From: an uncultured Anaerolineaceae bacterium
GTDB lineage: Bacteria; Chloroflexota; Anaerolineae; Anaerolineales; Anaerolineaceae
Assembly (NCBI GenBank): GCA_927443345.1
Contig: CAKMKJ010000011.1
Span: forward strand, 1-64,000
Reading direction: 5' to 3'
Length of the DNA stretch: 64,000 bases
A program made the translations under genes and the position numbers. How positions within the stretch are numbered: position 1 is the stretch's first letter; every line of letters starts with the position of its first letter. The notes under the pieces were generated by a model. That model was not told the origin of the DNA and did no database searches. It worked only from the letters and a program-made list of their open reading frames with translations. Below are positions 1 to 64,000 of this stretch, one piece after another.

Positions 1-92
1 CTAACCAACAGTCCCCAAGGGGATATTCGAAGCGAAGCTACGCGCCCTCAATTTCGGTCAAAATTATAGCATTGGTTAACCCATTTCGCAAG
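1..92 (-). repeat. 92-bp inverted repeat, left arm
   Basis: Positions 1-92 are the exact reverse complement of 336-427. Read on the minus strand, 36-47 is the first 12 bases of the tRNA-Val gene and 1-9 is a 9-base piece of its D-loop region. The arm starts at base 1 of the window, so it may extend further left. No transposase lies nearby. Confidence 0.9.
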
Positions 93-335
93 GCTCTTTC
101 TGCCACATTATTGGTGGGAGAAACATCATCGCGATACAGGAATACAAACAAGCATTGACGGTATTTGATTGATACTGCAGAATTGGCAGGTATTCATGCT
201 TTTCAAGCCATTCTTAACTTAATGGACTCTCCCACCAAACCCTTACTTCCGATTTCGTGAGTAGTTACTTAAGTATAATCCCTCTGTCAAGTGTTTTGGG
301 AAAGGGTTGCAAAAGAATTACTGATTTGGTGTTTG

Positions 336-427
336 CTTGCGAAATGGGTTAACCAATGCTATAATTTTGACCGAAATTGAGGGCGCGTAGCTTCGCTTCG
401 AATATCCCCTTGGGGACTGTTGGTTAG
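336..427 (+). repeat. 92-bp inverted repeat, right arm
   Basis: Exact reverse complement of 1-92. It contains GGGCGCGTAGCT (381-392, same as tRNA-Val bases 1-12), a 26-base insert holding the palindrome CCCCTTGGGG, and GTTGGTTAG (419-427), which is tRNA-Val sequence again. The 243-base spacer between the arms carries a shorter 11-bp inverted pair (111-121 and 228-238) and no gene that I can see. Confidence 0.9.
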
Positions 428-527
428 GCGCATAATTTGCAAGACAATTTCATAATGGGCGCGTAGCTTCGAAGATCCCCTTGGGGACTGTTGGTTAGGC
501 GCATAATTTGCAAGACAATTTCATAAT

Positions 528-539
<12 letters not shown>
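404..539 (+). repeat. Two 65-bp direct repeats, period 71, ending in tRNA-Val
   Basis: 404-468 and 475-539 are identical, offset by 71 bases. Each holds CCCCTTGGGG, then GTTGGTTAG, a GCGC, an AT-rich leader and GGGCGCGTAGCT. The last 12 bases of the second copy are the true start of the tRNA-Val gene; the corresponding part of the first copy (457-468) is a dead tRNA 5' end. This looks like duplication of a tRNA gene front together with its leader. Confidence 0.9.
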
Positions 540-602
<63 letters not shown>

Positions 603-606
603 CCTC

Positions 607-631
607 AAAACTCCCCTTGTGGGAGTTTTTC
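607..631 (+). terminator. Rho-independent terminator after tRNA-Val
   Basis: AAAACTCCC and GGGAGTTTT form a hairpin around a short loop, followed by a T-run, directly after the tRNA gene. Confidence 0.8.
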
Positions 632-686
632 TATTTCAAGGTTCCGATTTCTGGAAAAAGAAATCGGAACCTTGCGCTAATCATGC

Positions 687-692
687 TAGAAT
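687..692 (+). promoter_or_regulatory. Extended -10 box of the MoaD-like gene
   Basis: TGCTAGAAT is an extended -10 element (TGn plus TAGAAT). Its last base lies 7 bases before the ATG at 700, so transcription would begin at or next to the start codon. No Shine-Dalgarno sequence is present. No clear -35 box is seen. Confidence 0.45.
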
Positions 693-699
693 AAAAAAT

Positions 700-963
700 A
701 TGGATGCATCAACCCACACCCTCACCGTTCGCCTGTATGCCAACCTGAGAGAGAAGGCCGGCACGGATTGCCTGACGATGGTTGTGCCCACCTCTTGCAC
801 CGTGGATGGTCTCAAAGCACGCCTCAAACACGATTACCCGGCTATCGCCTTTCAGCTCAACAAGGTACTTTTCATGGTCAATGGTGGACAGGTCTTCATC
901 AGCGACGAAACACTTCCACTCAATGCTGAAGTTAGTATCCTCCCCCCGTATGGCGGTGGGTAA
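700..963 (+). CDS. MoaD/ThiS-family small sulfur-carrier protein
   Basis: An 87-residue ubiquitin-like sulfur carrier. It ends in PPYGGG, the di-glycine tail that in MoaD and ThiS is adenylated and turned into a thiocarboxylate, donating sulfur to molybdopterin, thiazole or another acceptor. The internal ATG at 700 is preferred over the longer frame from 619 because the extra residues would cross the tRNA terminator and do not look like the family, and because the length then fits MoaD (about 80-90). No MoaE, MoeB or ThiG gene is next to it, so the acceptor cannot be named. It is probably translated from a leaderless message. A strong hairpin follows the stop codon. Confidence 0.8.
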   Translation: MDASTHTLTVRLYANLREKAGTDCLTMVVPTSCTVDGLKARLKHDYPAIAFQLNKVLFMVNGGQVFISDETLPLNAEVSILPPYGGG

Positions 964-977
964 GATGATTAAATGCA

Positions 978-1010
978 GACTCCCGCGGTTCAATCAAAAC
1001 CGCGGGAGTC
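978..1010. terminator. Strong hairpin between convergent genes
   Basis: A 13-bp GC-rich perfect stem (978-990 with 998-1010) and 7-base loop sit between the MoaD-like gene and the convergent SpoIIAA-like gene. It has no long T-run, so it may be a bidirectional terminator or an RNA-stabilising hairpin. Confidence 0.5.
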
Positions 1011-1035
1011 AATCGTGTACCCGGTTGTATCTCCC

Positions 1036-1395
1036 TTACAAATTAACCAGCCAATCCTTGGCTTGTTCACGAGTGTCAAAAGTTCTGATATCGCGCTTGG
1101 TCGCCACGCGAATGGCAGCCACCAGCACCTTGCGCATGGCGTCCGCACCGACCACGGCTGAGCCTTTGACATAAGGCGTGTTTTTCGCTGAAAAATTCTT
1201 CATTGCGGTTGAGACCTCTGAATTGTAGGTGGCATTGGTTGAATCGGTTAAGATCAACGCGCTCTTCGGTCCACTTTTGGCAATCACAGCCGCCGCCTCA
1301 TCTAATATGGTGAAAGTCGATTGTGGTGAACAATTAGCAAGGTCTACTAGAATAATACTTTTGCCTTTGTGCTGAACAATTTCTGTACAAGCCAT
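1036..1395 (-). CDS. SpoIIAA/STAS-like small protein
   Basis: A 119-residue soluble protein beginning MACTEIV. Its alternating hydrophobic strands and helices (KSIILVDLANC, SALILTDSTNA, a conserved FDTREQAKDWLV end) resemble the SpoIIAA-like/STAS fold proteins found in many environmental genomes, whose role is unknown. The start at 1395 is chosen because a GGAGAGG ribosome site lies just upstream on the minus strand; a longer frame from 1431 lacks one. It is separated by about 135 bases and a terminator hairpin from the MFS gene upstream, so it is probably transcribed alone. Assignment to the family is by pattern only. Confidence 0.6.
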   Translation of the reverse strand: MACTEIVQHKGKSIILVDLANCSPQSTFTILDEAAAVIAKSGPKSALILTDSTNATYNSEVSTAMKNFSAKNTPYVKGSAVVGADAMRKVLVAAIRVATKRDIRTFDTREQAKDWLVNL

Positions 1396-1465
1396 GATTC
1401 CCTCTCCTGATAAAAAAAAACGATAACACAATTATGTAGAAAAAAAAAAGATTTCTCCATAAAGA

Positions 1466-1511
1466 AATAATAAAGGTTGGAAATGAAAAATTTTATCCAA
1501 CCTTTATTATT
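1466..1511 (-). terminator. Terminator after the aldolase-to-MFS operon
   Basis: A 15-bp stem (1466-1480 with 1497-1511) containing AAAGGTTGG/CCAACCTTT lies just beyond the MFS gene stop, with A/T-rich flanks on both sides. Confidence 0.7.
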
Positions 1512-1530
1512 TGATTAATTTGTAAACGAA

Positions 1531-2748
1531 TTATTTAGTTACCACCAAACGACCGCCATCTTTCATTTGGGTGATCAAGATGACACTTAATCCGATCATG
1601 CCGATTGAGAACAAAAGTGCGGGTGTAAAAGCACCATTCGGCAATTTGAGAGCTTCCATGATGTAGACAAATACAACTGAAGCCTGCCCAAATAACTGGA
1701 TCAAGCCGTTGGAGGTGCCTTCAGGGGTTGGATAGGTGATCTCGGCAGAATATTGCATACCAATCGGGCTGGCGCTAATCAGCGCGAAACCCAGTGCAAA
1801 TGCAGAAATATAAAGCAGCCACAAATTGGTGGTGAATGTGAGCCCAATCAAACCAGGCACAGCGGCAGCAAACCCCAATAGCAGAAAGATTTTGCGTTTG
1901 TGTGATTTATCAGAAAATGGCGGGATGATCACCGCCCCCAAGACGCCGCCTACCAGCATCAGCGCCCCCAATGTGCCGGCTTCAGAGGTCGTAAATCCGC
2001 GCGGACGGATGATGGGCTCGACCCAGGTGGTGATGCCATTGAAGATGCCCATGCCGATAAACGAGACGAACAAGTAAAGCCAGAAGGATTTAATCTTAAG
2101 AGCATGTTTGAGTCCATCCAGCATCAGGGCGCGTACTTCCTGACCGGCTTCACATGGCGGGGTGGCCGGTTTTTCGCGGGCAAAGATCAGGAACAAAACT
2201 GCTGACACTGCGGCGATGCTGCCATAGAGCAGTTGAACGTTGGGGATGCTCATGGTTTCGGTAAGCAGGGGCGTTAAAACCATGCCCAGTGCCGTCCCCA
2301 CGAGGTTTGAGAGTGTCACCAACCCCACTGCGGTGGCACGTTCTTCGATGCTGAACCATTGTGCTGGCACTTTCGTCCAGGCATTGAGCAAAAAGGGCTG
2401 GGCGATGGCGATGCCGATAGTACTGATCAGCACCATGGTGTAATCTGCTCCGATGAGGCCGCGCACCACGCCAAACACACCCATCAACACCGCTCCGATG
2501 CTAACGGTTAGCCTGAAGCCCCAGGTATCAATGGCCCATGAGACCGGGATCGATAACGGAATGAAGGCGATCATGAAGGCCATAGCTAAAAACCCGATTT
2601 GCTGGTCGGTTACGCCATAAAAGGCTGCCGCATCTCCGGTGATCGGGGCATAGGTAATCCATAGCATTTGAATGGTGAGATTGATAAACATAAAAACAGC
2701 CAAAACCACCCAGCGGTAAGGATACAAGCGGAAATTCTTTTCAGCCAT
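1531..2748 (-). CDS. MFS transporter
   Basis: A 405-residue major facilitator with about 12 hydrophobic segments spread over its length and the usual central break near residue 195-215 (a charged loop). It is the last gene of a four-gene minus-strand operon with a class II aldolase, a class III aminotransferase and an FGGY kinase (gap of 25 bases to the kinase), so it most likely imports the compound they break down. AAGGAG lies just before the ATG at 2748. The substrate cannot be read from the sequence; an amino sugar, amino polyol or sugar acid would fit the neighbouring enzymes. Confidence 0.85.
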   Translation of the reverse strand: MAEKNFRLYPYRWVVLAVFMFINLTIQMLWITYAPITGDAAAFYGVTDQQIGFLAMAFMIAFIPLSIPVSWAIDTWGFRLTVSIGAVLMGVFGVVRGLIGADYTMVLISTIGIAIAQPFLLNAWTKVPAQWFSIEERATAVGLVTLSNLVGTALGMVLTPLLTETMSIPNVQLLYGSIAAVSAVLFLIFAREKPATPPCEAGQEVRALMLDGLKHALKIKSFWLYLFVSFIGMGIFNGITTWVEPIIRPRGFTTSEAGTLGALMLVGGVLGAVIIPPFSDKSHKRKIFLLLGFAAAVPGLIGLTFTTNLWLLYISAFALGFALISASPIGMQYSAEITYPTPEGTSNGLIQLFGQASVVFVYIMEALKLPNGAFTPALLFSIGMIGLSVILITQMKDGGRLVVTK

Positions 2749-2773
2749 GGCGCACTCCTTAGGTGTTGAAGAA

Positions 2774-4348
2774 TTAAGAATTCAGTTTTCGGTAGATACC
2801 GTTCATTTGTTTGTAGATCTTTTTGAAAATGTCGAAGCGCTCATCATACAAGACGCGATTGGCGGCATTCGGCGTGTAGGTTCTATTGATTTGGGTTAGC
2901 GCTTGAAGGTCGCCAAACTTGATCTCGCCCAGCCCAACCGCACCAATCCAGGCTGCACCGCGGGCGTTGGCCTGCACCGGATCGCTGACCTGCCGGATTT
3001 CAACATTGAGCACATCCGCGAAAATCTGGCACCACACATTCGATTGTGCGCCGCCGCCAACAATGTTGATACGCTCTAGCTTGCGTCCCATGAATTTCTC
3101 GAAGGGATTCATCAGCCAGCGGGTATTCATGGCGATGCCTTCCAAAAAGGCGCGGATGATGTCTTCACGATGATTGTTAAGTGATAGGTTGTAGATACCA
3201 GCCCGCAAGGTTCTGTCTTCAACCGGCGCGCGTTCACCCCAAATCCAGGGGGTGTAAATCACACCGTTGCTGCCGGCTGGTGTGCGCTCCGTGATCTGAT
3301 CAAGCACCTTGAATATATCAGGCACATCCGCTTCTTGCAGCAGTTCGTCTTTGTGATAGATGATGTTATCGCGCAAAAAGGTGAGGTTGCCGCCCGCAGT
3401 GGCTTGCAATGCGGTGAGTAAATACCTGCCCGGAACTGCGCATGGAACAGATGCCATGGATGAAACGATATCCGTTTTTTTGAAGGGCACGTGGGCAGCC
3501 ATCCATGAGGAGGTGCCGATATAAAGGTGAGTATCAAAATCGCCTACTGTACCGGCGCCGATTGCTGCGGCTGTGTTGTCAATGGCACCAGCAACAACCT
3601 TTACACCGGGTTTAAGCCCCAATGCGTCTGCCACTTCGCATTTTAATTCGCCGATAATATCGGTACATTTTACAATTTCGGGTAGTTTGTCGCGGTCTAT
3701 GCCGCTTCGCTTAACCAGGTCGGTATCGTAATGAATTCGATCAGGGTCACGGTTATCAGTTACCCAAGAGGTGAGTATGGAATCAAAAGTGGCAGTGAAA
3801 CGGCCGGTAAGTTTGAGATTCAAGAAATCCAGCACGTTGAGAAACTTATAGGTCCTGGCATAGACTTCAGGGTATGCTTCGCGGATCAAAAGCATGTGGG
3901 CTGCGGGGTCTTTACCGGTCATGGAGGGCATACCGCCGGTAAGACGAATCCAGCGCAGGGTATTGTTTATCCCTGCGCCAGTCACATTGATCAATCCCTT
4001 GAACTGCTGCTTGAGAAACTTCTCCCCGCGCATGTCCATCCATAAGACACAATTCATCAGGGCGTTTCCATTTTGGTCCACGGGGATGGTGCCTTCCCCT
4101 TGTGTGGAACAACACACCGCTTTAATGTTATCAAGAGGCGTCAAACCTCTGGCTACCAATCTTCCGGCTGCTATTAGGAAAGCCTGCCACCACTCTTGCG
4201 GGTCTTGCTCTGCACCGCCATCCTGGGTGAGGATCAGTTTTACCGGTTCAGAATCCCAGCCAAGCACCTTGCCGCCAACCGTAATCAGCGCTACTTTCAT
4301 GCCGGAGGTACCGAGGTCCATCGCAAGAATTACGCTTTCATCACTCAT
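2774..4348 (-). CDS. FGGY-family carbohydrate kinase
   Basis: A 524-residue kinase of the FGGY family (xylulokinase/gluconokinase/glycerol kinase fold). The N-terminal phosphate-binding motif AMDLGTSGMKVALI is at residues 9-22 and the C-terminal adenosine motif IVGGGAQSNVWCQI is near residue 430. It would phosphorylate a sugar or polyol with ATP before aldol cleavage by the aldolase of the same operon. A good AGGAG site precedes ATG 4348. It is one of three FGGY kinases in this window, each in a different catabolic operon; the exact substrate is not decided by the sequence. Confidence 0.88.
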   Translation of the reverse strand: MSDESVILAMDLGTSGMKVALITVGGKVLGWDSEPVKLILTQDGGAEQDPQEWWQAFLIAAGRLVARGLTPLDNIKAVCCSTQGEGTIPVDQNGNALMNCVLWMDMRGEKFLKQQFKGLINVTGAGINNTLRWIRLTGGMPSMTGKDPAAHMLLIREAYPEVYARTYKFLNVLDFLNLKLTGRFTATFDSILTSWVTDNRDPDRIHYDTDLVKRSGIDRDKLPEIVKCTDIIGELKCEVADALGLKPGVKVVAGAIDNTAAAIGAGTVGDFDTHLYIGTSSWMAAHVPFKKTDIVSSMASVPCAVPGRYLLTALQATAGGNLTFLRDNIIYHKDELLQEADVPDIFKVLDQITERTPAGSNGVIYTPWIWGERAPVEDRTLRAGIYNLSLNNHREDIIRAFLEGIAMNTRWLMNPFEKFMGRKLERINIVGGGAQSNVWCQIFADVLNVEIRQVSDPVQANARGAAWIGAVGLGEIKFGDLQALTQINRTYTPNAANRVLYDERFDIFKKIYKQMNGIYRKLNS

Positions 4349-4381
4349 GCTGTCTCCTGGTCTGACACAGATTATTGTAGC

Positions 4382-5833
4382 TTAAAGTCCTTCAACGCTT
4401 GATAAAACAATATCAAAACGACGAAGTGCTTCATCAATTATTTCATCTGTATCAGCCATGCTGGTATACATGCGGCTGCCAGCCAAAGTAATCAGCCCAT
4501 TGGCCATGTAAGCGGCCCCCATCTGTTCAATCATGTGCTTGCGAGGTTTTAATTCTTTCCACAGTTTGACCGGATTATGCAAATCAAGCAGCATCACACC
4601 AGAAGTTTCAAGGTGAACAATGGAACCTTGGTTGAAGGCTACAAAGGGCAAGCCGTATTTTTCTATCAGAACATTTAGACCTTTGGTCAAACGATCACCA
4701 GCTTTTCCGGCAATCACAGCCGCATTGGTACGCTCCATTTCAAGCAGAGCGTGATAACCGGCCACACAAGACAGCGGATTCGCGGACAGGGTTCCGCCAA
4801 TGTAAGCGCGTTCGCCGGTGCCGCCGATGCCAGCCGCAAATCGGGCGATCACATCCGCGCGGCCGCCGACGCCACCAGCCATGGGGAATCCGCCGGTGAC
4901 GCATTTGCCAAAAATGGTTAGATCAGGTTTGACACCGAAGTATCCCTGCGCGCCACCCAATCCAAGGCGGAAACCGGTGACCACTTCGTCAAAGATCAGC
5001 AAAGCCCCGAATTCGTCACAGAGTTCGCGAACCTTCTGATTGAAATCAAAAGCGACAGGGCGTGTGCCAGATTCAGGACCGACCGGCTCAAGAATTACGG
5101 CTGCGGTTCCGCCCAACAAACGGTTAACAATCAATTGTCGTTTCAATGATCCCAAATCGCTTGGGAAGAATTCTTGAGTGTTGGCCGTTGCGCCAAAGGG
5201 AATACCTTTGGCTTCTAATCTGCCGGTACCAGGGATGTGCAGCCCGTAAACCATGGAATCGCTCCAACCGTGATAAGCGCCACCGGATTTAATTATTTTT
5301 TTCTTGCCCGTATAGGCTCTGGCGGCACGAATGGCAGCCATGACACTTTCAGTGCCGGTGCCCAACATGCGGAACATTTCAACTGCGGGCATGAAACGGT
5401 TGATCAACTCAGCCAGCTTCAGCTCGTATTCGTGGAAAAGACCAGTCACCGGGCCGCAAGATTGAAGCATTTCGATGACTTTTTCGCGAACTGGTTCGTA
5501 GTTGCTGCCCAGAATGGTCGGGCCGCCGGCTTGTAAGAAATCGATGTATTGATTGCCATCCACATCCCACATGTGAGCGCCGTGGGCTTTTTCAACCGCG
5601 ATCGGGAATGGATAATTAAACGCCAGGTTATGCTGCACACCGCCAGGGATGAATTTCTTGGCTTCGTCGGTGATCTCTTTTGAACGTTTACATTTCTGGT
5701 CAAAATAACCCATCACCTCTTGCATCTTGTCTGCCCGGATGGGGCGCATGGGTTGATTGACCAGGGCTTTTAATCCCGCATAAACTTTTTCAGTATCAGG
5801 GTATTCACTTATGGCATACTTTTGTTCAGTCAT
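4382..5833 (-). CDS. Class III PLP-dependent aminotransferase (GSAM-like)
   Basis: A 483-residue class III aminotransferase resembling glutamate-1-semialdehyde aminomutase. The cofactor-binding FDEVVTGFR motif is at residues 281-289 and the PLP lysine is K310 in IFGKCVTGGFPMAGG. It carries about 50 N-terminal residues more than HemL. The start MTEQKY at 5833 is chosen for its GGAGGATCC ribosome site; the open frame continues upstream over the aldolase gene and is not used. Because it sits between an aldolase and a sugar kinase and not with haem genes, a role in moving the amino group of an amino sugar or amino polyol is more likely than 5-aminolevulinate synthesis. Confidence 0.85.
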   Translation of the reverse strand: MTEQKYAISEYPDTEKVYAGLKALVNQPMRPIRADKMQEVMGYFDQKCKRSKEITDEAKKFIPGGVQHNLAFNYPFPIAVEKAHGAHMWDVDGNQYIDFLQAGGPTILGSNYEPVREKVIEMLQSCGPVTGLFHEYELKLAELINRFMPAVEMFRMLGTGTESVMAAIRAARAYTGKKKIIKSGGAYHGWSDSMVYGLHIPGTGRLEAKGIPFGATANTQEFFPSDLGSLKRQLIVNRLLGGTAAVILEPVGPESGTRPVAFDFNQKVRELCDEFGALLIFDEVVTGFRLGLGGAQGYFGVKPDLTIFGKCVTGGFPMAGGVGGRADVIARFAAGIGGTGERAYIGGTLSANPLSCVAGYHALLEMERTNAAVIAGKAGDRLTKGLNVLIEKYGLPFVAFNQGSIVHLETSGVMLLDLHNPVKLWKELKPRKHMIEQMGAAYMANGLITLAGSRMYTSMADTDEIIDEALRRFDIVLSSVEGL

Positions 5834-5864
5834 GGATCCTCCAACAAGATTTATGATAGAAGTG

Positions 5865-6551
5865 TTATTCGCCGCCGAGTGCGAATTTTCCGCTCTCAAC
5901 TCGCCTCTGGTCTTTACGCAGCTTGGCAAAAGCGATTTCACGAACAGCCAACGGTACTTTGGATGCTTTTTCCTCAGTGCACAGAGTAAGCAAATACGCC
6001 AGGGAACATTTTTCAAGAATTTCGACATTATGACAGGCGCGTTCGAGATCCGTACCAAACAATAGAGCACCGTGGTTCTTCATCAGATAAGCATTGTGAT
6101 GATTTTTGACATTTTTGGCAATCGTATTGCGCAGCATGCCCGTGCCAGATGGTGCATATGGGATGATATCCACACTGCGACCCAGAAAGCGAGCCTGCTC
6201 ATCAAACAACCCGGGGATAGGTTTATTGATCAGTGTCAGCGCACTGGCATGAACCTGATGCGTATGAACAACAGCCGTGACATCCGCACGCACCTGATAG
6301 ATGGCACAGTGCATAGACGCTTCAACGGATGGTTTTAAGGTTCCTTCAAGTTGGTTAAGTTCAAAATCTAAAATACAAATATCGTCTGCTGTCATCTTCA
6401 TGTAATCTACATCAGACGGTGTGACTGCAAAAACTTCCTCGCCAATAATACGCAGAGAAAGGTTGCCGCCAGTAGCCATTAAGAATCCTTTTCTTGTCAT
6501 GTCTTGGGCAGCGTCAACAATTGCCTGTTTTTGAACTTGATATTTGCTCAT
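5865..6551 (-). CDS. Class II aldolase/adducin-family protein
   Basis: A 228-residue zinc-dependent aldolase of the L-fuculose-phosphate aldolase / ribulose-phosphate epimerase family. Metal-binding histidines are visible in VVHTHQVHAS (near residue 95) and KNHGALL (near 158), and the TGGNLSLR segment near residue 27 is the usual phosphate-binding start. It is the first gene of the four-gene operon that ends with the MFS transporter, and would split or epimerise the phosphorylated intermediate made by the FGGY kinase. The ATG at 6551 has a GGAG just upstream. It faces the TetR gene across an 82-base control region. Confidence 0.85.
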   Translation of the reverse strand: MSKYQVQKQAIVDAAQDMTRKGFLMATGGNLSLRIIGEEVFAVTPSDVDYMKMTADDICILDFELNQLEGTLKPSVEASMHCAIYQVRADVTAVVHTHQVHASALTLINKPIPGLFDEQARFLGRSVDIIPYAPSGTGMLRNTIAKNVKNHHNAYLMKNHGALLFGTDLERACHNVEILEKCSLAYLLTLCTEEKASKVPLAVREIAFAKLRKDQRRVESGKFALGGE

Positions 6552-6570
6552 GGCTCCTCTGATTAATCTT

Positions 6571-6588
6571 TACAATGTCTAGATTGTA
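6571..6588. promoter_or_regulatory. Likely TetR operator (inverted repeat)
   Basis: TACAAT and ATTGTA are separated by 6 bases in the short gap between the divergent aldolase operon and tetR. A second inverted repeat, ATGATT-TAG-AATCAT at 6616-6630, overlaps the tetR -10 box. Their position fits autoregulation and control of the catabolic operon by the TetR protein. Confidence 0.5.
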
Positions 6589-6598
6589 TGATTAATTT

Positions 6599-6627
6599 TT
6601 GACTTTGTCAACAGGATGATTTAGAAT
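6599..6627 (+). promoter_or_regulatory. tetR promoter, TTGACT-N17-TAGAAT
   Basis: The -35 box TTGACT (6599-6604) and -10 box TAGAAT (6622-6627) are separated by 17 bases. Transcription would start at about 6634, which is the A of the start codon, so the mRNA is predicted to be leaderless. Confidence 0.6.
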
Positions 6628-6633
6628 CATTGC

Positions 6634-7296
6634 ATGTCAGAAAAATCATACCATCATGGCGACCTAAAAAACACACTCATCCAGGTTGGCATCAAAATGC
6701 TCGCCGAAGAAGGGATTGAGGGGTTCAGTTTGCGCAAAGTCGCGCGTGAAGCCGGTGTCACGCATTCTGCGCCCTATGCTCATTTTGCCGACAAACAAGC
6801 CATGATCGCTGCCATCTCTACAGATGGTTATCGCAAAGTCTACGAGCGGATCAATGCGGTGGTTGAACAATTTCCAAACGAACCGTTAAGACAATTTATC
6901 GAAACCGCCTGGGTATATGTCTCTTTTGGCTTCGACGAACCTGATCACTTCAAAATCACTTTTTCTGGTTCTGTAGAACGCGAACGTGAATACCCTGCTC
7001 TGGTAGAGATGACCGGTAAAACTTTTGACACGTTGCGCCAGTTGATCATCCGCTGCCAAGAAGCGGATTTGATTGACAACGGCGAACCTGACCTGGCGGC
7101 AGTCACCGTCTGGGGTTTTGTGCATGGCTTCGTCCACTTGATACAAGAAAGCATGGTGTCTCATGTTGTCACCAATCGCTACACCAAACGCGAGATGCTG
7201 ATCTTATCTCTCAATCACCTGCTCAAGACCCCGCTCACAAAAGATCCGCAAGATGGGTCTCTCCTGGGTTCTGGGATTCAAACAACCCAGGAATAA
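6634..7296 (+). CDS. TetR/AcrR-family transcriptional regulator
   Basis: A 220-residue one-component repressor. The N-terminal helix-turn-helix (EEGIEGFSLRKVAREAGV with the following SAPYAHFADKQAMI, residues 25-58) is typical of TetR proteins, and the C-terminal half resembles the WHG-type ligand domain. It is transcribed away from the aldolase/aminotransferase/kinase/MFS operon, with inverted repeats in the gap, so it probably controls that operon and itself in response to the substrate. It could also act on the HemN-like gene 108 bases downstream. There is no Shine-Dalgarno sequence before the ATG; the promoter position predicts a leaderless message. Confidence 0.85.
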   Translation: MSEKSYHHGDLKNTLIQVGIKMLAEEGIEGFSLRKVAREAGVTHSAPYAHFADKQAMIAAISTDGYRKVYERINAVVEQFPNEPLRQFIETAWVYVSFGFDEPDHFKITFSGSVEREREYPALVEMTGKTFDTLRQLIIRCQEADLIDNGEPDLAAVTVWGFVHGFVHLIQESMVSHVVTNRYTKREMLILSLNHLLKTPLTKDPQDGSLLGSGIQTTQE

Positions 7297-7404
7297 TTTT
7301 CTATTCTATTTAAACATTCCAAATGTGATAAAATCAGTCCGATTTATATAATGATAATTTGACCAGACCCTCATTTCCTATTCAAAGCGAGTCATCACGG
7401 GCAA

Positions 7405-8778
7405 ATGAAAAATAATACAGCAGCCACAAATTCGAACTGGTTTGAAAACACAATCGTTCATCTTTCAGAAAGAGCGTTGACGGCTGTATTGCGCACCCAG
7501 ACTCGCCTCGTCTTAACCTCCAATGCCGACGAAGATCTCACCCTGCCCCACCCTGTGGCAGGACACAGCTATACACTTTACATGCATGTGCCTTTCTGTG
7601 AAAGTCTCTGCCCTTACTGCTCATTCAACCGCTTCCTGTACGAAGGCAAGAAGGCTGTGGATTATTTCACCGCGCTACGCGAAGAAATGCGTATGGTTGC
7701 CGACATGGGTTACGATTTTAAGACGCTTTATATCGGCGGCGGCACCCCCACGATCAACATTGAAGAATTGGTTAAGACCATTGACCTCGCCAGAGAACTC
7801 TTTAATATTCATGAGGTCTCGTGTGAGACAAACCCCAACCACCTGGTACCTGAATATGTAGAACAGCTCAAAGACAGGGTGCAGCGTCTCTCAGTAGGTG
7901 TGCAAAGCTTTGATACAGATTTGTTGCAGCAGATGAACCGCCTTGAAAAATTTGGCGACGGCGAATTAATTCTTGAACGCATCCGCTATGCAGCACCTTT
8001 TTTTGAATCGCTTAACGTGGATATGATCTTCAACTTTCCAAACCAGACCCTTGAGATGTTGAAAGTCGATCTCGACATCATACTCACTTCAGGTGCCCAG
8101 CAGGTTACCTTTTATCCATTGATGAGCGCAACATCAGTTGAAAAATCCATGGCGAATTCTGTGGGTAAACCCTCGCACAAACGCGAATGGCAGTTTTTTA
8201 ACTTGATCAATGATCGTCTTTCAGGCGAATTCAAGCAGCTTTCTGCATGGACCTTTGTACGTAAAGCTGCCGGAATGATAGATGAATATATTGTGGACAG
8301 CGAAGAATATGTCGGCATTGGTTCAGGGTCATTCAGTTATTTGAATGGCACACTTTTTGTTAACCATTTTTCTATTAATCAATATTCAACGTCCGTCCAT
8401 TCTGGCAAACTTGGTGTGAGTGCCCACAAAAAGTATGATCGTTTGTCGCAGATGCGCTATTGGTTCATGATGAACTTGTTTGGCATGGATTTCAACCGGC
8501 AGGATTTTAAGCAGCGTTTTGGCACTCCCATCTGGCTTGGCCTGGCGATGGAAATGCTCTTCATGGAACTGACAGGCGCTTTCAAACCCGGAAAACGCAA
8601 TCAACTTACCCGCCGCGGTCAATATATGTCTGTGGTGATGATGCGAGAGTTTTTTGCCGGAGTGAATAACCTTAGAGATCTCGCCCGCAAAAACCTCAGC
8701 CCTCTCGAACTTGCGAGCGCTACCCCCGTTAAGTATGTTGGGGTTCACAATAACAGCAAGAGCGTTTTGCACAAGTAA
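7405..8778 (+). CDS. HemN/HemW-like radical SAM protein
   Basis: A 457-residue radical SAM enzyme. The iron-sulfur motif CESLCPYC (CxxxCxxC) lies at residues 63-70 with the family-typical HVPFC before it, followed by the glycine-rich IGGGTPT (about residue 112) and SVGVQSF (about 165). The C-terminal region has the helical extension of coproporphyrinogen dehydrogenase relatives. HemN itself, the haem chaperone HemW and haem-degrading HutW-like enzymes share these features, and the context (after a TetR gene, no haem genes) does not decide among them. The ATG at 7405 has no strong ribosome site. The N-terminal 50 residues before the radical SAM core are longer than in HemW. Confidence 0.75.
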   Translation: MKNNTAATNSNWFENTIVHLSERALTAVLRTQTRLVLTSNADEDLTLPHPVAGHSYTLYMHVPFCESLCPYCSFNRFLYEGKKAVDYFTALREEMRMVADMGYDFKTLYIGGGTPTINIEELVKTIDLARELFNIHEVSCETNPNHLVPEYVEQLKDRVQRLSVGVQSFDTDLLQQMNRLEKFGDGELILERIRYAAPFFESLNVDMIFNFPNQTLEMLKVDLDIILTSGAQQVTFYPLMSATSVEKSMANSVGKPSHKREWQFFNLINDRLSGEFKQLSAWTFVRKAAGMIDEYIVDSEEYVGIGSGSFSYLNGTLFVNHFSINQYSTSVHSGKLGVSAHKKYDRLSQMRYWFMMNLFGMDFNRQDFKQRFGTPIWLGLAMEMLFMELTGAFKPGKRNQLTRRGQYMSVVMMREFFAGVNNLRDLARKNLSPLELASATPVKYVGVHNNSKSVLHK

Positions 8779-8852
8779 AAATCCCCCCTTGCATGTAATT
8801 TTTCAAAAGTGACATTTGTCAGGATATGCAATATGATTAGTAATATAGTAAT

Positions 8853-8874
8853 ATATATGCATAAACGCATATAT
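8853..8874. promoter_or_regulatory. ArsR-type operator palindrome
   Basis: ATATATGC and GCATATAT form an 8-bp inverted repeat with a 6-base spacer, 35 bases upstream of the ArsR-family gene. Size and AT-rich character match operators of the ArsR/SmtB family, so autoregulation of the sulfur operon is likely. Confidence 0.6.
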
Positions 8875-8908
8875 GAATATATGATACGGTATGTTGGAGG
8901 ACCAGACG

Positions 8909-9256
8909 ATGGTTGATAATTTACGGGAAGAAGTGGTGAGATTGCATGCCCAAGTTTGCAGCGGCCTTGCTGATCCGAACCGCATCTTGATCATCTATTC
9001 CCTCACTGATGGTCCGCGCAATGTGAATGACATTGCCAACAAAATGGAATTATCCCAACCCACGGTATCAAGGCATTTGAAAATTCTACGCGACCGCGGC
9101 ATTGTAAGGGCCGACCGGGATGGGCAAACCATAAATTATCGTTTATCTGATCATCGAATTATTCAAGCGCTTGATCTTTTACGTGCAACTCTGGCCGACC
9201 AATTAAATGATCAGGTTTTATTGGCAAGACAAGCAAATCAAAATTTAATCGGGTAA
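8909..9256 (+). CDS. ArsR-family regulator of the sulfur operon
   Basis: A 115-residue winged-helix regulator. The recognition part ELSQPTVSRHLKILRDRGIV is central, and the N-terminal helix carries CSGLADPNRILI. The ATG at 8909 is preferred to the one at 8891 because GGAGG lies 8 bases before it. It heads an operon with an SQR-like flavoprotein, a TusE/DsrC-like protein and a DsrE-family protein (gaps 15-30 bases). Known sulfide/persulfide sensors of this family (SqrR, BigR) use two cysteines; only one cysteine (residue 17) is present here, so if it senses sulfur it must do so differently, for example between subunits. Confidence 0.85.
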   Translation: MVDNLREEVVRLHAQVCSGLADPNRILIIYSLTDGPRNVNDIANKMELSQPTVSRHLKILRDRGIVRADRDGQTINYRLSDHRIIQALDLLRATLADQLNDQVLLARQANQNLIG

Positions 9257-9271
9257 AGGGAGACTGAATTT

Positions 9272-10510
9272 ATGAAGACGTTTTTGATTTTAGGTGCAGG
9301 TACCGGCGGTACCATGATGGCAAACAAACTCTCCAAGCGACTTGACAGACAAGAATGGAAAATCGTTTTAGTAGACCGTGATGAGACACATTATTATCAA
9401 CCGGGCTTCCTGTTTTTACCCTTTGAGTACTATGCACCCGAAAAAGTTTATCAACCCAAGCGTAAATTTGTTCCATCAGGCGTTGAATTCATTCTCTCTG
9501 ATATCGAATTGATCGAACCTGATGCCAACAAGGTCACCCTGACAAAAGACAAACAAGTCATTCATTATGATCAACTTCTGTTAGCCACTGGAACCGATAT
9601 ACATCCTGAAGAAATCGAAGGGATGAATGAAGGCGGCTGGCGCAAGAACATCTTTGACTTCTACACCTTTGAAGGTGCAATGGCGCTCAGAGGCTTTCTG
9701 AAAAATTTCAATGGCGGAAGAGTTGTGCTCAATATTGCCGAGATGCCGATTAAATGCCCGGTAGCCCCGCTCGAATTCATGTACCTGGCAGACTATTATT
9801 TCAAACAACGCGGCATTCGCAACAAGGTTGATCTCGTTTTCACGACTCCCCTGTCTGGTGCTTTTACCAAACCTGTGTCGGCAAAACTTTTGGGCGATGT
9901 GATGACCAAAAAAGGCATCCATACCGAGGCAGATTTTGCAGTCAGTGGTGTGGATTCCGGCAAGAACACCATCAGTTCTTATGATGGACGCGAAATCAAA
10001 TATGACCTGTTGGTTACCATCCCCACGAACATGGGAGCAGAAGTCATCGGACGTTCAGGCATGGGTGATGACCTTAATTTCGTCCCGACCAATAAATTCA
10101 CCCTCCAATCTGACAAACATCAGAATGTTTGGGTCATTGGTGATGCCACCAATATTCCTGCTTCAAAGGCCGGGTCAGTAGTTCATTATTCGGCAGAAAC
10201 ACTCATTGAGAATGTAATATCCGCAGTTGAAGGCAAAGAACTCGAAGCGAAATTCGATGGTCATTCCACCTGCCATATTGTCTCTGGCAACAACAAGAGT
10301 TTGCTGATTGATTTTAGCTATGAAACAGAACCTCTGCCTGGTCTTTACCCCTTCCCGGTGGTTGGTCCATTCCCCCTGCTCAAAGAAAGCACCTTCAATT
10401 ATTTGGGTAAACTCGCCTTCAAATGGGTATATTGGAACATTATGTTGAAAGGGATACCCTTCCCATTACCACCTGAATATTCAATCGCTGGTAAACAGCG
10501 TGTCGCATAA
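9272..10510 (+). CDS. Sulfide:quinone oxidoreductase-like flavoprotein
   Basis: A 412-residue FAD-dependent oxidoreductase of the SQR / flavocytochrome c sulfide dehydrogenase family. The FAD-binding LILGAGTGGTMMANKL is at residues 4-19, the second dinucleotide element ends with VWVIGDATNIP near residue 290, and the redox cysteine is in KCPVAPLEF near residue 164. Only one other cysteine is obvious (STCHI near 333), so the full three-cysteine set of classical SQRs is not seen. The C-terminal hydrophobic segments (KWVYWNIMLKGIPFPLPPEY) would anchor it to the membrane. It probably oxidises sulfide or persulfide and passes electrons to quinone; the sulfane sulfur could go to the TusE/DsrE proteins encoded next. 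Confidence 0.85.
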   Translation: MKTFLILGAGTGGTMMANKLSKRLDRQEWKIVLVDRDETHYYQPGFLFLPFEYYAPEKVYQPKRKFVPSGVEFILSDIELIEPDANKVTLTKDKQVIHYDQLLLATGTDIHPEEIEGMNEGGWRKNIFDFYTFEGAMALRGFLKNFNGGRVVLNIAEMPIKCPVAPLEFMYLADYYFKQRGIRNKVDLVFTTPLSGAFTKPVSAKLLGDVMTKKGIHTEADFAVSGVDSGKNTISSYDGREIKYDLLVTIPTNMGAEVIGRSGMGDDLNFVPTNKFTLQSDKHQNVWVIGDATNIPASKAGSVVHYSAETLIENVISAVEGKELEAKFDGHSTCHIVSGNNKSLLIDFSYETEPLPGLYPFPVVGPFPLLKESTFNYLGKLAFKWVYWNIMLKGIPFPLPPEYSIAGKQRVA

Positions 10511-10532
10511 AAATTATATATAGGAGATAAAA

Positions 10533-10835
10533 ATGTCTGTATTAGATAGTGTGAAGTTCGACGCTGATGGTTATTTGGAAGATCCGAAAGTATGGACCAA
10601 AGAAATCGCCGAAGCCATCGCCAAACGCGAAGGTGTTACCCTGACTGAACGCTCATGGGTGGTGATCAACTATTCCCGTAAAGAATTTGAAACCAAGGGC
10701 GAAGCTCCTACCCTGCGCGCCATCACCAAGAATACCGATGTTGACACAAAGGAACTCTACAGCCTGTTCCCCGGCGGACCTGGCAAGCTGGCTGCAAAAG
10801 TATCCGGGTTGCACAAACCCACCGGTTGCATCTAA
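10533..10835 (+). CDS. TusE/DsrC-family sulfur-relay protein
   Basis: A 100-residue DsrC/TusE-like protein. The conserved penultimate cysteine C99 is in the C-terminal KPTGCI, the flexible arm that carries a persulfide. The second cysteine that DsrC proteins of dissimilatory sulfite reduction have 11 residues earlier is alanine here (A88), which places it with TusE-like carriers and not with true DsrC. It is encoded between an SQR-like enzyme and a DsrE-family protein, so it probably accepts sulfane sulfur in the cytoplasm. A GGAG ribosome site precedes the ATG. Confidence 0.88.
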   Translation: MSVLDSVKFDADGYLEDPKVWTKEIAEAIAKREGVTLTERSWVVINYSRKEFETKGEAPTLRAITKNTDVDTKELYSLFPGGPGKLAAKVSGLHKPTGCI

Positions 10836-10865
10836 TCCATTCATTTAGAAATAAGGAGAACTCAA

Positions 10866-11345
10866 ATGGCAGAAACAAAACCACGTAAATTGGCAATAAT
10901 TGCCTCCAAAGGCTCACTGGATATGGCATATCCTCCATTGATCCTGGCGAATGCAGCCCGCATGTCTGGCGTTGAAGTGGACCTGTTCTTCACCTTCTGG
11001 GGTTTGGATATCATCACCAAGAAGAAAATGAATAAATTGAATGTAGCTGTGGTTGGCAACCCCAGCATGCACCCCTGGTTCCACATCCCAACCCTGCTGG
11101 GCATCATCCCCGGCATGTCTGCAATGGCCTCTGCCATGATGCGTAAAGAAATAGACAAATTGGATTTCCCCCCGGTTGGTGAATTCGTCCAACTTGTTAT
11201 GGATGCCGGCACAAATGTTTACGGCTGCAAAATGTCTATGGACATGATGAAATTAACCGAAAAAGACCTGGTCGACGGAGCCAAAGTGTTAGGCGCCATG
11301 GAATTTATTGAAATGGCCGACGGCGCTCAGACTTTGTTTGTTTAG
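10866..11345 (+). CDS. DsrE/DsrF/DrsH-family protein
   Basis: A 159-residue DsrE-fold protein. The likely active cysteine is in YGCKMSMDMM near residue 120; the central part is rich in methionine and glycine (IPGMSAMASAMMRK), as in DsrE2-type proteins that handle persulfide sulfur. It is the last gene of the ArsR-SQR-TusE operon, preceded by a clear AAGGAG. A sulfurtransferase passing sulfur to or from the TusE-like protein is the simplest role. It lacks obvious membrane anchors. Confidence 0.85.
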   Translation: MAETKPRKLAIIASKGSLDMAYPPLILANAARMSGVEVDLFFTFWGLDIITKKKMNKLNVAVVGNPSMHPWFHIPTLLGIIPGMSAMASAMMRKEIDKLDFPPVGEFVQLVMDAGTNVYGCKMSMDMMKLTEKDLVDGAKVLGAMEFIEMADGAQTLFV

Positions 11346-11371
11346 GTAAATTATTCTCAGTCACGAATCGT

Positions 11372-11399
11372 GTAGGGGCAATTCATGAATTGCCCCTAC
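11372..11399. terminator. Perfect 28-bp palindrome after the sulfur operon
   Basis: Perfect palindrome (GTAGGGGCAATTCA and its complement) 26 bases after the dsrE stop, followed by GTTTGTTT. It probably ends the operon. Confidence 0.6.
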
Positions 11400-11418
11400 G
11401 TTTGTTTAATTCATAGAT

Positions 11419-11424
11419 TAGAAT
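11419..11424 (+). promoter_or_regulatory. -10 box of the LCP gene
   Basis: TAGAAT ends 6 bases before the ATG at 11431. The whole segment (TAGAATCAAAGC then ATG) closely resembles the tetR start region (TAGAATCATTGC then ATG). A convincing -35 box is not visible. Predicts a leaderless mRNA. Confidence 0.4.
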
Positions 11425-11430
11425 CAAAGC

Positions 11431-12507
11431 ATGAACGATAACCTGAATGAAAATCAAGAACCAGACGGCAGCGAATCCCGCTTTAACACCATCATTAAAC
11501 CGGGTTCCTCCATTGCTCAGCCGCAGTCCCCTCCCGTCTTCGAATCCTGGATGGATCCACAGCCTGAAGCGGTCAAACCCGTTTTGCCAGTATATGCAGA
11601 ACCCATCCCGGCTGTCTTTGAACCTGAAATTAGTGCAATACAAACAGCAGTTTCAGGTGAATCAATAATTTATAAAGCACCCCGGCAAAAGAATAACCAG
11701 AAAAAACCAGGGTTTTGGCTGGTCATGCTGTGTTTAATCTTGATATTTATCTTCTTTTTCACCCCTGTTCGAGTAACCACCCTCGTGTTGGGAATCGACT
11801 GGCGTCCGTCTGCCAGCCCCTGGCTGGGGCGCAGTGACACGATGATTCTGACAACCATGCCCCCCGCACTGCCGCAGGTATCCATGCTCTCCATCCCGCG
11901 CGACCTTTGGCTCACCATCCCCAACCATTATGAGAATCGCATCAACACTGCGCATTATTTTGCCGAACTCACAACACCAGGCAGTGGCATGCAAGCGGCT
12001 AAAGAAGCGGTTGGAGCCAATTTTGGCATCAATGTTGACTATGCTGTCCGCGTAAAATTTTCCGGTTTTATCGATATCGTGGATGCCTTTGGAGGCGTGA
12101 CGGTAAACTTGCCCGAAGCCATGTCAGGCTTGGAAGCAGGCCCTAATCACCTTGATGGCAAACAAGCACTTGCATTCGTGCGAGATCGCAAATCTGGCGA
12201 TGATTTCTTCAGACAAGAGCGCGGGCAGCTTTTCATTGCCTCTGCCATCAAAGAAGTTCTCAATCCACTCAAATGGCCGCGTATCCCTGCGGTGTTGGCC
12301 GTGGCTGCAGCCAATATTGACACTGACCTACCAATATGGCTCTGGCCGCGTACAGCCTATGCAATGATCTTTTCTGCAGTGAAGGGATTTGACTCTCACA
12401 CTCTGGATAGAAGTATGGTCACGCCGTGGGTTACTGATGATGGTGCTCAGGTACTGGGTCCCAACTGGACGATAATAAATCCGTTGATTGATGAATTGTT
12501 CAAATAG
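11431..12507 (+). CDS. LytR-CpsA-Psr (LCP) family cell-envelope protein
   Basis: A 358-residue membrane-anchored LCP protein. About 95 acidic, proline-rich cytoplasmic residues are followed by one membrane segment (residues ~97-116) and an external LCP catalytic domain with the conserved GRSDTMIL (near residue 135), IPRDLWLTI (near 153) and INTAHYFA (near 170) blocks that bind a polyprenyl-phosphate substrate. LCP enzymes transfer glycopolymers from lipid carriers to peptidoglycan or other acceptors. No glycosyltransferase or cell-wall cluster surrounds it. It has no Shine-Dalgarno sequence, and a -10 box lies just before the ATG. Confidence 0.88.
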   Translation: MNDNLNENQEPDGSESRFNTIIKPGSSIAQPQSPPVFESWMDPQPEAVKPVLPVYAEPIPAVFEPEISAIQTAVSGESIIYKAPRQKNNQKKPGFWLVMLCLILIFIFFFTPVRVTTLVLGIDWRPSASPWLGRSDTMILTTMPPALPQVSMLSIPRDLWLTIPNHYENRINTAHYFAELTTPGSGMQAAKEAVGANFGINVDYAVRVKFSGFIDIVDAFGGVTVNLPEAMSGLEAGPNHLDGKQALAFVRDRKSGDDFFRQERGQLFIASAIKEVLNPLKWPRIPAVLAVAAANIDTDLPIWLWPRTAYAMIFSAVKGFDSHTLDRSMVTPWVTDDGAQVLGPNWTIINPLIDELFK

Positions 12508-12510
12508 ATA

Positions 12511-12942
12511 TTATTTGGTTCGAGAGCGTTTAAAGGTCAAAATCAGCAACAGGGCAATCAACAACAGTACCAAACCAGCCCCGTCGAAAACAATAAAACG
12601 CAGAACACTCGCCTTAATCAGCGGGTGTTCGCCTTTTAAGAGCAACAGAAGAATGGTTTCTCCAAACATCCCCACTGCCTGCATGATGACAGCTTCGATC
12701 AGAGAGACGGTGTACTTCAGCGGATTGACCAGAGCAAACAGATAGGGGACGTTCCACATCACAAAAAGCAGCCCCATCCCCTGGATGTTGGCCGCACCAG
12801 GCACACCAGTCAATTCAAACCCGGGGGCGAAATCAGCAGGCCGAAACAGGAAAAAGAATGCACATTGAAGATTGAAAAATGTAACTATTCCAATCAGCAC
12901 TCTGGCAACACTCGGAGTGATCGATCTGCGTTTCACATCCAT
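12511..12942 (-). CDS. Small four-helix membrane protein, unknown function
   Basis: A 143-residue protein with four clear hydrophobic segments (about residues 12-34, 55-72, 80-103 and 115-138) and a basic C-terminal tail (FKRSRTK), probably facing the cytoplasm. I do not recognise a family beyond a general resemblance to small conserved membrane proteins of environmental bacteria. It converges with the LCP gene, only 3 bases from its stop codon, and has no partner in an operon. The start at 12942 is the first ATG of the frame; no strong ribosome site is seen. Confidence 0.6.
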   Translation of the reverse strand: MDVKRRSITPSVARVLIGIVTFFNLQCAFFFLFRPADFAPGFELTGVPGAANIQGMGLLFVMWNVPYLFALVNPLKYTVSLIEAVIMQAVGMFGETILLLLLKGEHPLIKASVLRFIVFDGAGLVLLLIALLLILTFKRSRTK

Positions 12943-13086
12943 CTGTTCATTATATCCTTAGTGTTTACGTAGCGCATACACCATATATGGGGGGTTGTTA
13001 AAACACTAGCGCCACATATAAGTATTTATTGCGTATATCAGTGTGGATAAATCTCTATCTCTTACGATTATAAAGAAAACTGCATA

Positions 13087-13137
13087 TTGAATAATCAAAA
13101 AATATTGCTACAATATTCATAACTGGTATGACCTCTT
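13087..13137 (+). promoter_or_regulatory. Promoter and FadR-like operator of the GntR-headed operon
   Basis: TTGAAT (13087-13092), 16 bases, then TACAAT (13109-13114) with a TG just before it. AACTGGTATGACC at 13121-13133 lies at the predicted transcription start and matches the left part of FadR-type GntR operators (TGGT-N3-ACC core). This suggests that the GntR protein represses its own operon. Confidence 0.5.
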
Positions 13138-13169
13138 ACCAATTTCAAATTGAATGGAGCAACCTCTCT

Positions 13170-13886
13170 ATGGCCACCTGGGATATCCAACCAAAACCTG
13201 CTGAACTGGCTGAAAACCGCCTGGTCGACGCCATACTGGATGGCACCTTCCCGATCAATTCAAACCTGCCTCCCGAACGCGAATTGGCCGAAAGTCTGGG
13301 GGTCACTCGCCCCACCCTACGTGAAGCGTTGCAGCGTCTCTCTCGCGACGGCTGGATTGAGATTCACCACGGCCGCGCCACGAGGGTAAAGGATTATTGG
13401 TGTGAAGGCAATTTGCTCATCCTCACCGCCATTGCCCAACATCAGGATAAAGTCCCTACTGATTTCGTCACCAACCTGTTGCAAATTCGGCTGCTCTTAG
13501 CACCTGCCTATACGCGCATGGCCATGCAAAACTCGCTTAATGAAGTGATTCATCTTTTAGAATCTCTGCAAAACATTGAAGATACCGCTGAAGAATTCAC
13601 TCATCGTGACCTCGATCTTCACAAACAACTCACCATCCTATCCAAGAACCCCATTTTTACCCTGATTCTCAACGGTTTTGGAGATCCCTACAACAAAATG
13701 GGGAACCTTTATTTCAGCAACCCCGAATCCAGAGCCCATTCCCGTTCATTCTACAAAAAATTATTATCAGCCGTACTTTCAAACGATTTTTATAAAGTTG
13801 AAGAAGTGACCAGGCAAGTGATGCAAGACAGCATCCAATTGATGCAGAAAGCAATTATTTCAATAGGCGTATCTAAAGGAGCTTAA
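13170..13886 (+). CDS. GntR-family (FadR subfamily) regulator
   Basis: A 238-residue regulator with an N-terminal winged helix (LPPERELAESLGVTRPTLREALQRLSRDGWI) and an all-helical C-terminal ligand domain of the FadR type. The ATG at 13170 is chosen because the region before it holds a promoter and an operator-like site; the frame is open back to 13128, but that would place the operator inside the gene. It is the first gene of an operon with a GlpD-like dehydrogenase (2 bases between), an AGPS-like enzyme and an FGGY kinase, so it probably responds to a polyol, glycerol phosphate or lipid-derived signal. Confidence 0.8.
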   Translation: MATWDIQPKPAELAENRLVDAILDGTFPINSNLPPERELAESLGVTRPTLREALQRLSRDGWIEIHHGRATRVKDYWCEGNLLILTAIAQHQDKVPTDFVTNLLQIRLLLAPAYTRMAMQNSLNEVIHLLESLQNIEDTAEEFTHRDLDLHKQLTILSKNPIFTLILNGFGDPYNKMGNLYFSNPESRAHSRSFYKKLLSAVLSNDFYKVEEVTRQVMQDSIQLMQKAIISIGVSKGA

Positions 13887-13888
13887 CG

Positions 13889-15484
13889 ATGTGGGAAAAA
13901 GGTTGGAGGCAATCAGTCTGGAAAGAACTGGGCGGCAATTGGGATGTGATCGTAATTGGCGGCGGCATCACCGGCGCAGGGGTATTTCGGCGTGCAGTCG
14001 CAGAAGGGTATAAAACCCTGCTCGTTGAAGCCACAGATTTCTCCTTTGGCACTTCAAGTCGATCTTCAAAACTGGTACACGGCGGATTCCGCTATCTGCG
14101 CAACAAGCAATTCGATGTCACTCGCGAATCGGTGCGCGAACGCGAATGGATGCTCAAGGAAGCCAAAAACCTGGTCACACCACTGGGATTCATCATGCCC
14201 TGCCCTGACAAATTCAAGGTTTCAAGTCAATTTGCCATCGGTGTTGTGATCTATGATTTATTGGCGCCTAAATGGCAGCATTCGTTTTTTACCAAACGCA
14301 AGGTACTGCGCATCTGCCCCCAAATCGACAAACCAGATTTGAAAGGCGCATTCCTATATTATGACGCCGAAATGGATGATGCCAGGCTGGTCAACCACAT
14401 CATCCGCGAAGGTGTGGCAGCCGGTGGCACCGCCATCAATTATTGCAAGGTCGAAAAGCTGCTCCGAGACCAAAGCGGTAGTGTCTGCGGTGTGCAAATT
14501 AATGATCAGGGTTCCTCTGAGCTAGGCGAGCTCGAAATCAAGTCAGCGGTGGTGATCAATGCCACCGGTCCGTGGAGCGATGAAGTGCGCGCCCATGTGA
14601 ACGCACCTGCCCGGCTGCGCCGCTTGCGCGGTTCACACTTGATCTTCCCGCGCGAGAAATTGCCACTGCCTTTCGCCGTCACCCTGCTCCATCCCCGCGA
14701 TGGACGCGCCATGTTCGGCATCCCCTGGGAAGGCACCACTATGATCGGCACCACTGATCTGGATCATTCGGCGCCATTGTCAAAAGGGGAACCTTTTACC
14801 ACCCAGCAGGAGATTGATTACATCCTGGAGGCCGGCAACGCCACTTTCCCGTCCGCATCCCTAAAGCGGCAGGATATTCTATCTAGTTTTGCCGGCCTTC
14901 GCCCAGTAATCAACACTGGCGCATCCGATCCCTCCAAGGAATCCCGCGCCCATGTGGTCTGGGAAGAAGACGGATTGATCACTGTCACCGGCGGTAAGCT
15001 AACCACTTTCCGCATTATGGCTGAAGAGGCTTTATTAAAGGCATCTGCGAAATTGCCTCACCCCATCGATTTGAATGTTCGAAAACGATATTTCGATCCC
15101 TTACCAGAGACCCTGTCTCAAGGCAGAGTGCTTTCATCCGAGTTTGCTTACCTGCTCGGTCGCTACGGCAGTGAGACGGATGACCTGCTCAATTGCGCCA
15201 AAGAGGGCGAGAATCAACCCATTGGCAACCTGCCCAACTTGTGGTCTGAGATCCGCTGGACGGCTCGCACCGGCGGCGTGGAGCACCTGGATGACTTATT
15301 ACTGCGGCGAGTGCGTTTGGGTATGCTGCTGCCAGACGGCGCAAGCGCACTTATGAACCGCATCCGCGCGATTGCCCAACCCGAACTCGGATGGGATGAC
15401 GCCAAATGGCAGCTTGAAGAAAAACGATACCGCGAGATTTTCGAACATTCTTACAGCCCATCCCCGACGGGATTTGCTGATTAA
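13889..15484 (+). CDS. GlpD-like FAD-dependent glycerol-3-phosphate dehydrogenase
   Basis: A 531-residue flavoprotein of the GlpD family. The FAD-binding motif VIVIGGGITGAGVFRRAV is at residues 18-35, followed by the family hallmark FGTSSRSSKLVHGGFRYL near 50-67 and the C-terminal TVTGGKLTTFR near residue 368. GlpD oxidises sn-glycerol 3-phosphate to dihydroxyacetone phosphate and reduces quinone at the inner face of the membrane. Encoded between the GntR regulator and the AGPS-like gene, it would supply the DHAP skeleton used by ether-lipid synthesis, or channel glycerol phosphate into glycolysis. AAAGGAG precedes the ATG. Confidence 0.88.
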   Translation: MWEKGWRQSVWKELGGNWDVIVIGGGITGAGVFRRAVAEGYKTLLVEATDFSFGTSSRSSKLVHGGFRYLRNKQFDVTRESVREREWMLKEAKNLVTPLGFIMPCPDKFKVSSQFAIGVVIYDLLAPKWQHSFFTKRKVLRICPQIDKPDLKGAFLYYDAEMDDARLVNHIIREGVAAGGTAINYCKVEKLLRDQSGSVCGVQINDQGSSELGELEIKSAVVINATGPWSDEVRAHVNAPARLRRLRGSHLIFPREKLPLPFAVTLLHPRDGRAMFGIPWEGTTMIGTTDLDHSAPLSKGEPFTTQQEIDYILEAGNATFPSASLKRQDILSSFAGLRPVINTGASDPSKESRAHVVWEEDGLITVTGGKLTTFRIMAEEALLKASAKLPHPIDLNVRKRYFDPLPETLSQGRVLSSEFAYLLGRYGSETDDLLNCAKEGENQPIGNLPNLWSEIRWTARTGGVEHLDDLLLRRVRLGMLLPDGASALMNRIRAIAQPELGWDDAKWQLEEKRYREIFEHSYSPSPTGFAD

Positions 15485-15510
15485 TCACATAACACGATTG
15501 GAGAGAGAAA

Positions 15511-17250
15511 ATGGCCAAACAAAAGTGCACCCCCGCCTGGTACGAAGACCCCACTCCTGCAGGTACTTATCGTTCGCTCTTCAAATGGGGCGATCCTGCT
15601 GGTTTCAAGCACCCCAACAGTGGTCTGGTAAAGTTGATGCTTGATACCTTCAATATGAAATGCGAAGATTTTCAAGAACCTCTTGATTTTGCGCTGGATT
15701 CCATCCCAGATAACATGCCCTCCAAACTGCCAGAAAAACACCTTCAAGAGTTCCAGCGCATCTGCGGCATAGAAAACGTGCGCACTGACACGCTTGAGCG
15801 CACCGCCAAATCATACGGCGGTGGTATGTTAGATGCCCTGCGACTTCGCCGCCATATCATCGAAAACATCTCTGAAGCGGTGGTGGCTCCCCGTTCACAG
15901 GCAGAAATTGAAGAGATTATTAATTATTGCGACCATGAAGCCATTCCTGTTTATATTTACGGCGCAGGTTCGACCGTCACCCGCGGTTTGGAAGCCGTCA
16001 AAGGCGGCATCGCACTGGATATGAGCAAACACATGAACAAGGTGGTCAATTTCAACGAAATCGATCAAACCATCACCGTGCAGGCAGGCATGACCGGTCC
16101 GCAGTTGGAAGATATTTTGAACCACGCTCAGACCAAATTGAATGCCAAACGCGCCTACACCTGCGGACATTTCCCCCAGTCTTTTGAATATTCCAGCGTG
16201 GGCGGTTGGGTGGTCACCCGCGGTGCCGGTCAGAACTCTACCTATTACGGCAAAATCGAAGACATTGTCATCGCCCAGGAATACGTTACCCCGCGCGGAG
16301 TTTTCAAGACATTTGAACATCCCCGCAGCGCCAACGGCCCTGATTTCGACCAGATCATGATGGGTTCTGAAGGCGCTTTTGGGGTACTGACCAATGTAAC
16401 CCTCAAAGTCTTCCGCTGGCAGCCTGAGAACCGCAAACGCTATAGCTACATGTTTAAGAACTGGCAGGATGCCCGCGAAGCCTGCCGTGAAATCATGCAG
16501 GCAGAATTTGGCCTCCCTTCCGTCTTCAGGCTTTCTGACCCCGAAGAAACTGACGTGGCCATGAAGCTGTATCACATCGAAGGCACCATCGCTGATTCCG
16601 TGCTCAAGGTACTGGGTTACCAACCAATGCAGAAATGCCTGCTGCTCGGACACACTGACGGCGAGCGCGGATTCTCAGCAAACGTAGACCGCAAAATCCG
16701 ACGTATCTGCCGAAAATACGGCGCCTTTGAGTTGAGTTTTGCCGGTGTGACCAAAAACTGGGAGCACGGCCGCTTCAGAGACCCTTACATGCGTGAAGAC
16801 CTGCAAGATTTTGGCATCCTTATTGACACACTGGAATGTTCGGTGACCTGGTCTCAAATGGAAAATGTGCACAAGCAGGTGAGAGCATTCATTAAGAATC
16901 GTCCGCAAACAGTGTGTATGACTCACCTATCACACGCCTACCCGCAAGGGGGCAACCTGTATTTCATTTTCATTGTCAAAAGTAATTCCATTAAGGAGTA
17001 CCTTGACTTACAATATGGAGTACTGGATGCGATTCAAAAAAGCGGTGCTGCCCTCAGCCATCATCATGGTGTTGGCAAACAATCCTCACCCTGGCTTGAA
17101 GACCAGATTGGCACCCCGCAAATGGATGTCATCCGTTGTTTGAAACAACACTTTGATCCGCACAACATCATGAACCCCGGCGGCACCCTTGGTTTGGATA
17201 TGTCCGCTGATCAGCGTGCTCGACGCTGGAGCAAAGACCTGGAGGATTAA
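15511..17250 (+). CDS. Alkyl-DHAP synthase (AGPS)-like FAD oxidase
   Basis: A 579-residue VAO-type flavoprotein resembling alkylglycerone-phosphate synthase, which swaps the acyl chain of acyl-DHAP for a fatty alcohol to make the ether bond of ether lipids. Visible hallmarks are the FAD phosphate loop [17 protein letters not shown] (near residue 150), [14 protein letters not shown] (near 417), and the active-site triple histidine HHHGVG (517-522) near the C-terminus, as in eukaryotic AGPS. Glycolate-oxidase-like proteins of the same fold lack the HHHGVG motif. It lies between GlpD-like and glycerol-kinase-like genes (3 bases to the kinase). Whether it makes ether lipids here or oxidises a polyol phosphate is not shown. 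Confidence 0.82.
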
Positions 17251-17252
17251 TT

Positions 17253-18815
17253 ATGGCATCAGAACAATTGCTGGCAATCGATACTGGAACACAATCTGTA
17301 CGTGCCTTGATATTCGATCTGCAAGGCAATTTGATCGCCAAAAGCCGTGTGGTGATTGAACCTTACTTCTCCACCGCCCCCGGGCTGGCTGAGCAGCACC
17401 CTCACGTGTATTGGGATGCCATCGGAGAAGCATGCCAGAAACTCTGGTCTATGCCGGGTGTCGAAAAGAAAGCTATCGCGGGTGTCGCCTTAACCTCCCA
17501 GCGCTCTACCATGATCAACCTCGACAAGAACGGCCAACCCTTGCGCCCTGCCATCCATTGGCTGGACCAACGCCGAACGCCTGGATTAAAACCCGTGGGA
17601 GGCTTGTGGGGGGCACTGTTTGGCCTTGCTGGTATGACTGAAACCGTTGCTTATCTTCAAGCTGAAGCGGATTCCAATTGGCTGCAAAAATTCGAACCGG
17701 AAATCTGGAAAAAGACGAATAAATATCTTTTCCTTTCGGGTTATTTGAACTACCGCATGACCGGCAATTACAACGATTCAGTAGGTTCACAAGTAGGCTA
17801 CATTCCATTTGATTACAAGGCTTTGGCCTGGTGCGGCAAATCCGATTGGAAGTGGCAGGCTGTGCCGGTTGACCCAGCCATGCTAACTGATCTGGTGCCT
17901 CCGACCGGCAGACTGGGAGAGGTTACTGCTGAAGCCGCAGCCCACACAGGCATCCCTGAAGGATTGCCTGTGATTGCAGCTGCGGCCGATAAAGCGTGTG
18001 AGGTCATTGGCGCAGGTTGTGTGGATCCTTCCATTGCCTGTCTGTCTTACGGTACAACTGCCACCATCAATACCACGCACACCAAGTATGTTGAAGTCAT
18101 TCCACTGATTCCGCCTTATCCCTCTGCCGTGCCCAATGCCTATTCGCTCGAAATTCAAATCTTCCGCGGATACTGGATGGTTTCATGGTTTAAACGCGAA
18201 TTTGGACAAAGCGAAGAAAGGCTGGCGACCCAGCGCGGAGTAGAGACAGAAGAACTCTTCGACGACCTGGTCAATTCTGTACCCGCCGGTTCACAGGGGT
18301 TGATGCTGCAGCCTTACTGGTCACCAGGTCTCAAAGTGCCCGGTCCTGAAGCCAAAGGTGCCATCGTCGGTTTTGGAGACGTTCACACCCGTGCACACAT
18401 GTATCGCTCCATGCTTGAAGGTCTGGCTTACGCACTGCGTGAAGGGGCTGAACGCACCACAAAGCGCAGCCACATCCCCATCAAGGAAATCCGTGTGGCA
18501 GGCGGAGGCAGTCAAAGCAAGGCTGCCATGCAGCTTACCGCTGACATCTTCGGATTGCCCACCACGAATCCGCACGTCTATGAAGCCAGCGGCCTTGGCG
18601 CTGCCATGGATATAGCCGTCGGTCTTAAACTTCACCCGGATTTCACTGTTGCAGTCAAAGAAATGACCCGCACTGGTTCCACTTTTGAACCGATTGCCGA
18701 AAACCAAAAAATCTATGATGAACTTTACAACAGGGTTTATCTCAAGATGTATAACCGGCTCAAACCGCTTTATGAAGATATTCGTAACATAACGGGTTAT
18801 CCGCCCAAGAATTAA
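17253..18815 (+). CDS. FGGY-family carbohydrate (glycerol-like) kinase
   Basis: A 520-residue FGGY kinase. The N-terminal ATP motif [16 protein letters not shown] is at residues 7-22 and the C-terminal adenosine motif [15 protein letters not shown] near 412. It starts 2 bases after the AGPS-like gene stop, so translation is probably coupled. In an operon with a GlpD-like dehydrogenase, glycerol or a related triol is the expected substrate, but the sequence around the active site ([10 protein letters not shown], near residue 82) does not look like classical GlpK, so another polyol or ketose is possible. Two terminators follow. Confidence 0.85.
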
Positions 18816-18825
18816 CTGGAATAGC

Positions 18826-18868
18826 AAAAGGAACTGATGCCCAAAAGATACATGCATCAGTTCCTTTT
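18826..18868 (+). terminator. Terminator of the GntR-GlpD-AGPS-kinase operon
   Basis: A 15-bp stem (AAAAGGAACTGATGC with its complement at 18854-18868) and a T-run, just after the kinase stop codon. Confidence 0.85.
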
Positions 18869-18942
18869 TTTAATGGCTCAAATGAAGAATAATATTGGTT
18901 TTTATTTAGCATTTATGAAAATTTTAAATTCTTTTGCAGTGT

Positions 18943-18978
18943 AAAAAATGCACCTAAATCATTTAGGTGCATTTTTTT
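18943..18978. terminator. Bidirectional terminator before the toxin-antitoxin pair
   Basis: AAAAAATGCACCTAAAT and its complement form a nearly uninterrupted 17-bp hairpin with A-run and T-run on either side. It can stop transcription from both the plus-strand operon and the minus-strand toxin-antitoxin operon. Confidence 0.85.
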
Positions 18979-19006
18979 ATATTGGAAAAAACTTCTTTAT
19001 CAATGT

Positions 19007-19306
19007 TTAAACTAAAGCATTATTTGTGGCGTTCAACAATACCTCTGGATTTTTTTCAGCAATTCTAAGCAATATTTTTGCTGAACCAGTTGGTTTTCTC
19101 CGTCCTTGTTCCCAATTTTGCAATGTATTAATGCTAATTCCCATCAATGATGCAAATTCTGATTGAGAAAATCCAAATTTTCTACGAATCGCTTGAACAT
19201 CATTTGGTTCAAAGTGGAAAGAACGAGATGGTTTTTTTTCGCCTCGCATAATTGCCATTCCCTCACGCACACTTTCTACTAATTCTTCAAACATGTCATT
19301 GTCCAT
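19007..19306 (-). CDS. HigA/NadS-like antitoxin
   Basis: A 99-residue antitoxin with a helix-turn-helix in the second half (FGFSQSEFASLMGISINTLQNWEQGRRKP, residues ~48-76), as in NadS/HigA-type antitoxins whose DNA-binding part also represses the operon. It begins 2 bases after the toxin gene ends, so the order is toxin first, antitoxin second, as in higBA. It would neutralise the RelE-like toxin encoded just upstream by direct binding. Confidence 0.85.
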   Translation of the reverse strand: MDNDMFEELVESVREGMAIMRGEKKPSRSFHFEPNDVQAIRRKFGFSQSEFASLMGISINTLQNWEQGRRKPTGSAKILLRIAEKNPEVLLNATNNALV

Positions 19307-19308
19307 TT

Positions 19309-19635
19309 TTATTTACTCCTACCTTTTTCTTCTTCAACAATAATACTAAGAACTTTCAACTGTTCCGGTGACAAATCTTTTTGTTCATTTTTTGGATAAA
19401 TATACATCATCAATAATTTATCTTTCAAATTAAACCAATAATAAATAATTCTACATCCGCCCCTTTTACCTTTGTTGTTTGCACCCCACCTAAGTTTTCG
19501 GATTCCATTCGTTCCGGGCATTGTTCTCCCCAATTCAGGGGTTTTGTACAATGCCATTTGAAGTTCACCGTACTCATCATCCGAAAGATATTCGTAGAGA
19601 TGTTTTGTAAAAAAAGATGTTTCCTCAATGTCCAT
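19309..19635 (-). CDS. RelE/HigB-like toxin
   Basis: A 108-residue toxin-like protein beginning MDIEETSFF. It has the family features GIRKLRWGANNKGKRGGCRI followed by IYYWFNLKDKLLMMYIYPKNEQKDLS, where the basic and aromatic residues belong to the ribosome-dependent RNase site of RelE-type toxins. The start at 19635 is used because a perfect promoter ends 7 bases before it; the frame is open to 19728 but those residues would cover the promoter. It is encoded upstream of its HigA-like antitoxin. Confidence 0.85.
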   Translation of the reverse strand: MDIEETSFFTKHLYEYLSDDEYGELQMALYKTPELGRTMPGTNGIRKLRWGANNKGKRGGCRIIYYWFNLKDKLLMMYIYPKNEQKDLSPEQLKVLSIIVEEEKGRSK

Positions 19636-19641
19636 ATGCTT

Positions 19642-19670
19642 ATTATACGCCAAAGGCGTACTATTGTCAA
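19642..19670 (-). promoter_or_regulatory. Consensus promoter of the toxin-antitoxin operon with operator in the spacer
   Basis: On the minus strand, TTGACA (19670-19665), exactly 17 bases, then TATAAT (19647-19642): a perfect consensus. The palindrome TACGCC-AAA-GGCGTA (19646-19660) fills the spacer and overlaps the -10 box, a good place for the HigA-like repressor. The transcription start would fall at the ATG (19635), giving a leaderless toxin mRNA. Confidence 0.75.
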
Positions 19671-19769
19671 GTAAAATATCGGTTATAACATATATTAATG
19701 CCATCCTGTTTTTTTGATTCAATATCAATACTTTCCTTCATTTGAGCCTTTTTAATAATTATTCTCAAT

Positions 19770-20735
19770 CTAAACCACTATATGATTTTCCACCAAATTT
19801 CTGGCAGTTGGTTCATCCACAATTAATTCAGTGATCAACCCACCTTTAAGGGCAGCAGCCAACCCCTTAACTTTGGCGAAACCCGATACTACGCAAATGC
19901 CATACTTCTTTTGAATCAAAGCCAGATCAGGTCCGCTGGTGCGGTCGTTTATGGGAATATTGTGATAACTGCCGTCATCCCTGAAAAACACTGTCGCAAT
20001 ATCCCCCGCCAGCTTTTGCTTCTCAAACTCAATATAATCCACTTTTTCAAGATAACCGGCATTGTAAACATGGCTGGGCACCCCGGCATCCACCGCACCG
20101 ATACTAAAAAGTAAAATATCAGCCCGGCTTTGCAGGTCAAGAAGACGTTGGATGCTGCGTTCCTTCCACAAGGCTTGCTTGGTGGCAGAATAATCGAAAA
20201 ACGCAGGAACGGGGAATAAGTTGGCAACAGCTTGATAGTTTTGCGCAAATCGCACAATGATCTCACTGGCATATTCAATCCCCATGGATTGCGTGTTGCC
20301 TGCACCGTTCAACTGAATGATCTGTGAATTGTGCGTCGTTTTGGGCAGCAAATACTTGGAGATGCCGCTAATAGTCGTACCCCAGGCAATACCCATGATC
20401 ATGTTTGAATTGAAAAGAGAATTCAGATATTTTGCGGCATATTGCACCACGCGTGAAAGCCACTCCGCTTCGCCAGCGACACTGGGCACGGGTACTACAT
20501 GCACCTTTTTGATCTTAAAATACTCAACGATCTTTTTTTCAAGATAATGCGGATGCTCATTGGGATCAAGGATTGAAATGCTGATCAGCCCTTGTGATTT
20601 TGCGTAAGTCAGCAGCCTTGACACCGTTGACCTGGACACATGAAGTTCAAGTGCGATGGCATCCGTGGTCAAGTTTTGATAGTAATACATACGCGCAACT
20701 TTTAATGCCTCACTGCTCTTTTCCTGATCTTCCAT
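19770..20735 (-). CDS. SorC/DeoR-type sugar-binding transcriptional regulator
   Basis: A 321-residue regulator with an N-terminal helix-turn-helix (TDAIALELHVSRSTVSRLLTYAKSQG, residues ~19-45) and a C-terminal SorC sugar-phosphate binding domain (GIAWGTTISGI near 113, LLFSIGAVDAGVPS near 210). It is divergent from the GlpA-like trio, with a perfect palindrome in the gap, so it probably controls that operon in response to a phosphorylated polyol such as glycerol 3-phosphate. GAGGTG lies before the ATG. Confidence 0.85.
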   Translation of the reverse strand: MEDQEKSSEALKVARMYYYQNLTTDAIALELHVSRSTVSRLLTYAKSQGLISISILDPNEHPHYLEKKIVEYFKIKKVHVVPVPSVAGEAEWLSRVVQYAAKYLNSLFNSNMIMGIAWGTTISGISKYLLPKTTHNSQIIQLNGAGNTQSMGIEYASEIIVRFAQNYQAVANLFPVPAFFDYSATKQALWKERSIQRLLDLQSRADILLFSIGAVDAGVPSHVYNAGYLEKVDYIEFEKQKLAGDIATVFFRDDGSYHNIPINDRTSGPDLALIQKKYGICVVSGFAKVKGLAAALKGGLITELIVDEPTARNLVENHIVV

Positions 20736-20843
20736 GCATCACCTCATTTACATTTTGTTTTAATACCGATTATATCTTCATTGAACGAACGTGCAGTCCT
20801 TCTGGGTTTTCGTGCTAAACCAACATTTTATAAAATTTTGCAT

Positions 20844-20861
20844 ATTGCACATCTGTGCAAT
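20844..20861. promoter_or_regulatory. Palindromic operator, probably for the SorC regulator
   Basis: ATTGCACA-TC-TGTGCAAT is an 18-base inverted repeat midway between the divergent SorC and GlpA-like genes. Confidence 0.6.
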
Positions 20862-20938
20862 TCTCACTTATGATTATTTAAGCTCACTATAATGTTGATA
20901 GGTTTAAGTACCTTATTCTTGCTGATGGCGGATATAAC

Positions 20939-22417
20939 ATGAAAAAATATGACATCATTATTATTGGCGGAGGCGTGATCGGATGCATGACTGCCCGAGC
21001 GCTTTCTCGATTTGATTTGAAAGTACTGCTGATCGAACGCGAATCGGATATCGGCATGGGCGCCAGCTCAGCCAATTCTGCCATCATCCATGCTGGCCAC
21101 GACCCAATGCCCGGTTCACTCAAAGCCGAGATGAACCGCCTGGCAAATCCCATGTGGGACCAGGTCAGTGCAGATTTGGGCATCCCCTTCAAACGCAGCG
21201 GCGCGTATATCGTCGCTATTGGAGAAGATGAGTTCGGATGCCTGGCTGCCCTTAAGGAACGTGCCGAGAAGAACGGCGTTCTAACCGAGATCTTCAATGC
21301 GGATGAGATGCTCAAGCGTGAACCGCTGGTCAACCCTGCTACCAGTGGTGCCCTTTTCACTCCCACCGCTGGCATGGTGGATCCGTTTGCCGCTTGTGTA
21401 GCCTCCATCGAGAACGCCATCCAAAACGGTGTTGAAGTGCTCACCGACACCGCATTTACCGGTTTTATCATGGAAGGCAAAAAGATAATTGGAATCCACA
21501 CCAGCCAGGGAGATTTTGCATGCCGCTGGGTGGTTAATGCCGCTGGCACTTATTCAGATGAAGTCATGCACGCCGCAGAGACCCGCCAGGATTTTAAAAT
21601 CACGCCCCGCCGCGGAGAGTATTACCTGCTCGACAAAGCCGAAATTGAAATCAACAATATTCTCTTCCCGGTGCCGAGCAAGGTCAGCAAGGGCATTCTG
21701 GTCTTGGGCAGCACCCACGGTAACGTGTTGGTGGGGCCAAACTCTCAAACCACGGATTACAAAGAAAATAAAGCCGTCACCCCTGAAGGGCTCGCCGAAA
21801 TCTGGCAGGGCGCTCAAAAATTGGTGCCTTCCATCACGCCACGATCAGTGATTGCCGTGTTTGCCGGTCTGCGCGCCACTGGTAACGCTGAATGCCAAAC
21901 CCCCGGTGTAAATTATCACAATGATTTTGTGATTGAACGCGCTGGTGAAGTGGATGGCTTAATCAATCTGGCTGGCATTGAAAGCCCGGGTTTAACCGCT
22001 GCACCTGCCATCGCCCAACGCGTGACAGAACTGCTCAAAGAGGGTGGTGAGAAACTGACCGAAAAACCAGGCTGGAATCCCATTCGACCGGCAAGACCGC
22101 GCTTCAACCACCTGACCCGCGAAGAACAAGCCGCACTGGTCGCCCAAGATCCGCGCTACGGACGCATCGTCTGCCGCTGTGAAATGATCACCGAGGGCGA
22201 AATCGTAGCCGAAATCCATGCCCCCTTGCCTGCCCGAACTTATGATGCCATCAAACGACGCACATGGCTGGGCACTGGCCGCTGCCTCGGTTCTTTTGAC
22301 ATGCCCCGAGTAGTTGATATCCTAGCCCACGAATTAAACCTACCCGTTACCGCCATCAGGAAAAAAGGCGCCGGCTCTGAATTCTTGCTGCGCCAAACCA
22401 AAGAAGTGGAGGCCTGA
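20939..22417 (+). CDS. GlpA-like FAD oxidoreductase with BFD-type C-terminal domain
   Basis: A 492-residue flavoprotein. The FAD motif IIIGGGVIGCMTARAL is at residues 6-21, then a DAO-fold substrate domain related to GlpA and 2-hydroxyglutarate oxidase. The C-terminal part is a BFD-like [2Fe-2S] domain: cysteines 412, 414 and 449 (CRCE and GRCLGSFD) are present, but the position of the usual fourth cysteine is aspartate 454. It is the first gene of the trio GlpA-like / pyridine-nucleotide oxidoreductase / DUF1667 known from many anaerobes and linked to anaerobic glycerol 3-phosphate oxidation. The next gene begins one base after its stop. Confidence 0.82.
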   Translation: MKKYDIIIIGGGVIGCMTARALSRFDLKVLLIERESDIGMGASSANSAIIHAGHDPMPGSLKAEMNRLANPMWDQVSADLGIPFKRSGAYIVAIGEDEFGCLAALKERAEKNGVLTEIFNADEMLKREPLVNPATSGALFTPTAGMVDPFAACVASIENAIQNGVEVLTDTAFTGFIMEGKKIIGIHTSQGDFACRWVVNAAGTYSDEVMHAAETRQDFKITPRRGEYYLLDKAEIEINNILFPVPSKVSKGILVLGSTHGNVLVGPNSQTTDYKENKAVTPEGLAEIWQGAQKLVPSITPRSVIAVFAGLRATGNAECQTPGVNYHNDFVIERAGEVDGLINLAGIESPGLTAAPAIAQRVTELLKEGGEKLTEKPGWNPIRPARPRFNHLTREEQAALVAQDPRYGRIVCRCEMITEGEIVAEIHAPLPARTYDAIKRRTWLGTGRCLGSFDMPRVVDILAHELNLPVTAIRKKGAGSEFLLRQTKEVEA

Positions 22418-22418
22418 A

Positions 22419-23696
22419 ATGACCATCAAAGAACATTATGACGTGGTCGTCATCGGCTCTGGCCCCGGCGGATTAGCTGCAGCCATTTCAGCCAAGAAGA
22501 ACGGCGCTCAAGATGTGCTGATCATCGAACGTGATATAGAGCCCGGCGGCATCCTGCTGCAGTGCATCCACAACGGTTTTGGCGTGGAGGTCTTCAAACA
22601 GGATTTACCTGGCCCTTCTTACGCGCAGCGTTTCATCAACGAAGCCTATCAAGTAGGGGTCGATTTTTTGCTCGACACCATGGTGCTTGAGATCACCCGC
22701 GACCACCGTATTACCGCCACCAGCAAGCGTTACGGATTTCTCACCATCCAGGCGAAAGCGGTTGTGCTGGCCATGGGCTGCCGCGAGCGCACACGCGCCC
22801 AGGTACGCCTGCCCGGCACCCGCCCCGCGGGGGTCTACACCGCCGGCACTGCCCAACGCTGGGTAAATGTTGAAGGTTATATGCCCGGAAAGAACTTCGT
22901 TATTTTAGGTTCCGGCGATATTGGCATGATCATGGCTCGCCGCCTGACCTTTGAAGGTGCAAAAGTGGAGCGTGTGCTCGAAGTGATGCCCTATCTTTCT
23001 GGCCTAACCCGCAATTATGTGCAATGTCTGATGGATTTTGATATTGAATTGCAACTTAAACACACGGTCAAGAACATCATCGGTAAGAAACGTGTTGAAG
23101 CCATTGAAGCCGTGGCGGTAGATGATAAATGGAACTACATCCCCGGCACGGAAGAGATTATCCCCTGTGATACACTGCTGCTCTCGGTCGGTCTGATTCC
23201 TGAAAACGAACTCTCCCGCCAGGCAGGCGTTTTGATCGACCCTGTTACTGCCGGCCCGTTTGTGGATGACGGGTTTCAAACCAACATCCCGGGCATTTAT
23301 TCAGCCGGCAACGTGGTGCATGTCTACGATTTGGTGGATTGGGTCACCGAAGCCGGATTAATTGCCGGCAAATCCGCTGCCAGACTGGTTCAAAACGGAC
23401 CTCAGCCTGACGCCAAGACCATTGCGGTTAAAGCCGGTGAGAACGTGCGCTATGTGGTACCGCACACGCTCAACCCTGACCATCTGGCGGATGGAGAAAT
23501 CCGCATTCAAATGCGCGTGCGCCAACCGATTGAAGCGCCGGTGTGGGTCGAAGTGCGCAGCGGCGAAAAGCTGCTTCACCGCAAAGGTGAACCCTATGCC
23601 CGTCCCGGCGAAATGGTCACCATTCCGCTTAAACCTGCGCTGATGGATGAAGTCAAGGCAGCCGGTGAATTAACTGTAGCGATCGTGAAAAGGTAG
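22419..23696 (+). CDS. FAD/NAD(P)-dependent oxidoreductase of the GlpA-DUF1667 trio
   Basis: A 425-residue flavoprotein with two dinucleotide-binding motifs (VVIGSGPGGLAAAISAK at residues 10-26 and FVILGSGDIGMIMARRL near 159), a CRERTR segment after the FAD domain, and a C-terminal IYSAGNVVHVYD. It resembles the NAD(FAD)-dependent dehydrogenases that accompany GlpA-like enzymes and DUF1667 proteins, probably passing electrons from the GlpA-like subunit to NAD or another acceptor. Encoded 1 base after the GlpA-like gene and 6 bases before the DUF1667 gene, so the three are translated together. Confidence 0.85.
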   Translation: MTIKEHYDVVVIGSGPGGLAAAISAKKNGAQDVLIIERDIEPGGILLQCIHNGFGVEVFKQDLPGPSYAQRFINEAYQVGVDFLLDTMVLEITRDHRITATSKRYGFLTIQAKAVVLAMGCRERTRAQVRLPGTRPAGVYTAGTAQRWVNVEGYMPGKNFVILGSGDIGMIMARRLTFEGAKVERVLEVMPYLSGLTRNYVQCLMDFDIELQLKHTVKNIIGKKRVEAIEAVAVDDKWNYIPGTEEIIPCDTLLLSVGLIPENELSRQAGVLIDPVTAGPFVDDGFQTNIPGIYSAGNVVHVYDLVDWVTEAGLIAGKSAARLVQNGPQPDAKTIAVKAGENVRYVVPHTLNPDHLADGEIRIQMRVRQPIEAPVWVEVRSGEKLLHRKGEPYARPGEMVTIPLKPALMDEVKAAGELTVAIVKR

Positions 23697-23702
23697 AAAA
23701 CC

Positions 23703-24077
23703 ATGGCAAAAATCTCAGAGAATGTCATCTGCGTCACCTGCCCCAAGGGCTGCACCCTGATCGTCACCCGCGATGGTCAGACCGTGATAGATGTCGAAAA
23801 CGGCTGCAAACGCGGAAAAGATTATGCGCAGCAAGAACTCACTGATCCACGCCGCATGGTGGCCAGCTCGGTGCGACTCAAGGGCGGCTTGCATCCCCTT
23901 CTGCCAGTGTATACCTCTGCACCTTTTCCCAAACCGAGGATCCCCGAACTATTATCTGTGCTTCGACAGGTGGAAGTAAAAACACCAGTCAGCCTTGACC
24001 AGGTGATTCTAGAAAATGTTTTGGACACCGGCATCAACATCCAATCCAGTCGTGAGATGAAAGAAGTGGTTGAGTAA
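23703..24077 (+). CDS. DUF1667 protein
   Basis: A 124-residue protein with the DUF1667 pattern: CVTCPKGC at residues 10-17 and NGCKRGKDYA near 31-40, four cysteines that probably bind a metal or iron-sulfur cluster, then a conserved RMVASSVRLKGG segment. It is the third gene of the GlpA-like / FAD oxidoreductase trio. Its biochemical role is not established; it is usually taken to be a small electron-transfer or assembly subunit. A weak hairpin (24108-24139) follows. Confidence 0.88.
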   Translation: MAKISENVICVTCPKGCTLIVTRDGQTVIDVENGCKRGKDYAQQELTDPRRMVASSVRLKGGLHPLLPVYTSAPFPKPRIPELLSVLRQVEVKTPVSLDQVILENVLDTGINIQSSREMKEVVE

Positions 24078-24107
24078 AAAATCTTCCAAATAATTGCTTT
24101 CTTTCCG

Positions 24108-24139
24108 CTCCCCTCTCCCTCAAACATGGAAGAGGGGAG
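24108..24139 (+). terminator. Hairpin after the DUF1667 gene
   Basis: CTCCCCTCT and AGAGGGGAG form a 9-bp stem followed by TTTATATTTT. Confidence 0.6.
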
Positions 24140-24254
24140 TTTATATTTTGAAAAACATACATATTCAATGAATATTGTTATAAAATAAACTCACTATTGG
24201 GGTCAGGATATTTTCGCAATGGACAACAAAAACTTTGGTGCAAATAGGAGTGTC

Positions 24255-25907
24255 ATGAAAAACACACTGAAATGGATCGTCTCAATACTCCTGCTATTCG
24301 GAATTGCTGCCGGTGCTTATTTTTGGGCTACCGCCCAGATTGCCTCAAACTTCAATTATCGCTCCCAAATCAAAGATGATCCTCCGCAGCCCGGAGCCGC
24401 ACTCGGCACACCTTCCACTGAGCGTCTGGTGATTGTGTTGATTGACGCCTTACGTTACGATACCTCACTAAAAACGGATGTAATGCCAACCCTGGCCCAA
24501 TTACGCTCAGAAGGCGCTTCCGCCTTGATGCACAGCCAGCCGCCATCCTTCTCGCAACCTGGCTACTCCACCATCCTCACAGGCGCCTGGCCCGAACTTA
24601 ATGACGGCCCAGCCTTCAACGTCGAATACGAAGACATCCCGACTTTCACACAAGATAACCTATTCAGCAGCGCCCACCGCTATGGATGGAAGACTGCTGT
24701 CAGCGGTTATTACTGGTTTGAAAAATTAATCCCGCAATCTGATGTTGATTTCAGTTTTTATACCCCCGGCGAGGATAATGCTGCGGATATTGAAGTCATG
24801 AAAGCTGCCATCCCCTGGCTGCAAAACAATGAGGCTCAAGTGGTGCTTATCCATCTTGATCAGGTGGATTACGCAGGCCATCATGAAGGCGGTCCGCAAT
24901 CACCAAACTGGGACGCGGCCGCGACGCGAACCGATAACATGTTGACTGAAGTCGTCTCAACGCTCGATTTCTCCAAAGACACGCTGGTAGTCTTTAGCGA
25001 CCATGGACAAATTGACGCTGGCGGCCATGGCGGCCAGGATGCCGATTGCTTGCTTGAACCTTTCGTCATGGTGGGTGCCGGAGTCATCCCCGGCCAGTAT
25101 CCCGACATCCAAATGGTGGATATTGCCCCTACGCTTTCAGCCTTACTTGGGATTAATCTGCCTGCCTCTACACAGGGTGAAGTACAAACAGTTATGCTTT
25201 CGTTACCACAGGATGTAATCTTTGCCCTGCCCGGCGCAACTGGAGATCAGCAATCAGGCTTACTCAACGCCTACGCAACTGCGCTTGGCAAAGAAACCAA
25301 AGCACTGAAGCTTTTAAAATCCAATACAGTGGTTGACACACAAGCTGTCATTCAGGAGCTGCGCTCACAAAAACTGTTTACTGACCGTTTAATTCGAGCC
25401 ATCCCCACTGGTATCCTGCTGGCGGTGGCCATTACTCTCTTAATCCGTCAACGCAAAAATCACTCGTTCACATGGGTGCTTGGCGGCATCTTGTTTGTTG
25501 CTTTATTTAATTTGAGGTACCTCATTATTGACCGTAAAGTCTATTCGTTGAGTTCCATTATCAGTGAAATGGATTTAATTCTTTATGTCGCAACCACGAC
25601 CGCAGTTTCTTTATTATTAGTCTGGCTGGTGGTTAGCTTCTACAACAAAAGCTTTAATAATTCTCCAAATGAAAACGGCTTGAAAACCCTCTGGCTTGGA
25701 TTCACAGTGATCTTCATAGCAGGGCTGCCTGTCCTCGCCAGCTTTTTCTTAAACGGCCCTATCGTCACCTGGACTTTGCCAGATTACTTCACCAGTTTCC
25801 TGGCATTAATTGGTCTGATTCAAATTTTGGTTATTAGTGCTTTAACCCCCATTCTTGCCGGCCTTACTGCAGGAATTAACAGCATTAATAGAAGATTTAA
25901 AAAATAA
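24255..25907 (+). CDS. Membrane-anchored phosphodiesterase/alkaline-phosphatase-superfamily enzyme
   Basis: A 550-residue membrane protein. An N-terminal membrane segment (residues ~6-28) is followed by a type I phosphodiesterase-like domain with the metal-site pieces VLIDALRYD (near 62), SQPGYSTILTG (near 99), HLDQVDYAGHHEG (near 202) and VFSDHGQIDAGGHGG (near 246), then four membrane segments in the C-terminal 150 residues. The catalytic domain would face outside and cleave a phosphate ester, possibly in a lipid headgroup or envelope polymer. The ATG at 24255 is chosen for its AGGAG site; the frame is open from 24219. A GH5 hydrolase gene follows 17 bases later. Confidence 0.78.
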   Translation: MKNTLKWIVSILLLFGIAAGAYFWATAQIASNFNYRSQIKDDPPQPGAALGTPSTERLVIVLIDALRYDTSLKTDVMPTLAQLRSEGASALMHSQPPSFSQPGYSTILTGAWPELNDGPAFNVEYEDIPTFTQDNLFSSAHRYGWKTAVSGYYWFEKLIPQSDVDFSFYTPGEDNAADIEVMKAAIPWLQNNEAQVVLIHLDQVDYAGHHEGGPQSPNWDAAATRTDNMLTEVVSTLDFSKDTLVVFSDHGQIDAGGHGGQDADCLLEPFVMVGAGVIPGQYPDIQMVDIAPTLSALLGINLPASTQGEVQTVMLSLPQDVIFALPGATGDQQSGLLNAYATALGKETKALKLLKSNTVVDTQAVIQELRSQKLFTDRLIRAIPTGILLAVAITLLIRQRKNHSFTWVLGGILFVALFNLRYLIIDRKVYSLSSIISEMDLILYVATTTAVSLLLVWLVVSFYNKSFNNSPNENGLKTLWLGFTVIFIAGLPVLASFFLNGPIVTWTLPDYFTSFLALIGLIQILVISALTPILAGLTAGINSINRRFKK

Positions 25908-25924
25908 TATAGACGGAGAAAGAG

Positions 25925-27802
25925 ATGATTAAAACAAAAGGTCCCTGGCTGATCGATGAGATTGGACGCACTATCATGCTGCGGGGTGTCAACCTCGGAG
26001 GAAGCACTAAAGTGCCCACCAAACCCAATGGCGCCACCTGGAACCCGGAAGGTTTTTTTGACCATCGTAATGTTTCTTTTGTGGACAGACCCTTTCCGCT
26101 TGCTGAAGCTGATGAACACTACTCCCGCCTGCGTCAATGGGGATTCAACTGCCTGCGTTTCTTGATCACCTGGGAAGCTGTCGAACACGCTGGACCGGGA
26201 ATTTATGATGAGGAATATCTGGATTATTTGCATGCTGTAGTTAAGAAAGCTGGCGAATACGGTCTGCATGTCTTCATCGATCCGCATCAAGACGTCTATT
26301 CACGCTTTTCTGGCGGTGATGGCGCTCCGGGGTGGACGCTTGAAGCTGCCGGGTTTGATATGCGCAATTTTAAAGAAACCGGAGCCGCCATCGTCCATCA
26401 GACACATGGAGACCCCTTTCCACGGATGATCTGGCCGACTAACGCCTATAAACTGGCGGCAGCGACCATGTTCGCCCTTTTCTTTGCCGGAAACGATTTC
26501 GCTCCTAAAACTATGGTTGAAGGAAAGCATATTCAAGATTACTTGCAGGAACACTATTTCACAGCCATGAAAAAGGTTGCCCAAAAGCTCAAAGATTTGG
26601 ATTGTGTGATGGGCTTTGACACCCTCAATGAACCTCAGCGCGGATATGTTGGTGTGAAAGATTTAACGACACTTTATGGATACATGGATATCGGCATCGT
26701 CCCCACCCCATGGCAATCCATCCTTCTAGGCGCTGGATATACCCAAAAAGTAAAACATTTAGTCCGTAACGTGATGGGCACTTTCCAAAAGGGCTTGGTC
26801 ACTTTAAATGCAGACAAGAAATCCGCCTGGCTGCAAGGCCGTGAATGTGTGTGGAAACAAAATGGTGTTTGGGATGTGGATGCCGATGGCAAGCCTGTGC
26901 TGCTAAAACCGGACCATTTTCACAAAATCAACGGACGTGAAGTCAATTTTGTGCAAGATTACATGAAGCCATTCATTCAGAAAATGACAGCCAACATCCG
27001 CACGGTGAAAGCCGGTTGGATTGGATTCATGGAGAGCGAAGTCAATAACCACCCGCCATTTTGGGAGGAAGCCGCGGAATTGAATTTGGTCAATGTGCCC
27101 CACTGGTATGACGGACCGCTGCTATATTTCAAGAAATACGTCTCTTTTCTTGGTTTCAACGAAATCACTCAACAGATCATCTTCGGCAAAAAGAAAGTGG
27201 ATGAATCCTACGTCGCTCAACTTGCCGAAGTCAAACGCCTCAATAAAGAAAGATTGGGGAACATCCCCCTGCTAATAGGCGAATTTGGCATTCCATTTGA
27301 TTTGGATAAAAAGAAAGCCTTCCGCAGCGGTGATTACCGCAACCATGTCAAAGCCATGGATCGCAGCATGAGCACACTCGAAGCCAACCTGCTCAATTAC
27401 ACCCTTTGGAACTACACCTCCGATAATTCCAACGAACGCGGTGACCTGTGGAACGACGAGGACTTATCCATTTTCTGCCGCGACCAGCAAACTGACAAAT
27501 CAGACCCCAACTCAGGTGGGCGGGCGCTTCAGGCGGTCATCCGTCCCTTCCCAATCGCGCTTGCAGGCGAACCGGTTAAGTCATGTTTTGACCCATTTAC
27601 CATAACCTACCAACTAGAGTTTGTTGGAGATAACTCCATTGATGCACCTTCCGAAGTTTTTTATCCCCTTTTTCACTATGGCAAAGGGGCAGAAATTACG
27701 GTTTCGGATGGCAGCGTGACTGTCGATGAAATAAACCAAATCTTGTATTACACTCCCGGAAACCTTGATCGTCACTTGATCACGATAAAAGCAGTCAATT
27801 AG
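25925..27802 (+). CDS. GH5-family glycosidase, endoglycoceramidase/steryl-glucosidase-like
   Basis: A 625-residue glycoside hydrolase of family 5. The family-typical start LRGVNLGGSTK is near residue 18, VFIDPHQDVYSRFSGGDGAP near 117, the acid/base glutamate in DTLNEPQRG (near 236) and the nucleophile glutamate in LIGEFGIPFD (near 454). These features match endoglycoceramidases and steryl-glucosidases (glycolipid hydrolases) better than cellulases. There is no signal peptide, so it acts inside the cell. It is co-transcribed with a membrane phosphodiesterase, which suggests turnover of a glycosylated lipid. GGAGAAAGAG precedes the ATG. Confidence 0.8.
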   Translation: MIKTKGPWLIDEIGRTIMLRGVNLGGSTKVPTKPNGATWNPEGFFDHRNVSFVDRPFPLAEADEHYSRLRQWGFNCLRFLITWEAVEHAGPGIYDEEYLDYLHAVVKKAGEYGLHVFIDPHQDVYSRFSGGDGAPGWTLEAAGFDMRNFKETGAAIVHQTHGDPFPRMIWPTNAYKLAAATMFALFFAGNDFAPKTMVEGKHIQDYLQEHYFTAMKKVAQKLKDLDCVMGFDTLNEPQRGYVGVKDLTTLYGYMDIGIVPTPWQSILLGAGYTQKVKHLVRNVMGTFQKGLVTLNADKKSAWLQGRECVWKQNGVWDVDADGKPVLLKPDHFHKINGREVNFVQDYMKPFIQKMTANIRTVKAGWIGFMESEVNNHPPFWEEAAELNLVNVPHWYDGPLLYFKKYVSFLGFNEITQQIIFGKKKVDESYVAQLAEVKRLNKERLGNIPLLIGEFGIPFDLDKKKAFRSGDYRNHVKAMDRSMSTLEANLLNYTLWNYTSDNSNERGDLWNDEDLSIFCRDQQTDKSDPNSGGRALQAVIRPFPIALAGEPVKSCFDPFTITYQLEFVGDNSIDAPSEVFYPLFHYGKGAEITVSDGSVTVDEINQILYYTPGNLDRHLITIKAVN

Positions 27803-27999
27803 GCATTCCAATCGTTTGTGGTCAACCCTCATATTCCGAATCAAAAAGTTGGTTGGGTTCTATAAAATCAAAACCCAATCAGCTATTTTTAGAAACTTGG
27901 CAAATCCCTGGTGATTCAGAATTATTAAGCCTGAATTGTATCCATTAATCGCGGGGTGATATAAAATTGAACAATACCTCTCGTCAAAATAGGTCCAAA

Positions 28000-28683
28000 A
28001 TGACAGCTTCCCCCTCTGCAAACGACTTGCTCGATCAGCTTCGAACCCTTTCAAACACTGAAACACTTGCCTCTCAAACAAGGTTTGGGATAGTGGGTCA
28101 TGAAAGGTTGGGGGTTTCCATTTACGACTTGCGTCGGATTGCAAAAGGCATTCAAAATCACACTCTCGCCCTTGAATTATGGCAAACGGGAATTCATGAA
28201 GCCCGCATAGTCGCAGCCATGGTGGATGATCCGGCTCAAGTGACACTTGCCCAATTGGAAGAATGGGTTGTTGATTTTGATTCCTGGGATATATGTGATA
28301 TCGTCACCGATGAACTTTTTATCCACTCACCTGTTATGCTCGAAGTGATCCCTCAATGGGCTGTTCGTGAAGAAGAATATGTTAAACGGGCAGCTTTTGC
28401 CATGATCGCTGCCATAGTGGTTCACCGCAAAGATGTGTCTGACGATATAATAAGGTCTTATTTCTCGCTAATTGAAGCTGCCGCGAATGATAACCGCAAT
28501 TTCGTTAAAAAAGCAGTAAATTGGGCGCTACGCAACATTGGCAAGTGGAAACCCTCACTTAGGTCAGAAGCAATAGCTTGCGCAAATCGTGTATTGAGTC
28601 AGGATTCACTCTCTGCACGTTGGATCGCAAAGGATGCACTTAGAGAATTTATCAAAATTTTTGGAGGTACTGATGAAATCTGA
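28000..28683 (+). CDS. AlkD-like HEAT-repeat DNA alkylation repair protein
   Basis: A 227-residue all-helical protein of the DNA alkylation repair (AlkD/HEAT-like) family. Tandem helical repeats are visible (DWxxxDIVTDELF near 95, VKRAAFAMIAAIVVHRKD near 130, FVKKAVNWALRNIGK near 172, the last with the conserved KKAVNWALRxIG signature). Family members bind alkylated DNA bases and cut the glycosidic bond. The ATG at 28000 is used; an in-frame TTG at 27967 is an alternative start. Its last 11 bases overlap the next gene, so the channel-like protein is probably translated by coupling. Confidence 0.78.
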   Translation: MTASPSANDLLDQLRTLSNTETLASQTRFGIVGHERLGVSIYDLRRIAKGIQNHTLALELWQTGIHEARIVAAMVDDPAQVTLAQLEEWVVDFDSWDICDIVTDELFIHSPVMLEVIPQWAVREEEYVKRAAFAMIAAIVVHRKDVSDDIIRSYFSLIEAAANDNRNFVKKAVNWALRNIGKWKPSLRSEAIACANRVLSQDSLSARWIAKDALREFIKIFGGTDEI

Positions 28684-30571
28684 TGTGAAATTTAAAGACC
28701 GACTCAAATATGTAATCGATAACACTTTTTCAAAAGGTTCAGGCGCATTGATTTTGTGGCTGGCCATTTCTTCGGTTGTAATTATTGGCTTAATGGCTGT
28801 AGTTGTAACTGTATTTAAAATTTCACCTGATGGTGAAGCCCCATTAAGTTTTTGGGAAGCTTTCTGGCGAAACTTGATGCGCACACTCGATGCAGGCACC
28901 ATGGGCGGCGACGCCGGTTGGGGATTCCGTATTGCCATGCTCGTTGTAACGATCGGGGGTGTGTTTGTCATCAGCACTTTGATTGGTATCTTGTCTTCAG
29001 CCATTGAAGGTAAACTGGATGACTTACGCAAAGGTCATTCACGACTCCTCGAAGAAAACCATACCGTCATTTTGGGCTGGACAGAACAAGTCTATACAAT
29101 TATTCCTGAGATTGTTTCAGCCAATGAAAATCTTAAATCTTCTTGCATCGCCATCATGAGCGATCATGATAAAGTAGAAATGGAAGAATCATTGCAAGGG
29201 CGCGTCGGCAAAACAGGTGCCACACACATTGTTTGCCGCACAGGCAGCCCCATGGATATCAATGACCTCAGCATTGTTTCGATCAATTCTGCTCGTTCAA
29301 TTATCATCTTATCTCCTGAAGATAGCGAAGACCCTGATTCAGAAGTAATCAAAATTATTCTGGCGATCACCAACCACCCGGATCGCCGCCAGGAACCTTA
29401 TCACATCATTGCCGAGATAAGAAATCCTCGCAATTCTGAAATTGCCAAGATCGTGGGTAAAGACGAACTCGAAACCATTCAGACCGGTGAGATCGTCGCC
29501 CGCATTATCGCCCAAACCTGCCGTCAATCCGGTTTGTCAGTGGTTTATACCGAACTGATGGATTTTGGCGGCGACGAAATCTACATCAAACCTTTCCCGG
29601 AACTCGTCGGAAAAACGTACGGCGAGATCCTTCCCTTATTCAATAAGAATTGCGTCATGGGCATCCGAACTGCGGGGAACCCTGCACAGTTGAATCCCCC
29701 CATGGAAACAGTTATTACCTCTGATCACAATTTAGTTGTGGTCGCAGAAGATGATGACAAAATATTTATTGATGGAAAATCAGCCGTTCAAACTGAATTC
29801 ATAAAATCATCGAAAAGCGACAACACCAAACCTGAGAAGACCCTGCTCATGGGATGGAACTGGAAAGCGCCCTCCATCATCCGTGAGCTGGATAACTACG
29901 TCCCCAAAGGGTCAGCCATTACCATTGTAGCGACTGCCGACGGCATTCAAGATAAACTGGACGAGCTGTCAAAGGAATTGAAAAACCAAAAATTAATCTT
30001 CCGTGAAGGCGATATCACCGATCGCAAGAATCTTGAATCCCTCGAGCTTGAGACATTTGGTCACATTATCCTATTATGCTATTCTGACGATTTAGCTGTG
30101 CAAAAGGCCGATGCCCGCACCATGATTACCCTGCTTCACTTGCGTGATATTTCAGAAAAGACCGGCCAAGACTTCTCGATCGTCAGTGAAATGCTTGACA
30201 TTCGCAACCGCAACCTGGCCGAAGTTTCTCAGGCAGATGATTTCATTGTCAGCGATAAATTAATCAGTTTAATGATGGCACAGGTTTCAGAAAACAAAGC
30301 CTTAAACTCAGTCTTCCAGGATATATTTGATACTGACGGCTCTGAGATTTACCTCAAACCAATGTCCGAATACGTCGAAACAGGCAAACCTGTGAATTTT
30401 TACACTGTGCTTGAATCTGCCAGACAGAAGAATGAAACAGCGATTGGATACCGTCTGCTGGCTGATGCCAGAAATTCTTCACAAGCCTATGGCATCCATC
30501 TCAATCCCGATAAACTTGAGAAAATTATTTTTACGGCCAGCGATAAAATTGTGGTTCTGGCAAACGACTAG
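28673..30571 (+). CDS. CASTOR/POLLUX-like ion channel with RCK domains
   Basis: A 632-residue membrane protein. Two membrane segments (residues ~28-51 and ~82-105) flank a pore-like stretch with TLDAGTMGGDAG; then two cytoplasmic nucleotide-binding RCK/TrkA-N-like domains follow (HTVILGWTEQVYTIIPEI near 127; TLLMGWNWKAPSIIRELD near 393). This layout matches the CASTOR/POLLUX-related ion channels, which conduct potassium or calcium and are gated by ligands on the RCK domains. The ATG at 28673 has GGAGG upstream inside the preceding gene, with 11 bases of overlap. Confidence 0.82.
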   Translation: MKSDVKFKDRLKYVIDNTFSKGSGALILWLAISSVVIIGLMAVVVTVFKISPDGEAPLSFWEAFWRNLMRTLDAGTMGGDAGWGFRIAMLVVTIGGVFVISTLIGILSSAIEGKLDDLRKGHSRLLEENHTVILGWTEQVYTIIPEIVSANENLKSSCIAIMSDHDKVEMEESLQGRVGKTGATHIVCRTGSPMDINDLSIVSINSARSIIILSPEDSEDPDSEVIKIILAITNHPDRRQEPYHIIAEIRNPRNSEIAKIVGKDELETIQTGEIVARIIAQTCRQSGLSVVYTELMDFGGDEIYIKPFPELVGKTYGEILPLFNKNCVMGIRTAGNPAQLNPPMETVITSDHNLVVVAEDDDKIFIDGKSAVQTEFIKSSKSDNTKPEKTLLMGWNWKAPSIIRELDNYVPKGSAITIVATADGIQDKLDELSKELKNQKLIFREGDITDRKNLESLELETFGHIILLCYSDDLAVQKADARTMITLLHLRDISEKTGQDFSIVSEMLDIRNRNLAEVSQADDFIVSDKLISLMMAQVSENKALNSVFQDIFDTDGSEIYLKPMSEYVETGKPVNFYTVLESARQKNETAIGYRLLADARNSSQAYGIHLNPDKLEKIIFTASDKIVVLAND

Positions 30572-30577
30572 GAATTT

Positions 30578-31348
30578 ATGACACACAATTCGCCCATCCT
30601 CGAATTTGATGATGACCGTTCAGCCATCCTTATGCCGGATCCGTACCGCTTTTCAAAAAACGGACCGATTCCGGCAAGAGCTGTATTTTGTTTTTTCAAA
30701 GACGTGTTCGACACCTTGCTGGCTGAAGGCAAACTGACTAAATTAGGTGACCTGCATTCAGAAATTGGCGACCACCCGGTTTATTCCTATCTTGTTGATG
30801 GAAAACCAATTTTAGTCTTTCACCCGGGTGTGGGTGCACCACTGGCAGCCGGTTTTCTCGAAGAATTGATTGCGGTGGGGGTTACAAAATACATCGTTTG
30901 CGGTGGCTGCGGAGTACTCAACCATGAAATTGATGCAGGTCATCCAATCATCCTCACCGCTGCGATCCGCGATGAAGGCACTTCTTACCATTATCTGCCA
31001 CCCGCCAGAGAAGTGAAAGCAAATCTCAAAGGTGTGGCTGCGCTCGAAAAAGCGTTCAATGAATCAGGTTTAGAATATCACACCGGAAAAACCTGGACAA
31101 CTGATGCCATTTATCGTGAAACCAAAGGCAAACGAAATACGCGCATGGCTGACGGGTGCGATGTGGTCGAAATGGAAGCCGCCGCCTTTTTTGCCGTGGC
31201 GCAATTCCGCGAGATCACACTGGGACAGGTGGTCTACGGCGGCGATCTGGTCATCCCCGAAGGGTGGGATGGGCGAGAATGGAATAAACGCGGTGATGAC
31301 CGCCGCCTGATGTTTGAGATTGCAACAAAAGCTGTACTCAACCTCTAA
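30578..31348 (+). CDS. Nucleoside phosphorylase (uridine phosphorylase-like)
   Basis: A 256-residue PNP/UDP-family phosphorylase. The family motifs VFHPGVGAPLAAGFLEELIA (near 83), CGGCGVLNHEI (near 109) and CDVVEMEAAAFFAVAQ (near 193, with the catalytic and substrate-contacting Glu-Met-Glu) are clear. It would split a nucleoside with phosphate to a base and ribose 1-phosphate; uridine is the likeliest substrate. The AGGA ribosome site is 6 bases before the ATG, and it follows the channel gene by 6 bases. A strong terminator follows. Confidence 0.85.
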   Translation: MTHNSPILEFDDDRSAILMPDPYRFSKNGPIPARAVFCFFKDVFDTLLAEGKLTKLGDLHSEIGDHPVYSYLVDGKPILVFHPGVGAPLAAGFLEELIAVGVTKYIVCGGCGVLNHEIDAGHPIILTAAIRDEGTSYHYLPPAREVKANLKGVAALEKAFNESGLEYHTGKTWTTDAIYRETKGKRNTRMADGCDVVEMEAAAFFAVAQFREITLGQVVYGGDLVIPEGWDGREWNKRGDDRRLMFEIATKAVLNL

Positions 31349-31350
31349 AC

Positions 31351-31392
31351 AAAAAACGGGAGTTACAAAAAGTTGTGTGAACTCCCGTTTTT
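31351..31392 (+). terminator. Terminator after the nucleoside phosphorylase
   Basis: AAAACGGGAGTT and AACTCCCGTTTT form a hairpin with a long T-run; the flanking A-run also allows function for lipA on the other strand. Confidence 0.85.
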
Positions 31393-31410
31393 TTTTATCG
31401 ATACCCAATA

Positions 31411-32346
31411 CTATTTTTCATGTAATGATTTATGAACCTTGCTTAATGCCCTAACCTGATCAACCGCATGGTATGAAGAACGCACCAACGGCGCACTTTC
31501 AACCCATTTGAATCCGATTGCCAACCCATACGCTTTAAGCTCGGCAAACTCTTCAAGTGTGTAATAACGTTCAATTGGCATATGCTTGCGACTGGGCTGC
31601 AAGTATTGCCCGATAGTTAAAATATCCACATCCCAATCACGCAAGTCTTGCATTACTTCTTTAACCTCGGCAATGGTTTCACCGAGGCCCAACATGATAC
31701 CAGATTTGGTCAAAACGTCAGGGTCAAGCATTTTGGCATTTTTTAGCACTGCCTCAGACCATTCATAACGGTCTTGAGGCTGAACTTTCTTGAACAATGA
31801 GGGCACAGTCTCAACATTATGATTGAGAATTTCCGGTCTCTCATCCATGACGATTTTTAACGCGGACAGGCTGGCTTTGAAATCCGGGATTAACACTTCC
31901 ACCGAGCAAGTTGGAATCAACTCACGGATTCGGCGAATGATGGCCGCAAAGATCGGTGCGCCGCCATCTTCACGTTCGTCTCGATTTACCGAAGTGATCA
32001 CGGCATGTTTCAAGTTCATGGCCTTGACAGCCTGGGCTACTCTTTCGGGTTCTTCCCAATCTATCTCGCCAGGACGGCCGTGTTTGATATCGCAAAAACG
32101 ACATGCACGCGTGCAAACATTACCCATGATCAGGAAGGTCGCGGTGCCGCTGCCCCAACATTCTCCCATGTTCGGACAGGCCGCCTCTTCACAAACCGTG
32201 TGAAGTTCCTTGCTGCGCATAAGCGCCTGCAGTTTGGTATAGGACTCACCATTTGGCGCTTGCACCTTAATCCACTCAGGCCTGCGCGGCGGCCTGGGAG
32301 TGCTGTGTTCGCTGTCAAACCGGTCTCGGGTCGGGACTTGTGCCAT
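31411..32346 (-). CDS. lipA: Lipoyl synthase
   Basis: A 311-residue radical SAM enzyme that inserts two sulfur atoms into octanoyl groups to make lipoate for 2-oxo-acid dehydrogenases and the glycine cleavage system. Both clusters of LipA are present: the auxiliary cluster cysteines in [12 protein letters not shown] (near residue 53-64) and the radical [11 protein letters not shown] (CxxxCxxC, near 80), plus the C-terminal RSSYH serine region. Length is typical. lipB is not next to it. Its promoter, the terminator of the upstream gene and its ribosome site overlap in a single hairpin at 32350-32385. Confidence 0.95.
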
Positions 32347-32349
32347 AAT

Positions 32350-32395
32350 AAAAAAACTCCTGGCAGAATTATAACCTGCCAGGAGCGACTATCAA
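32350..32395 (-). promoter_or_regulatory. lipA promoter nested in the upstream terminator hairpin
   Basis: On the minus strand TTGATA (32395-32390), 16 bases, TATAAT (32373-32368). The 10-bp hairpin CTCCTGGCAG/CTGCCAGGAG (32385-32376 and 32366-32357) followed by seven T is a canonical terminator for the response regulator gene upstream. The -10 box lies in its loop and the 3' arm carries AGGAG (32361-32357), the lipA ribosome site, 10 bases before the ATG at 32346. Confidence 0.7.
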
Positions 32396-32407
32396 AACTT
32401 ACAAATG

Positions 32408-33157
32408 TCAATTCTCAGTCATCAATTTGTAACCCACACGGTCTACATTCTTAATCACCGGGTTACCGCCATCAATCCTTAGGAACTCTTGTCGAAGCAA
32501 ATAGACCAGGTATTTTAAACGGTTGTGAGCTGAAAGGGTTGTTTCGCCCCAAATTTCGTTGGTGATCTCATCATAAGGCAGAACCCGTGGGGCATTCTTC
32601 GCCAACACCAAAAGAACTTCAAACATCCTGCCAGTGAGCTGCACCCTTTCACCCTTATAAACGATTTCTTGTGAATCTAGATCAAGGATCAACTCAATCA
32701 TTGAAAAGCCCAATCGATTGAGCTTTTGTTTTTTAACGCTCCTACGCAGCACACTATTTACCCTGGCGACAACTTCGGCCTGGTCAAACGGCTTTGTGAT
32801 GTAATCATCCATCCCCATCTGAAGTGCTTTAACAACATTTTCAGTTTGTCGGGCAGCAGAGACCACAATTACTGGCAATTCTGTTACCATTCGCAGTTGC
32901 TGATAAGTTTGCCAACCATCCATCTCAGGCATCATGAGATCGAGAATAATTAGATTCGGCTTGACTTCATGAATTTTTTTAAGTGCTTCCTTGCCGCTGC
33001 ATGCCCCGCTGACATCAAAGCCTTTCGCTTGAAACATAAGCTTAAGTAAGGTGATATTATCAGGTTCATCATCAATAAGAAGTATTCGCGGATGCTCACC
33101 TGGAATTCTTTGATCCAGGTCAACCCCTTCTTTCATGGTTAAGGTATGTGTAGACAT
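32408..33157 (-). CDS. Response regulator, REC plus winged helix
   Basis: A 249-residue OmpR/PhoB-like regulator. The receiver domain has the acidic pocket DDEP (near residue 28), the phospho-acceptor in ILDLMMPEMDG (near 73) and the lysine in YITKPFD (near 121). The DNA-binding winged helix is at the C-terminus (LTGRMFEVLLVLAKN ... HNRLKYLVYLLRQEFL). No histidine kinase is encoded nearby. It is paralogous to the next gene upstream (34078), with the same architecture. The start at 33157 is a choice between several; a GTG at 33187 is also possible. Confidence 0.85.
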   Translation of the reverse strand: MSTHTLTMKEGVDLDQRIPGEHPRILLIDDEPDNITLLKLMFQAKGFDVSGACSGKEALKKIHEVKPNLIILDLMMPEMDGWQTYQQLRMVTELPVIVVSAARQTENVVKALQMGMDDYITKPFDQAEVVARVNSVLRRSVKKQKLNRLGFSMIELILDLDSQEIVYKGERVQLTGRMFEVLLVLAKNAPRVLPYDEITNEIWGETTLSAHNRLKYLVYLLRQEFLRIDGGNPVIKNVDRVGYKLMTEN

Positions 33158-33240
33158 AAACAGCCTTTTTTTCTCCCTTTTCGGCACACCGTTTAAGACA
33201 ATCTATAAAATTGGTATTTTTAACCAAAGCTTCATTTACA

Positions 33241-33272
33241 AAATGAGAATGATATTCTATCATCCTCATTGT
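33241..33272 (-). terminator. Hairpin between the two response regulators
   Basis: AATGAG-ATGAT and ATCAT-CTCATT with single bulges can pair on the minus strand, after the upstream regulator and before the downstream one; only a weak T-run follows. Confidence 0.4.
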
Positions 33273-33304
33273 AGCAATAAATCAATATATAACAAACAGT
33301 CAGT

Positions 33305-34078
33305 TTATTCGCCAGTGATCAATTTATAGCCCAAGCGGTCAATGTTTTCTATGAGTTCAACTTTATCATCGATCTTTAAGAATTCTTGGCGCAGTAAATA
33401 AACAAGATATTTTAATCGATTGCGAACAGAAGCCGAATTCTCTCCCCAAACTTTTTCTGTTAATTCTTGATAGTTGACTACCTTGGGGGCGGATTTACCC
33501 AATAAAGCAAGCACTTCAAACATCTTGCCAGTGAGTTGGATGGTGCTGCCTCTATAAGTCACTTCGTAAGTTTCAAGATCAATAATCAAGTCCACGCCCG
33601 GGAAGGAAAGTACATTCAGAATCATGGGCTTTTCGGCACGACGAAGTACGGCGTGCACACGTGCAGTTACTTCAGCACTGTTAAAGGGCTTGGTGATGTA
33701 ATCATCCACTCCGCGTTGCAGCAGATTAACAATCTCTTCTTTTTGGTTGACTGCAGATAAAACAATGACGGGAATGTCATTAATCTTGCGGATCGCATCG
33801 AGCGTCTGACTGCCATCCATATCAGGCATGAGCAGGTCAAGAATTACAATTGATGGATTGATATCGTTAATCTTTTTTATGGCTTCTTTGCCGCTTAATG
33901 CACCTGCAACATTGAAGCCGTCATTAATGAAAATATGTTTTAAAAGGGTAATGGTATCGGGTTCGTCGTCCACGACAAGAATACGCCGCCGATTTACAGG
34001 TTCCAACTCGTCAAGATCTACCCCGCTTCCAAAAGGCGTTGCATTGTTATCAGCGGTTTTTAAGGTATTGGCTATCAT
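33305..34078 (-). CDS. Response regulator, REC plus winged helix (paralogue)
   Basis: A 257-residue regulator with the same order of domains as the one at 32408. The receiver has VVDDEPDTITLL (near residue 34), the phospho-acceptor in ILDLLMPDMDG (near 80), and the lysine in YITKPFN; the DNA-binding end is RNRLKYLVYLLRQEFLKID. The ATG at 34078 is chosen because AGGAG lies 5 bases before it; a longer frame from 34117 has no such site. The two genes probably arose by tandem duplication, and both lack a neighbouring kinase. Confidence 0.85.
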   Translation of the reverse strand: MIANTLKTADNNATPFGSGVDLDELEPVNRRRILVVDDEPDTITLLKHIFINDGFNVAGALSGKEAIKKINDINPSIVILDLLMPDMDGSQTLDAIRKINDIPVIVLSAVNQKEEIVNLLQRGVDDYITKPFNSAEVTARVHAVLRRAEKPMILNVLSFPGVDLIIDLETYEVTYRGSTIQLTGKMFEVLALLGKSAPKVVNYQELTEKVWGENSASVRNRLKYLVYLLRQEFLKIDDKVELIENIDRLGYKLITGE

Positions 34079-34291
34079 GGCACTCCTAAGAATTGCGCAG
34101 ACATCAGTTTTACCCAAACATTACTATGTCTGATTGATTAGATGTTTGTTACTATATTTACAACCACAAAAGTAACTTTTACAGTAATCTATTAGTATTA
34201 TAACAGTATAATTTTGGAATTCAAGTAAAAAAATGGTTATCCTCTTATCTTTTTACGCCATGATATACTTTTCTCCGAAAGGATGCCACCT

Positions 34292-34990
34292 ATGCTCGTT
34301 TTAGTAGCTACACCGATTGGTAACCTGGGAGATATTTCACAACGCGCGCTCGCAGCACTTGAATCTGCGGATGTAGTGGTCAGTGAAGATACTCGTAAAA
34401 CAGGCTTTTTGCTGACTCACTTTAGCATTAAAAAGCCCCAAATTTCGTTTCGAGAAGACAATGAACAACGCGTTTTACCCAAAATTATGGATATTCTTAC
34501 ATCCGGTAAAAACGTTGCCCTGGTCACCGATGCTGGCACCCCCTCCATCTCGGATCCTGGTTTTATTTTAGTACGCAGTGCGATTGCTACCGGTATTGAA
34601 GTAAGCGCAGTTCCAGGCCCAACCGCGCTGATCATGGCAGTCATCCTTTCAGGCTTGCCAGTGCACAGCTTCACCTTCCGCGGATTTCCGCCACGAAAAA
34701 GCGGACCACGTAAACGTTGGATGGAGATCGATCAGAAATCTCCGCACACATTGATTTTCTATGAAAGCCCGCATCGTCTTGTTGCCTTCTTGCGCGACGC
34801 ACTTGAAGTTTACGGAGATCGTTCGGCAGTAATTGCCAACGACCTGACCAAAAAATTTGAGACCCTCTTTCGAGGATCCCTGAGTGAATTGATTACCGAA
34901 ATGGAAAAGACGGATTTGAAAGGCGAATTCGCAGTGGTCATTGCCAGTGCAGATTATGCCCTGGTCACTACTTCATTTTCCAATGAGTGA
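34292..34990 (+). CDS. rsmI: 16S rRNA (cytidine-1402-2'-O)-methyltransferase
   Basis: A 232-residue SAM-dependent methyltransferase of the RsmI family (tetrapyrrole methylase fold). [16 protein letters not shown] is at residues 4-19, SEDTRKTG near 32, [11 protein letters not shown] near 78 and the SAM-contacting [11 protein letters not shown] near 107; the C-terminal part ends in GEFAVVI. It adds a 2'-O-methyl to C1402 in the decoding centre of 16S rRNA. The ATG at 34292 is favoured, because AAAGG lies 9 bases before it; one at 34283 is the alternative. Its 3' end overlaps the convergent transporter gene by 18 bases. Confidence 0.92.
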
Positions 34991-35701
34991 AAAGCGCGTT
35001 TTAGTGTCAAAGTAATCTTCATTCTCTGCGCGTTTCAATTTGCCCACCACCCAATAAGTGACTGGAGTCATTAACACTTCAATTAAACTTTTAAAGATGT
35101 AATTGGTCACCACCAAGGTCAAGAACAGACTCCATGGAAAAACACCCACCAAACAAGCTACAGCCACAAAGATAATCGAATCCACGCCCTCACCCACCAA
35201 CGTGCTGCCGATGGTGCGCATCCACAGCCATCGGCCTTTGGTGGCAACTTTCAGTCTGGCAAGAATAACTGAATTGGTAAATGCACCCATCAAATATGCT
35301 GCAAGGCTGGCTAACACAATGCCGCCAGTGCTGATGCCTCCCAACACGTTATTGAAAGCGGCTTGCCCGGTGCTTTCCATCCAGGTGGCTTCTCCAGGCA
35401 TGATGCGTACCAGCCAGAGCACCACAGCCGCAAGCGCCAGACAGGCAAAACCCGTCCAAATCACACGCCGCGACCTACGAAAACCATAGACTTCGGTCAA
35501 CACATCCCCAAATATATAACTAATCGGGAACAAGATCGTACCGGCATCAAACGCAAGGGGGAGGCTAAACAGTGAAACGCCCCAATCGACAATCTTGGCG
35601 GAGGAAGCAATGTTGCTGACGATCAACACAGTCACGAAAGCAGCCATGACCAGATCAAAGTAGCGGTAAACTCGAGGTTGTTCTGTTTTTTGTACGTTCA
35701 A
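34973..35701 (-). CDS. Queuosine-precursor transporter, VUT/YhhQ family
   Basis: A 242-residue membrane protein with six hydrophobic segments. The family signatures are visible: [11 protein letters not shown] near residue 25, [25 protein letters not shown] near 56-80 and a repeated [13 protein letters not shown] near 170. YhhQ-type proteins import 7-cyano-7-deazaguanine or 7-aminomethyl-7-deazaguanine, precursors of queuosine. tgt, which puts such bases into tRNA, is 3 kb away on the same strand, so a salvage pathway is likely. It starts with TTG, preceded by AAGGA. Confidence 0.88.
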
Positions 35702-35760
35702 TCTAATAATTCCTTATGCGCTAAAAGATGCACCTAGTATAATCGAATTGGAGGAATGCC

Positions 35761-36489
35761 ATGCATCGATTCTTTATCTCTTCCGAACGCTTTCAAACCG
35801 CTGAAATCAGCCTGCCGCGAGAAATTTCGCAGCAGATTTGCCGTGTATTGCGTCTTAAAACAGGTTCAGAGATCCTGCTGCTGGATGACCTGGGGTATGA
35901 GTATGCTTCACGCCTGACTGAAGTCAATGAGGCGCAATGCATGGTCTCTGTTCTATCCAAACAACCTTCACCGGGTGAACCTGCCACACAAATAACCTTG
36001 TTGATTGGCTTAACCCAGCGCGAAAAATTTGAGCTAATTCTGCAAAAATGTACAGAAATTGGTGTGACCACATTTATCCCAATTATCACTACACGCACAT
36101 TGAGTCAGAAAACCAGTGATGCAGATGACAAATTACCACGCTGGAAGAAGATCATTCAGGAAGCCGCCGAACAAAGCCACCGCGGACGCATACCCTTGTT
36201 GGCACCCGCGCTCAAATATGCCGACGCTCTGGCACAATCCAAAACGGATGATGCGCTCAAGTTAATCCTCTGGGAGGATGAAGCGAACCTTTCGATCAAG
36301 CAGCAATTGAGAGCATTCAAGGGTAAACAAGTCAGCCTGATCATCGGCCCTGAAGGCGGACTTTCCGCCGAGGAAGTTGAACTCGCCAAAGTCAGTGGCT
36401 ATATCCCTGTCAGCCTGGGCAAGCGCATCCTGCGCATGGAAACCGCAGCCATCCACGCTGCGGGGGTTGTGTTGTACGAGTTGGGTTAA
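35761..36489 (+). CDS. rsmE: 16S rRNA (uracil-1498-N3)-methyltransferase
   Basis: A 242-residue SPOUT-class methyltransferase. The N-terminal RNA-binding PUA-like part begins MHRFFISSERF; the C-terminal knot has LIIGPEGGLSAEEVELA (near 194) and SLGKRILRMETAAIHA (near 218), which form the SAM pocket. It methylates N3 of U1498 of 16S rRNA. A GGAGG ribosome site and a TATAAT box (35738-35743) precede it. It is one of four genes in this part of the window whose families target helix 44 of 16S rRNA. Confidence 0.92.
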   Translation: MHRFFISSERFQTAEISLPREISQQICRVLRLKTGSEILLLDDLGYEYASRLTEVNEAQCMVSVLSKQPSPGEPATQITLLIGLTQREKFELILQKCTEIGVTTFIPIITTRTLSQKTSDADDKLPRWKKIIQEAAEQSHRGRIPLLAPALKYADALAQSKTDDALKLILWEDEANLSIKQQLRAFKGKQVSLIIGPEGGLSAEEVELAKVSGYIPVSLGKRILRMETAAIHAAGVVLYELG

Positions 36490-36587
36490 TCGGTGGGGTA
36501 CGTTGCCCCTCTCGCAAAAATACTTGGGGGCTCAAAGACCGCGCAACGTGTCCGTTCCGATTTATAAGGACATGGCGCGCCATGTCC

Positions 36588-38081
36588 CTACCGAAGGTGC
36601 CTCGACGATAAATTCTTTAACCTGTCCAACATGATCCGTCCACGGCCGGCCAGCCTGCCCTGACGATCCATCACCACGCGAATAACAGCAGCGGATTGCA
36701 TGCTGTCTTCATAGCCCATCAGATCATCTCCGCGGCTGAATATCGCAAATTGTTCATCCTCCAGCGTAACCAGACAATCAACACACTGCGCACCGAAACG
36801 CAGCACCCATTCGTGCGAGGGGATGAAGGTTTCGCCTTCCCACTCACCTAATAGCATACCTGCGGATTGCACCGGCAGGCTGCGGAACTGTTCCAACAGC
36901 AGCCGCGGAAATAGAAAGACGCGCGCATCTCTTTTTACCAGCGTTCTTTGATGCTCTTGAAGATAAGCTGCAAGGTAATACCCTGACCAGCTAATGAAGT
37001 CTCGCGTGAATTTTTCTGTTTCTGAATAGGAAAACTCATAGAAACCGGCGCCTTCCATGGAATGGGTCGGCGCATCACTGGTTTTGAGATCGAGATTAGC
37101 GGTCTTTTGCAGCAGACAGGCGAAAAAACCCGCGGTCTGATAACGATGCGGCCACAAGCGGACCACCCTGCTCATGTCAGCCTGGTAGACTTTCCCATCG
37201 AGTTCCTGAATGCCGGGGGCGGGATGCGGCAGTTTAGGGGTTACATCGACCAGTTCAACTGAGTGCCCAAATTTGCCAAGTACCGCTTCAACCACACCTT
37301 CATTCTCGCCGGGCAGCAGCGTGCAGGTGGAATAGACCACCTGACCGCCAACTTTCACGGCTTGCAGCGCACTGACAAGCAAGGCAGTCTGGCGCTGTGC
37401 CAAGGCACAGCTTTCTTTGTCAGTGACAGGACGTTCATCATGTGATTCGGCTGTGCGCAGCCCCTGCATGGAACAGGGGGCGTCGATCAAAGCACGGTCA
37501 AAGGTGGTGGGGAACCAGACCCCGAATTTCTCACCTGCAAAGCGCGTCACGGCGGTGTTGGTGGCACCCCAATGCTGCAAGACCACCTTAAGCGCTTGAA
37601 TGCGCCCCTGGCTGGAATCATTGGCCAGAACCAAACCGCGGTCGTTCTGGCGCGCCACGATGTGCGTGGTCTTGCCGCCGGGTGAAGCGGCTAGGTCGAG
37701 GGTCAAGCCCTCATCCCCGGCGTGGATGTCAAACAACGCCACCGGCAGCATGGATGCCGCCTCCTGAATGTAATACTGCCCGGTACGGTGCTCCAGGGCA
37801 GCACTAACCGCCAGACCATCATTCACCTGCACACGGAATCCTTCTTCGCAGAATGGGATGGGCGCCAGCGTCCAGCCGTAGCGGGCTGAAAGGGCTTGCG
37901 CCAAATCAGGCGGTGCCTTGAGCGGATTGATGCGAATGGCAGGCGGCAGCGCTTTTTCAACCTCGATTTGCAGCTCGGCAAACTCATCCGCGCTGAGCAG
38001 GGGTTGGAAGGCGGCTAACTGCTCAGCCTTTGTGGGGATAATCAAAATAGTCTTCTGTGTGGATTTCTTTTTACGCTTCAA
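36588..38081 (-). CDS. RsmF-like rRNA (cytosine-C5)-methyltransferase
   Basis: A 497-residue NOL1/NOP2/Sun-family methyltransferase. The SAM motif LDLAASPGGKTTHI is near residue 127, and the two catalytic cysteines are in DAPCSMQG (near 205) and STCTLLPGENEGVV (near 253). The C-terminal 180 residues form a PUA-like extension, as in RsmF (C1407 methylase) and unlike RsmB, which has an N-terminal NusB-like domain instead. It begins 6 bases after the Rmt-like gene ends and is the last gene of the operon that starts with the DUF3052 gene. Confidence 0.82.
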   Translation of the reverse strand: MKRKKKSTQKTILIIPTKAEQLAAFQPLLSADEFAELQIEVEKALPPAIRINPLKAPPDLAQALSARYGWTLAPIPFCEEGFRVQVNDGLAVSAALEHRTGQYYIQEAASMLPVALFDIHAGDEGLTLDLAASPGGKTTHIVARQNDRGLVLANDSSQGRIQALKVVLQHWGATNTAVTRFAGEKFGVWFPTTFDRALIDAPCSMQGLRTAESHDERPVTDKESCALAQRQTALLVSALQAVKVGGQVVYSTCTLLPGENEGVVEAVLGKFGHSVELVDVTPKLPHPAPGIQELDGKVYQADMSRVVRLWPHRYQTAGFFACLLQKTANLDLKTSDAPTHSMEGAGFYEFSYSETEKFTRDFISWSGYYLAAYLQEHQRTLVKRDARVFLFPRLLLEQFRSLPVQSAGMLLGEWEGETFIPSHEWVLRFGAQCVDCLVTLEDEQFAIFSRGDDLMGYEDSMQSAAVIRVVMDRQGRLAGRGRIMLDRLKNLSSRHLR

Positions 38082-38087
38082 CGGGGC

Positions 38088-38900
38088 TCACTTTTCGATC
38101 AAAAAAGCCAGTTCACCGGTGAATTCCATTTTGGTGATCTTCCAGCTTTCGCCTGCGGTCAATTGATTAAATCGGGTTTCATAATTTTGCAGCATACCCT
38201 TGGATTTTCCACCCAGGCTGTGCGCCGGGAAGGAAACCAGAATATACTTCGCCTTAATCTCTGATAACAAGCGTTTGGCAGCGAACTTATCCACCTGATC
38301 CAGGCAGGGAATGGTCTTGAGCAGCAACGCCACCTGCACAGATGTTTGCGGAATAGATTGGGTCAGGTCGCACACGAAGGCTGATCCATTGATTTTGAAA
38401 TGCTCAAAATAGTTATTGAGATAATCGGTCATATCAGCGTAAATATCACAGGCCGTGTACTCCGCATCCGCGGCAACGGGCATCCACGGCAGGCAGAGCG
38501 GATTGAGTCCGCAGGCCAGGTCGAGGATGGAATGCAGCGGCCCAATGGAACCCAGTGCATCACTGAATAGGTGCGGCAGAATGGACAACCTTTCTGCGGT
38601 AGATGCATGCATCCTCATCTGGTGTTTGAGCGCCGCCATCACCTGTTCATTGTGCAGATCAGAAGGCAGCTTTGCCAACTCATCCCGCCAGGCAGCATAT
38701 GGGATGGGCTTTTCTTGATAGGCAGAACCCACCTGATGCAGTTTGTTGCGCGTTTCTTTGACTGCTTCCTTGAGATTGCGGCGTTTGGCGAGTTCCTTTG
38801 CGCCAATCTCACGGATCAGGTCTGGGGAAATGGAGGCATACTTATCCGAGGCCGTAACCAGGCTGAATAATTCTTCGAGTTGCTCATTAGGCGTCGCCAT
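38088..38900 (-). CDS. Rmt/Arm-family 16S rRNA (guanine-1405-N7)-methyltransferase homologue
   Basis: A 270-residue homologue of the aminoglycoside-resistance methyltransferases (ArmA, RmtB, Sgm, FmrO) that methylate N7 of G1405. The features are KYASISPDLIREIG (residues 20-33), KETRNKLHQVGSAYQE (48-63), RMHASTAERL (96-105) and the SAM loop ILDLACGLNPLCLPWM (125-140), in family order. The length is that of the family (250-280). The start at 38900 overlaps the tgt stop as TGATG. In aminoglycoside producers and in plasmid-borne copies this enzyme gives high-level resistance to 4,6-disubstituted aminoglycosides; here it sits in an RNA-modification operon with no antibiotic genes, so its natural role is open. 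Confidence 0.85.
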   Translation of the reverse strand: MATPNEQLEELFSLVTASDKYASISPDLIREIGAKELAKRRNLKEAVKETRNKLHQVGSAYQEKPIPYAAWRDELAKLPSDLHNEQVMAALKHQMRMHASTAERLSILPHLFSDALGSIGPLHSILDLACGLNPLCLPWMPVAADAEYTACDIYADMTDYLNNYFEHFKINGSAFVCDLTQSIPQTSVQVALLLKTIPCLDQVDKFAAKRLLSEIKAKYILVSFPAHSLGGKSKGMLQNYETRFNQLTAGESWKITKMEFTGELAFLIEK

Positions 38901-40000
38901 CAGGCATACTTTCGTTGAATGCGATCGCACAATTGCACCATAAAGCGCAGGTTGTGCAGGGTGGCCAGACGGAAGAAGAGGGTATCGCCCATTTTGAAGA
39001 GGTGATGCAGATAACCGATGGAGTAGTGCTTGCAGCATGGACAGTCGCAATCCTCGCTGATGGGGCGGTCTGCCTTTATGTGTTCTTCATCGTTGACATA
39101 CTTAAAGCCGAACCAGTCTCCGGTCAACCCGAAATCAGGCTCATTCGCAGGCTGGCGAAAGGTGAACAAACGTCCATGGCGGGCGTCTCGGGTGGGCATG
39201 GCGCAATCAAAGATATCGTATCCCAGCTCAAAGCAGGCCAGCACGTTTTGGGGGTGACCGATGCCAAGTGCATGCATAGGGTACTCCGCGGGGATGATGC
39301 TTCGGGTGTAGCCGATGATCTCGGCCAGCAAATGGTTGTTTTTATCCAGCGGCCAGCCACCAAAGCCGTAGCCGTCAAAGCCAATTTCGAGCAGCGCTTC
39401 GGCGCAGCGCAGGCGCAATTCGGGGTAGCCCCCGCCCTGCACCACCGCGAATAATCGCGGACGGGTTTCTTCGGTCAATTTTTTCTGCTCTATGATACGG
39501 TTGAATTCTTTCTTGCTCTTCTTCGCCCAGGAAATCGTGCGTTCTACGGATTCCTTCTGAGCAGCAAGGTTTTCATCCACGTTGGTGCAATCATCAAGGC
39601 AGATGACCACATCAGAATCGTAGCCGATCTGAAGCTGTACTGTTTTTTCGGGGGTGAGTTGAAACTTACGTGAGCTGCCCTCAGGCTGAAAGCTGATGCC
39701 CTTCTCGTGAATACTGCCAAACTTGGGGTTCTGGCGGATAAGCGAGTAGGCCTGAAAACCACCTGAATCGGTGACAATGTTGCGCTTCCAGTTGGCCATT
39801 TTATGCAGCCCGCCCAAAGACTGGATGGTCGATGAGCCGGGTTTTTGCATCAGGTGAAAAGTGTTCATCACCAGCGCTTCAATGCCAATCGAGAGCAGGT
39901 CTTCTGAATCCACCGAACGCACCACACCAAAAGTGGCATCTGGTAGATAGATGGGCGAGCGTACCTCACCCTGGGTTAACTTGAGCAGTCTGGTTTTCAT
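38900..40000 (-). CDS. tgt: Queuine tRNA-ribosyltransferase
   Basis: A 366-residue tRNA-guanine transglycosylase that exchanges guanine 34 of GUN-anticodon tRNAs for a queuosine precursor. It has the TIM-barrel active-site aspartates in VTDSGGFQAYSL (near residue 77) and IFDCAMPTRDARHGRLF (near 262), the preQ-binding GGWPLDK, and zinc-binding CDCPCCKHYS near 315. The start overlaps the end of the DUF3052 gene by 4 bases (ATGA), and its stop overlaps the Rmt-like start by 1 base, so the genes form an operon. It works with the YhhQ-like transporter at 34973. Confidence 0.92.
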   Translation of the reverse strand: MKTRLLKLTQGEVRSPIYLPDATFGVVRSVDSEDLLSIGIEALVMNTFHLMQKPGSSTIQSLGGLHKMANWKRNIVTDSGGFQAYSLIRQNPKFGSIHEKGISFQPEGSSRKFQLTPEKTVQLQIGYDSDVVICLDDCTNVDENLAAQKESVERTISWAKKSKKEFNRIIEQKKLTEETRPRLFAVVQGGGYPELRLRCAEALLEIGFDGYGFGGWPLDKNNHLLAEIIGYTRSIIPAEYPMHALGIGHPQNVLACFELGYDIFDCAMPTRDARHGRLFTFRQPANEPDFGLTGDWFGFKYVNDEEHIKADRPISEDCDCPCCKHYSIGYLHHLFKMGDTLFFRLATLHNLRFMVQLCDRIQRKYA

Positions 40001-40380
40001 AAGCGCTTCATGCGAAAAGCGGACCAGGTTTCATCCACGGAGACCATTGCCACACCCGTCCAGCCGATGGTTTCTGCATATTTCCAGATGGTGTCACGGC
40101 TGGCATCTGAGCGCAATGCCGAGGTCAGCTTGGGATAAATCACCCACAGGATGCCGCCGGGAGCCAGAGCATTTGCTGCTGCCGAGAGCCCGGTTTTGAG
40201 CCATTCCATATTTTTCACAAAAAACAGCACTACATCTGCTTTGTCAAATTTGGTAGCCATTTTGGAGCGTTCGGGCAGCGGCCCTAAAATCGTGAGGAAA
40301 CCATCAGGCGCATTGATCAACCGCAGCGAGCGGCCCGGTTTCACCTGTAATCGTTCGGGTAAGGATTTTTCACTAGACAT
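39997..40380 (-). CDS. DUF3052-like protein
   Basis: A 127-residue soluble protein. It has a Rossmann-like look: a strand, then FFVKNMEWLKTGLSAAANALAPGGILWVIYPK in the middle, close to the way SAM-dependent methyltransferases continue (the 'PGG' turn), but the SAM loop is absent. It resembles DUF3052 proteins of unknown function. It is the first gene of the tgt operon. A role in RNA modification is only suggested by the neighbours. Confidence 0.6.
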   Translation of the reverse strand: MSSEKSLPERLQVKPGRSLRLINAPDGFLTILGPLPERSKMATKFDKADVVLFFVKNMEWLKTGLSAAANALAPGGILWVIYPKLTSALRSDASRDTIWKYAETIGWTGVAMVSVDETWSAFRMKRL

Positions 40381-40439
40381 ACTCTGATTATAAAGGAGAT
40401 TTATGGGAATCGAGTTTGGTGAGGTTTTTAGTCAATATA

Positions 40440-40675
40440 AACCTCACCCCTGCGCCCCTCTCCAACAAGTTTGCCCCTCTCGCTCGCAAAACCCGCGATG
40501 CTCGGGGGTGCAACAATCGCAGAGAGGAGAAAACCGCTTTGGAATTAAATCCTCCACATAGCAAGCTACTGGATATTAAGATTTATACATCATTTATGAG
40601 TAAATATTCCATTCTTTGACTCCGGCCTCTCCCCTGCCCCTCTCCATCCAAGGATGGAGAGGGGTTTGGGGTGAG
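40440..40675. repeat. GC-rich inverted repeat elements in a gene-free gap
   Basis: The 360 bases between the tgt operon and the MFS gene hold no gene. CCTCACCCC-type sequence near 40441 is repeated as its complement GGGGTGAGG near 40667, and 40640-40665 forms a hairpin of CCCCTCTCCATCC with GGATGGAGAGGGG. These look like short interspersed repeats, the second perhaps also a terminator of the MFS gene on the minus strand. Confidence 0.6.
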
Positions 40676-40740
40676 GTGCAAATTACTAACTTTTTCTTAT
40701 ATGAATTGCAGGTAAAAATCCTTTTCGATTATATATAGTC

Positions 40741-42009
40741 TTATCCAGACTCTTTTACCTCTTCCACACCTTTAAACTCGGGCACCTTGCGCATGGCTAA
40801 AGCAGAGCCCAGCATGAGCACAGCGGAGATCGCGAAGAGGGCCGTCCAGCCCCACCATTGCCCCGGTGCAGCGTTATTAAGCACATCCGTCATGGGGCCT
40901 TCGAGGCGGGCAACGGCGGCTGAACCGGCGGTGGCCAGGTTGGTGAGACCGATATACTTGCCCACATCACCAGCAGGCGCCATTTGATTGGCCAGCGCCC
41001 AGTTGGTGGCGAGGAAGATGCCCAACCCTGCCCCAAGGATACTGCCGAAGAGGATCAGTTGAAATGGCGTCGTGGCAAAGATGATCAGAATGGAACCCAA
41101 CGCGCCTACATATGATGACACAATCTGAAGCCGCTTGCGTCCGATTTTATCGCTCCAACGGCCAGAAAACAGCGAGAAGATGATCAACACAATCACAAAG
41201 GAACCCATCACGAATTGGGTAAACTGGATGGGATCTTGACCGCTGAACTTGTCACGGATGAAATACTGTGCAAAAGATTGAAAACCATAAATGCCCACCA
41301 GATAGAGAAAGCGGCTGAAAATCAAGCGCCAGTAATTTTTGTCACCTTCCGCTTTGAAATAGAAGACCGATTTCCATAAGGCTTTCCAATCGACACGGAT
41401 GCGCTGCGGTGCGTAGGTGGATTTTTCGCGTGAACCAAGAAGCGTGATCAAGCTAAAGAGAATTAGAAATCCGATAATGACAATGGTTGAGAGGGTCGGG
41501 TCAGGGTCCTTGGCGGAGATCAGAAAGCCCATCAGCAGCGACGAAAGGATTATGCCTGCCATATCCATAGTCGTTTTGATGCCGCTGGCCATGCCCAACT
41601 GCGAGGCAGGCACTTCGTCAGGCAGCAACCCTTGAGCGGGGCCGTGTGCGATGTTGGAGCTTGTCTGCAAACCAATATAGCCGATGAAAAGTGCGGGCAG
41701 CCCGCCGATAAAGCCCATGATCGCCAGAAAGATCAGATCCCCACCGGTGCCGAGCCACATAAAGGGGCGGCGCTTACCCAATTTGGATTGCCAACGGTCA
41801 CTGATGGCACCCGATAGCGGCTGAATGAGCATGGCGAGGATCAAACCGAAGAAGGTCAGCAATCCGAGCCAGGTATTCTTTTGTGTCTCAGGGATGTATT
41901 TAAGCAAGACAGCCGGAAGGATGGTGACGTGGAGGCTGTTCCACATGAAGGATAGACCGATCCAGTAGGCGTTGAGCACAAAGATATACCAGCCGCTGAC
42001 ACGTTTCAT
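40741..42009 (-). CDS. MFS transporter
   Basis: A 422-residue major facilitator with about 12 membrane segments. The loop after segment 2 contains the MFS-type SGAISDRWQSKLGKRRPFMW, and the matching loop of the second half is SGRWSDKIGRKRLQIV. It is of the sugar:cation or drug type judging from the GKRRPFMWLG motif, which is seen in GPH-like and sucrose-type transporters. An alpha/beta hydrolase gene lies 19 bases upstream in the same direction, so they may be co-transcribed. The substrate is unknown. Confidence 0.82.
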   Translation of the reverse strand: MKRVSGWYIFVLNAYWIGLSFMWNSLHVTILPAVLLKYIPETQKNTWLGLLTFFGLILAMLIQPLSGAISDRWQSKLGKRRPFMWLGTGGDLIFLAIMGFIGGLPALFIGYIGLQTSSNIAHGPAQGLLPDEVPASQLGMASGIKTTMDMAGIILSSLLMGFLISAKDPDPTLSTIVIIGFLILFSLITLLGSREKSTYAPQRIRVDWKALWKSVFYFKAEGDKNYWRLIFSRFLYLVGIYGFQSFAQYFIRDKFSGQDPIQFTQFVMGSFVIVLIIFSLFSGRWSDKIGRKRLQIVSSYVGALGSILIIFATTPFQLILFGSILGAGLGIFLATNWALANQMAPAGDVGKYIGLTNLATAGSAAVARLEGPMTDVLNNAAPGQWWGWTALFAISAVLMLGSALAMRKVPEFKGVEEVKESG

Positions 42010-42028
42010 GATGATCTCCTGCGATGGG

Positions 42029-42904
42029 TTATTTAGTTTTGAGGTGCTGGTCGAAAAAATTGATCACTGTTTGCAAATAGAGTTCCGGGTCGGCCAGATC
42101 CACTTCGCGGTGGCGGGCACCGGCTACACGCCATAAACTCAAATTGCCTTTGGATTTAGCCACCATTTTAATCAATTCGTGATTGCGGGTGTAGGGGTCT
42201 CTGTCGCCGTGGATGAGCAGCGCCGGGGTCGGCGCGATTTTGCCACCCAGCACCAGCGGATCGTGGTAAAAGAGATTGGTAAATAACCTGAAAGAAGCAC
42301 CCAGAAGTATCATGAAAGACAAGAGAGGCGATAGATTATCAGGCACTTTGCGTCGACGTAAATCCATACTGACCGCGGTGCTGAGGCGCAGCGGACCGCC
42401 GTCAGAGATGACGGCCTGAATGCCCGGATGCTGCGCAGCGGCCAACAGTGCGGCTCTGCCGCCCATTGAGAAGCCCATCAAACCGATTGCCCAACTGTTG
42501 CAGGATTTGGCGAAATGGATGGCGCCGATGACGTCGTTGACTTCAAGTGCGCCAAGGCTGGTGCGATTGCCGCGGCTGCGTCCGTGGGCGCGGAAGTCAA
42601 ACATCAAGACGTTGTAGCCTGCCTGGATGAAGGCGGGCACGTACTTGAGGTCGGGATCCATAGTGCCGGCAAAACCGTGCAAAAAGATAATGGTGTTGGG
42701 CGAGCCTTCGGCCGGGATCCACCAGCCCGAGAGGGTGATGCCATCCATGGAGGGGAAGTGTACCGGCTTGAAGTCCAGGCCGAGATCCGCAGGAGAGCGG
42801 AAGTCTTTGAGGTTGTGCCTTTTGGTTAACGGCACAGACAAGACCAGGCAGGTCACCAGGAAAATGAAAAGAATTATGCCAACTGTGAGCAAAATGTTAT
42901 TCAT
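42029..42904 (-). CDS. Alpha/beta hydrolase
   Basis: A 291-residue hydrolase with an N-terminal membrane anchor (residues ~4-24) and an alpha/beta fold. The oxyanion strand is TIIFLHGFAGT (near 70), the nucleophile serine is in LMGFSMGGRAAL (near 142), the acid in IHGDRDPYTRNH (near 233) and the histidine in GARHREVDL (near 264). It probably cleaves an ester or thioester outside or at the membrane. It lies upstream of the MFS gene, which may import or export a product. ATG 42904 has no strong ribosome site. Confidence 0.82.
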   Translation of the reverse strand: MNNILLTVGIILFIFLVTCLVLSVPLTKRHNLKDFRSPADLGLDFKPVHFPSMDGITLSGWWIPAEGSPNTIIFLHGFAGTMDPDLKYVPAFIQAGYNVLMFDFRAHGRSRGNRTSLGALEVNDVIGAIHFAKSCNSWAIGLMGFSMGGRAALLAAAQHPGIQAVISDGGPLRLSTAVSMDLRRRKVPDNLSPLLSFMILLGASFRLFTNLFYHDPLVLGGKIAPTPALLIHGDRDPYTRNHELIKMVAKSKGNLSLWRVAGARHREVDLADPELYLQTVINFFDQHLKTK

Positions 42905-42966
42905 GGGTTAATTGTACATTGAAAAATTTTTTGCATCTTCATTTAGAATCACTGTTTAATATTTTT

Positions 42967-43263
42967 ATGGAACTCAAACAGGTCAATCAACTACTATCAC
43001 AAAACCGGACTGAACTGAATCGTCACGGCGTCAAGTCATTGGCTGTTTTTGGTTCTGTTGCACGCGGGGAGGCTACAGAATCCAGCGATTTGGATATGTT
43101 GGTGGAGTTCGTTCGCCCTGTCGGATTATTTGAGTTCATAAGATTGAAAAAATTCCTTGAAGATTTGACAGGATGCAAAGTGGATTTAGTCACTCAAGAT
43201 GCCTTGCATCCTGCCATGCGCGATTCAATTCTCAAAGAATGTAAACCTATCCCCTGTTGCTAA
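42967..43263 (+). CDS. MNT-type nucleotidyltransferase (orphan antitoxin-like)
   Basis: A 98-residue minimal nucleotidyltransferase. The motif GSVARGEATESSDLDMLVEF (residues 31-50) holds the GSxARG loop and the metal-binding DxD. MNT proteins normally pair with a HEPN toxin gene and inactivate it by adenylylation; none is next to it here (the next gene is convergent and of another kind). The ATG at 42967 has no ribosome site; TTTAAT (42955-42960) 6 bases before it suggests another leaderless message. Confidence 0.75.
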   Translation: MELKQVNQLLSQNRTELNRHGVKSLAVFGSVARGEATESSDLDMLVEFVRPVGLFEFIRLKKFLEDLTGCKVDLVTQDALHPAMRDSILKECKPIPCC

Positions 43264-43279
43264 ACCTAAATCTGATTAA

Positions 43280-43918
43280 TTATTCAGTCGGTTTCGTCTT
43301 GAATACGTAATCCCAGATGGGAGAGCTGACGCCGTAACGCGCGTTGGGGGTCTTATAGTGATGCTGCATATGGTAGCGTTTGATAAATTTGGCATATCCG
43401 CTGCGCATGGGGAAGTGATGGGTGGCGTAATGGGTCAGGTCGTAGGTCAGATAGCCCAGAATGAAAGCAGAGAAAATAGGGTCAAACCAAAGGGGTGCAT
43501 TTAAGAGGGTCACCACGACGAGGCGGAACAATCCGTAGAATACAGCCGCGAGCGGGATGGCGAGAATCGGCGGCATGACCAGGCGGGTTTTGCACTGCGG
43601 CTGGGCATGATGGACGCCGTGGAAGAGAAAAGCGATGCGTTGGCCGCGTTCGGTTTTGGCGGCAAAGTGGAAGACGAAACGGTGTAAAAGATACTCAGAA
43701 ATGGTCCAGACAAAGAAGCCGATCAGCATGCCGACGGGGATGTAGAAGGGGAATCCGCCCAAGGGTGCTACGGCAATGGAGCGGAAAAGGAAAAAGAGAG
43801 CCAATGGCAGCCAGAGGATGGTGACAGCCACCGGGCTGATGTGTGAAAAGAATTCCATGAAGTTCGACTTGAACAGCCGAATGGGCACGTCACTGTGATC
43901 AATGGGTAAATGGTTCAT
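43280..43918 (-). CDS. Fatty acid hydroxylase/sterol desaturase family protein
   Basis: A 212-residue membrane protein with the histidine clusters of the non-haem di-iron hydroxylase family: HRFVFHF, HGVHHAQP, HYATHHF and HMQHHYKTP, set between four membrane segments. Family members hydroxylate fatty acids, sterols or carotenoids with oxygen, which would imply at least microaerobic life or use in a special lipid. The start at 43918 is fixed by GGAGG just upstream; the frame is open from 44038 through a repeat region and is not used. The small size resembles bacterial ceramide-type hydroxylases. Confidence 0.82.
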   Translation of the reverse strand: MNHLPIDHSDVPIRLFKSNFMEFFSHISPVAVTILWLPLALFFLFRSIAVAPLGGFPFYIPVGMLIGFFVWTISEYLLHRFVFHFAAKTERGQRIAFLFHGVHHAQPQCKTRLVMPPILAIPLAAVFYGLFRLVVVTLLNAPLWFDPIFSAFILGYLTYDLTHYATHHFPMRSGYAKFIKRYHMQHHYKTPNARYGVSSPIWDYVFKTKPTE

Positions 43919-43971
43919 CACGATACCTCCAAGAATAAGATAGTTAATTGTACAACACTTAAAGGCTGTCT

Positions 43972-44081
43972 CACCTGCATATGCAGCAGGTGCAAGTATT
44001 GCGAGACGCTGCTTGTGCTGTGAAGCAACAAAAAACACGAACCGTCACACCTGCACTTGCAGCAGGTGCAAGTGTTGCGAG
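43972..44081. repeat. Two 34-bp direct repeats with internal hairpins
   Basis: 43972-44005 and 44048-44081 are 34-base copies with three mismatches, 76 bases apart. Each contains CACCTGC and GCAGGTG, which can form a hairpin. They lie between the hydroxylase and GIY-YIG genes, in a gap with no other coding sequence. Confidence 0.75.
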
Positions 44082-44096
44082 TCCTGAAAGGACGAA

Positions 44097-44557
44097 GCAA
44101 TCCCCACCAGGTTTACCTGTTTGCTCCTTACGAAAACCAGTCCACAAAAACATTACTCCACGAAATATTTGTATTTCTTTTTCCACAAATCTTCCCACTT
44201 TGGATTCATTTTATTGACCAAGTCAAGTTTCTTTTGACGCGAGCCAGCCTTGATCTGTTTTTCTCTGGCAATGGCCTCACTGATATCTTCAAATTCTTCG
44301 TAATATACCAACTTGTGCACATTGTATTTAGACGTAAAACCCGGATAGACTTTGTCTCGATGCTCAATGATGCGGTGGTAGAGGTCACTGGTAACACCGG
44401 TATAAAGAACGGTGTTGTAATCATTGGTGAGGATATAAACGTGACAGGCGAATTCCATACTTAATTCTAAATCCAAATGGGAAAACTCATAAGCATTTCT
44501 CTTTAACAAATTCTTAGTTTCGTATATTGTTACTGGGCAAACCTTGGTGGGGATTGC
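44097..44557. repeat. 13-bp inverted repeats flanking the GIY-YIG gene
   Basis: GCAATCCCCACCA (44097-44109) and TGGTGGGGATTGC (44545-44557) are exact inverted copies at either side of the GIY-YIG gene. Confidence 0.65.
44153..44458 (-). CDS. GIY-YIG nuclease-domain protein
   Basis: A 101-residue protein made of a single GIY-YIG domain. VYILTNDYNTVLYTGVTSDL (residues 7-26) gives the two core strands (YIL and LYTGVT), the next helix has the arginine in DLYHRIIEHRD, and the glutamate is in AIAREKQIKAG near 70. Such small GIY-YIG proteins are common in many bacteria, often next to repeats, and are of unknown role, possibly DNA repair or homing. The ATG at 44458 is chosen because it gives the family length; no other ribosome site supports a longer frame. 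Confidence 0.8.
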   Translation of the reverse strand: MEFACHVYILTNDYNTVLYTGVTSDLYHRIIEHRDKVYPGFTSKYNVHKLVYYEEFEDISEAIAREKQIKAGSRQKKLDLVNKMNPKWEDLWKKKYKYFVE

Positions 44558-44773
44558 CACACTCGCTTCGCTCGTTCGCAATGACGGATTAAAACGTGGC
44601 CCCCCTTCTTGACCAGGGAAGAGGGGCTGTAAAAAGGAGGGAAATGATCAGTTGACTGATCATAAAAGCAAAGGAAATGCAGCGGCAAACCTGAAAGCAG
44701 ATTGTTTGTCACGACCATTAATTGGGTTATCTAGACAACTAATGAAATATTCTGCTGATTATACAGCTTTTTC

Positions 44774-44799
44774 GCGGGGTGGGGTAAAAACCCACCCCG
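44774..44799 (-). terminator. Terminator after the chemoreceptor gene
   Basis: CGGGGTGG and CCACCCCG form a strong stem downstream of the minus-strand MCP gene, with A/T-rich flanks. Confidence 0.6.
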
Positions 44800-44827
44800 A
44801 TTGGTTCACTTTTGTATAAACAGGCAT

Positions 44828-47353
44828 TTACTCAAGCTTAAAATTGTTGGAAGCCTGGCGAAGCTGCTGCATCATTTCAACCAAATGGTCGATGGAATGC
44901 TTGAATTCAGATACCTGGGCAGTCACTTCTTCAGTGGATGCAGAGGTTTCTTCAATGGCGGCGCTGCTCTCCTGGCTGATGGAGGCGATATTTTCAATAG
45001 CTTCATTGGCAATCAGTGAGTTGGCGGCCATTTCTGCAGCCTCAGAACGGTTGGTGTCAACAATTTCTGCCATTTTCTGCATTGCTATTTCAAGCTCGCT
45101 GGCAGAAACGCCGATTTTGTTGGCGACTTCTGCCGCGCTGGCAGCCTGGGCTGTGACCATCTCGGCGCTTTCAAGAATCTTCCGCAAAGATTCGCCCGAT
45201 TTTTCAGCCTTGCCTACACCAGATTCGACTTCAGTTGAGCTCTCTTCCATGGCTAGAACGGCTTCGCGCACAGTCAATTGAATGCGATGCACAAGGTCGC
45301 TGATCTCTTTGGTCGAGGTGGTGGAGCGTTCGGAGAGCTTTCTGACTTCATCTGCGACCACAGCAAAGCCCTTGCCATGTTCACCGGCTCTGGCGGCTTC
45401 AATAGCAGCGTTGAGCGCCAACAAATTAGTCTGAGAAGCAATGTCATCAATGGTTTCAACGATGCGTCCGATCTCTTCAGAGCGCTGCCCCATCTCATGT
45501 ACTTTTTCAACCGAATTATTGACTTTAACCTGGATCTTTTTCATACCCTCCAGAGTGGCATCCACGGTCATCACGCCTTGTGAAGCGGATTCTGCGGCGG
45601 ACTGGGCCTGCTGCTGCACCGACTGGGTATGATCTTCAACCTCCTGGATGGCAGTATTAATCTGGTTGGATTTCTCTGAAACCTCGATCACCACCAACGC
45701 CTGTTCTTGAGACACTTTCTCCACGCGTTGGATGGAGCTGCTCAATTGTTCAATGATGGCGGTGGTTTTTGTGACACTGGCAGCCTGTTGAGAGGCTCCG
45801 CTGGCAATTTCTTGAATGGTGGCGGCGATTTGCGATGTCGCCTGGTTGACCTGTGTTGAGCCGTCGGCCAGTTGCGCTGATTCGTCATCGAGGATGTCTA
45901 CACCGTGCTTCAATGTGGAGATTGTGTCACGCAGGTTGACCAACATGGCTTGAAATTCTGTACCCAGCACATCTTTATCGTTGATGGGTTTTACCTCAGT
46001 GGTGAGGTCTCCCTTGGAGATGGAATCTGCTGCACCGGCAATGTTTTGAATGTATTTCACGAGCTGCCTGAAAGCATCCGCCAGGCTGCCGATCTCGTCT
46101 TTGGAGGTAAAGGTAATCTCGTGATAGATATCACCTTCTGCCAATTGTTTGGCCGTGGTGGTCAACGACGCCAGCGGATTCGCAATTTTGGATGCCAGGA
46201 AAAAGACGATCACAGAACAAAGCGCAGCCAGGCCCAGACCAAAGAGAATAAACATCCACATCATCTGCGCCTGGGTCTTTTGAAGGTCATCGAAAAAGCT
46301 TTGATAATCAGAGACATTGGCATTGACGAGGATTACCCAATCCCAGGGGGTGTAATAAGCAACCTCAACCAATTGATGTGTACTGCCGGTTATTGAAGTG
46401 TATTGAAAACTGGTGGTTTCACCGGCAGGCAGCGAAACTGCAGCCTCGATGATCTGCTGGATGATGAAGTTGCCATCACTGTCTTGCTCTTCCCAAGCGA
46501 ATTGCCCGTCAAGGGCGCTGCCCTGTGAAATGATGTATTGGCCTTGTTGGTCATTTTTGCCGCCCAAAATGGATATAAAACCGGTGGAGCCCACTTTGGT
46601 CTGCTGGATGGCGTTGCGCAAGGTGGCCACGCTTTCTTGTTTCACCCCCACCGAGAGAACGGCAATGATCTCCCCTCTGTCATTAGTGACAGGATGGAAA
46701 GCCGTGATATACCAGGCGTCTACCTCATATGAGATGCCGATATAATCCTCACCACCCATTACTTTGGTGTAGACAAGATTATCGCTGCCATCCGCATTTT
46801 TGGCGGGGATGTAGGTGCCGAGGGCGCGGTTGCCGTCAGCGTTGATCACATTGGTAGCCACCCTCAACAAGCCAGCGTTGTCTGGCATGGGTTGATATAT
46901 AGTGGCTTTCGAGTTAAGCAATTGCTGCATCTCATCAATGGCAGGGATGGCGACATCAGCGTTGCTTACTTTTCCGAGCCACTTCTCACCTAAAACTAAT
47001 TGAGGCAATATCACCCCTTGTGATTTTTTGGTCAATTGATTGATCACAGCCCAAACAACATTTTGATCATTAACACTCAATCCACCCTCTGCCTCGATCA
47101 ATTTGATTAAGACATTTAATCCGCCTTTAACTTGCAGCGAGATGGCTTCATCCTGTGATTGGATAAGGTTGTAGGTATCGGTTGTGATCTGGTTGATTTC
47201 TTTTTGGATAAAAGCATTCGCCTGGAGGGTTGATTTTTCCTCGGCGATTTTGGATTGCCAGATTCCGACAATGGCCAAAACCAAAGCGGTGACGATAACA
47301 CTGCTGACACCAAGCAAGATAAGTTTCGTGCGTATATTAAATTTCATCAACAC
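44828..47353 (-). CDS. Methyl-accepting chemotaxis protein with Cache domain
   Basis: An 841-residue chemoreceptor. A first membrane segment (~9-30) is followed by a long periplasmic Cache-type sensor (about residues 40-360, ending in a conserved [19 protein letters not shown]), a second membrane segment (~370-395), a HAMP domain (~396-450), and a cytoplasmic signalling domain whose tip carries [27 protein letters not shown]. It would sense a small extracellular ligand and signal to CheA/CheW. No other che gene is in the window. The start is MLMKF at 47353 or the second ATG at 47347. Confidence 0.9.
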
Positions 47354-47597
47354 TCCATTGCATCAAGATATGCAAGTTTTTTCAAATAGTCTTAATATCC
47401 TGCACCACCATAAAAATGGATACTTATAGTACTTGAAACCCTTACAGGCACAAGTAAAATCTTGATTAAGGTTGAATAAATAGCGGGTTATAAATTTGTT
47501 TATGAGAGCGCGACCAGATGCAAAAAAATCAATCCAGAAAATAGAGATCAAAAAAACAGGAATTTCGATTCATTTCTCTCGATTCTCAATTTCCGGT

Positions 47598-48518
47598 TTA
47601 TTCTTCGCGCTTGATGATGAAAGTGTCAAAGTCTCTGACCACTACCGCCCGGGGGTAGACGCTTTGCGCTTCAGCCAGCACGTCTTTATCGCGGTAGCGG
47701 CGGCTGAGGTGAGTAATCATCATTTTGCCAGCGTTGATCTTTTTGGCAAAAGCGGCGGCTTGCCTGGCGGTGAGGTGCGAGAATTGTTTGGCCATATCGG
47801 CATCTTCCTCAACATAGGTCGATTCGATCACCAACCCATCTACATCTTTTAATATTTCAACAAGGCTTTCGGTTTCACCGAGGTCACCCAGCGCAGCCAG
47901 GCGCGTGCCGCGGCGCAGTTCGCCCATCACCATTTCAGGGGTGATGATGCTGCCATCTTCAAGGGTGACAGATTCGCCAGCCACCAGTTTGCCGTTCAAC
48001 GGCCCGTTTGGGACGCCTAATTCAGCGGCTTTTTCAGGCAAAAATGGTCGGCGTGATTTTTCTTCAAACAGATAACCCAGGCAGTCCGGTCCGCGGTGCT
48101 GAACGGGGAAAGCGCTGACGGTGAAATCATCACCCTCAAAGAAGACACCCTTCTTAATGGGGATGAGTTCGATGGGCATGGGGGCGGTGTTTCCGCGCAA
48201 GACCACGCCATAAAGCAGATCGTGGATGCGAGCCAATGCGCCGGCACCACCGTAAATTTCAAGATTTTCTATTGATTCCCAACGCATGAAAGTGGAGAGC
48301 AACCCGCCCAGGCCGAGGATGTGGTCCAAGTGTCCATGGGTGATGAGAATGCGGTTCAGCCGCTTGAATCCGACCCCGGATTGAAGGATTTGCCGCTGCG
48401 TGCCCTCGCCGCAATCCACCAGAAAGCGGAATTCGTCGTGTTGAACCATATAGGATGGCAGGCTGCGTTTTGGAGAGGGTGCAGAGGCTGAAGTGCCGAG
48501 GAAAGTGATCTCAAACAA
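47598..48518 (-). CDS. rnz: Ribonuclease Z
   Basis: A 306-residue metallo-beta-lactamase enzyme that cuts the 3' trailer from tRNA precursors lacking an encoded CCA. The zinc-binding HxHxDH is in ILITHGHLDHILGLGG (near residue 60), further ligands are in HRGPDCLG (near 140), STYVEEDAD (near 228) and THLSRRYRD (near 266). The length is that of bacterial RNase Z. It is consistent with the tRNA-Val gene at 528, which has no encoded CCA. It begins with TTG, preceded by AAAGGA. Confidence 0.9.
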   Translation of the reverse strand: MFEITFLGTSASAPSPKRSLPSYMVQHDEFRFLVDCGEGTQRQILQSGVGFKRLNRILITHGHLDHILGLGGLLSTFMRWESIENLEIYGGAGALARIHDLLYGVVLRGNTAPMPIELIPIKKGVFFEGDDFTVSAFPVQHRGPDCLGYLFEEKSRRPFLPEKAAELGVPNGPLNGKLVAGESVTLEDGSIITPEMVMGELRRGTRLAALGDLGETESLVEILKDVDGLVIESTYVEEDADMAKQFSHLTARQAAAFAKKINAGKMMITHLSRRYRDKDVLAEAQSVYPRAVVVRDFDTFIIKREE

Positions 48519-48661
48519 GGGGCGAAGTCCTTTCAGAATGTCCTTTCTATTTTACCCTAACTTGTTTGGAATCCAAATTATGAAGTTGTGGCATGAACCT
48601 TGCAATCTAGACAGTGTGCAGAAAAAGGCATGAAATTCGACATTTTTTCAGGAGCGATGCT

Positions 48662-49147
48662 ATGAACCTGCTTTCCATTAAGATCGAGAAGCCGGAGGAT
48701 ATTAACTTTATCCTGGGTCAATCACACTTCATCAAAACTGTAGAAGACATCCACGAAGCCCTGGTAACCACCGTGCCTGGCATCAAGTTTGGCCTGGCTT
48801 TTTGTGAAGCTTCTGGTCCCTGCCTGATTCGAAGCTCCGGTACTGACGAAGCCATGATTGACCTGGCACGCAAAAACGCCTCATCCATTGCAGCAGGGCA
48901 CATCTTCATTGTCTTTTTGGGAGAAGGATATTATCCGATAAATGTGCTGAATACGCTCAAGCACATCCCCGAAGTCTGCGAGATTTTCTGTGCAACCGCC
49001 AACGCTGTGGATGTTGTAATTGCTGACAACGGCAAGGGGCGCGCCGTGTTGGGTGTCTTTGATGGCGAAAAGCCCAAAGGATTCGAAACAGAAGAAGACG
49101 TGGTTTGGCGCAAAGATTTCTTACGCAAGATTGGTTACAAGGCCTGA
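48662..49147 (+). CDS. Adenosine-specific kinase (DUF355/PF04008 family)
   Basis: A 161-residue protein of the adenosine-specific kinase family, best known from archaea and thermophiles. The family signatures FCEASGPCLIRSSGTDE (near residue 46) and GHIFIVFLGEGYYPINVLN (near 80) and NGKGRAVLGVFDGEKP (near 121) are present. It is thought to phosphorylate adenosine, though few members have been studied. The ATG at 48662 has AGGAG nearby. The lipoprotein gene follows 22 bases later. Confidence 0.85.
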   Translation: MNLLSIKIEKPEDINFILGQSHFIKTVEDIHEALVTTVPGIKFGLAFCEASGPCLIRSSGTDEAMIDLARKNASSIAAGHIFIVFLGEGYYPINVLNTLKHIPEVCEIFCATANAVDVVIADNGKGRAVLGVFDGEKPKGFETEEDVVWRKDFLRKIGYKA

Positions 49148-49169
49148 GCGCCTTGATGGAGGAGTACTC

Positions 49170-50150
49170 ATGAAATACAAAATCATCCCGATTGTGATCA
49201 TTCTGTCATTATTAATGACGAGCTGCAGCCTGTTTTCAGATTTGAAGTCAGAGCAGCCGCTTACTGATGCCGAGATGGCAACGCGTGTAGCGCAATTGCT
49301 TTCAACCATGACCACACCGACCTCAGAAATCGACTTTCCCCCAACCCCTACCATGGGTTTACCGACCACTGCGCCAACGGTCACTCCCAACATGGTGATA
49401 CTGGCAACCTCCACCCCGGTGGTTGAAGTGGGAGGCGAACTGCCCACCTCCACAGCGATGATCGTGCTGCCCACGCTTGAATCCACCCCCACCCTGGCAG
49501 TAACCCTGCAAGCCAGCCCAACTGCCACGCTGAACGTCCCCGCCACCGATCCGATCAATTCTCTGGGCACACCCAGCGGAACCGATACTATGGACGTTAA
49601 CAGTAAATGGGCATGGCCAACCGGCGCGGATGATTATATTGACGTCCAGTTTAAAGACGGCTTCATGCTGATGACCAATCTGAGCGATGTTGCTGCCGGC
49701 TGGCGTCTGCCCCTGATCGGCCAACAGGTGGATAGCTACATCGAATTAACCGCTAATTCCGGCTCCTGCTCAGGCAAAGATTCATACGGCATTATCTTTA
49801 GAGTGCCGGTCTTGAAATCACCCGATCAGGGTTATCTCTACCAGGTCACCTGCGACGGCTACTACCGCCTGTGGAAATGGGACGGCAAGGTTGGAGACAA
49901 GGGTCTGGCTGTCAGCCTGCTCAATTGGAAGCAAAGCGACAAGATCATTCAGGGAGCGAATCAAACCAATCGCCTGGGCGTAAAAGTCGTGGATAAAAAG
50001 ATTACCATCTACATGAACGGTGTCGAATTGGGCTCAGTCTCTGACTCCTCTTATTCTGCCGGCTTCTTTGGCGCCTTCGTCCGTTCGGGCGGCGATTCAA
50101 ATTACACCGCCAAGCTGGATGAGATGAAATATTGGGAAAACCCTAAATAA
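49170..50150 (+). CDS. Lipoprotein with a Thr/Pro-rich linker and a jelly-roll-like C-terminal domain
   Basis: A 326-residue secreted lipoprotein. A signal peptide ends in the lipobox LLMTSC (cysteine near residue 19), then a low-complexity linker rich in Thr, Pro and Val (residues ~40-145), then a globular domain (~150-326) that looks like the LamG/3-keto-disaccharide-hydrolase type: alternating strands, aromatic and Gly-rich (for example YLYQVTCDGYYRLWKWDGKVG). Such domains often bind carbohydrate or protein at the surface. The start at 49170 is fixed by GGAGG. No enzyme motif is clear. Confidence 0.7.
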   Translation: MKYKIIPIVIILSLLMTSCSLFSDLKSEQPLTDAEMATRVAQLLSTMTTPTSEIDFPPTPTMGLPTTAPTVTPNMVILATSTPVVEVGGELPTSTAMIVLPTLESTPTLAVTLQASPTATLNVPATDPINSLGTPSGTDTMDVNSKWAWPTGADDYIDVQFKDGFMLMTNLSDVAAGWRLPLIGQQVDSYIELTANSGSCSGKDSYGIIFRVPVLKSPDQGYLYQVTCDGYYRLWKWDGKVGDKGLAVSLLNWKQSDKIIQGANQTNRLGVKVVDKKITIYMNGVELGSVSDSSYSAGFFGAFVRSGGDSNYTAKLDEMKYWENPK

Positions 50151-50301
50151 ACTCGGAATAAATCATATCTCTCGCAACACATAGTGCGTGAGACGCGCTA
50201 GTGCGCAGAGCGAGATCGCAACACCGCTCACTTCGTTCGGGTGCGCCAAGGTCGCGAGAACGCAAAGAAGTACTTTTTTGAATAAACCAATTACGGATAA
50301 C

Positions 50302-50327
50302 AAAAGGCCTCAGCAATGGGGCTTTTT
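50302..50327 (+). terminator. Terminator before the YjbQ gene
   Basis: AAAAGGCCTC and GGGGCTTTTT form a stem with two G-U pairs, followed by G and T-rich sequence. The gap 50151-50301 also contains short GCGC-rich inverted sequences and no gene. Confidence 0.6.
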
Positions 50328-50367
50328 GTTTGATAATCGGCTAAAATGGTGAATAATGGAGGTTGTC

Positions 50368-50787
50368 ATGAAGAGTTTCCGCAAGGAGTTATGGTTTCTC
50401 ATCCCCGCCCGGCGCGGCTACGTCAACATCACCGACCAGGTGGATGCTTGTGTGCGCGAGAGCGGCATCCGCGAAGGGTTGGTGCTGGTCAACGCCATGC
50501 ACATTACCGCCAGTGTGTTTATCAATGATGATGAAGGCGGGCTGCATCATGACTATGAAGAATGGCTCGAAAAACTCGCGCCTCACGATCCCGTCTCGGG
50601 CTACTGGCACAACCGCACGGGTGAAGACAACGCGGATGCACACATGAAACGCCAGGTGATGGGGCGCGAAGTTGTGGTGGCCATCACCAACGGCCGGCTG
50701 GACTTCGGTCCGTGGGAACAGATCTTTTACGGTGAGTTCGATGGCGGCAGGAAGAAACGCGTGCTGGTAAAAGTGATTGGAGAGTAG
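50368..50787 (+). CDS. YjbQ-family (UPF0047) protein
   Basis: A 139-residue YjbQ-like protein. The conserved [17 protein letters not shown] (near residue 31) and [36 protein letters not shown] block (near 92-127) are diagnostic, with histidines that could bind a metal or thiamine phosphate. E. coli YjbQ has weak thiamine phosphate synthase activity; the true role is unclear. The ATG at 50368 has GGAGG at the right distance, so the ATG at 50356 is not used. Confidence 0.88.
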
Positions 50788-50896
50788 TTCTTTTTAACCA
50801 CGAAATACACGAAAAACACTAAAATAAAAAAGTGGTTTTCATACCAGGTTTCTAGTATCATTAGTTATTATTGGTCAACCTGAAAAAGGGATAATT

Positions 50897-51925
50897 ATGC
50901 CGGAACACGCGTTAATCTGCCCTCAATGTAAAGCCCCCCTCACCGCCCATCGCTTTGCAAAATCTGCAATCTGCAGCTTTTGCGGCACCACCGTTTTTCT
51001 TGAGGATACAAATATATCTTCCGCGCAATTTCATGAAGCTTTGCGATTTTGGAATGCGCCCGAAAGTTATGCCCTCACCTCGTGGATAACACTCGGCAAT
51101 CGGAATTGGGTACTCGAAAAAAAGATTGCCCAGGGTGAAAGCACTGATGTTTATACGGGCAGACTTGCGCGTTGGCCGACTGAATTGGCCGTGATCAAAA
51201 TTCTGCGCAAAGTTGAAAACGAACACTACCTTGATAACGAATGGGAAACGCTGCATCAGCTTTTACGCAGTCATGCCACAGGTGCCGATGTGTTCTCCAG
51301 AATGATTCCGCAGCCAGTCGTATATGGCAAAGCGACCGGTGGTGCGTTTTCTGGTTCAAAAACCTTGATTTTGCGCCGGGAGAGCGGCTTTCATTACACA
51401 TTCGATGAAGTCTGTCGCCATTACCCTGAGGGAATCCCCGCCAGAGCCTCTATCTGGGTGTGGCGAAGAATTCTCGAAATCCTTACCTTTTTGCATGATT
51501 CAGGTTATGTGCATGGTGCGGTGGTGCCTGCCCATCTTTTGGTTCAGCAAAACGAACACGGTGTGCGCCTGATTGGATACGGCCGCTCTGGCCGAATTAA
51601 CAATCCTTTGGATGCAGAGCGAGAGCTGCTTCGCCCCTACTGCCCCACACCAGCAAAAGATTGGAAAGTGCTTTCTCCGCAGCTTGATATTGTGATGAGC
51701 GCCAAATGCATCATCAAAATGCTTGGCGGCGACCCAGAAACCAACACATCGCCAACCACCGTGCCAACCAGGCTGGCCGACCTGATCAAAAAATACGCAC
51801 AGCTTGATGCAAAATATCCATCCACCCTGAATGCCTGGTCGATACACCAAGAATTGGGACGGATCGCTGACTCGGTTTATGGATCGCCGGCATTTATTCC
51901 AATTGAAATGCCGCACAAACCCTGA
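50897..51925 (+). CDS. Zinc-ribbon pseudokinase
   Basis: A 342-residue protein. The zinc ribbon has cysteines 9, 12, 26 and 29 (CPQC, CSFC). From about 70 a protein-kinase-like fold follows: glycine loop IAQGESTDVYTG (77-88), the ATP lysine K101 in AVIK, a glutamate in NEWETLHQLL (114-123). The catalytic loop reads HGAVVPAHLL (206-215), so the HRD aspartate, the catalytic lysine and the asparagine are lost, and the DFG aspartate is glycine (GYG at 227-229). It therefore binds nucleotide perhaps but should not transfer phosphate. It is the first gene of a five-gene operon with VWA, AdSS-like, ATP-grasp and GNAT proteins. Confidence 0.75.
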   Translation: MPEHALICPQCKAPLTAHRFAKSAICSFCGTTVFLEDTNISSAQFHEALRFWNAPESYALTSWITLGNRNWVLEKKIAQGESTDVYTGRLARWPTELAVIKILRKVENEHYLDNEWETLHQLLRSHATGADVFSRMIPQPVVYGKATGGAFSGSKTLILRRESGFHYTFDEVCRHYPEGIPARASIWVWRRILEILTFLHDSGYVHGAVVPAHLLVQQNEHGVRLIGYGRSGRINNPLDAERELLRPYCPTPAKDWKVLSPQLDIVMSAKCIIKMLGGDPETNTSPTTVPTRLADLIKKYAQLDAKYPSTLNAWSIHQELGRIADSVYGSPAFIPIEMPHKP

Positions 51926-51961
51926 CACCAATTTATTAATGATTAGAAAATAAGGAGAGAC

Positions 51962-52867
51962 ATGGGATACGGTAATTACAGTCAAGCAGCACATGATGCC
52001 CTTCTGAAAGGCAGAACCAACATCCCTGCCCAACAGGTCTTTAAGCAATCGCAATGCCACCCGCTCATGAATCCGCATGGTGTGAAACTGCGAGAAAGCC
52101 GGGATGGCGCAGATCATCCCCAATCGCTGAGTATTGTCTTCGCGTTGGATGTGACCGGATCGATGGGAGATATTCCCAGGTTGCTTGCCACAAAACAACT
52201 GCCTGTATTCATGAAAGTACTAATGGCATGTGAAATCCCTGACCCGCAGTTGATGTTCATGGCTATTGGTGATGCCTACAGCGACAGTTCCCCTTTGCAA
52301 GTGGGACAATTTGAATCCACGGCAGAGTTGATGGATCAGTGGCTCACATGGTCGTTCATCGAAGGCGGTGGCGGCGGCAGCGGTGAAGAATCTTATGAAC
52401 TAGGCATGTATTTTTTGGCTGCCCACACCGAGATGGATTGCATGGTGAAGCGAAAGAAACGCGGTTATCTCTTTATGACCGGGGATGAATATCCTTATGC
52501 CGTGTTACCGAAAAATGTGATTGAAACAGTGATCGGCGACCGTTTGGATGAAGACCTTAAAGTTGAAGAGATCGTAGCTGAACTTCAAAAATCCTACAAT
52601 CCATTTTTCATCATCCCTGATTATGCGCGGGCCAACCGCTGTGAACGGCGCTGGCGGGATTTATTGGGTGACAATGTGTTGGTGATGGATGCCCCCGAAG
52701 ATGTCTGCTATGTTGCCGCGGGTGCCATGCTGCTCAGTGAAGGCCGTGCCAAAAATATGGATGAAGTGGTGAAATTCCTCACTGATGCCGGCCTGACCAA
52801 TGATCGAAAACCAAAAGTGGTTGCCACGTTGACACCTTATGCTGAAGTAGTGCTTAACCTTCGATAG
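51962..52867 (+). CDS. VWA-domain protein with MIDAS motif
   Basis: A 301-residue von Willebrand factor A protein. The metal-ion-dependent adhesion motif DVTGSMGD is at residues 63-70, with likely further metal ligands in AIGDAYSDSS (near 103) and MTGDEYPY (near 179). No signal peptide or membrane segment is seen, so it is cytoplasmic. VWA proteins of this kind scaffold complexes by binding partner proteins through the metal. Encoded 36 bases after the pseudokinase gene and 9 bases before the AdSS-like gene, so it is probably part of one complex or pathway with them. GGAGAGAC precedes the ATG. Confidence 0.8.
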   Translation: MGYGNYSQAAHDALLKGRTNIPAQQVFKQSQCHPLMNPHGVKLRESRDGADHPQSLSIVFALDVTGSMGDIPRLLATKQLPVFMKVLMACEIPDPQLMFMAIGDAYSDSSPLQVGQFESTAELMDQWLTWSFIEGGGGGSGEESYELGMYFLAAHTEMDCMVKRKKRGYLFMTGDEYPYAVLPKNVIETVIGDRLDEDLKVEEIVAELQKSYNPFFIIPDYARANRCERRWRDLLGDNVLVMDAPEDVCYVAAGAMLLSEGRAKNMDEVVKFLTDAGLTNDRKPKVVATLTPYAEVVLNLR

Positions 52868-52876
52868 TATTCAAAA

Positions 52877-54202
52877 TTGCGCGCCTATATTGTTATTGAC
52901 CTCGGATTTGGCGACGCCGGTAAAGGTCTGATCACGGACTTCCTCGTCCGTCAGACCCGTGCTGGCGTCGTTGTGCGTTATAACGGCGGAGCGCAGGCCG
53001 GCCACAACGTGGTGATGCCTGAAGGCATGCATCACACCTTTGCACAATTTGGCTCAGGAAGCTTCGTCGCGGGGGTCAAAACTTACCTCTCGAAAGGCAT
53101 GGTGGTGCACCCTGGCGCGCTGCTGGTCGAAGGGGATGTGCTGGTCAAAAAAGGGCTCAGTGATATTTTTTCAAGAATCAAAATCAACCCGCAAGCCCTG
53201 ATCATCACCCCTTACCATCAGGCAGCCAACCGAATTAAGGAATTGGCGCGTGAAGATGGACGCCACGGCTCATGCGGTGTCGGTGTGGGCGAAACAGTTG
53301 AAGATAATTTGGCCGGTTGCGAAGATTGCATCCGCGCAGGCGACCTGGCGAAGCCAAACTTGTTGCTGCAAAAAATGGCATCCATCAGAGAGCGAAAGCA
53401 AAAGGCATTATCAGACTTGTTTGGCAATGATCTGTCTTCGGCATCCACAGCCGCTGAATGGCAGGTTTTTCTACAGGATGATCTGGCGCTGCGCTGGATG
53501 GACTCCATTGGCAGGATGGTTGCTCTTAACCTGGTGGATGATTCAGACATACTGACCGAATGGGCAAAAAGCAGCGAGGCAATGGTTTTTGAAGGTGCGC
53601 AAGGCGTTTTGCTGGATGCCAAGGCAGGCTTTTACCCTTACAACAGTTGGACAAACTGCAGCCCGGATAACGCGATTACGCTTGTGCATGACCATGCGCC
53701 AGGCAGTGAGATCATTAAGGTTGGCGTTTCACGGTGCTACACCGTCCGCCATGGGCCCGGTCCACTGCCGACTGAAACGCATGAGTTTGATGGCCTCATC
53801 ATGGAGCATAATCAAAATAATGCCTGGCAGGGCAGCGTCCGCTATGGCTGGTTTGATCAGGTACTCTTCAATTATGCGTTGAAGGTAGTCAAGGGCGTTG
53901 ACCTGCTGGCCGTCACCCACCTGGATTTATTGCATAAGCTGGAGGTATGGAAAATATGCCGGCACTATTCATCAGACAGCGATTTGGCAACCAACCTCTT
54001 ATCCTACCCTTCACTGTCTTTGGCTCAAAAAGAAAACATGACACGCGAGTTAATGGCAGCCAAACCAGACTATGAGTCATTTGCCTCACAAGAATCTGAA
54101 ATATTGAAAGCGATTGAGCACGCGGCCGGGATGCCCGTCTCTTTTGCGGTCCGCGGAGCAAAATCTCAGCATGTTACAATAAGAGAATCAAACGCAATGT
54201 AA
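52877..54202 (+). CDS. Divergent adenylosuccinate synthetase (PurA-like)
   Basis: A 441-residue AdSS-fold GTPase. PurA normally joins IMP and aspartate with GTP. The P-loop GFGDAGKG (10-17) keeps the catalytic Asp13 and Lys16, but the usual Glu14 is Ala; the catalytic His43 in AGHNV is kept. FEGAQGVLLDAKAGFYPY (238-255) and YTVRHGPGPLPTE (288-300) are recognisable, while the arginine-rich substrate loop GRxRRxGW is changed to GSVRYGW (319-325). Activity with a different amino or purine-like substrate is therefore likely. It starts with TTG, 9 bases after the VWA gene. A canonical purA is not in the window, so I cannot say whether it is the only copy. Confidence 0.82.
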   Translation: MRAYIVIDLGFGDAGKGLITDFLVRQTRAGVVVRYNGGAQAGHNVVMPEGMHHTFAQFGSGSFVAGVKTYLSKGMVVHPGALLVEGDVLVKKGLSDIFSRIKINPQALIITPYHQAANRIKELAREDGRHGSCGVGVGETVEDNLAGCEDCIRAGDLAKPNLLLQKMASIRERKQKALSDLFGNDLSSASTAAEWQVFLQDDLALRWMDSIGRMVALNLVDDSDILTEWAKSSEAMVFEGAQGVLLDAKAGFYPYNSWTNCSPDNAITLVHDHAPGSEIIKVGVSRCYTVRHGPGPLPTETHEFDGLIMEHNQNNAWQGSVRYGWFDQVLFNYALKVVKGVDLLAVTHLDLLHKLEVWKICRHYSSDSDLATNLLSYPSLSLAQKENMTRELMAAKPDYESFASQESEILKAIEHAAGMPVSFAVRGAKSQHVTIRESNAM

Positions 54203-54245
54203 GAAAACGATTGGGGGAGCAAAGCAATCCAAAAAGGAGTTTTAA

Positions 54246-55217
54246 GTGAATATTGTTTTAATTAAGTCGTTCTCCAACAAGCCCTGGCGCAGCCCTGAGA
54301 CCTACCAACGCATAGAAGCAAGCCTGGCTCAATATTGGAGGGTGCAATCAATCGAAACGCAAGACCCCAAAGCGTTGGAACAATTCATTGAAAATACCAT
54401 CGGGCAAACTAATGAAAAAGTGTTTGTTTTCAATATCGGTGAGTATTTAGATGAAAACAATAAACAAGGCTTCATCCCCGGCTTTTTGGATCAATGGAAA
54501 ATACCGCATCTTGGCTCGACTGCTGAGAGCATTTTGTTGGCGATGGATAAGGCGAAAACCAAAACCCTGCTAAAAAACAAGGGGATTCCAACCCCGCAAT
54601 TTTTTATCGCTGAAACCATCGAGTCTGATTATTGCACTCAGGCTGAGAAGATTGGTTATCCGCTTTTTGTAAAACCTCTCAATGAAGGTGGCCATATTGG
54701 CATTGGCGATCATTCCATCGTTCACCATGCAGAACAGTTACATTCTGAAATTGTAAAAATTATTCAACTGTATCAATACCCTGCATTGGTTGAAGAATAT
54801 ATTGATGATGCAGAGATGCGTGAATTCAGCATCGGCATCCTCTGCGGTGAACCCAATATATACACACCTGTCGAGATTGATTTTGAGGCCATGCCTACAG
54901 AGTCAAGAATCCTCAGTTTTGAAAGTGCTGAAGAAGACATCGAAAAAATTAAGCTCATCGATGATTTGGATGTAAAAGAGTCACTGATTAAGTTAACCCA
55001 AGAAACCTTCAACGCTATTGGCGCCAATGATTACAGCCGGGTGGACATCCGCATGAACGCAAAAGGGTATTATGTCCTGGAGATCAACGTCATGCCAGGG
55101 CTAGGGCCATACAGCTTTTTACCAGAGGCAGCAGAATCAATTCATGGATTGAGTTATGAACAATTAATCCACCGAATTACAAAACACTCCATGAGACGAC
55201 AACAGCTAATAAATTAA
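54246..55217 (+). CDS. ATP-grasp ligase, D-alanine-D-alanine ligase-like
   Basis: A 323-residue ATP-grasp enzyme of the Ddl-like group. The ATP-binding parts are LFVKPLNEGGHIGIGD (near 137-153) and ALVEEYIDDAEMREFSIGIL (near 180-199); the magnesium site is in YSRVDIRMNAKGYYVLEINVMPGLGP (near 262-287, with D, E and N). It would join a carboxylate to an amine (peptide-like bond) through an acyl phosphate. It begins with GTG, 5 bases after AAGGAG. Its place next to an AdSS-like enzyme and a GNAT suggests a small amino-acid or peptide-like product rather than cell-wall D-Ala-D-Ala. Confidence 0.85.
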   Translation: MNIVLIKSFSNKPWRSPETYQRIEASLAQYWRVQSIETQDPKALEQFIENTIGQTNEKVFVFNIGEYLDENNKQGFIPGFLDQWKIPHLGSTAESILLAMDKAKTKTLLKNKGIPTPQFFIAETIESDYCTQAEKIGYPLFVKPLNEGGHIGIGDHSIVHHAEQLHSEIVKIIQLYQYPALVEEYIDDAEMREFSIGILCGEPNIYTPVEIDFEAMPTESRILSFESAEEDIEKIKLIDDLDVKESLIKLTQETFNAIGANDYSRVDIRMNAKGYYVLEINVMPGLGPYSFLPEAAESIHGLSYEQLIHRITKHSMRRQQLIN

Positions 55218-55237
55218 TGTTCATTTGGAGATTTTAA

Positions 55238-56038
55238 ATGACGAGTAAAAAACCGAATCAATATCTGTTTAAAAAATGTTCATCACTTAAAGATATCGAT
55301 GATTTGAGGAACCAATATCTTGACGGATTGATCGAACCACAAGAACTCTACCTGGAGCTTATGGTACGCAACGCAGATGCTTATGCGGTCATACTGAATG
55401 ACATCAGGATTGGCTATTTCCTCCTGGGTGAAGCGGGTGCTCTTGTGGAATATTACATCACTCAAAAAAATATTGATCTCGCGGATGAAATTTTCGCAAA
55501 AATCATTCAAGATTTCGCAATTCGCAAAGCCTTATGCAAATCTTTTGATCATTTGCTGCTATCATGCTGCGTGGGTAAACAAAGCAAAACCAGTGTGATG
55601 GGGATTCACTTTAGAGAGTATCATCCGTCACCCGCCATTGCCAAATTTTCAGATGTCACAGTCAGACTAGCCACGAGTGATGATGAAATGCATATCATTG
55701 AAATCAACGAAGAGGTCTTTGACCACGATTATGAAGTGCTCGAATATATTAATAAGAAACAGTTATTGCTCTTTGAAAAAGATAGTGCTCTTATTGGTTT
55801 TGGCATTTTTTCGAGAGTCATTGAGGGCAAACCTGATTTTGACATTGGTATGCTGGTCGTAAAAGACTTCCGCGGCCAAGGTGCTGGACAATTCATTGTT
55901 GGCTACATGGCGGACTATTGCATTAAAAATGGATGGCGTCCTATCGCAGGCTGTGGCGTGGATAATATCGGATCAAGGCGCTGTCTGGAAAAAGCCGGAT
56001 TTATCGCCGGTTATCGGATATTAGCGTTTGATTTTTAG
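55238..56038 (+). CDS. GNAT-family N-acetyltransferase, two GNAT-like halves
   Basis: A 266-residue protein. The second half (about 140-266) is a GNAT domain with the acetyl-CoA binding MLVVKDFRGQGAGQFIVGYM (near 206-225) and the C-terminal NIGSRRCLEKAGF that is usual in the family. The first half has a similar pattern of strands and may be a degenerate GNAT domain without the CoA motif. It probably acetylates the product of the operon, or a precursor. GGAG precedes the ATG, and it is the last gene of the five-gene operon; a hairpin follows at 56165. Confidence 0.82.
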   Translation: MTSKKPNQYLFKKCSSLKDIDDLRNQYLDGLIEPQELYLELMVRNADAYAVILNDIRIGYFLLGEAGALVEYYITQKNIDLADEIFAKIIQDFAIRKALCKSFDHLLLSCCVGKQSKTSVMGIHFREYHPSPAIAKFSDVTVRLATSDDEMHIIEINEEVFDHDYEVLEYINKKQLLLFEKDSALIGFGIFSRVIEGKPDFDIGMLVVKDFRGQGAGQFIVGYMADYCIKNGWRPIAGCGVDNIGSRRCLEKAGFIAGYRILAFDF

Positions 56039-56164
56039 TTACTTCAACAATTCGATTTTTCCAATCAATAGAAGTAATAAACTGCCAAATCACCAGATTT
56101 TGAATCCCGGTGTAGGGATAAATGGCAAGTCACCAATAATTGGAAACTCCATTATTTTTTTAAA

Positions 56165-56199
56165 GCATAATTCCGGCTGCCGCTCAGCCGGAATTATGC
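56165..56199. terminator. Hairpin between the convergent GNAT and araA genes
   Basis: GCATAATTCCGGCTG and its complement form a 15-bp stem with a 5-base loop in the gap between convergent genes. T-runs are weak on both strands. Confidence 0.6.
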
Positions 56200-56252
56200 A
56201 TGTAAAAGGAGAGAAATGTCCCATCAGGGAACGGATGTTGGTAAATTAGTTA

Positions 56253-57758
56253 TTAGTGGTTACCGCGCATGTGATAGTAGGCTTCGTTCCAGTGAATCTC
56301 TTTCTTGAAGTCGGTCAGTTTGGTGTTCTCATCAATCATCAGCAGTTCAATGCCAGCCATTTCTGCAAAGTCTTGCATATGTTCTGAAGTCAAATCTAAA
56401 CTGAAGCTGGTATGATGCGCTCCGCCGGCATAAATCCAGGCTGCGGCAGCAACTTTGAGATTCGGACGCGGCAGCCATAAAGCGCGCGCGACCGGAAGTT
56501 TGGGCAGCGGATGCTCTGTCGGCACCACATCCACCACGCTGACGACCATTCTGAATCGATTGCCCATATCCATGATCGAAGCGGCAACCGCCGGGCCGGT
56601 CTTGGAGTCAAAGATGGCGCGTACCGGGTCTGCCTTGCCGCCGATTGAAAGCGGCAAAATGTCAATTTTGGGTTTACCGTCTGCAATGGATTCATCCACT
56701 TCAAGCATGTGAGCGCCAAGAATCTTGTCACCAGAGGGATGGAAGTGATAGGTGTAATCTTCCATAAAGCTCGTACCCTTGGGCAGACCAGCACCCATGA
56801 CCTTCATGGCGCGCACCAGGGCAGAGGTCTTCCAATCGCCTTCAGCACCAAAGCCATAGCCGTCACGCATCAAACGCTGTACAGCCAGGCCGGGCAGTTG
56901 GTTCAGCCCGAATAAATCTTCAAAATTAGTGGTGAAAGCCTTGAAACCGCCAGCTTCAAGAAAGCTGCGCATCCCAATTTCAATGCGCGCTGATTCAATT
57001 AATGATTGGTGAGCGTTGCCGCCAGGCAGCAAGGCCGGGGCGACGATATATTCATCCTGATAGGTTTGCACCAGCTTTTTGATATCTGCATCGCTGGCTT
57101 CATTGACACAGTTGACCAATTCACCAACACCGTATCCATGGACTGCATAGCCAAACTTGATCTGTGCTTCTACCTTGTCGCCTTCAGTGACAGCCACATT
57201 GCGCATGTTATCGCCAAAACGGGCCAGCTTGGCACCTTGCCAATCAGCCCAACCTGAAGCCACGCGAGACCAAACACCAAGGCTGGCTTGCACTTCGGGG
57301 TCCTTCCAATGGCCAACCACCACTTTGCGTTCCATGCGCAGACGACTGCCAATGAAACCGAATTCGCGGTCACCGTGAGCCGCCTGGTTGAGGTTCATAA
57401 AGTCCATATCCATTTCAGCCCAGGGAATCTCGCTGTTGTACTGGGTGTGCAAATGGACCATGGGTTTCTTCAATTGAGTGAGACCTGCAATCCACATTCG
57501 CGCGGGAGAGAAGGTGTGCATCCAGGTGAGTAATCCTATACACTGATGGGCGTTGTTGGCTTCGAGGCATAAGGCGAAAATCTCTTCAGGGGTCTTCACT
57601 ACTGATTTGAAAACAACTTTCACCGGGATGCTGCTGCTGGCATCCAGAGCGGCAGCAATTTCTTTAGAATGATCAGCCACCTGGAGCAAAGTCTCCGGGC
57701 CATAGAGATGCTGACTGCCGGTGACAAACCAGATTTCATTTTGTTTTAGATCAATCAC
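56253..57758 (-). CDS. araA: L-arabinose isomerase
   Basis: A 501-residue enzyme that converts L-arabinose to L-ribulose. [14 protein letters not shown] is at the start (residues 9-22), and the active-site parts [13 protein letters not shown]-like region (here [26 protein letters not shown], near 325-350) holds the metal-binding Glu and His. The GTG at 57758, with AAGGAG 6 bases before, gives the usual length of about 500; the frame is open to 57845 but has no ribosome site. It is the last gene of the araB-araD-araA operon on the minus strand. Confidence 0.92.
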
Positions 57759-57801
57759 TTTAAACTCCTTAATTAAAATAAGTAATATAGACCTACGGCA
57801 G

Positions 57802-58443
57802 TTATTGGCCGTAAACCCCTGTATATCGCTGGTGAAGAGATTCAATTTGTTCCGTCGGGATTACATCCGGCTTGCCGATTTGCAGCGCCATCCAAACGGT
57901 GGCAGCTACATCTTCGGTCATTATGGCTGCTTTGACGGCAGAAACGGCATCTTTGCCAATGGTAAAGACACCGTGATTCTTGAGTAATACTGCGGGTGAA
58001 CGTCCGATGCTTTCGAGCACCACTTTGCCAATGGCCTCATCGCCGATCAGAGCGAATCCGCCGCAGGGGATGGGGCCGCCGAACTCGTCTGCAATGGCGG
58101 TCAACACACACGGAATAGGTTTGCCGACAGCTGCAAAGGCCGTGGCGTAGCGTGAATGGGTATGCACAATGCCGTTTACATCAGGGCGATGTTGATAAAT
58201 GTATAAATGACTCCAGGTGTCAGAGGAGGGTTTACGTTCCCCCTCGACCACTTTGCCTTCCATATCAAGCACAACCATATCTTCAGCGCGCAGCTTATCA
58301 AACGGAACCCCGCTGGGCTTGATCACCATCATGCCAGATTTCGTGTCTCGGGCGCTGACGTTGCCGCTCGTCCAGGCTACCAGGTTGTTTTTTGGCAGTT
58401 CACGATTCAGTTCAACCAATTCTTCTTTAAGTTTTTTCAGCAT
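57802..58443 (-). CDS. araD: L-ribulose-5-phosphate 4-epimerase
   Basis: A 213-residue class II aldolase-family epimerase that turns L-ribulose 5-phosphate into D-xylulose 5-phosphate. Zinc-binding histidines lie in [13 protein letters not shown] (near residue 95) and [11 protein letters not shown] (near 155); TSGNVSARD near 26 binds the phosphate. It sits between araA (43 bases) and araB (39 bases) in the arabinose operon, which makes the substrate certain enough to name it. AGGAG precedes the ATG. Confidence 0.9.
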
Positions 58444-58482
58444 TCGTTACTCCTAAACTAAATTACCGTCTTATTTTTACGG

Positions 58483-60078
58483 TCATGATTTCATCGAGTC
58501 AACCGCGGCTCGTTCAATTGCAAGTCCATTTATATAACGTTCCATGAAAACTGCAAAGCCTTCAACGTCTTTTGCATCAGGTGATATGGTTGTGCCATTT
58601 TGATCAGCAAATACCTTTTTAGAAAGATAAGCTTCTAATGGTTCACCGAGGTCTTTGTTCACCACATATGAAGCCAGCAAAGCGATGCCCCAGGCGCCCC
58701 CCTCGCCTGCTGTCTCCATCACAGCTACAGGCACATTCATTGCCGCAGCCATGATCCGTTGTCCCACGTCCTTCGTTTTGAAAAATCCCCCATGACCCAA
58801 TATCTGGTCAACTTTTACTTTTTCTTGCTCAAACAGGATGTTCAATCCAACTTTCAACGCGCCTAATGAAGAAAACAGATGCACGCGCATGAAATTCGCA
58901 AGGTTGAAACGACTTTCGGGTGTGCGCACAAACAGCGGACGCCCCTCTTCAAAGTGGGTGATATGCTCACCTGAAAGGTAATTGTAGGCCAGCAAATTGC
59001 CGCCATCCGCGTCACCTTGAAGCGCTTTTTGATAAAGCAGCTCAAACAATTTGTTCTGGTCAATCTCGACGCCAAGTACTGTGGTAAATTCTTGAAACAG
59101 CCCGATCCAGGCATTAAGGTCTGAGGTGCAGTTGTTGCAATGTACCATGGCCACCGGTTTGCCGGTCGGGGTGGTCACCATATCGATTTCCGGGTAGAGT
59201 TTAGTCAAAGCCTTTTCAAGCACAATCATGGCAAAAACGGATGTTCCCGCAGACACATTGCCTGTGCGTTCGGCCACACTGTTGGTGGCCACCATGCCTG
59301 TACCAGCATCGCCTTCTGGCGGACAGAGCGGAATACCGGCTTTCAGCCTGCCTGACGGATCAAGCAATCTTGCGCCGGCTTCAGTAAGTACTCCAGCCGA
59401 CTCACCTGCTGCAAGCACTTTTGGTAAGATATTCTCAAGTTTCCAGATGAAGTTATGCGCTTTGATTTTTTCGTCAAACAGCTTTACCCTGTCTGAATCG
59501 TAATTATTGGTGGTGCTGTCAATTGGGAACATGCCGGAGGCTTCACCCACGCCCAGCACTTTCTGGCCGGTTAACTTCCAATGCACGTAACCCGCCAGGG
59601 TTGAAAGACAGCTTATCTCACTGACATGCGCTTCTTTATTCAAGATCGCCTGGTAAAGATGGGCGATGCTCCAGCGCTGCGGAATGTTGAACTCGAACAG
59701 TTCAGTTAAGGCTCTTGAAGCTTCAGCAGTCATGGTATTGCGCCAAGTGCGGAAAGGCACCAGAAGGGTTTCATCTTTATCGAAAGCCATGTATCCGTGC
59801 ATCATGGCGCTAAAACCAATGGCGCCAATCGTGGTCAGCGGAGTGTTGTATTTAGTGAGGACGTCTTCACCAAGATTTCGGTAGCAATCCTGCAAGCCAT
59901 TCCAAATATCATCCAGGCTATAGGTCCAGACACCATTTTCATATCGGTTTTCCCATTCATGACTGCCAGATGCTATGGGGGTATGATCCTCGCCAATCAG
60001 CACTGCTTTAATGCGGGTCGATCCGAATTCAATGCCGAGAACGGTTTTGCCGGTATTTATTGTTTCTATGATGTTCAT
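58483..60078 (-). CDS. araB: Ribulokinase, FGGY family
   Basis: A 531-residue FGGY kinase; in this operon with araA and araD it phosphorylates L-ribulose. [16 protein letters not shown] is at residues 13-28 and [21 protein letters not shown] near residue 430 is the C-terminal ATP motif. It is not of the E. coli AraB sequence type and is closer to a xylulokinase-like FGGY subgroup that replaces AraB in many bacteria; the name rests on the operon. The start at 60078 has GGAG 7 bases before it; a second ATG upstream (60090) is possible. The 300 bases upstream hold no gene that I can see. Confidence 0.85.
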
Positions 60079-60375
60079 ATATTTCTCCAATTATGAAGCC
60101 TTATCAATGACAAGATGTGTAACATATTCATGTATTTGTTAGGGTCGTGCAGTAAATCTCTTGCCCAATTCAGTAAACATAGACTCGCTACCTTCAGGTT
60201 CAAGGTGAATTCAATTTTTTAATTACATTTTTTCAACCAGGCCACTTGAACAACTTTTTAAATGAATGGATGAAGGTTTAAGCCGAACAGAGAAAACTCA
60301 TGCTGGTACTCAATCAATTAAAGCATTTCATTTTTAAAAAATCTTTGGCTTGAAGAAAATCAGCTCCTTTATCGT

Positions 60376-61404
60376 CTATGAACTTTGACGAATAATCAGT
60401 TCTGACGGTATCGTTATGTACTTTGGCTCAACGAAGATGTTTTCATTGATCTTGTGTTCAATTTGTGAAGCCAACTCAGCAACAGCAACCCTACCCAATT
60501 CGTCCTGATTTTGATAAACAGTGGTCAAAGGTGGACAGTAAAATTCAGAATCAGCAATACCGTCAAACCCAACCACTGATAGATCACGTGGTATATCCTT
60601 GCCAATTTCAAGCGATGCTTGAAGCACACTCAAAGCCATTTGATCATTGCCTACAAACACGCCGTCCATCTCGGGGAACTTCTCTAACAATTCCAAGAAC
60701 GCAGAACGACCACTTTTAGGAGACCAGTTGCCCAGAGTACACATTTGTTCAGATACCTGCATACCTGCTTCTTTTAGTGCGGTTTCCCAACCCAGTTTAC
60801 GCTGCCTTGCTTCCCACCAATCTAACGGACCTGCGATGTGCCCTATGTGCTTGCGTCCAATTTGGATGAGATGTTCAGTGGCTGCTTTGGCACCGCTAAA
60901 GTTATCTGTGGTGACGACGGTGACCTGATTCTGTTCTTCCATAGTGATAAAGAGTACAGGGATATCAAGGTCAGGCATCATGTCTTTTAACCAGTAACGG
61001 TTATCTTCAATTTCAGGGGCAGCCCAAATGATGCCATCCACCTGGTGAGATTTGAACCACTGCAACAACGGTTTAACATTATTCGAATTAAAACTTGCCA
61101 ATTCCTTGAGTAAAAGACCATAACCCAGTTCTTCTGCCATGCTGGTGATGCCGCTCAATGTTCGTGAAGGTCCAATGAAACGCAATCCGGCAGTGACCAC
61201 TCCGAAGAGGTAACTTTTCTGGCGGCTCAAGCTTTGTGCAATGGCACTGGGATGATAGTTCAACTCATCCATAATATTTTTTACCCGCTTGCGTGTCTCG
61301 TTTGAAACATCTTGTCGGTTGTTAATGACCCGAGAGACAGTCTGTTTAGAAACCCCTGCCATTTTAGCAACATCATAGATGGTGGTTTTGATTTTGTCGG
61401 TCAA
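60376..61404 (-). CDS. LacI-family regulator of the arabinose genes
   Basis: A 342-residue LacI/GalR regulator. The DNA-binding head TIYDVAKMAGVSKQTVSRVINNRQDVS (residues 8-34) and hinge helix (SAIAQSLS near 54) are followed by a periplasmic-binding-protein-like sugar domain. It begins with TTG, preceded by GAGGAAA. It lies between the ABC transporter genes and araB, with a 26-base palindrome 43 bases before its start, so it probably represses itself and these genes until arabinose binds. Confidence 0.9.
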   Translation of the reverse strand: MTDKIKTTIYDVAKMAGVSKQTVSRVINNRQDVSNETRKRVKNIMDELNYHPSAIAQSLSRQKSYLFGVVTAGLRFIGPSRTLSGITSMAEELGYGLLLKELASFNSNNVKPLLQWFKSHQVDGIIWAAPEIEDNRYWLKDMMPDLDIPVLFITMEEQNQVTVVTTDNFSGAKAATEHLIQIGRKHIGHIAGPLDWWEARQRKLGWETALKEAGMQVSEQMCTLGNWSPKSGRSAFLELLEKFPEMDGVFVGNDQMALSVLQASLEIGKDIPRDLSVVGFDGIADSEFYCPPLTTVYQNQDELGRVAVAELASQIEHKINENIFVEPKYITIPSELIIRQSS

Positions 61405-61446
61405 GGTTTCCTCAGTTAGGGGGCGTTTTGTAAGCGTTATCGGTAC

Positions 61447-61472
61447 CGTGACCGCTAACGTTACCGGTCACG
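61447..61472. promoter_or_regulatory. LacI-type operator, 26-bp near-perfect palindrome
   Basis: CGTGACCG-C-TAACGTTA-C-CGGTCACG: two 8-bp arms around the central palindrome TAACGTTA with only one unpaired position per side. It is in front of the LacI gene and behind the terminator of the transporter operon. Confidence 0.75.
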
Positions 61473-61652
61473 AACATAATAGCAAATTCATTTATCGAAG
61501 TCAATAGGTTTAAGGCAATCTGACATTTAATGTCCGATTATATTAAAATTTTTTAATGTATCCAAAAAAGGTCTGCGGAAGTGTTTCATTATGCTTTACT
61601 ATTGACGGTTTCTTGTCTCCAGCCGCTCGCAACAGAATCAAGGCTTCGATAA

Positions 61653-61689
61653 AACAAAACCACCCTGTTTGTTGACGGGTGGTTTTGTT
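61653..61689 (-). terminator. Terminator after the sugar ABC permease
   Basis: AACAAAACCACCC with GGGTGGTTTTGTT forms a 13-bp stem; on the minus strand the second arm ends in a T-rich stretch. It separates the transporter genes from the LacI gene. The rest of 61405-61717 holds the operator described separately and nothing else clear. Confidence 0.8.
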
Positions 61690-61717
61690 GATCATAATAT
61701 GCGCAGATTATCGAGTA

Positions 61718-62878
61718 TTAGCTCTTGTTCTTTTGGTAGACATCAAATAATACTGCAACTAAAAGCACCAAACCTTTGACGACATTTTGCCAATCAATTC
61801 CCAGGCCAATAATCGACATACCATTATTCATCACACCGATTATAAAAGCACCAACAACCGCACCGATTACCTTGCCAATACCACCACTAGCAGAAGCGCC
61901 GCCGATAAAACAGGCTGCGATAACGTCCAGCTCCATGCCATCACCAGCGTTTGGTGTGGCACTATTAAGCCGGGCAGTAACGATCAGACCTGCTAAAGCA
62001 GACAGCACACCCATATTTACAAAGGTATAAAACAATAATCGTGGCGTATTTACACCAGATAGCCTGGCGGCTTTTTCATTACCGCCTAATGCATAGATAC
62101 GCCGGCCAATCACAGTTTGACTGCTGACAAAAGAATAAAAGGTGATCAAAACAAAAAGCAAAACAAGTACATTTGGCAATCCTCTATACGATGCCAGAAT
62201 GTAACACAGTCCCATTATGGCTGCTGAAACAATTACATTTTTTAGCACAAATATGAAAATCGGAAGAACCTCAAATCCATATTTTCGCTCATTTAATCTT
62301 GTTCGATAGTCTAAAAATACCAATGCCAAAGATAGGATTGCTCCAATGATGATCGTTGTTAGATGAATTCCAGGAACGTTGAAAAAGTCGGTGATAAATC
62401 CCGTACTAATTTTTTGGAATCCGGTTGGAAATGGCCCAATCGACTCGCCTTGAAGAATAACAAAGGTCAAGCCGCGGAAAATTAACATACCAGCCAATGT
62501 AACAATAAAAGCCGGAATCTTGACATATGCAACCCAATACCCTTGCCACGCGCCAACTACTGCCCCCAAAATCAAACAAATACCTACAGTGAGCATCCAG
62601 TTGACATCCATCTTTACAATGAGAACAGATGCAACGGCTCCGATGACTGCCACTATAGAGCCTACTGATAGATCAATCCAACCAGAGATGATAATCAACA
62701 ACATGCCTAAAGCCATGGCAATGATGTAACTGTTTTGAAGCACCAAATTGGTAATGTTGACAGGTTTAAATAAAATTCCTTTTGTCATAATTTGGAATAA
62801 AATCATGATTACGACAAGCGCAATTAGCATGGCGTAGTCACGAATATTGTTTTTCAAAAAGGAAGTTAAACTTTTCAT
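61718..62878 (-). CDS. Sugar ABC transporter permease (XylH/AraH/GguB type)
   Basis: A 386-residue permease of the branched sugar ABC family with about 10-12 membrane segments. It has the conserved [31 protein letters not shown]-type stretch near residues 45-78 (the GxIDLSVGS signature) and [20 protein letters not shown] near 274, which contacts the ATPase. The start overlaps the ATPase gene by 4 bases (ATGA), so both are translated together. The neighbouring araBAD and LacI genes suggest that it imports L-arabinose or another pentose. The substrate-binding protein gene must lie beyond the window end. Confidence 0.9.
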
Positions 62879-64000
62879 AATTCAGTCACCTCTTGAGTCA
62901 TGATGTGTTTCATTACAATTTCTGGGGTAGCTTCTTTTGCAGGCATCTCACCAACAATCTTCCCCTCGCGGACAATATAAACGCGATCGCAGATACCCAA
63001 GACTTCAGATAATTCTGAAGAAATCAAGATAATCCCTTTACCTTCGCTGGCAAGCCGATTAATGATGGTATAGATTTCATATTTTGCACCAACATCAATA
63101 CCTCTGGTAGGTTCATCCAGGATTAAAACATCCGGGGTGGCAAACAACCACTTACTTAACACTACCTTCTGTTGGTTTCCACCAGACAGGTTGACAGTGA
63201 GTTGCTGCAAACTGGAGCATTTAATATTTAATTTCTCGCGATAATCACTTGTGACTGACATTTCTTTGGGCTGATTAATCACAATTCCATTGGATATGGC
63301 TTTTAAATTTGCCAGCGTGATATTTTCTTTAATATCCTGAATCAGCACCAAACCATATGCTTTTCGGTCTTCTGTTGCATATGCGATACCATTTTCAATT
63401 GCTTTATCAATTGAACTAATGTCTATTTCTTTGCCTGATTTGTATGCAAACCCAGAAATATGTTTACCGTAAGAACGGCCGAAAATGCTCATGGCTAATT
63501 CAGTTCTTCCTGCACCCATCAAACCCGCAAGGCCAACAACTTCTCCTTTGCGAACATTGATGTTTACATTAGAACTCACTTTTAGGTCTGAATGAATAGG
63601 ATGAAAAACATTCCAATCTTTAACTTCAAAAATCACTTCTCCAATTTCATGCTCGCGTGGAGGAAACCGATGTGTAATATCGCGTCCCACCATGCCGCGA
63701 ATAATACGATCCTCTGTGATTTTGTCAGTTTTGCAATCTAATGTTTCAACAGTTGCTCCATCTCGCAATATTGTGATGGAATCAGCAACCTTTGATATTT
63801 CGTCAAGTTTATGAGAAATCAGAATGGAAGATATTCCGTGAGATTTTAATTGAAGGAGTAAATCAAGCAGCTTATCACTGTCTGTTTCATTTAATGATGC
63901 AGTTGGCTCATCCAAAATCAAAAGCTTAACTTTTTTTGCCAACGCCTTGGCAATTTCAACCAGTTGCTGTTTTCCAACACCCATGGTTGAGACGATCGTA
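62875..64000 (-). CDS. Sugar ABC transporter ATP-binding protein (XylG/AraG type), partial
   Basis: The last 375 codons of an ABC ATPase with two nucleotide-binding halves. The window cuts off the first part: the sequence enters at the first signature region ([16 protein letters not shown]), followed by Walker [14 protein letters not shown]. The second half has the Walker A-like [16 protein letters not shown], signature [16 protein letters not shown] and Walker [15 protein letters not shown]. The reading frame stays open to the end of the window, and the start codon lies outside it. It powers the permease encoded next. Confidence 0.93.

Follow-up and report, generated by a model that had tools for sequence, protein, structure and literature searches.

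The first three genes of the five-gene operon at 50897–56038 are a conserved unit, and within it a VWA-fold protein and an adenylosuccinate-synthetase-like (AdSS-like) enzyme form an invariant pair. Judged from its residues the enzyme keeps the catalytic apparatus of AdSS while its IMP-phosphate and L-aspartate pockets appear remade, and it therefore probably makes or mends an undescribed nucleotide. With a probability of about 0.55, we read the three genes as the bacterial copy of a mobile module common to bacteria, plasmids and phages, comprising the VWA protein, a neofunctionalised AdSS-like enzyme and an exchangeable adaptor, with the ATP-grasp ligase and GNAT acetyltransferase of the operon as local additions. 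The enzyme would be an undescribed NTP-driven C–N ligase acting on a nucleotide-type substrate, linked to NAD or ADP-ribose in part of its range.

Gene layout of the operon

The features of the operon in the window, the 64,000-nucleotide stretch of DNA analysed here, are as follows.

50897–51925, plus strand: protein with zinc ribbon and pseudokinase domain, core gene 1 (342 aa)
51962–52867, plus strand: VWA-fold protein with intact MIDAS-type DxTGS, core gene 2 (301 aa)
52877–54202, plus strand: AdSS-like enzyme, core gene 3 (441 aa, TTG start)
54246–55217, plus strand: D-Ala-D-Ala-ligase-type ATP-grasp enzyme, accessory (323 aa)
55238–56038, plus strand: GNAT acetyltransferase with two domains, accessory (266 aa)
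56165–56199, no strand assigned: perfect 15-bp inverted repeat with a 5-base loop, 3' of the operon

The first-pass annotation described five plus-strand genes with gaps of 36, 9, 43 and 20 bases, in exact agreement with the ORF coordinates of the window. It also gave the operon its own terminal hairpin. This holds for the perfect repeat, and the stretch that contains it (56035–56215) has an MFE z of −4.5; yet there is no T-run 3' of the hairpin on the plus strand, and it is absent from the list produced by the terminator scan of the window. It lies ~130 bases beyond the last operon stop, close to the end of a convergent gene (56253–57845). Pfam matches are Adenylsucc_synt for gene 3 (230.7 bits), Dala_Dala_lig_C for gene 4 (85.8 bits) and two GNAT domains for gene 5 (95.2 and 35 bits).

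The VWA and AdSS-like proteins are an invariant pair

We fetched 160 loci, 80 from genomes (mostly Variovorax, with L235 a repeat of L092) and 80 viral. The AdSS-like gene lies 3' of the VWA gene on the same strand in 155, and four of the five in which the pair was missed are contigs that stop at the VWA gene. The gap between the two ORFs has a median of 7 bases and is ≤300 bases in 142 of the 160 loci, as measured on mechanical ORF calls of which some starts are wrong. Pairwise distances of the two proteins are correlated with r = 0.90 over 177 pairs, a value reached in none of 999 permutations. The linkage of pseudokinase-like and VWA genes to an AdSS-like enzyme, claimed from the window alone, is borne out. 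Weak VWA relatives without AdSS also exist (L019–L022).

The module occurs in six bacterial phyla, on plasmids and in phages, the Bixzunavirus mycobacteriophages among them. VWA matches turned up in 207 phage records (50,697 scanned) and 20 plasmid records (72,556 scanned), and a viral scan gave 434 stretches encoding the protein. In all eight phage and plasmid VWA records that were opened an annotated AdSS gene comes next, with a small ORF between the two in one. About 200 isolated phages carry the pair, mostly phages of the host M. smegmatis; mycobacteriophage records number 188 for VWA and 189 for AdSS, these being separate tallies and not a record-by-record pairing. AdSS matches also occur among Listeria, Staphylococcus, Salmonella and other records. 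Presence in bacteria is patchy, with carriers making up 6/398 Pseudomonadota, 39/193 Myxococcota and 19/400 Chloroflexota genomes. The first-pass annotation had proposed a search for recurrence in unrelated lineages, and the zinc-ribbon pseudokinase, VWA and AdSS-like genes are indeed found together there.

Other genes recur around the pair. Of 84 viral loci, 10 have a nearby gene for a phrog_850 RNA-binding protein, which we take to be TROVE/Ro60-like; genes resembling those for RecA and clamp loaders, judged by reading, also recur near the viral pair. We rejected these as functional clues on the ground that the pattern looks like shared synteny, and likewise the recurrent neighbours in Variovorax and Myxococcota, where it looks like ordinary synteny.

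The first-pass assignment of gene 2 as a VWA protein with an intact MIDAS was borne out by the motif D63-x-T65-x-S67 and by a predicted model with the VWA fold (pLDDT 85) and VWA-type PDB matches. Among 45 VWA rows D63, G66 and S67 are invariant and T65 is present in at least 90%. None of the 45 members matches a Pfam VWA model, nor does the window protein.

The AdSS-like enzyme has altered substrate pockets

We counted residues (E. coli numbering) in 98 AdSS rows of the module, 90 chromosomal, four plasmid and four phage, leaving out the canonical PurA of the window's genome (L002), a copy of the window (L003), a cut sequence (L012) and two short ones (L064, L101). D13, K16, H41 and Q224 are each present in 98/98 and D333 in 97/98. 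In PurA T301, R303 and R305 belong to the L-aspartate loop, and N38, T129 and R143 to the IMP 5'-phosphate site, assignments given in part by PMC8342488. In the module N38 is replaced by Q in 97/98 rows (N in one), T129 by C in 94/98 (T in four), V273 by H in 98/98, T301 by Q in 97/98 (T in none) and R305 by F or V in 91/98. R143 is kept in just 8/98 and the R303 column holds Arg in 29/98. The aspartate-loop Arg R306 is present in 96/98, in a loop whose register is uncertain owing to a one-residue deletion; given this retention, the uncertain register and the Arg at 303 in 29 rows, an amine with a carboxylate may still fit. Among 75 viral proteins longer than 330 aa, which may overlap the four isolated-phage rows, H41, Q224, H273 and Q301 are found in all 75 and Q38 in 73; D13 and K16 are present in 73, the other two rows being gapped. 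Compared with canonical PurA, the catalytic and P-loop residues are therefore there, and those of the L-aspartate loop and the IMP 5'-phosphate site are mostly not.

In a quick tree of 52 rows, with hand-picked bacterial and 18 randomly chosen viral rows, the AdSS-like proteins form a single clade apart from the PurA and PurZ rows (SH-aLRT 99), the PurZ row being a long branch of unsure placement. Phage and bacterial branches interleave within the clade. A canonical PurA-type match is also present in 23 of 24 module genomes (those of 24 of the 80 loci), and in the window's own genome the AdSS-like protein is 30% identical to PurA. An AdSS profile built without the PurA L002 matches 78/80 genome and 77/80 viral loci. 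Canonical PurA scores 198–243 bits on it and some viral module proteins score lower, so the score alone cannot separate viral loci from PurA, whereas the signature residues do so in the 75 viral rows.

Module and PurA (PF00709) share a fold and the phosphoryl-transfer residues D13, K16, H41 and Q224; they differ in that N38, T129, R143, V273, T300, T301 and R305 are changed or lost and the gene is coupled to VWA. PurZ of Z-DNA phages is likewise a phage-borne AdSS relative with an altered substrate pocket (PMC8342488 and PMC12884076). Asp13 is changed to Ser in all 147 phage PurZ of PMC12884076, whereas the module has Asp in 98/98 of its rows and in 73/73 ungapped viral rows, and lies in a separate clade. 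On the altered pockets and the retained Asp13 we rejected a canonical PurA or PurZ identity for gene 3.

The pseudokinase is an exchangeable partner

Gene 1 matches Pkinase with 19.4 bits and a PriA-type zinc ribbon with 24 bits, both under the Pfam cut-offs, and a predicted model (pLDDT 87) backs the kinase fold. Active kinases carry the catalytic-loop motif HRDLKPxNLL and a DFG motif. The gene 1 protein has HGAVVPAHLL and IGYG in these places, so that the HRD Asp, the catalytic-loop Asn and the DFG Asp are all missing. It keeps the β3 Lys (K101), the αC Glu (E115) and the αF Asp (D264), and the earlier statement that all catalytic kinase residues are lost is therefore slightly too strong. 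Among 124 rows of this protein the HRD Asp is present in 36, the loop Asn in 7 and the DFG Asp in 18. The N-terminus varies, being a zinc ribbon or, in some relatives, a J-domain (HPD), and the gene is missing from many phage loci. The pseudokinase is an exchangeable partner in the module.

The ATP-grasp and GNAT genes join the core in near kin

ATP-grasp accompanies the core in two of the 80 genome loci (L023, L024) and GNAT in two (L024, L025). All three are near kin of the window, with VWA identities of 93–98%. L024 has all five genes in the same order plus two methyltransferase-type genes, L023 is without GNAT and L025 without ATP-grasp; neither gene was seen beside the core in the other 77 genome loci. 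In 249 genomes of the same class searched, two further ones encode the ATP-grasp protein at 53–54% identity, and the stretches read there, of 6.4 and 15.2 kb, gave no match to any of the other four proteins. The five genes are therefore ruled out as one conserved unit, contrary to the first-pass proposal.

An NrtR-type regulator adjoins some copies

The NrtR family are ADP-ribose-sensing regulators. An NrtR-type gene is near the core in 9/80 genome loci and 4/21 further loci, and on two of the four plasmid loci first opened the match is above cut-off. It lies alongside the core in several alpha- and betaproteobacteria, and in three cases NAD-salvage genes are there too. In four genomes (G717, G408, G413, G420) the core-adjacent gene is the sole PF21906 match; in four others (G405, G309, G414, G418) the NrtR gene sits elsewhere, and on the megaplasmid of Methylorubrum extorquens AM1 the regulator is ~37 kb from the core. 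PF21906 has no match in the window's genome. The NrtR queries were likewise without a match in the 80 viral loci and in those Chloroflexota and Myxococcota loci whose length allowed the test. Given these absences and the separate location in four genomes, the NAD link is lineage-bound. Where the regulator is adjacent, it hints at control by ADP-ribose or a ligand like it. Any NAD link of the window copy is putative.

Relationship to known systems

A TerY triad consists of a VWA protein, an active kinase and a PP2C-type phosphatase, with a zinc-ribbon kinase-like protein beside the VWA. The module shares this last arrangement, yet its kinase is mostly degenerate and an AdSS-like enzyme takes the place of the phosphatase, none of which was seen among the sampled annotated neighbour proteins. 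The suggested kinship with TerY is supported neither by this nor by the lack of any Pfam VWA match; on the latter and on the lost kinase residues we rejected membership of the triad. In ADP-ribose conflict systems centred on ARG, NUDIX-type regulators share a neighbourhood with vWA proteins, in an account whose section on them names no AdSS (PMC9503650); no ADP-ribosylglycohydrolase was found among annotated module neighbours. PADLOC gave no match for the VWA, AdSS-like and ATP-grasp proteins of the window, matched gene 1 with kinase-type models only and GNAT at E 0.08 only. A known PADLOC defence system is ruled out by the lack of match for the core VWA and AdSS-like proteins.

The AdSS-like, VWA and kinase-like proteins of phage I3 are members of phrog_1211, phrog_2971 and phrog_3043, clusters that offer no more than a label ('2-aminooxy adenylosuccinate synthetase', unknown and 'kinase'); the window AdSS-like protein matches phrog_1211 with 277.9 bits. 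Literature searches found no paper on the first label or on dITP, NADase and AdSS together, and no description of the gene set in searchable papers, in line with the first-pass view that no such system had been described.

Discussion

In the proposed mechanism, the AdSS-like enzyme would transfer phosphate from an NTP to the lactam oxygen of a hypoxanthine-type base, using the retained Asp13, Lys16, His41 and Gln224, and an amine would then displace the phosphate on the base. Because both pockets are remade consistently, the base would be held in a compound other than IMP and the amine would not be L-aspartate. Together with the adaptor, the VWA protein may use its metal site to hold or present a substrate or partner, in a putative complex of the three in which pseudokinase and VWA protein would act as regulators or scaffold. 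Where the NrtR-type regulator adjoins the module, in several alpha- and betaproteobacteria, it would act as a switch responding to ADP-ribose or a ligand like it, and the module would serve NAD/ADP-ribose-linked nucleotide metabolism.

Alternatively, the product might be a purine deoxynucleotide modified for use in phage genomes, which would make the enzyme a third route of the PurZ kind and the copies in bacteria mobile or domesticated ones. Phages are among the chief carriers, with 434 VWA-encoding viral stretches, and PurZ is a precedent for phage use of AdSS relatives in this way (PMC8342488, PMC12884076). Yet the Asp13-to-Ser change of PurZ is absent, no DatZ or MazZ homologue was found in the 80 viral stretches of ≤17 kb (phmmer with S-2L queries, E ≤0.001), and chromosomal copies beside NrtR or NAD-salvage genes fit poorly with a role in virion DNA, making this route unlikely. 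Similarly doubtful is a conflict system that senses or counters NAD/ADP-ribose-based attack, in defence or counter-defence, with the enzyme making a signal or restoring a nucleotide. The mixed carriage over phage, plasmid and chromosome, the interleaved branches and the patchy presence would suit it, as would the predicted ADP-ribose conflict systems in which NUDIX-type regulators occur alongside vWA proteins (PMC9503650); the PADLOC results and the lack of a recurrent effector among annotated neighbours would not. It overlaps the mobile-module reading and does not exclude it.

A pathway in which the five genes together yield a single modified nucleotide or amino-acid conjugate is very unlikely. 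The tight spacing in the window and the ordered set of L024 with its two methyltransferase-type genes speak for this, but they are outweighed by the loci lacking one or both accessory genes and by ATP-grasp homologues away from the core. Such a pathway may be true locally, as an elaboration. A spare synthetase, that is a diverged paralogue with ordinary PurA activity, would account for the AdSS fold and catalytic residues; it is scarcely credible given pocket residues replaced consistently across phyla and phages, a separate canonical PurA in nearly all module genomes sampled and the obligate pairing with VWA.

We tentatively advance a further, less probable reading: a third AdSS class, neither PurA nor PurZ, that together with its VWA partner and an interchangeable adaptor would re-aminate or conjugate a hypoxanthine-type base, either in a dinucleotide of the NAD/ADP-ribose type or in some other inosine compound that is not IMP. 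Phages and bacteria alike would carry it to manage NAD-based conflict. The VWA–AdSS pair carries misleading or empty labels in the phages and bacterial phyla that encode it. If the enzyme represents a new AdSS class, it would bring an additional nucleotide into phage–host or NAD metabolism, and would reveal a job of VWA proteins and pseudokinases next to a metabolic enzyme.

Gene organization and predicted folds in the window

The window contains five ORFs separated by 36, 9, 43 and 20 bases, in exact agreement with the operon described in the first-pass annotation:

50897..51925, plus strand, zinc-ribbon pseudokinase (gene 1)
51962..52867, plus strand, VWA protein (gene 2)
52877..54202, plus strand, AdSS-like protein
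54246..55217, plus strand, ATP-grasp protein
55238..56038, plus strand, GNAT protein

Pfam assigns the AdSS-like protein to AdSS (230.7 bits) and the ATP-grasp protein to the D-Ala-D-Ala-ligase type (85.8), and finds two GNAT domains in the fifth protein. Gene 1 gives a weak kinase match (19.4 bits, under the cut-off); no Pfam VWA model matches the VWA protein. The folds of these two are settled by models predicted from family alignments: a kinase fold for gene 1 (pLDDT 87, pTM 0.80) and a VWA fold for gene 2 (pLDDT 85, pTM 0.88), the latter having NorD and integrin/VWF A-type domains as its top structural matches. The hairpin after the operon, at 56165-56199, is real (region z = −4.5), but on the plus strand it lacks the T-tail of a terminator. 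Upstream, outside the module, are genes of the adenosine-specific kinase family (PF04008; 48614-49147) and UPF0047 (50356-50787).

A core of three genes

Using the window VWA protein as query against genome contigs we found 90 relatives, of which 80 were kept. Family HMMs detect gene 1, VWA and AdSS-like genes together in 77 of these 80 loci. The contigs of L079 and L083 stop short of AdSS, and that of L101 begins within a first VWA copy and has no gene 1. Record titles assign the loci to Chloroflexota, Myxococcota, Pseudomonadota, Verrucomicrobiota and, in a single case, Acidobacteriota, and plasmids add Actinomycetota as carriers. A VWA match is present in 19 of 400 sampled Chloroflexota genomes; nine other genomes of the window's family within that sample have none. 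The AdSS-like gene accompanies 15 of the 16 Chloroflexota matches at E 1e-20 or better, the remaining one being a contig-start fragment; it is absent from the 1.5 kb flanks of the weaker matches L019-L022.

Among the genome loci, L023 and L024 combine the core with the ATP-grasp gene, and L024 and L025 combine it with the GNAT gene. These three are near kin of the window (VWA identity 93-98%); L024 and L025 also have two extra methyltransferase-type genes. ATP-grasp homologues (53-54% identity) occur away from the core in two further genomes among 249 of the class searched, and the other four operon proteins were not detected in the stretches read around them. The unit therefore comprises three genes, with two local additions, and the five-gene unit originally proposed is not borne out. 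The order in Myxococcota loci L224-L228 and L234 is gene 1, VWA, AdSS, second VWA; many Myxococcota genomes have a pair of VWA copies, frequently separated by a few kb.

The VWA-AdSS pair in phages and plasmids

Searching 50,697 phage records by tblastn gave a VWA match in 207, of which 188 are from Mycobacterium phages, 10 from Rhizobium phages, 6 from Vibrio phages and 3 from others. For AdSS the records with a match number 228, with 189 from Mycobacterium phages, 10 from Rhizobium phages, 6 from Vibrio phages and the rest from others. VWA is followed by an annotated AdSS gene in all four phage records opened, with one small ORF between them in I3, and the first four plasmid records opened have the same arrangement. 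The gene products tabulated for Vi01-like phages in PMC10892097 include a VWA-domain protein and a putative adenylosuccinate synthase, which may be this pair.

A scan of viral contigs gave 434 VWA-encoding stretches. The best 80 of these include an AdSS-like gene in 77 cases and gene 1 in 34; L117 and L147 end at VWA, and in L194 the remaining 2.9 kb of contig hold no AdSS match. The place of gene 1 immediately before VWA is taken, in 32 of 84 viral loci (e.g. L122, L134, L154), by a small charged protein of 111-151 aa (77 aa in one case). It never shares a locus with the main gene-1 cluster, and the one example tested has no PHROG match. Since gene 1 is often missing or replaced in viral loci, VWA and AdSS form the invariant pair. 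They lie on one strand in 155 of 160 genome and viral loci, with a median ORF gap of 7 bases (≤300 bases in 142). Distances between VWA proteins correlate with those between AdSS proteins (r = 0.90, 177 pairs; none of 999 permutations gave so high a value), and r is 0.88 in both the 77 viral and the 100 other loci.

Ten of 84 viral loci (e.g. L139:5247-6833) have, close to the module, a member of the RNA-binding protein family phrog_850, which we take to be TROVE/Ro60-like, perhaps as shared phage synteny. A HIRAN-domain gene immediately precedes VWA in the Rhizobium phage locus L104.

The gene 1 family

Residues were counted in 124 gene 1 rows, leaving out those of 100 bits or less. The beta-3 Lys (116/124), alpha-C Glu (117/124) and alpha-F Asp (123/124) are kept; 36 rows have an HRD Asp, 7 a catalytic-loop Asn and 18 a DFG Asp. 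With the catalytic Asp and Asn mostly missing, most of these proteins look like pseudokinases, and some members retain part of the kinase machinery. An N-terminal CxxC...CxxC occurs in 74 of the 123 rows besides the window, an HPD motif in 26 and both in one, and among 39 members 6 match DnaJ and 17 match Pkinase. Zinc ribbon and J-domain seem to alternate.

Active site and phylogeny of the AdSS-like enzyme

We compared 98 module rows with five canonical PurA rows, using E. coli mature numbering via the Klebsiella protein. D13, K16, H41, Q224 and R272 are kept in all 98 and D333 in 97. The substitutions are N38Q (97), I126H (96), T129C (94), S240W (93), V273H (98), T300W (94), T301Q (97) and K331H (85); R305 is replaced by F in 80 and by V in 11. 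Arg is kept at R143 in 8 rows, in the R303 column in 29 and at R306 in 96. The 75 viral rows all have H41, Q224, H273 and Q301; Q38 is found in 73 and D13 in 73 of 73 ungapped, with W240 (22), W300 (27) and H331 (18) less constant. E. coli R303 touches IMP O2' and aspartate, the alpha-phosphate is paired by an Arg from the other subunit, and V241 of PurZ sits by ribose C2' (PMC8342488); our alignment puts V241 at the place of V273. Judged by these residues, the phosphoryl-transfer chemistry is predicted to be kept, and the nucleotide handle and amine pocket to be changed.

The module proteins have Asp at position 13, whereas all 147 phage PurZ have Ser (PMC12884076), and this suggests a base lacking the 2-amino group. 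That study found 481 phage homologues; subtracting its PurZ and PurA groups leaves about 330 by our calculation, and its section 24 contains no discussion of them. The module clade may be among these.

In a 52-row tree a branch of length 1.6 (SH-aLRT 99) sets all 46 module rows apart, with phage and bacterial copies interleaved. The window protein and two other Chloroflexota rows cluster with two Myxococcota rows (support 99), a grouping suggestive of horizontal transfer. PurA-type matches scoring more than 520 bits are also present in 23 of 24 module genomes tested; the exception, the genome of L026 (G403), is a MAG and so may be incomplete.

NrtR-type regulators and NAD genes beside the module

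In 9 of 80 genome loci, all Betaproteobacteria by record title, the core has an NrtR-type regulator no more than about 5 kb away; Pfam confirms NUDIX and NrtR_WHD domains for that of L031. It adjoins VWA-AdSS in four of 21 further loci (L236-L239, Pseudomonadota), where gene 1 was not found. Two of these four cluster in the tree with Agrobacterium and Acetobacter plasmid copies, which also have an NrtR-type match above cut-off beside them. The match at the Rhodococcus copy is under cut-off (20.5 bits), and at the Tsukamurella copy AdSS is followed by a NUDIX match alone. The core-associated gene is the genome's only PF21906 match in G717, G408, G413 and G420, so chance adjacency seems unlikely. 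Other observations speak against a link to NAD: the NrtR gene is away from the module in G405, G309, G414 and G418, and about 37 kb from it on the AM1 megaplasmid; PF21906 is absent from the window's genome; and the same NrtR queries found none in those Chloroflexota, Myxococcota and viral loci that were tested. TTGCAA-type stretches are repeated between VWA and the NrtR-type gene in L239, a possible operator of the divergent regulator.

NrtR senses ADP-ribose (PMC9503650, citing others). In L040 the core is preceded by NAPRTase, NAD synthetase and NMNAT-NUDIX genes, homologues of which occur in L031 and L054. A NUDIX gene matches the NMNAT-NUDIX query in four of 80 viral loci (26-52 bits). 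Upstream of the module in Rhizobium phages (L104:3590-5265, L116:570-2236) are genes annotated as phosphoribosyltransferase-like and NMN adenylyltransferase/NUDIX.

Novelty and proposed function

A literature search over mainly open-access papers, for the parts together and for the phage AdSS label, turned up no account of the module; one may exist elsewhere. PMC2771037 notes an AdSS homologue in Bxz1-group phages that is missing from Myrna, which carries a putative nicotinate phosphoribosyltransferase. The terms 'adenylosuccinate' and 'PurA' are absent from PMC7824862, and 'adenylosuccinate' from PMC9503650.

From the residue pattern we propose that the AdSS-like enzyme would be an NTP-dependent, lactam-activating C-N ligase, acting on a non-IMP hypoxanthine-type substrate with an amine other than aspartate. 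The gene pairing suggests that it would act together with the VWA protein and an exchangeable adaptor. From the gene neighbours, the module may be linked to NAD/ADP-ribose metabolism, at least in some of its carriers.
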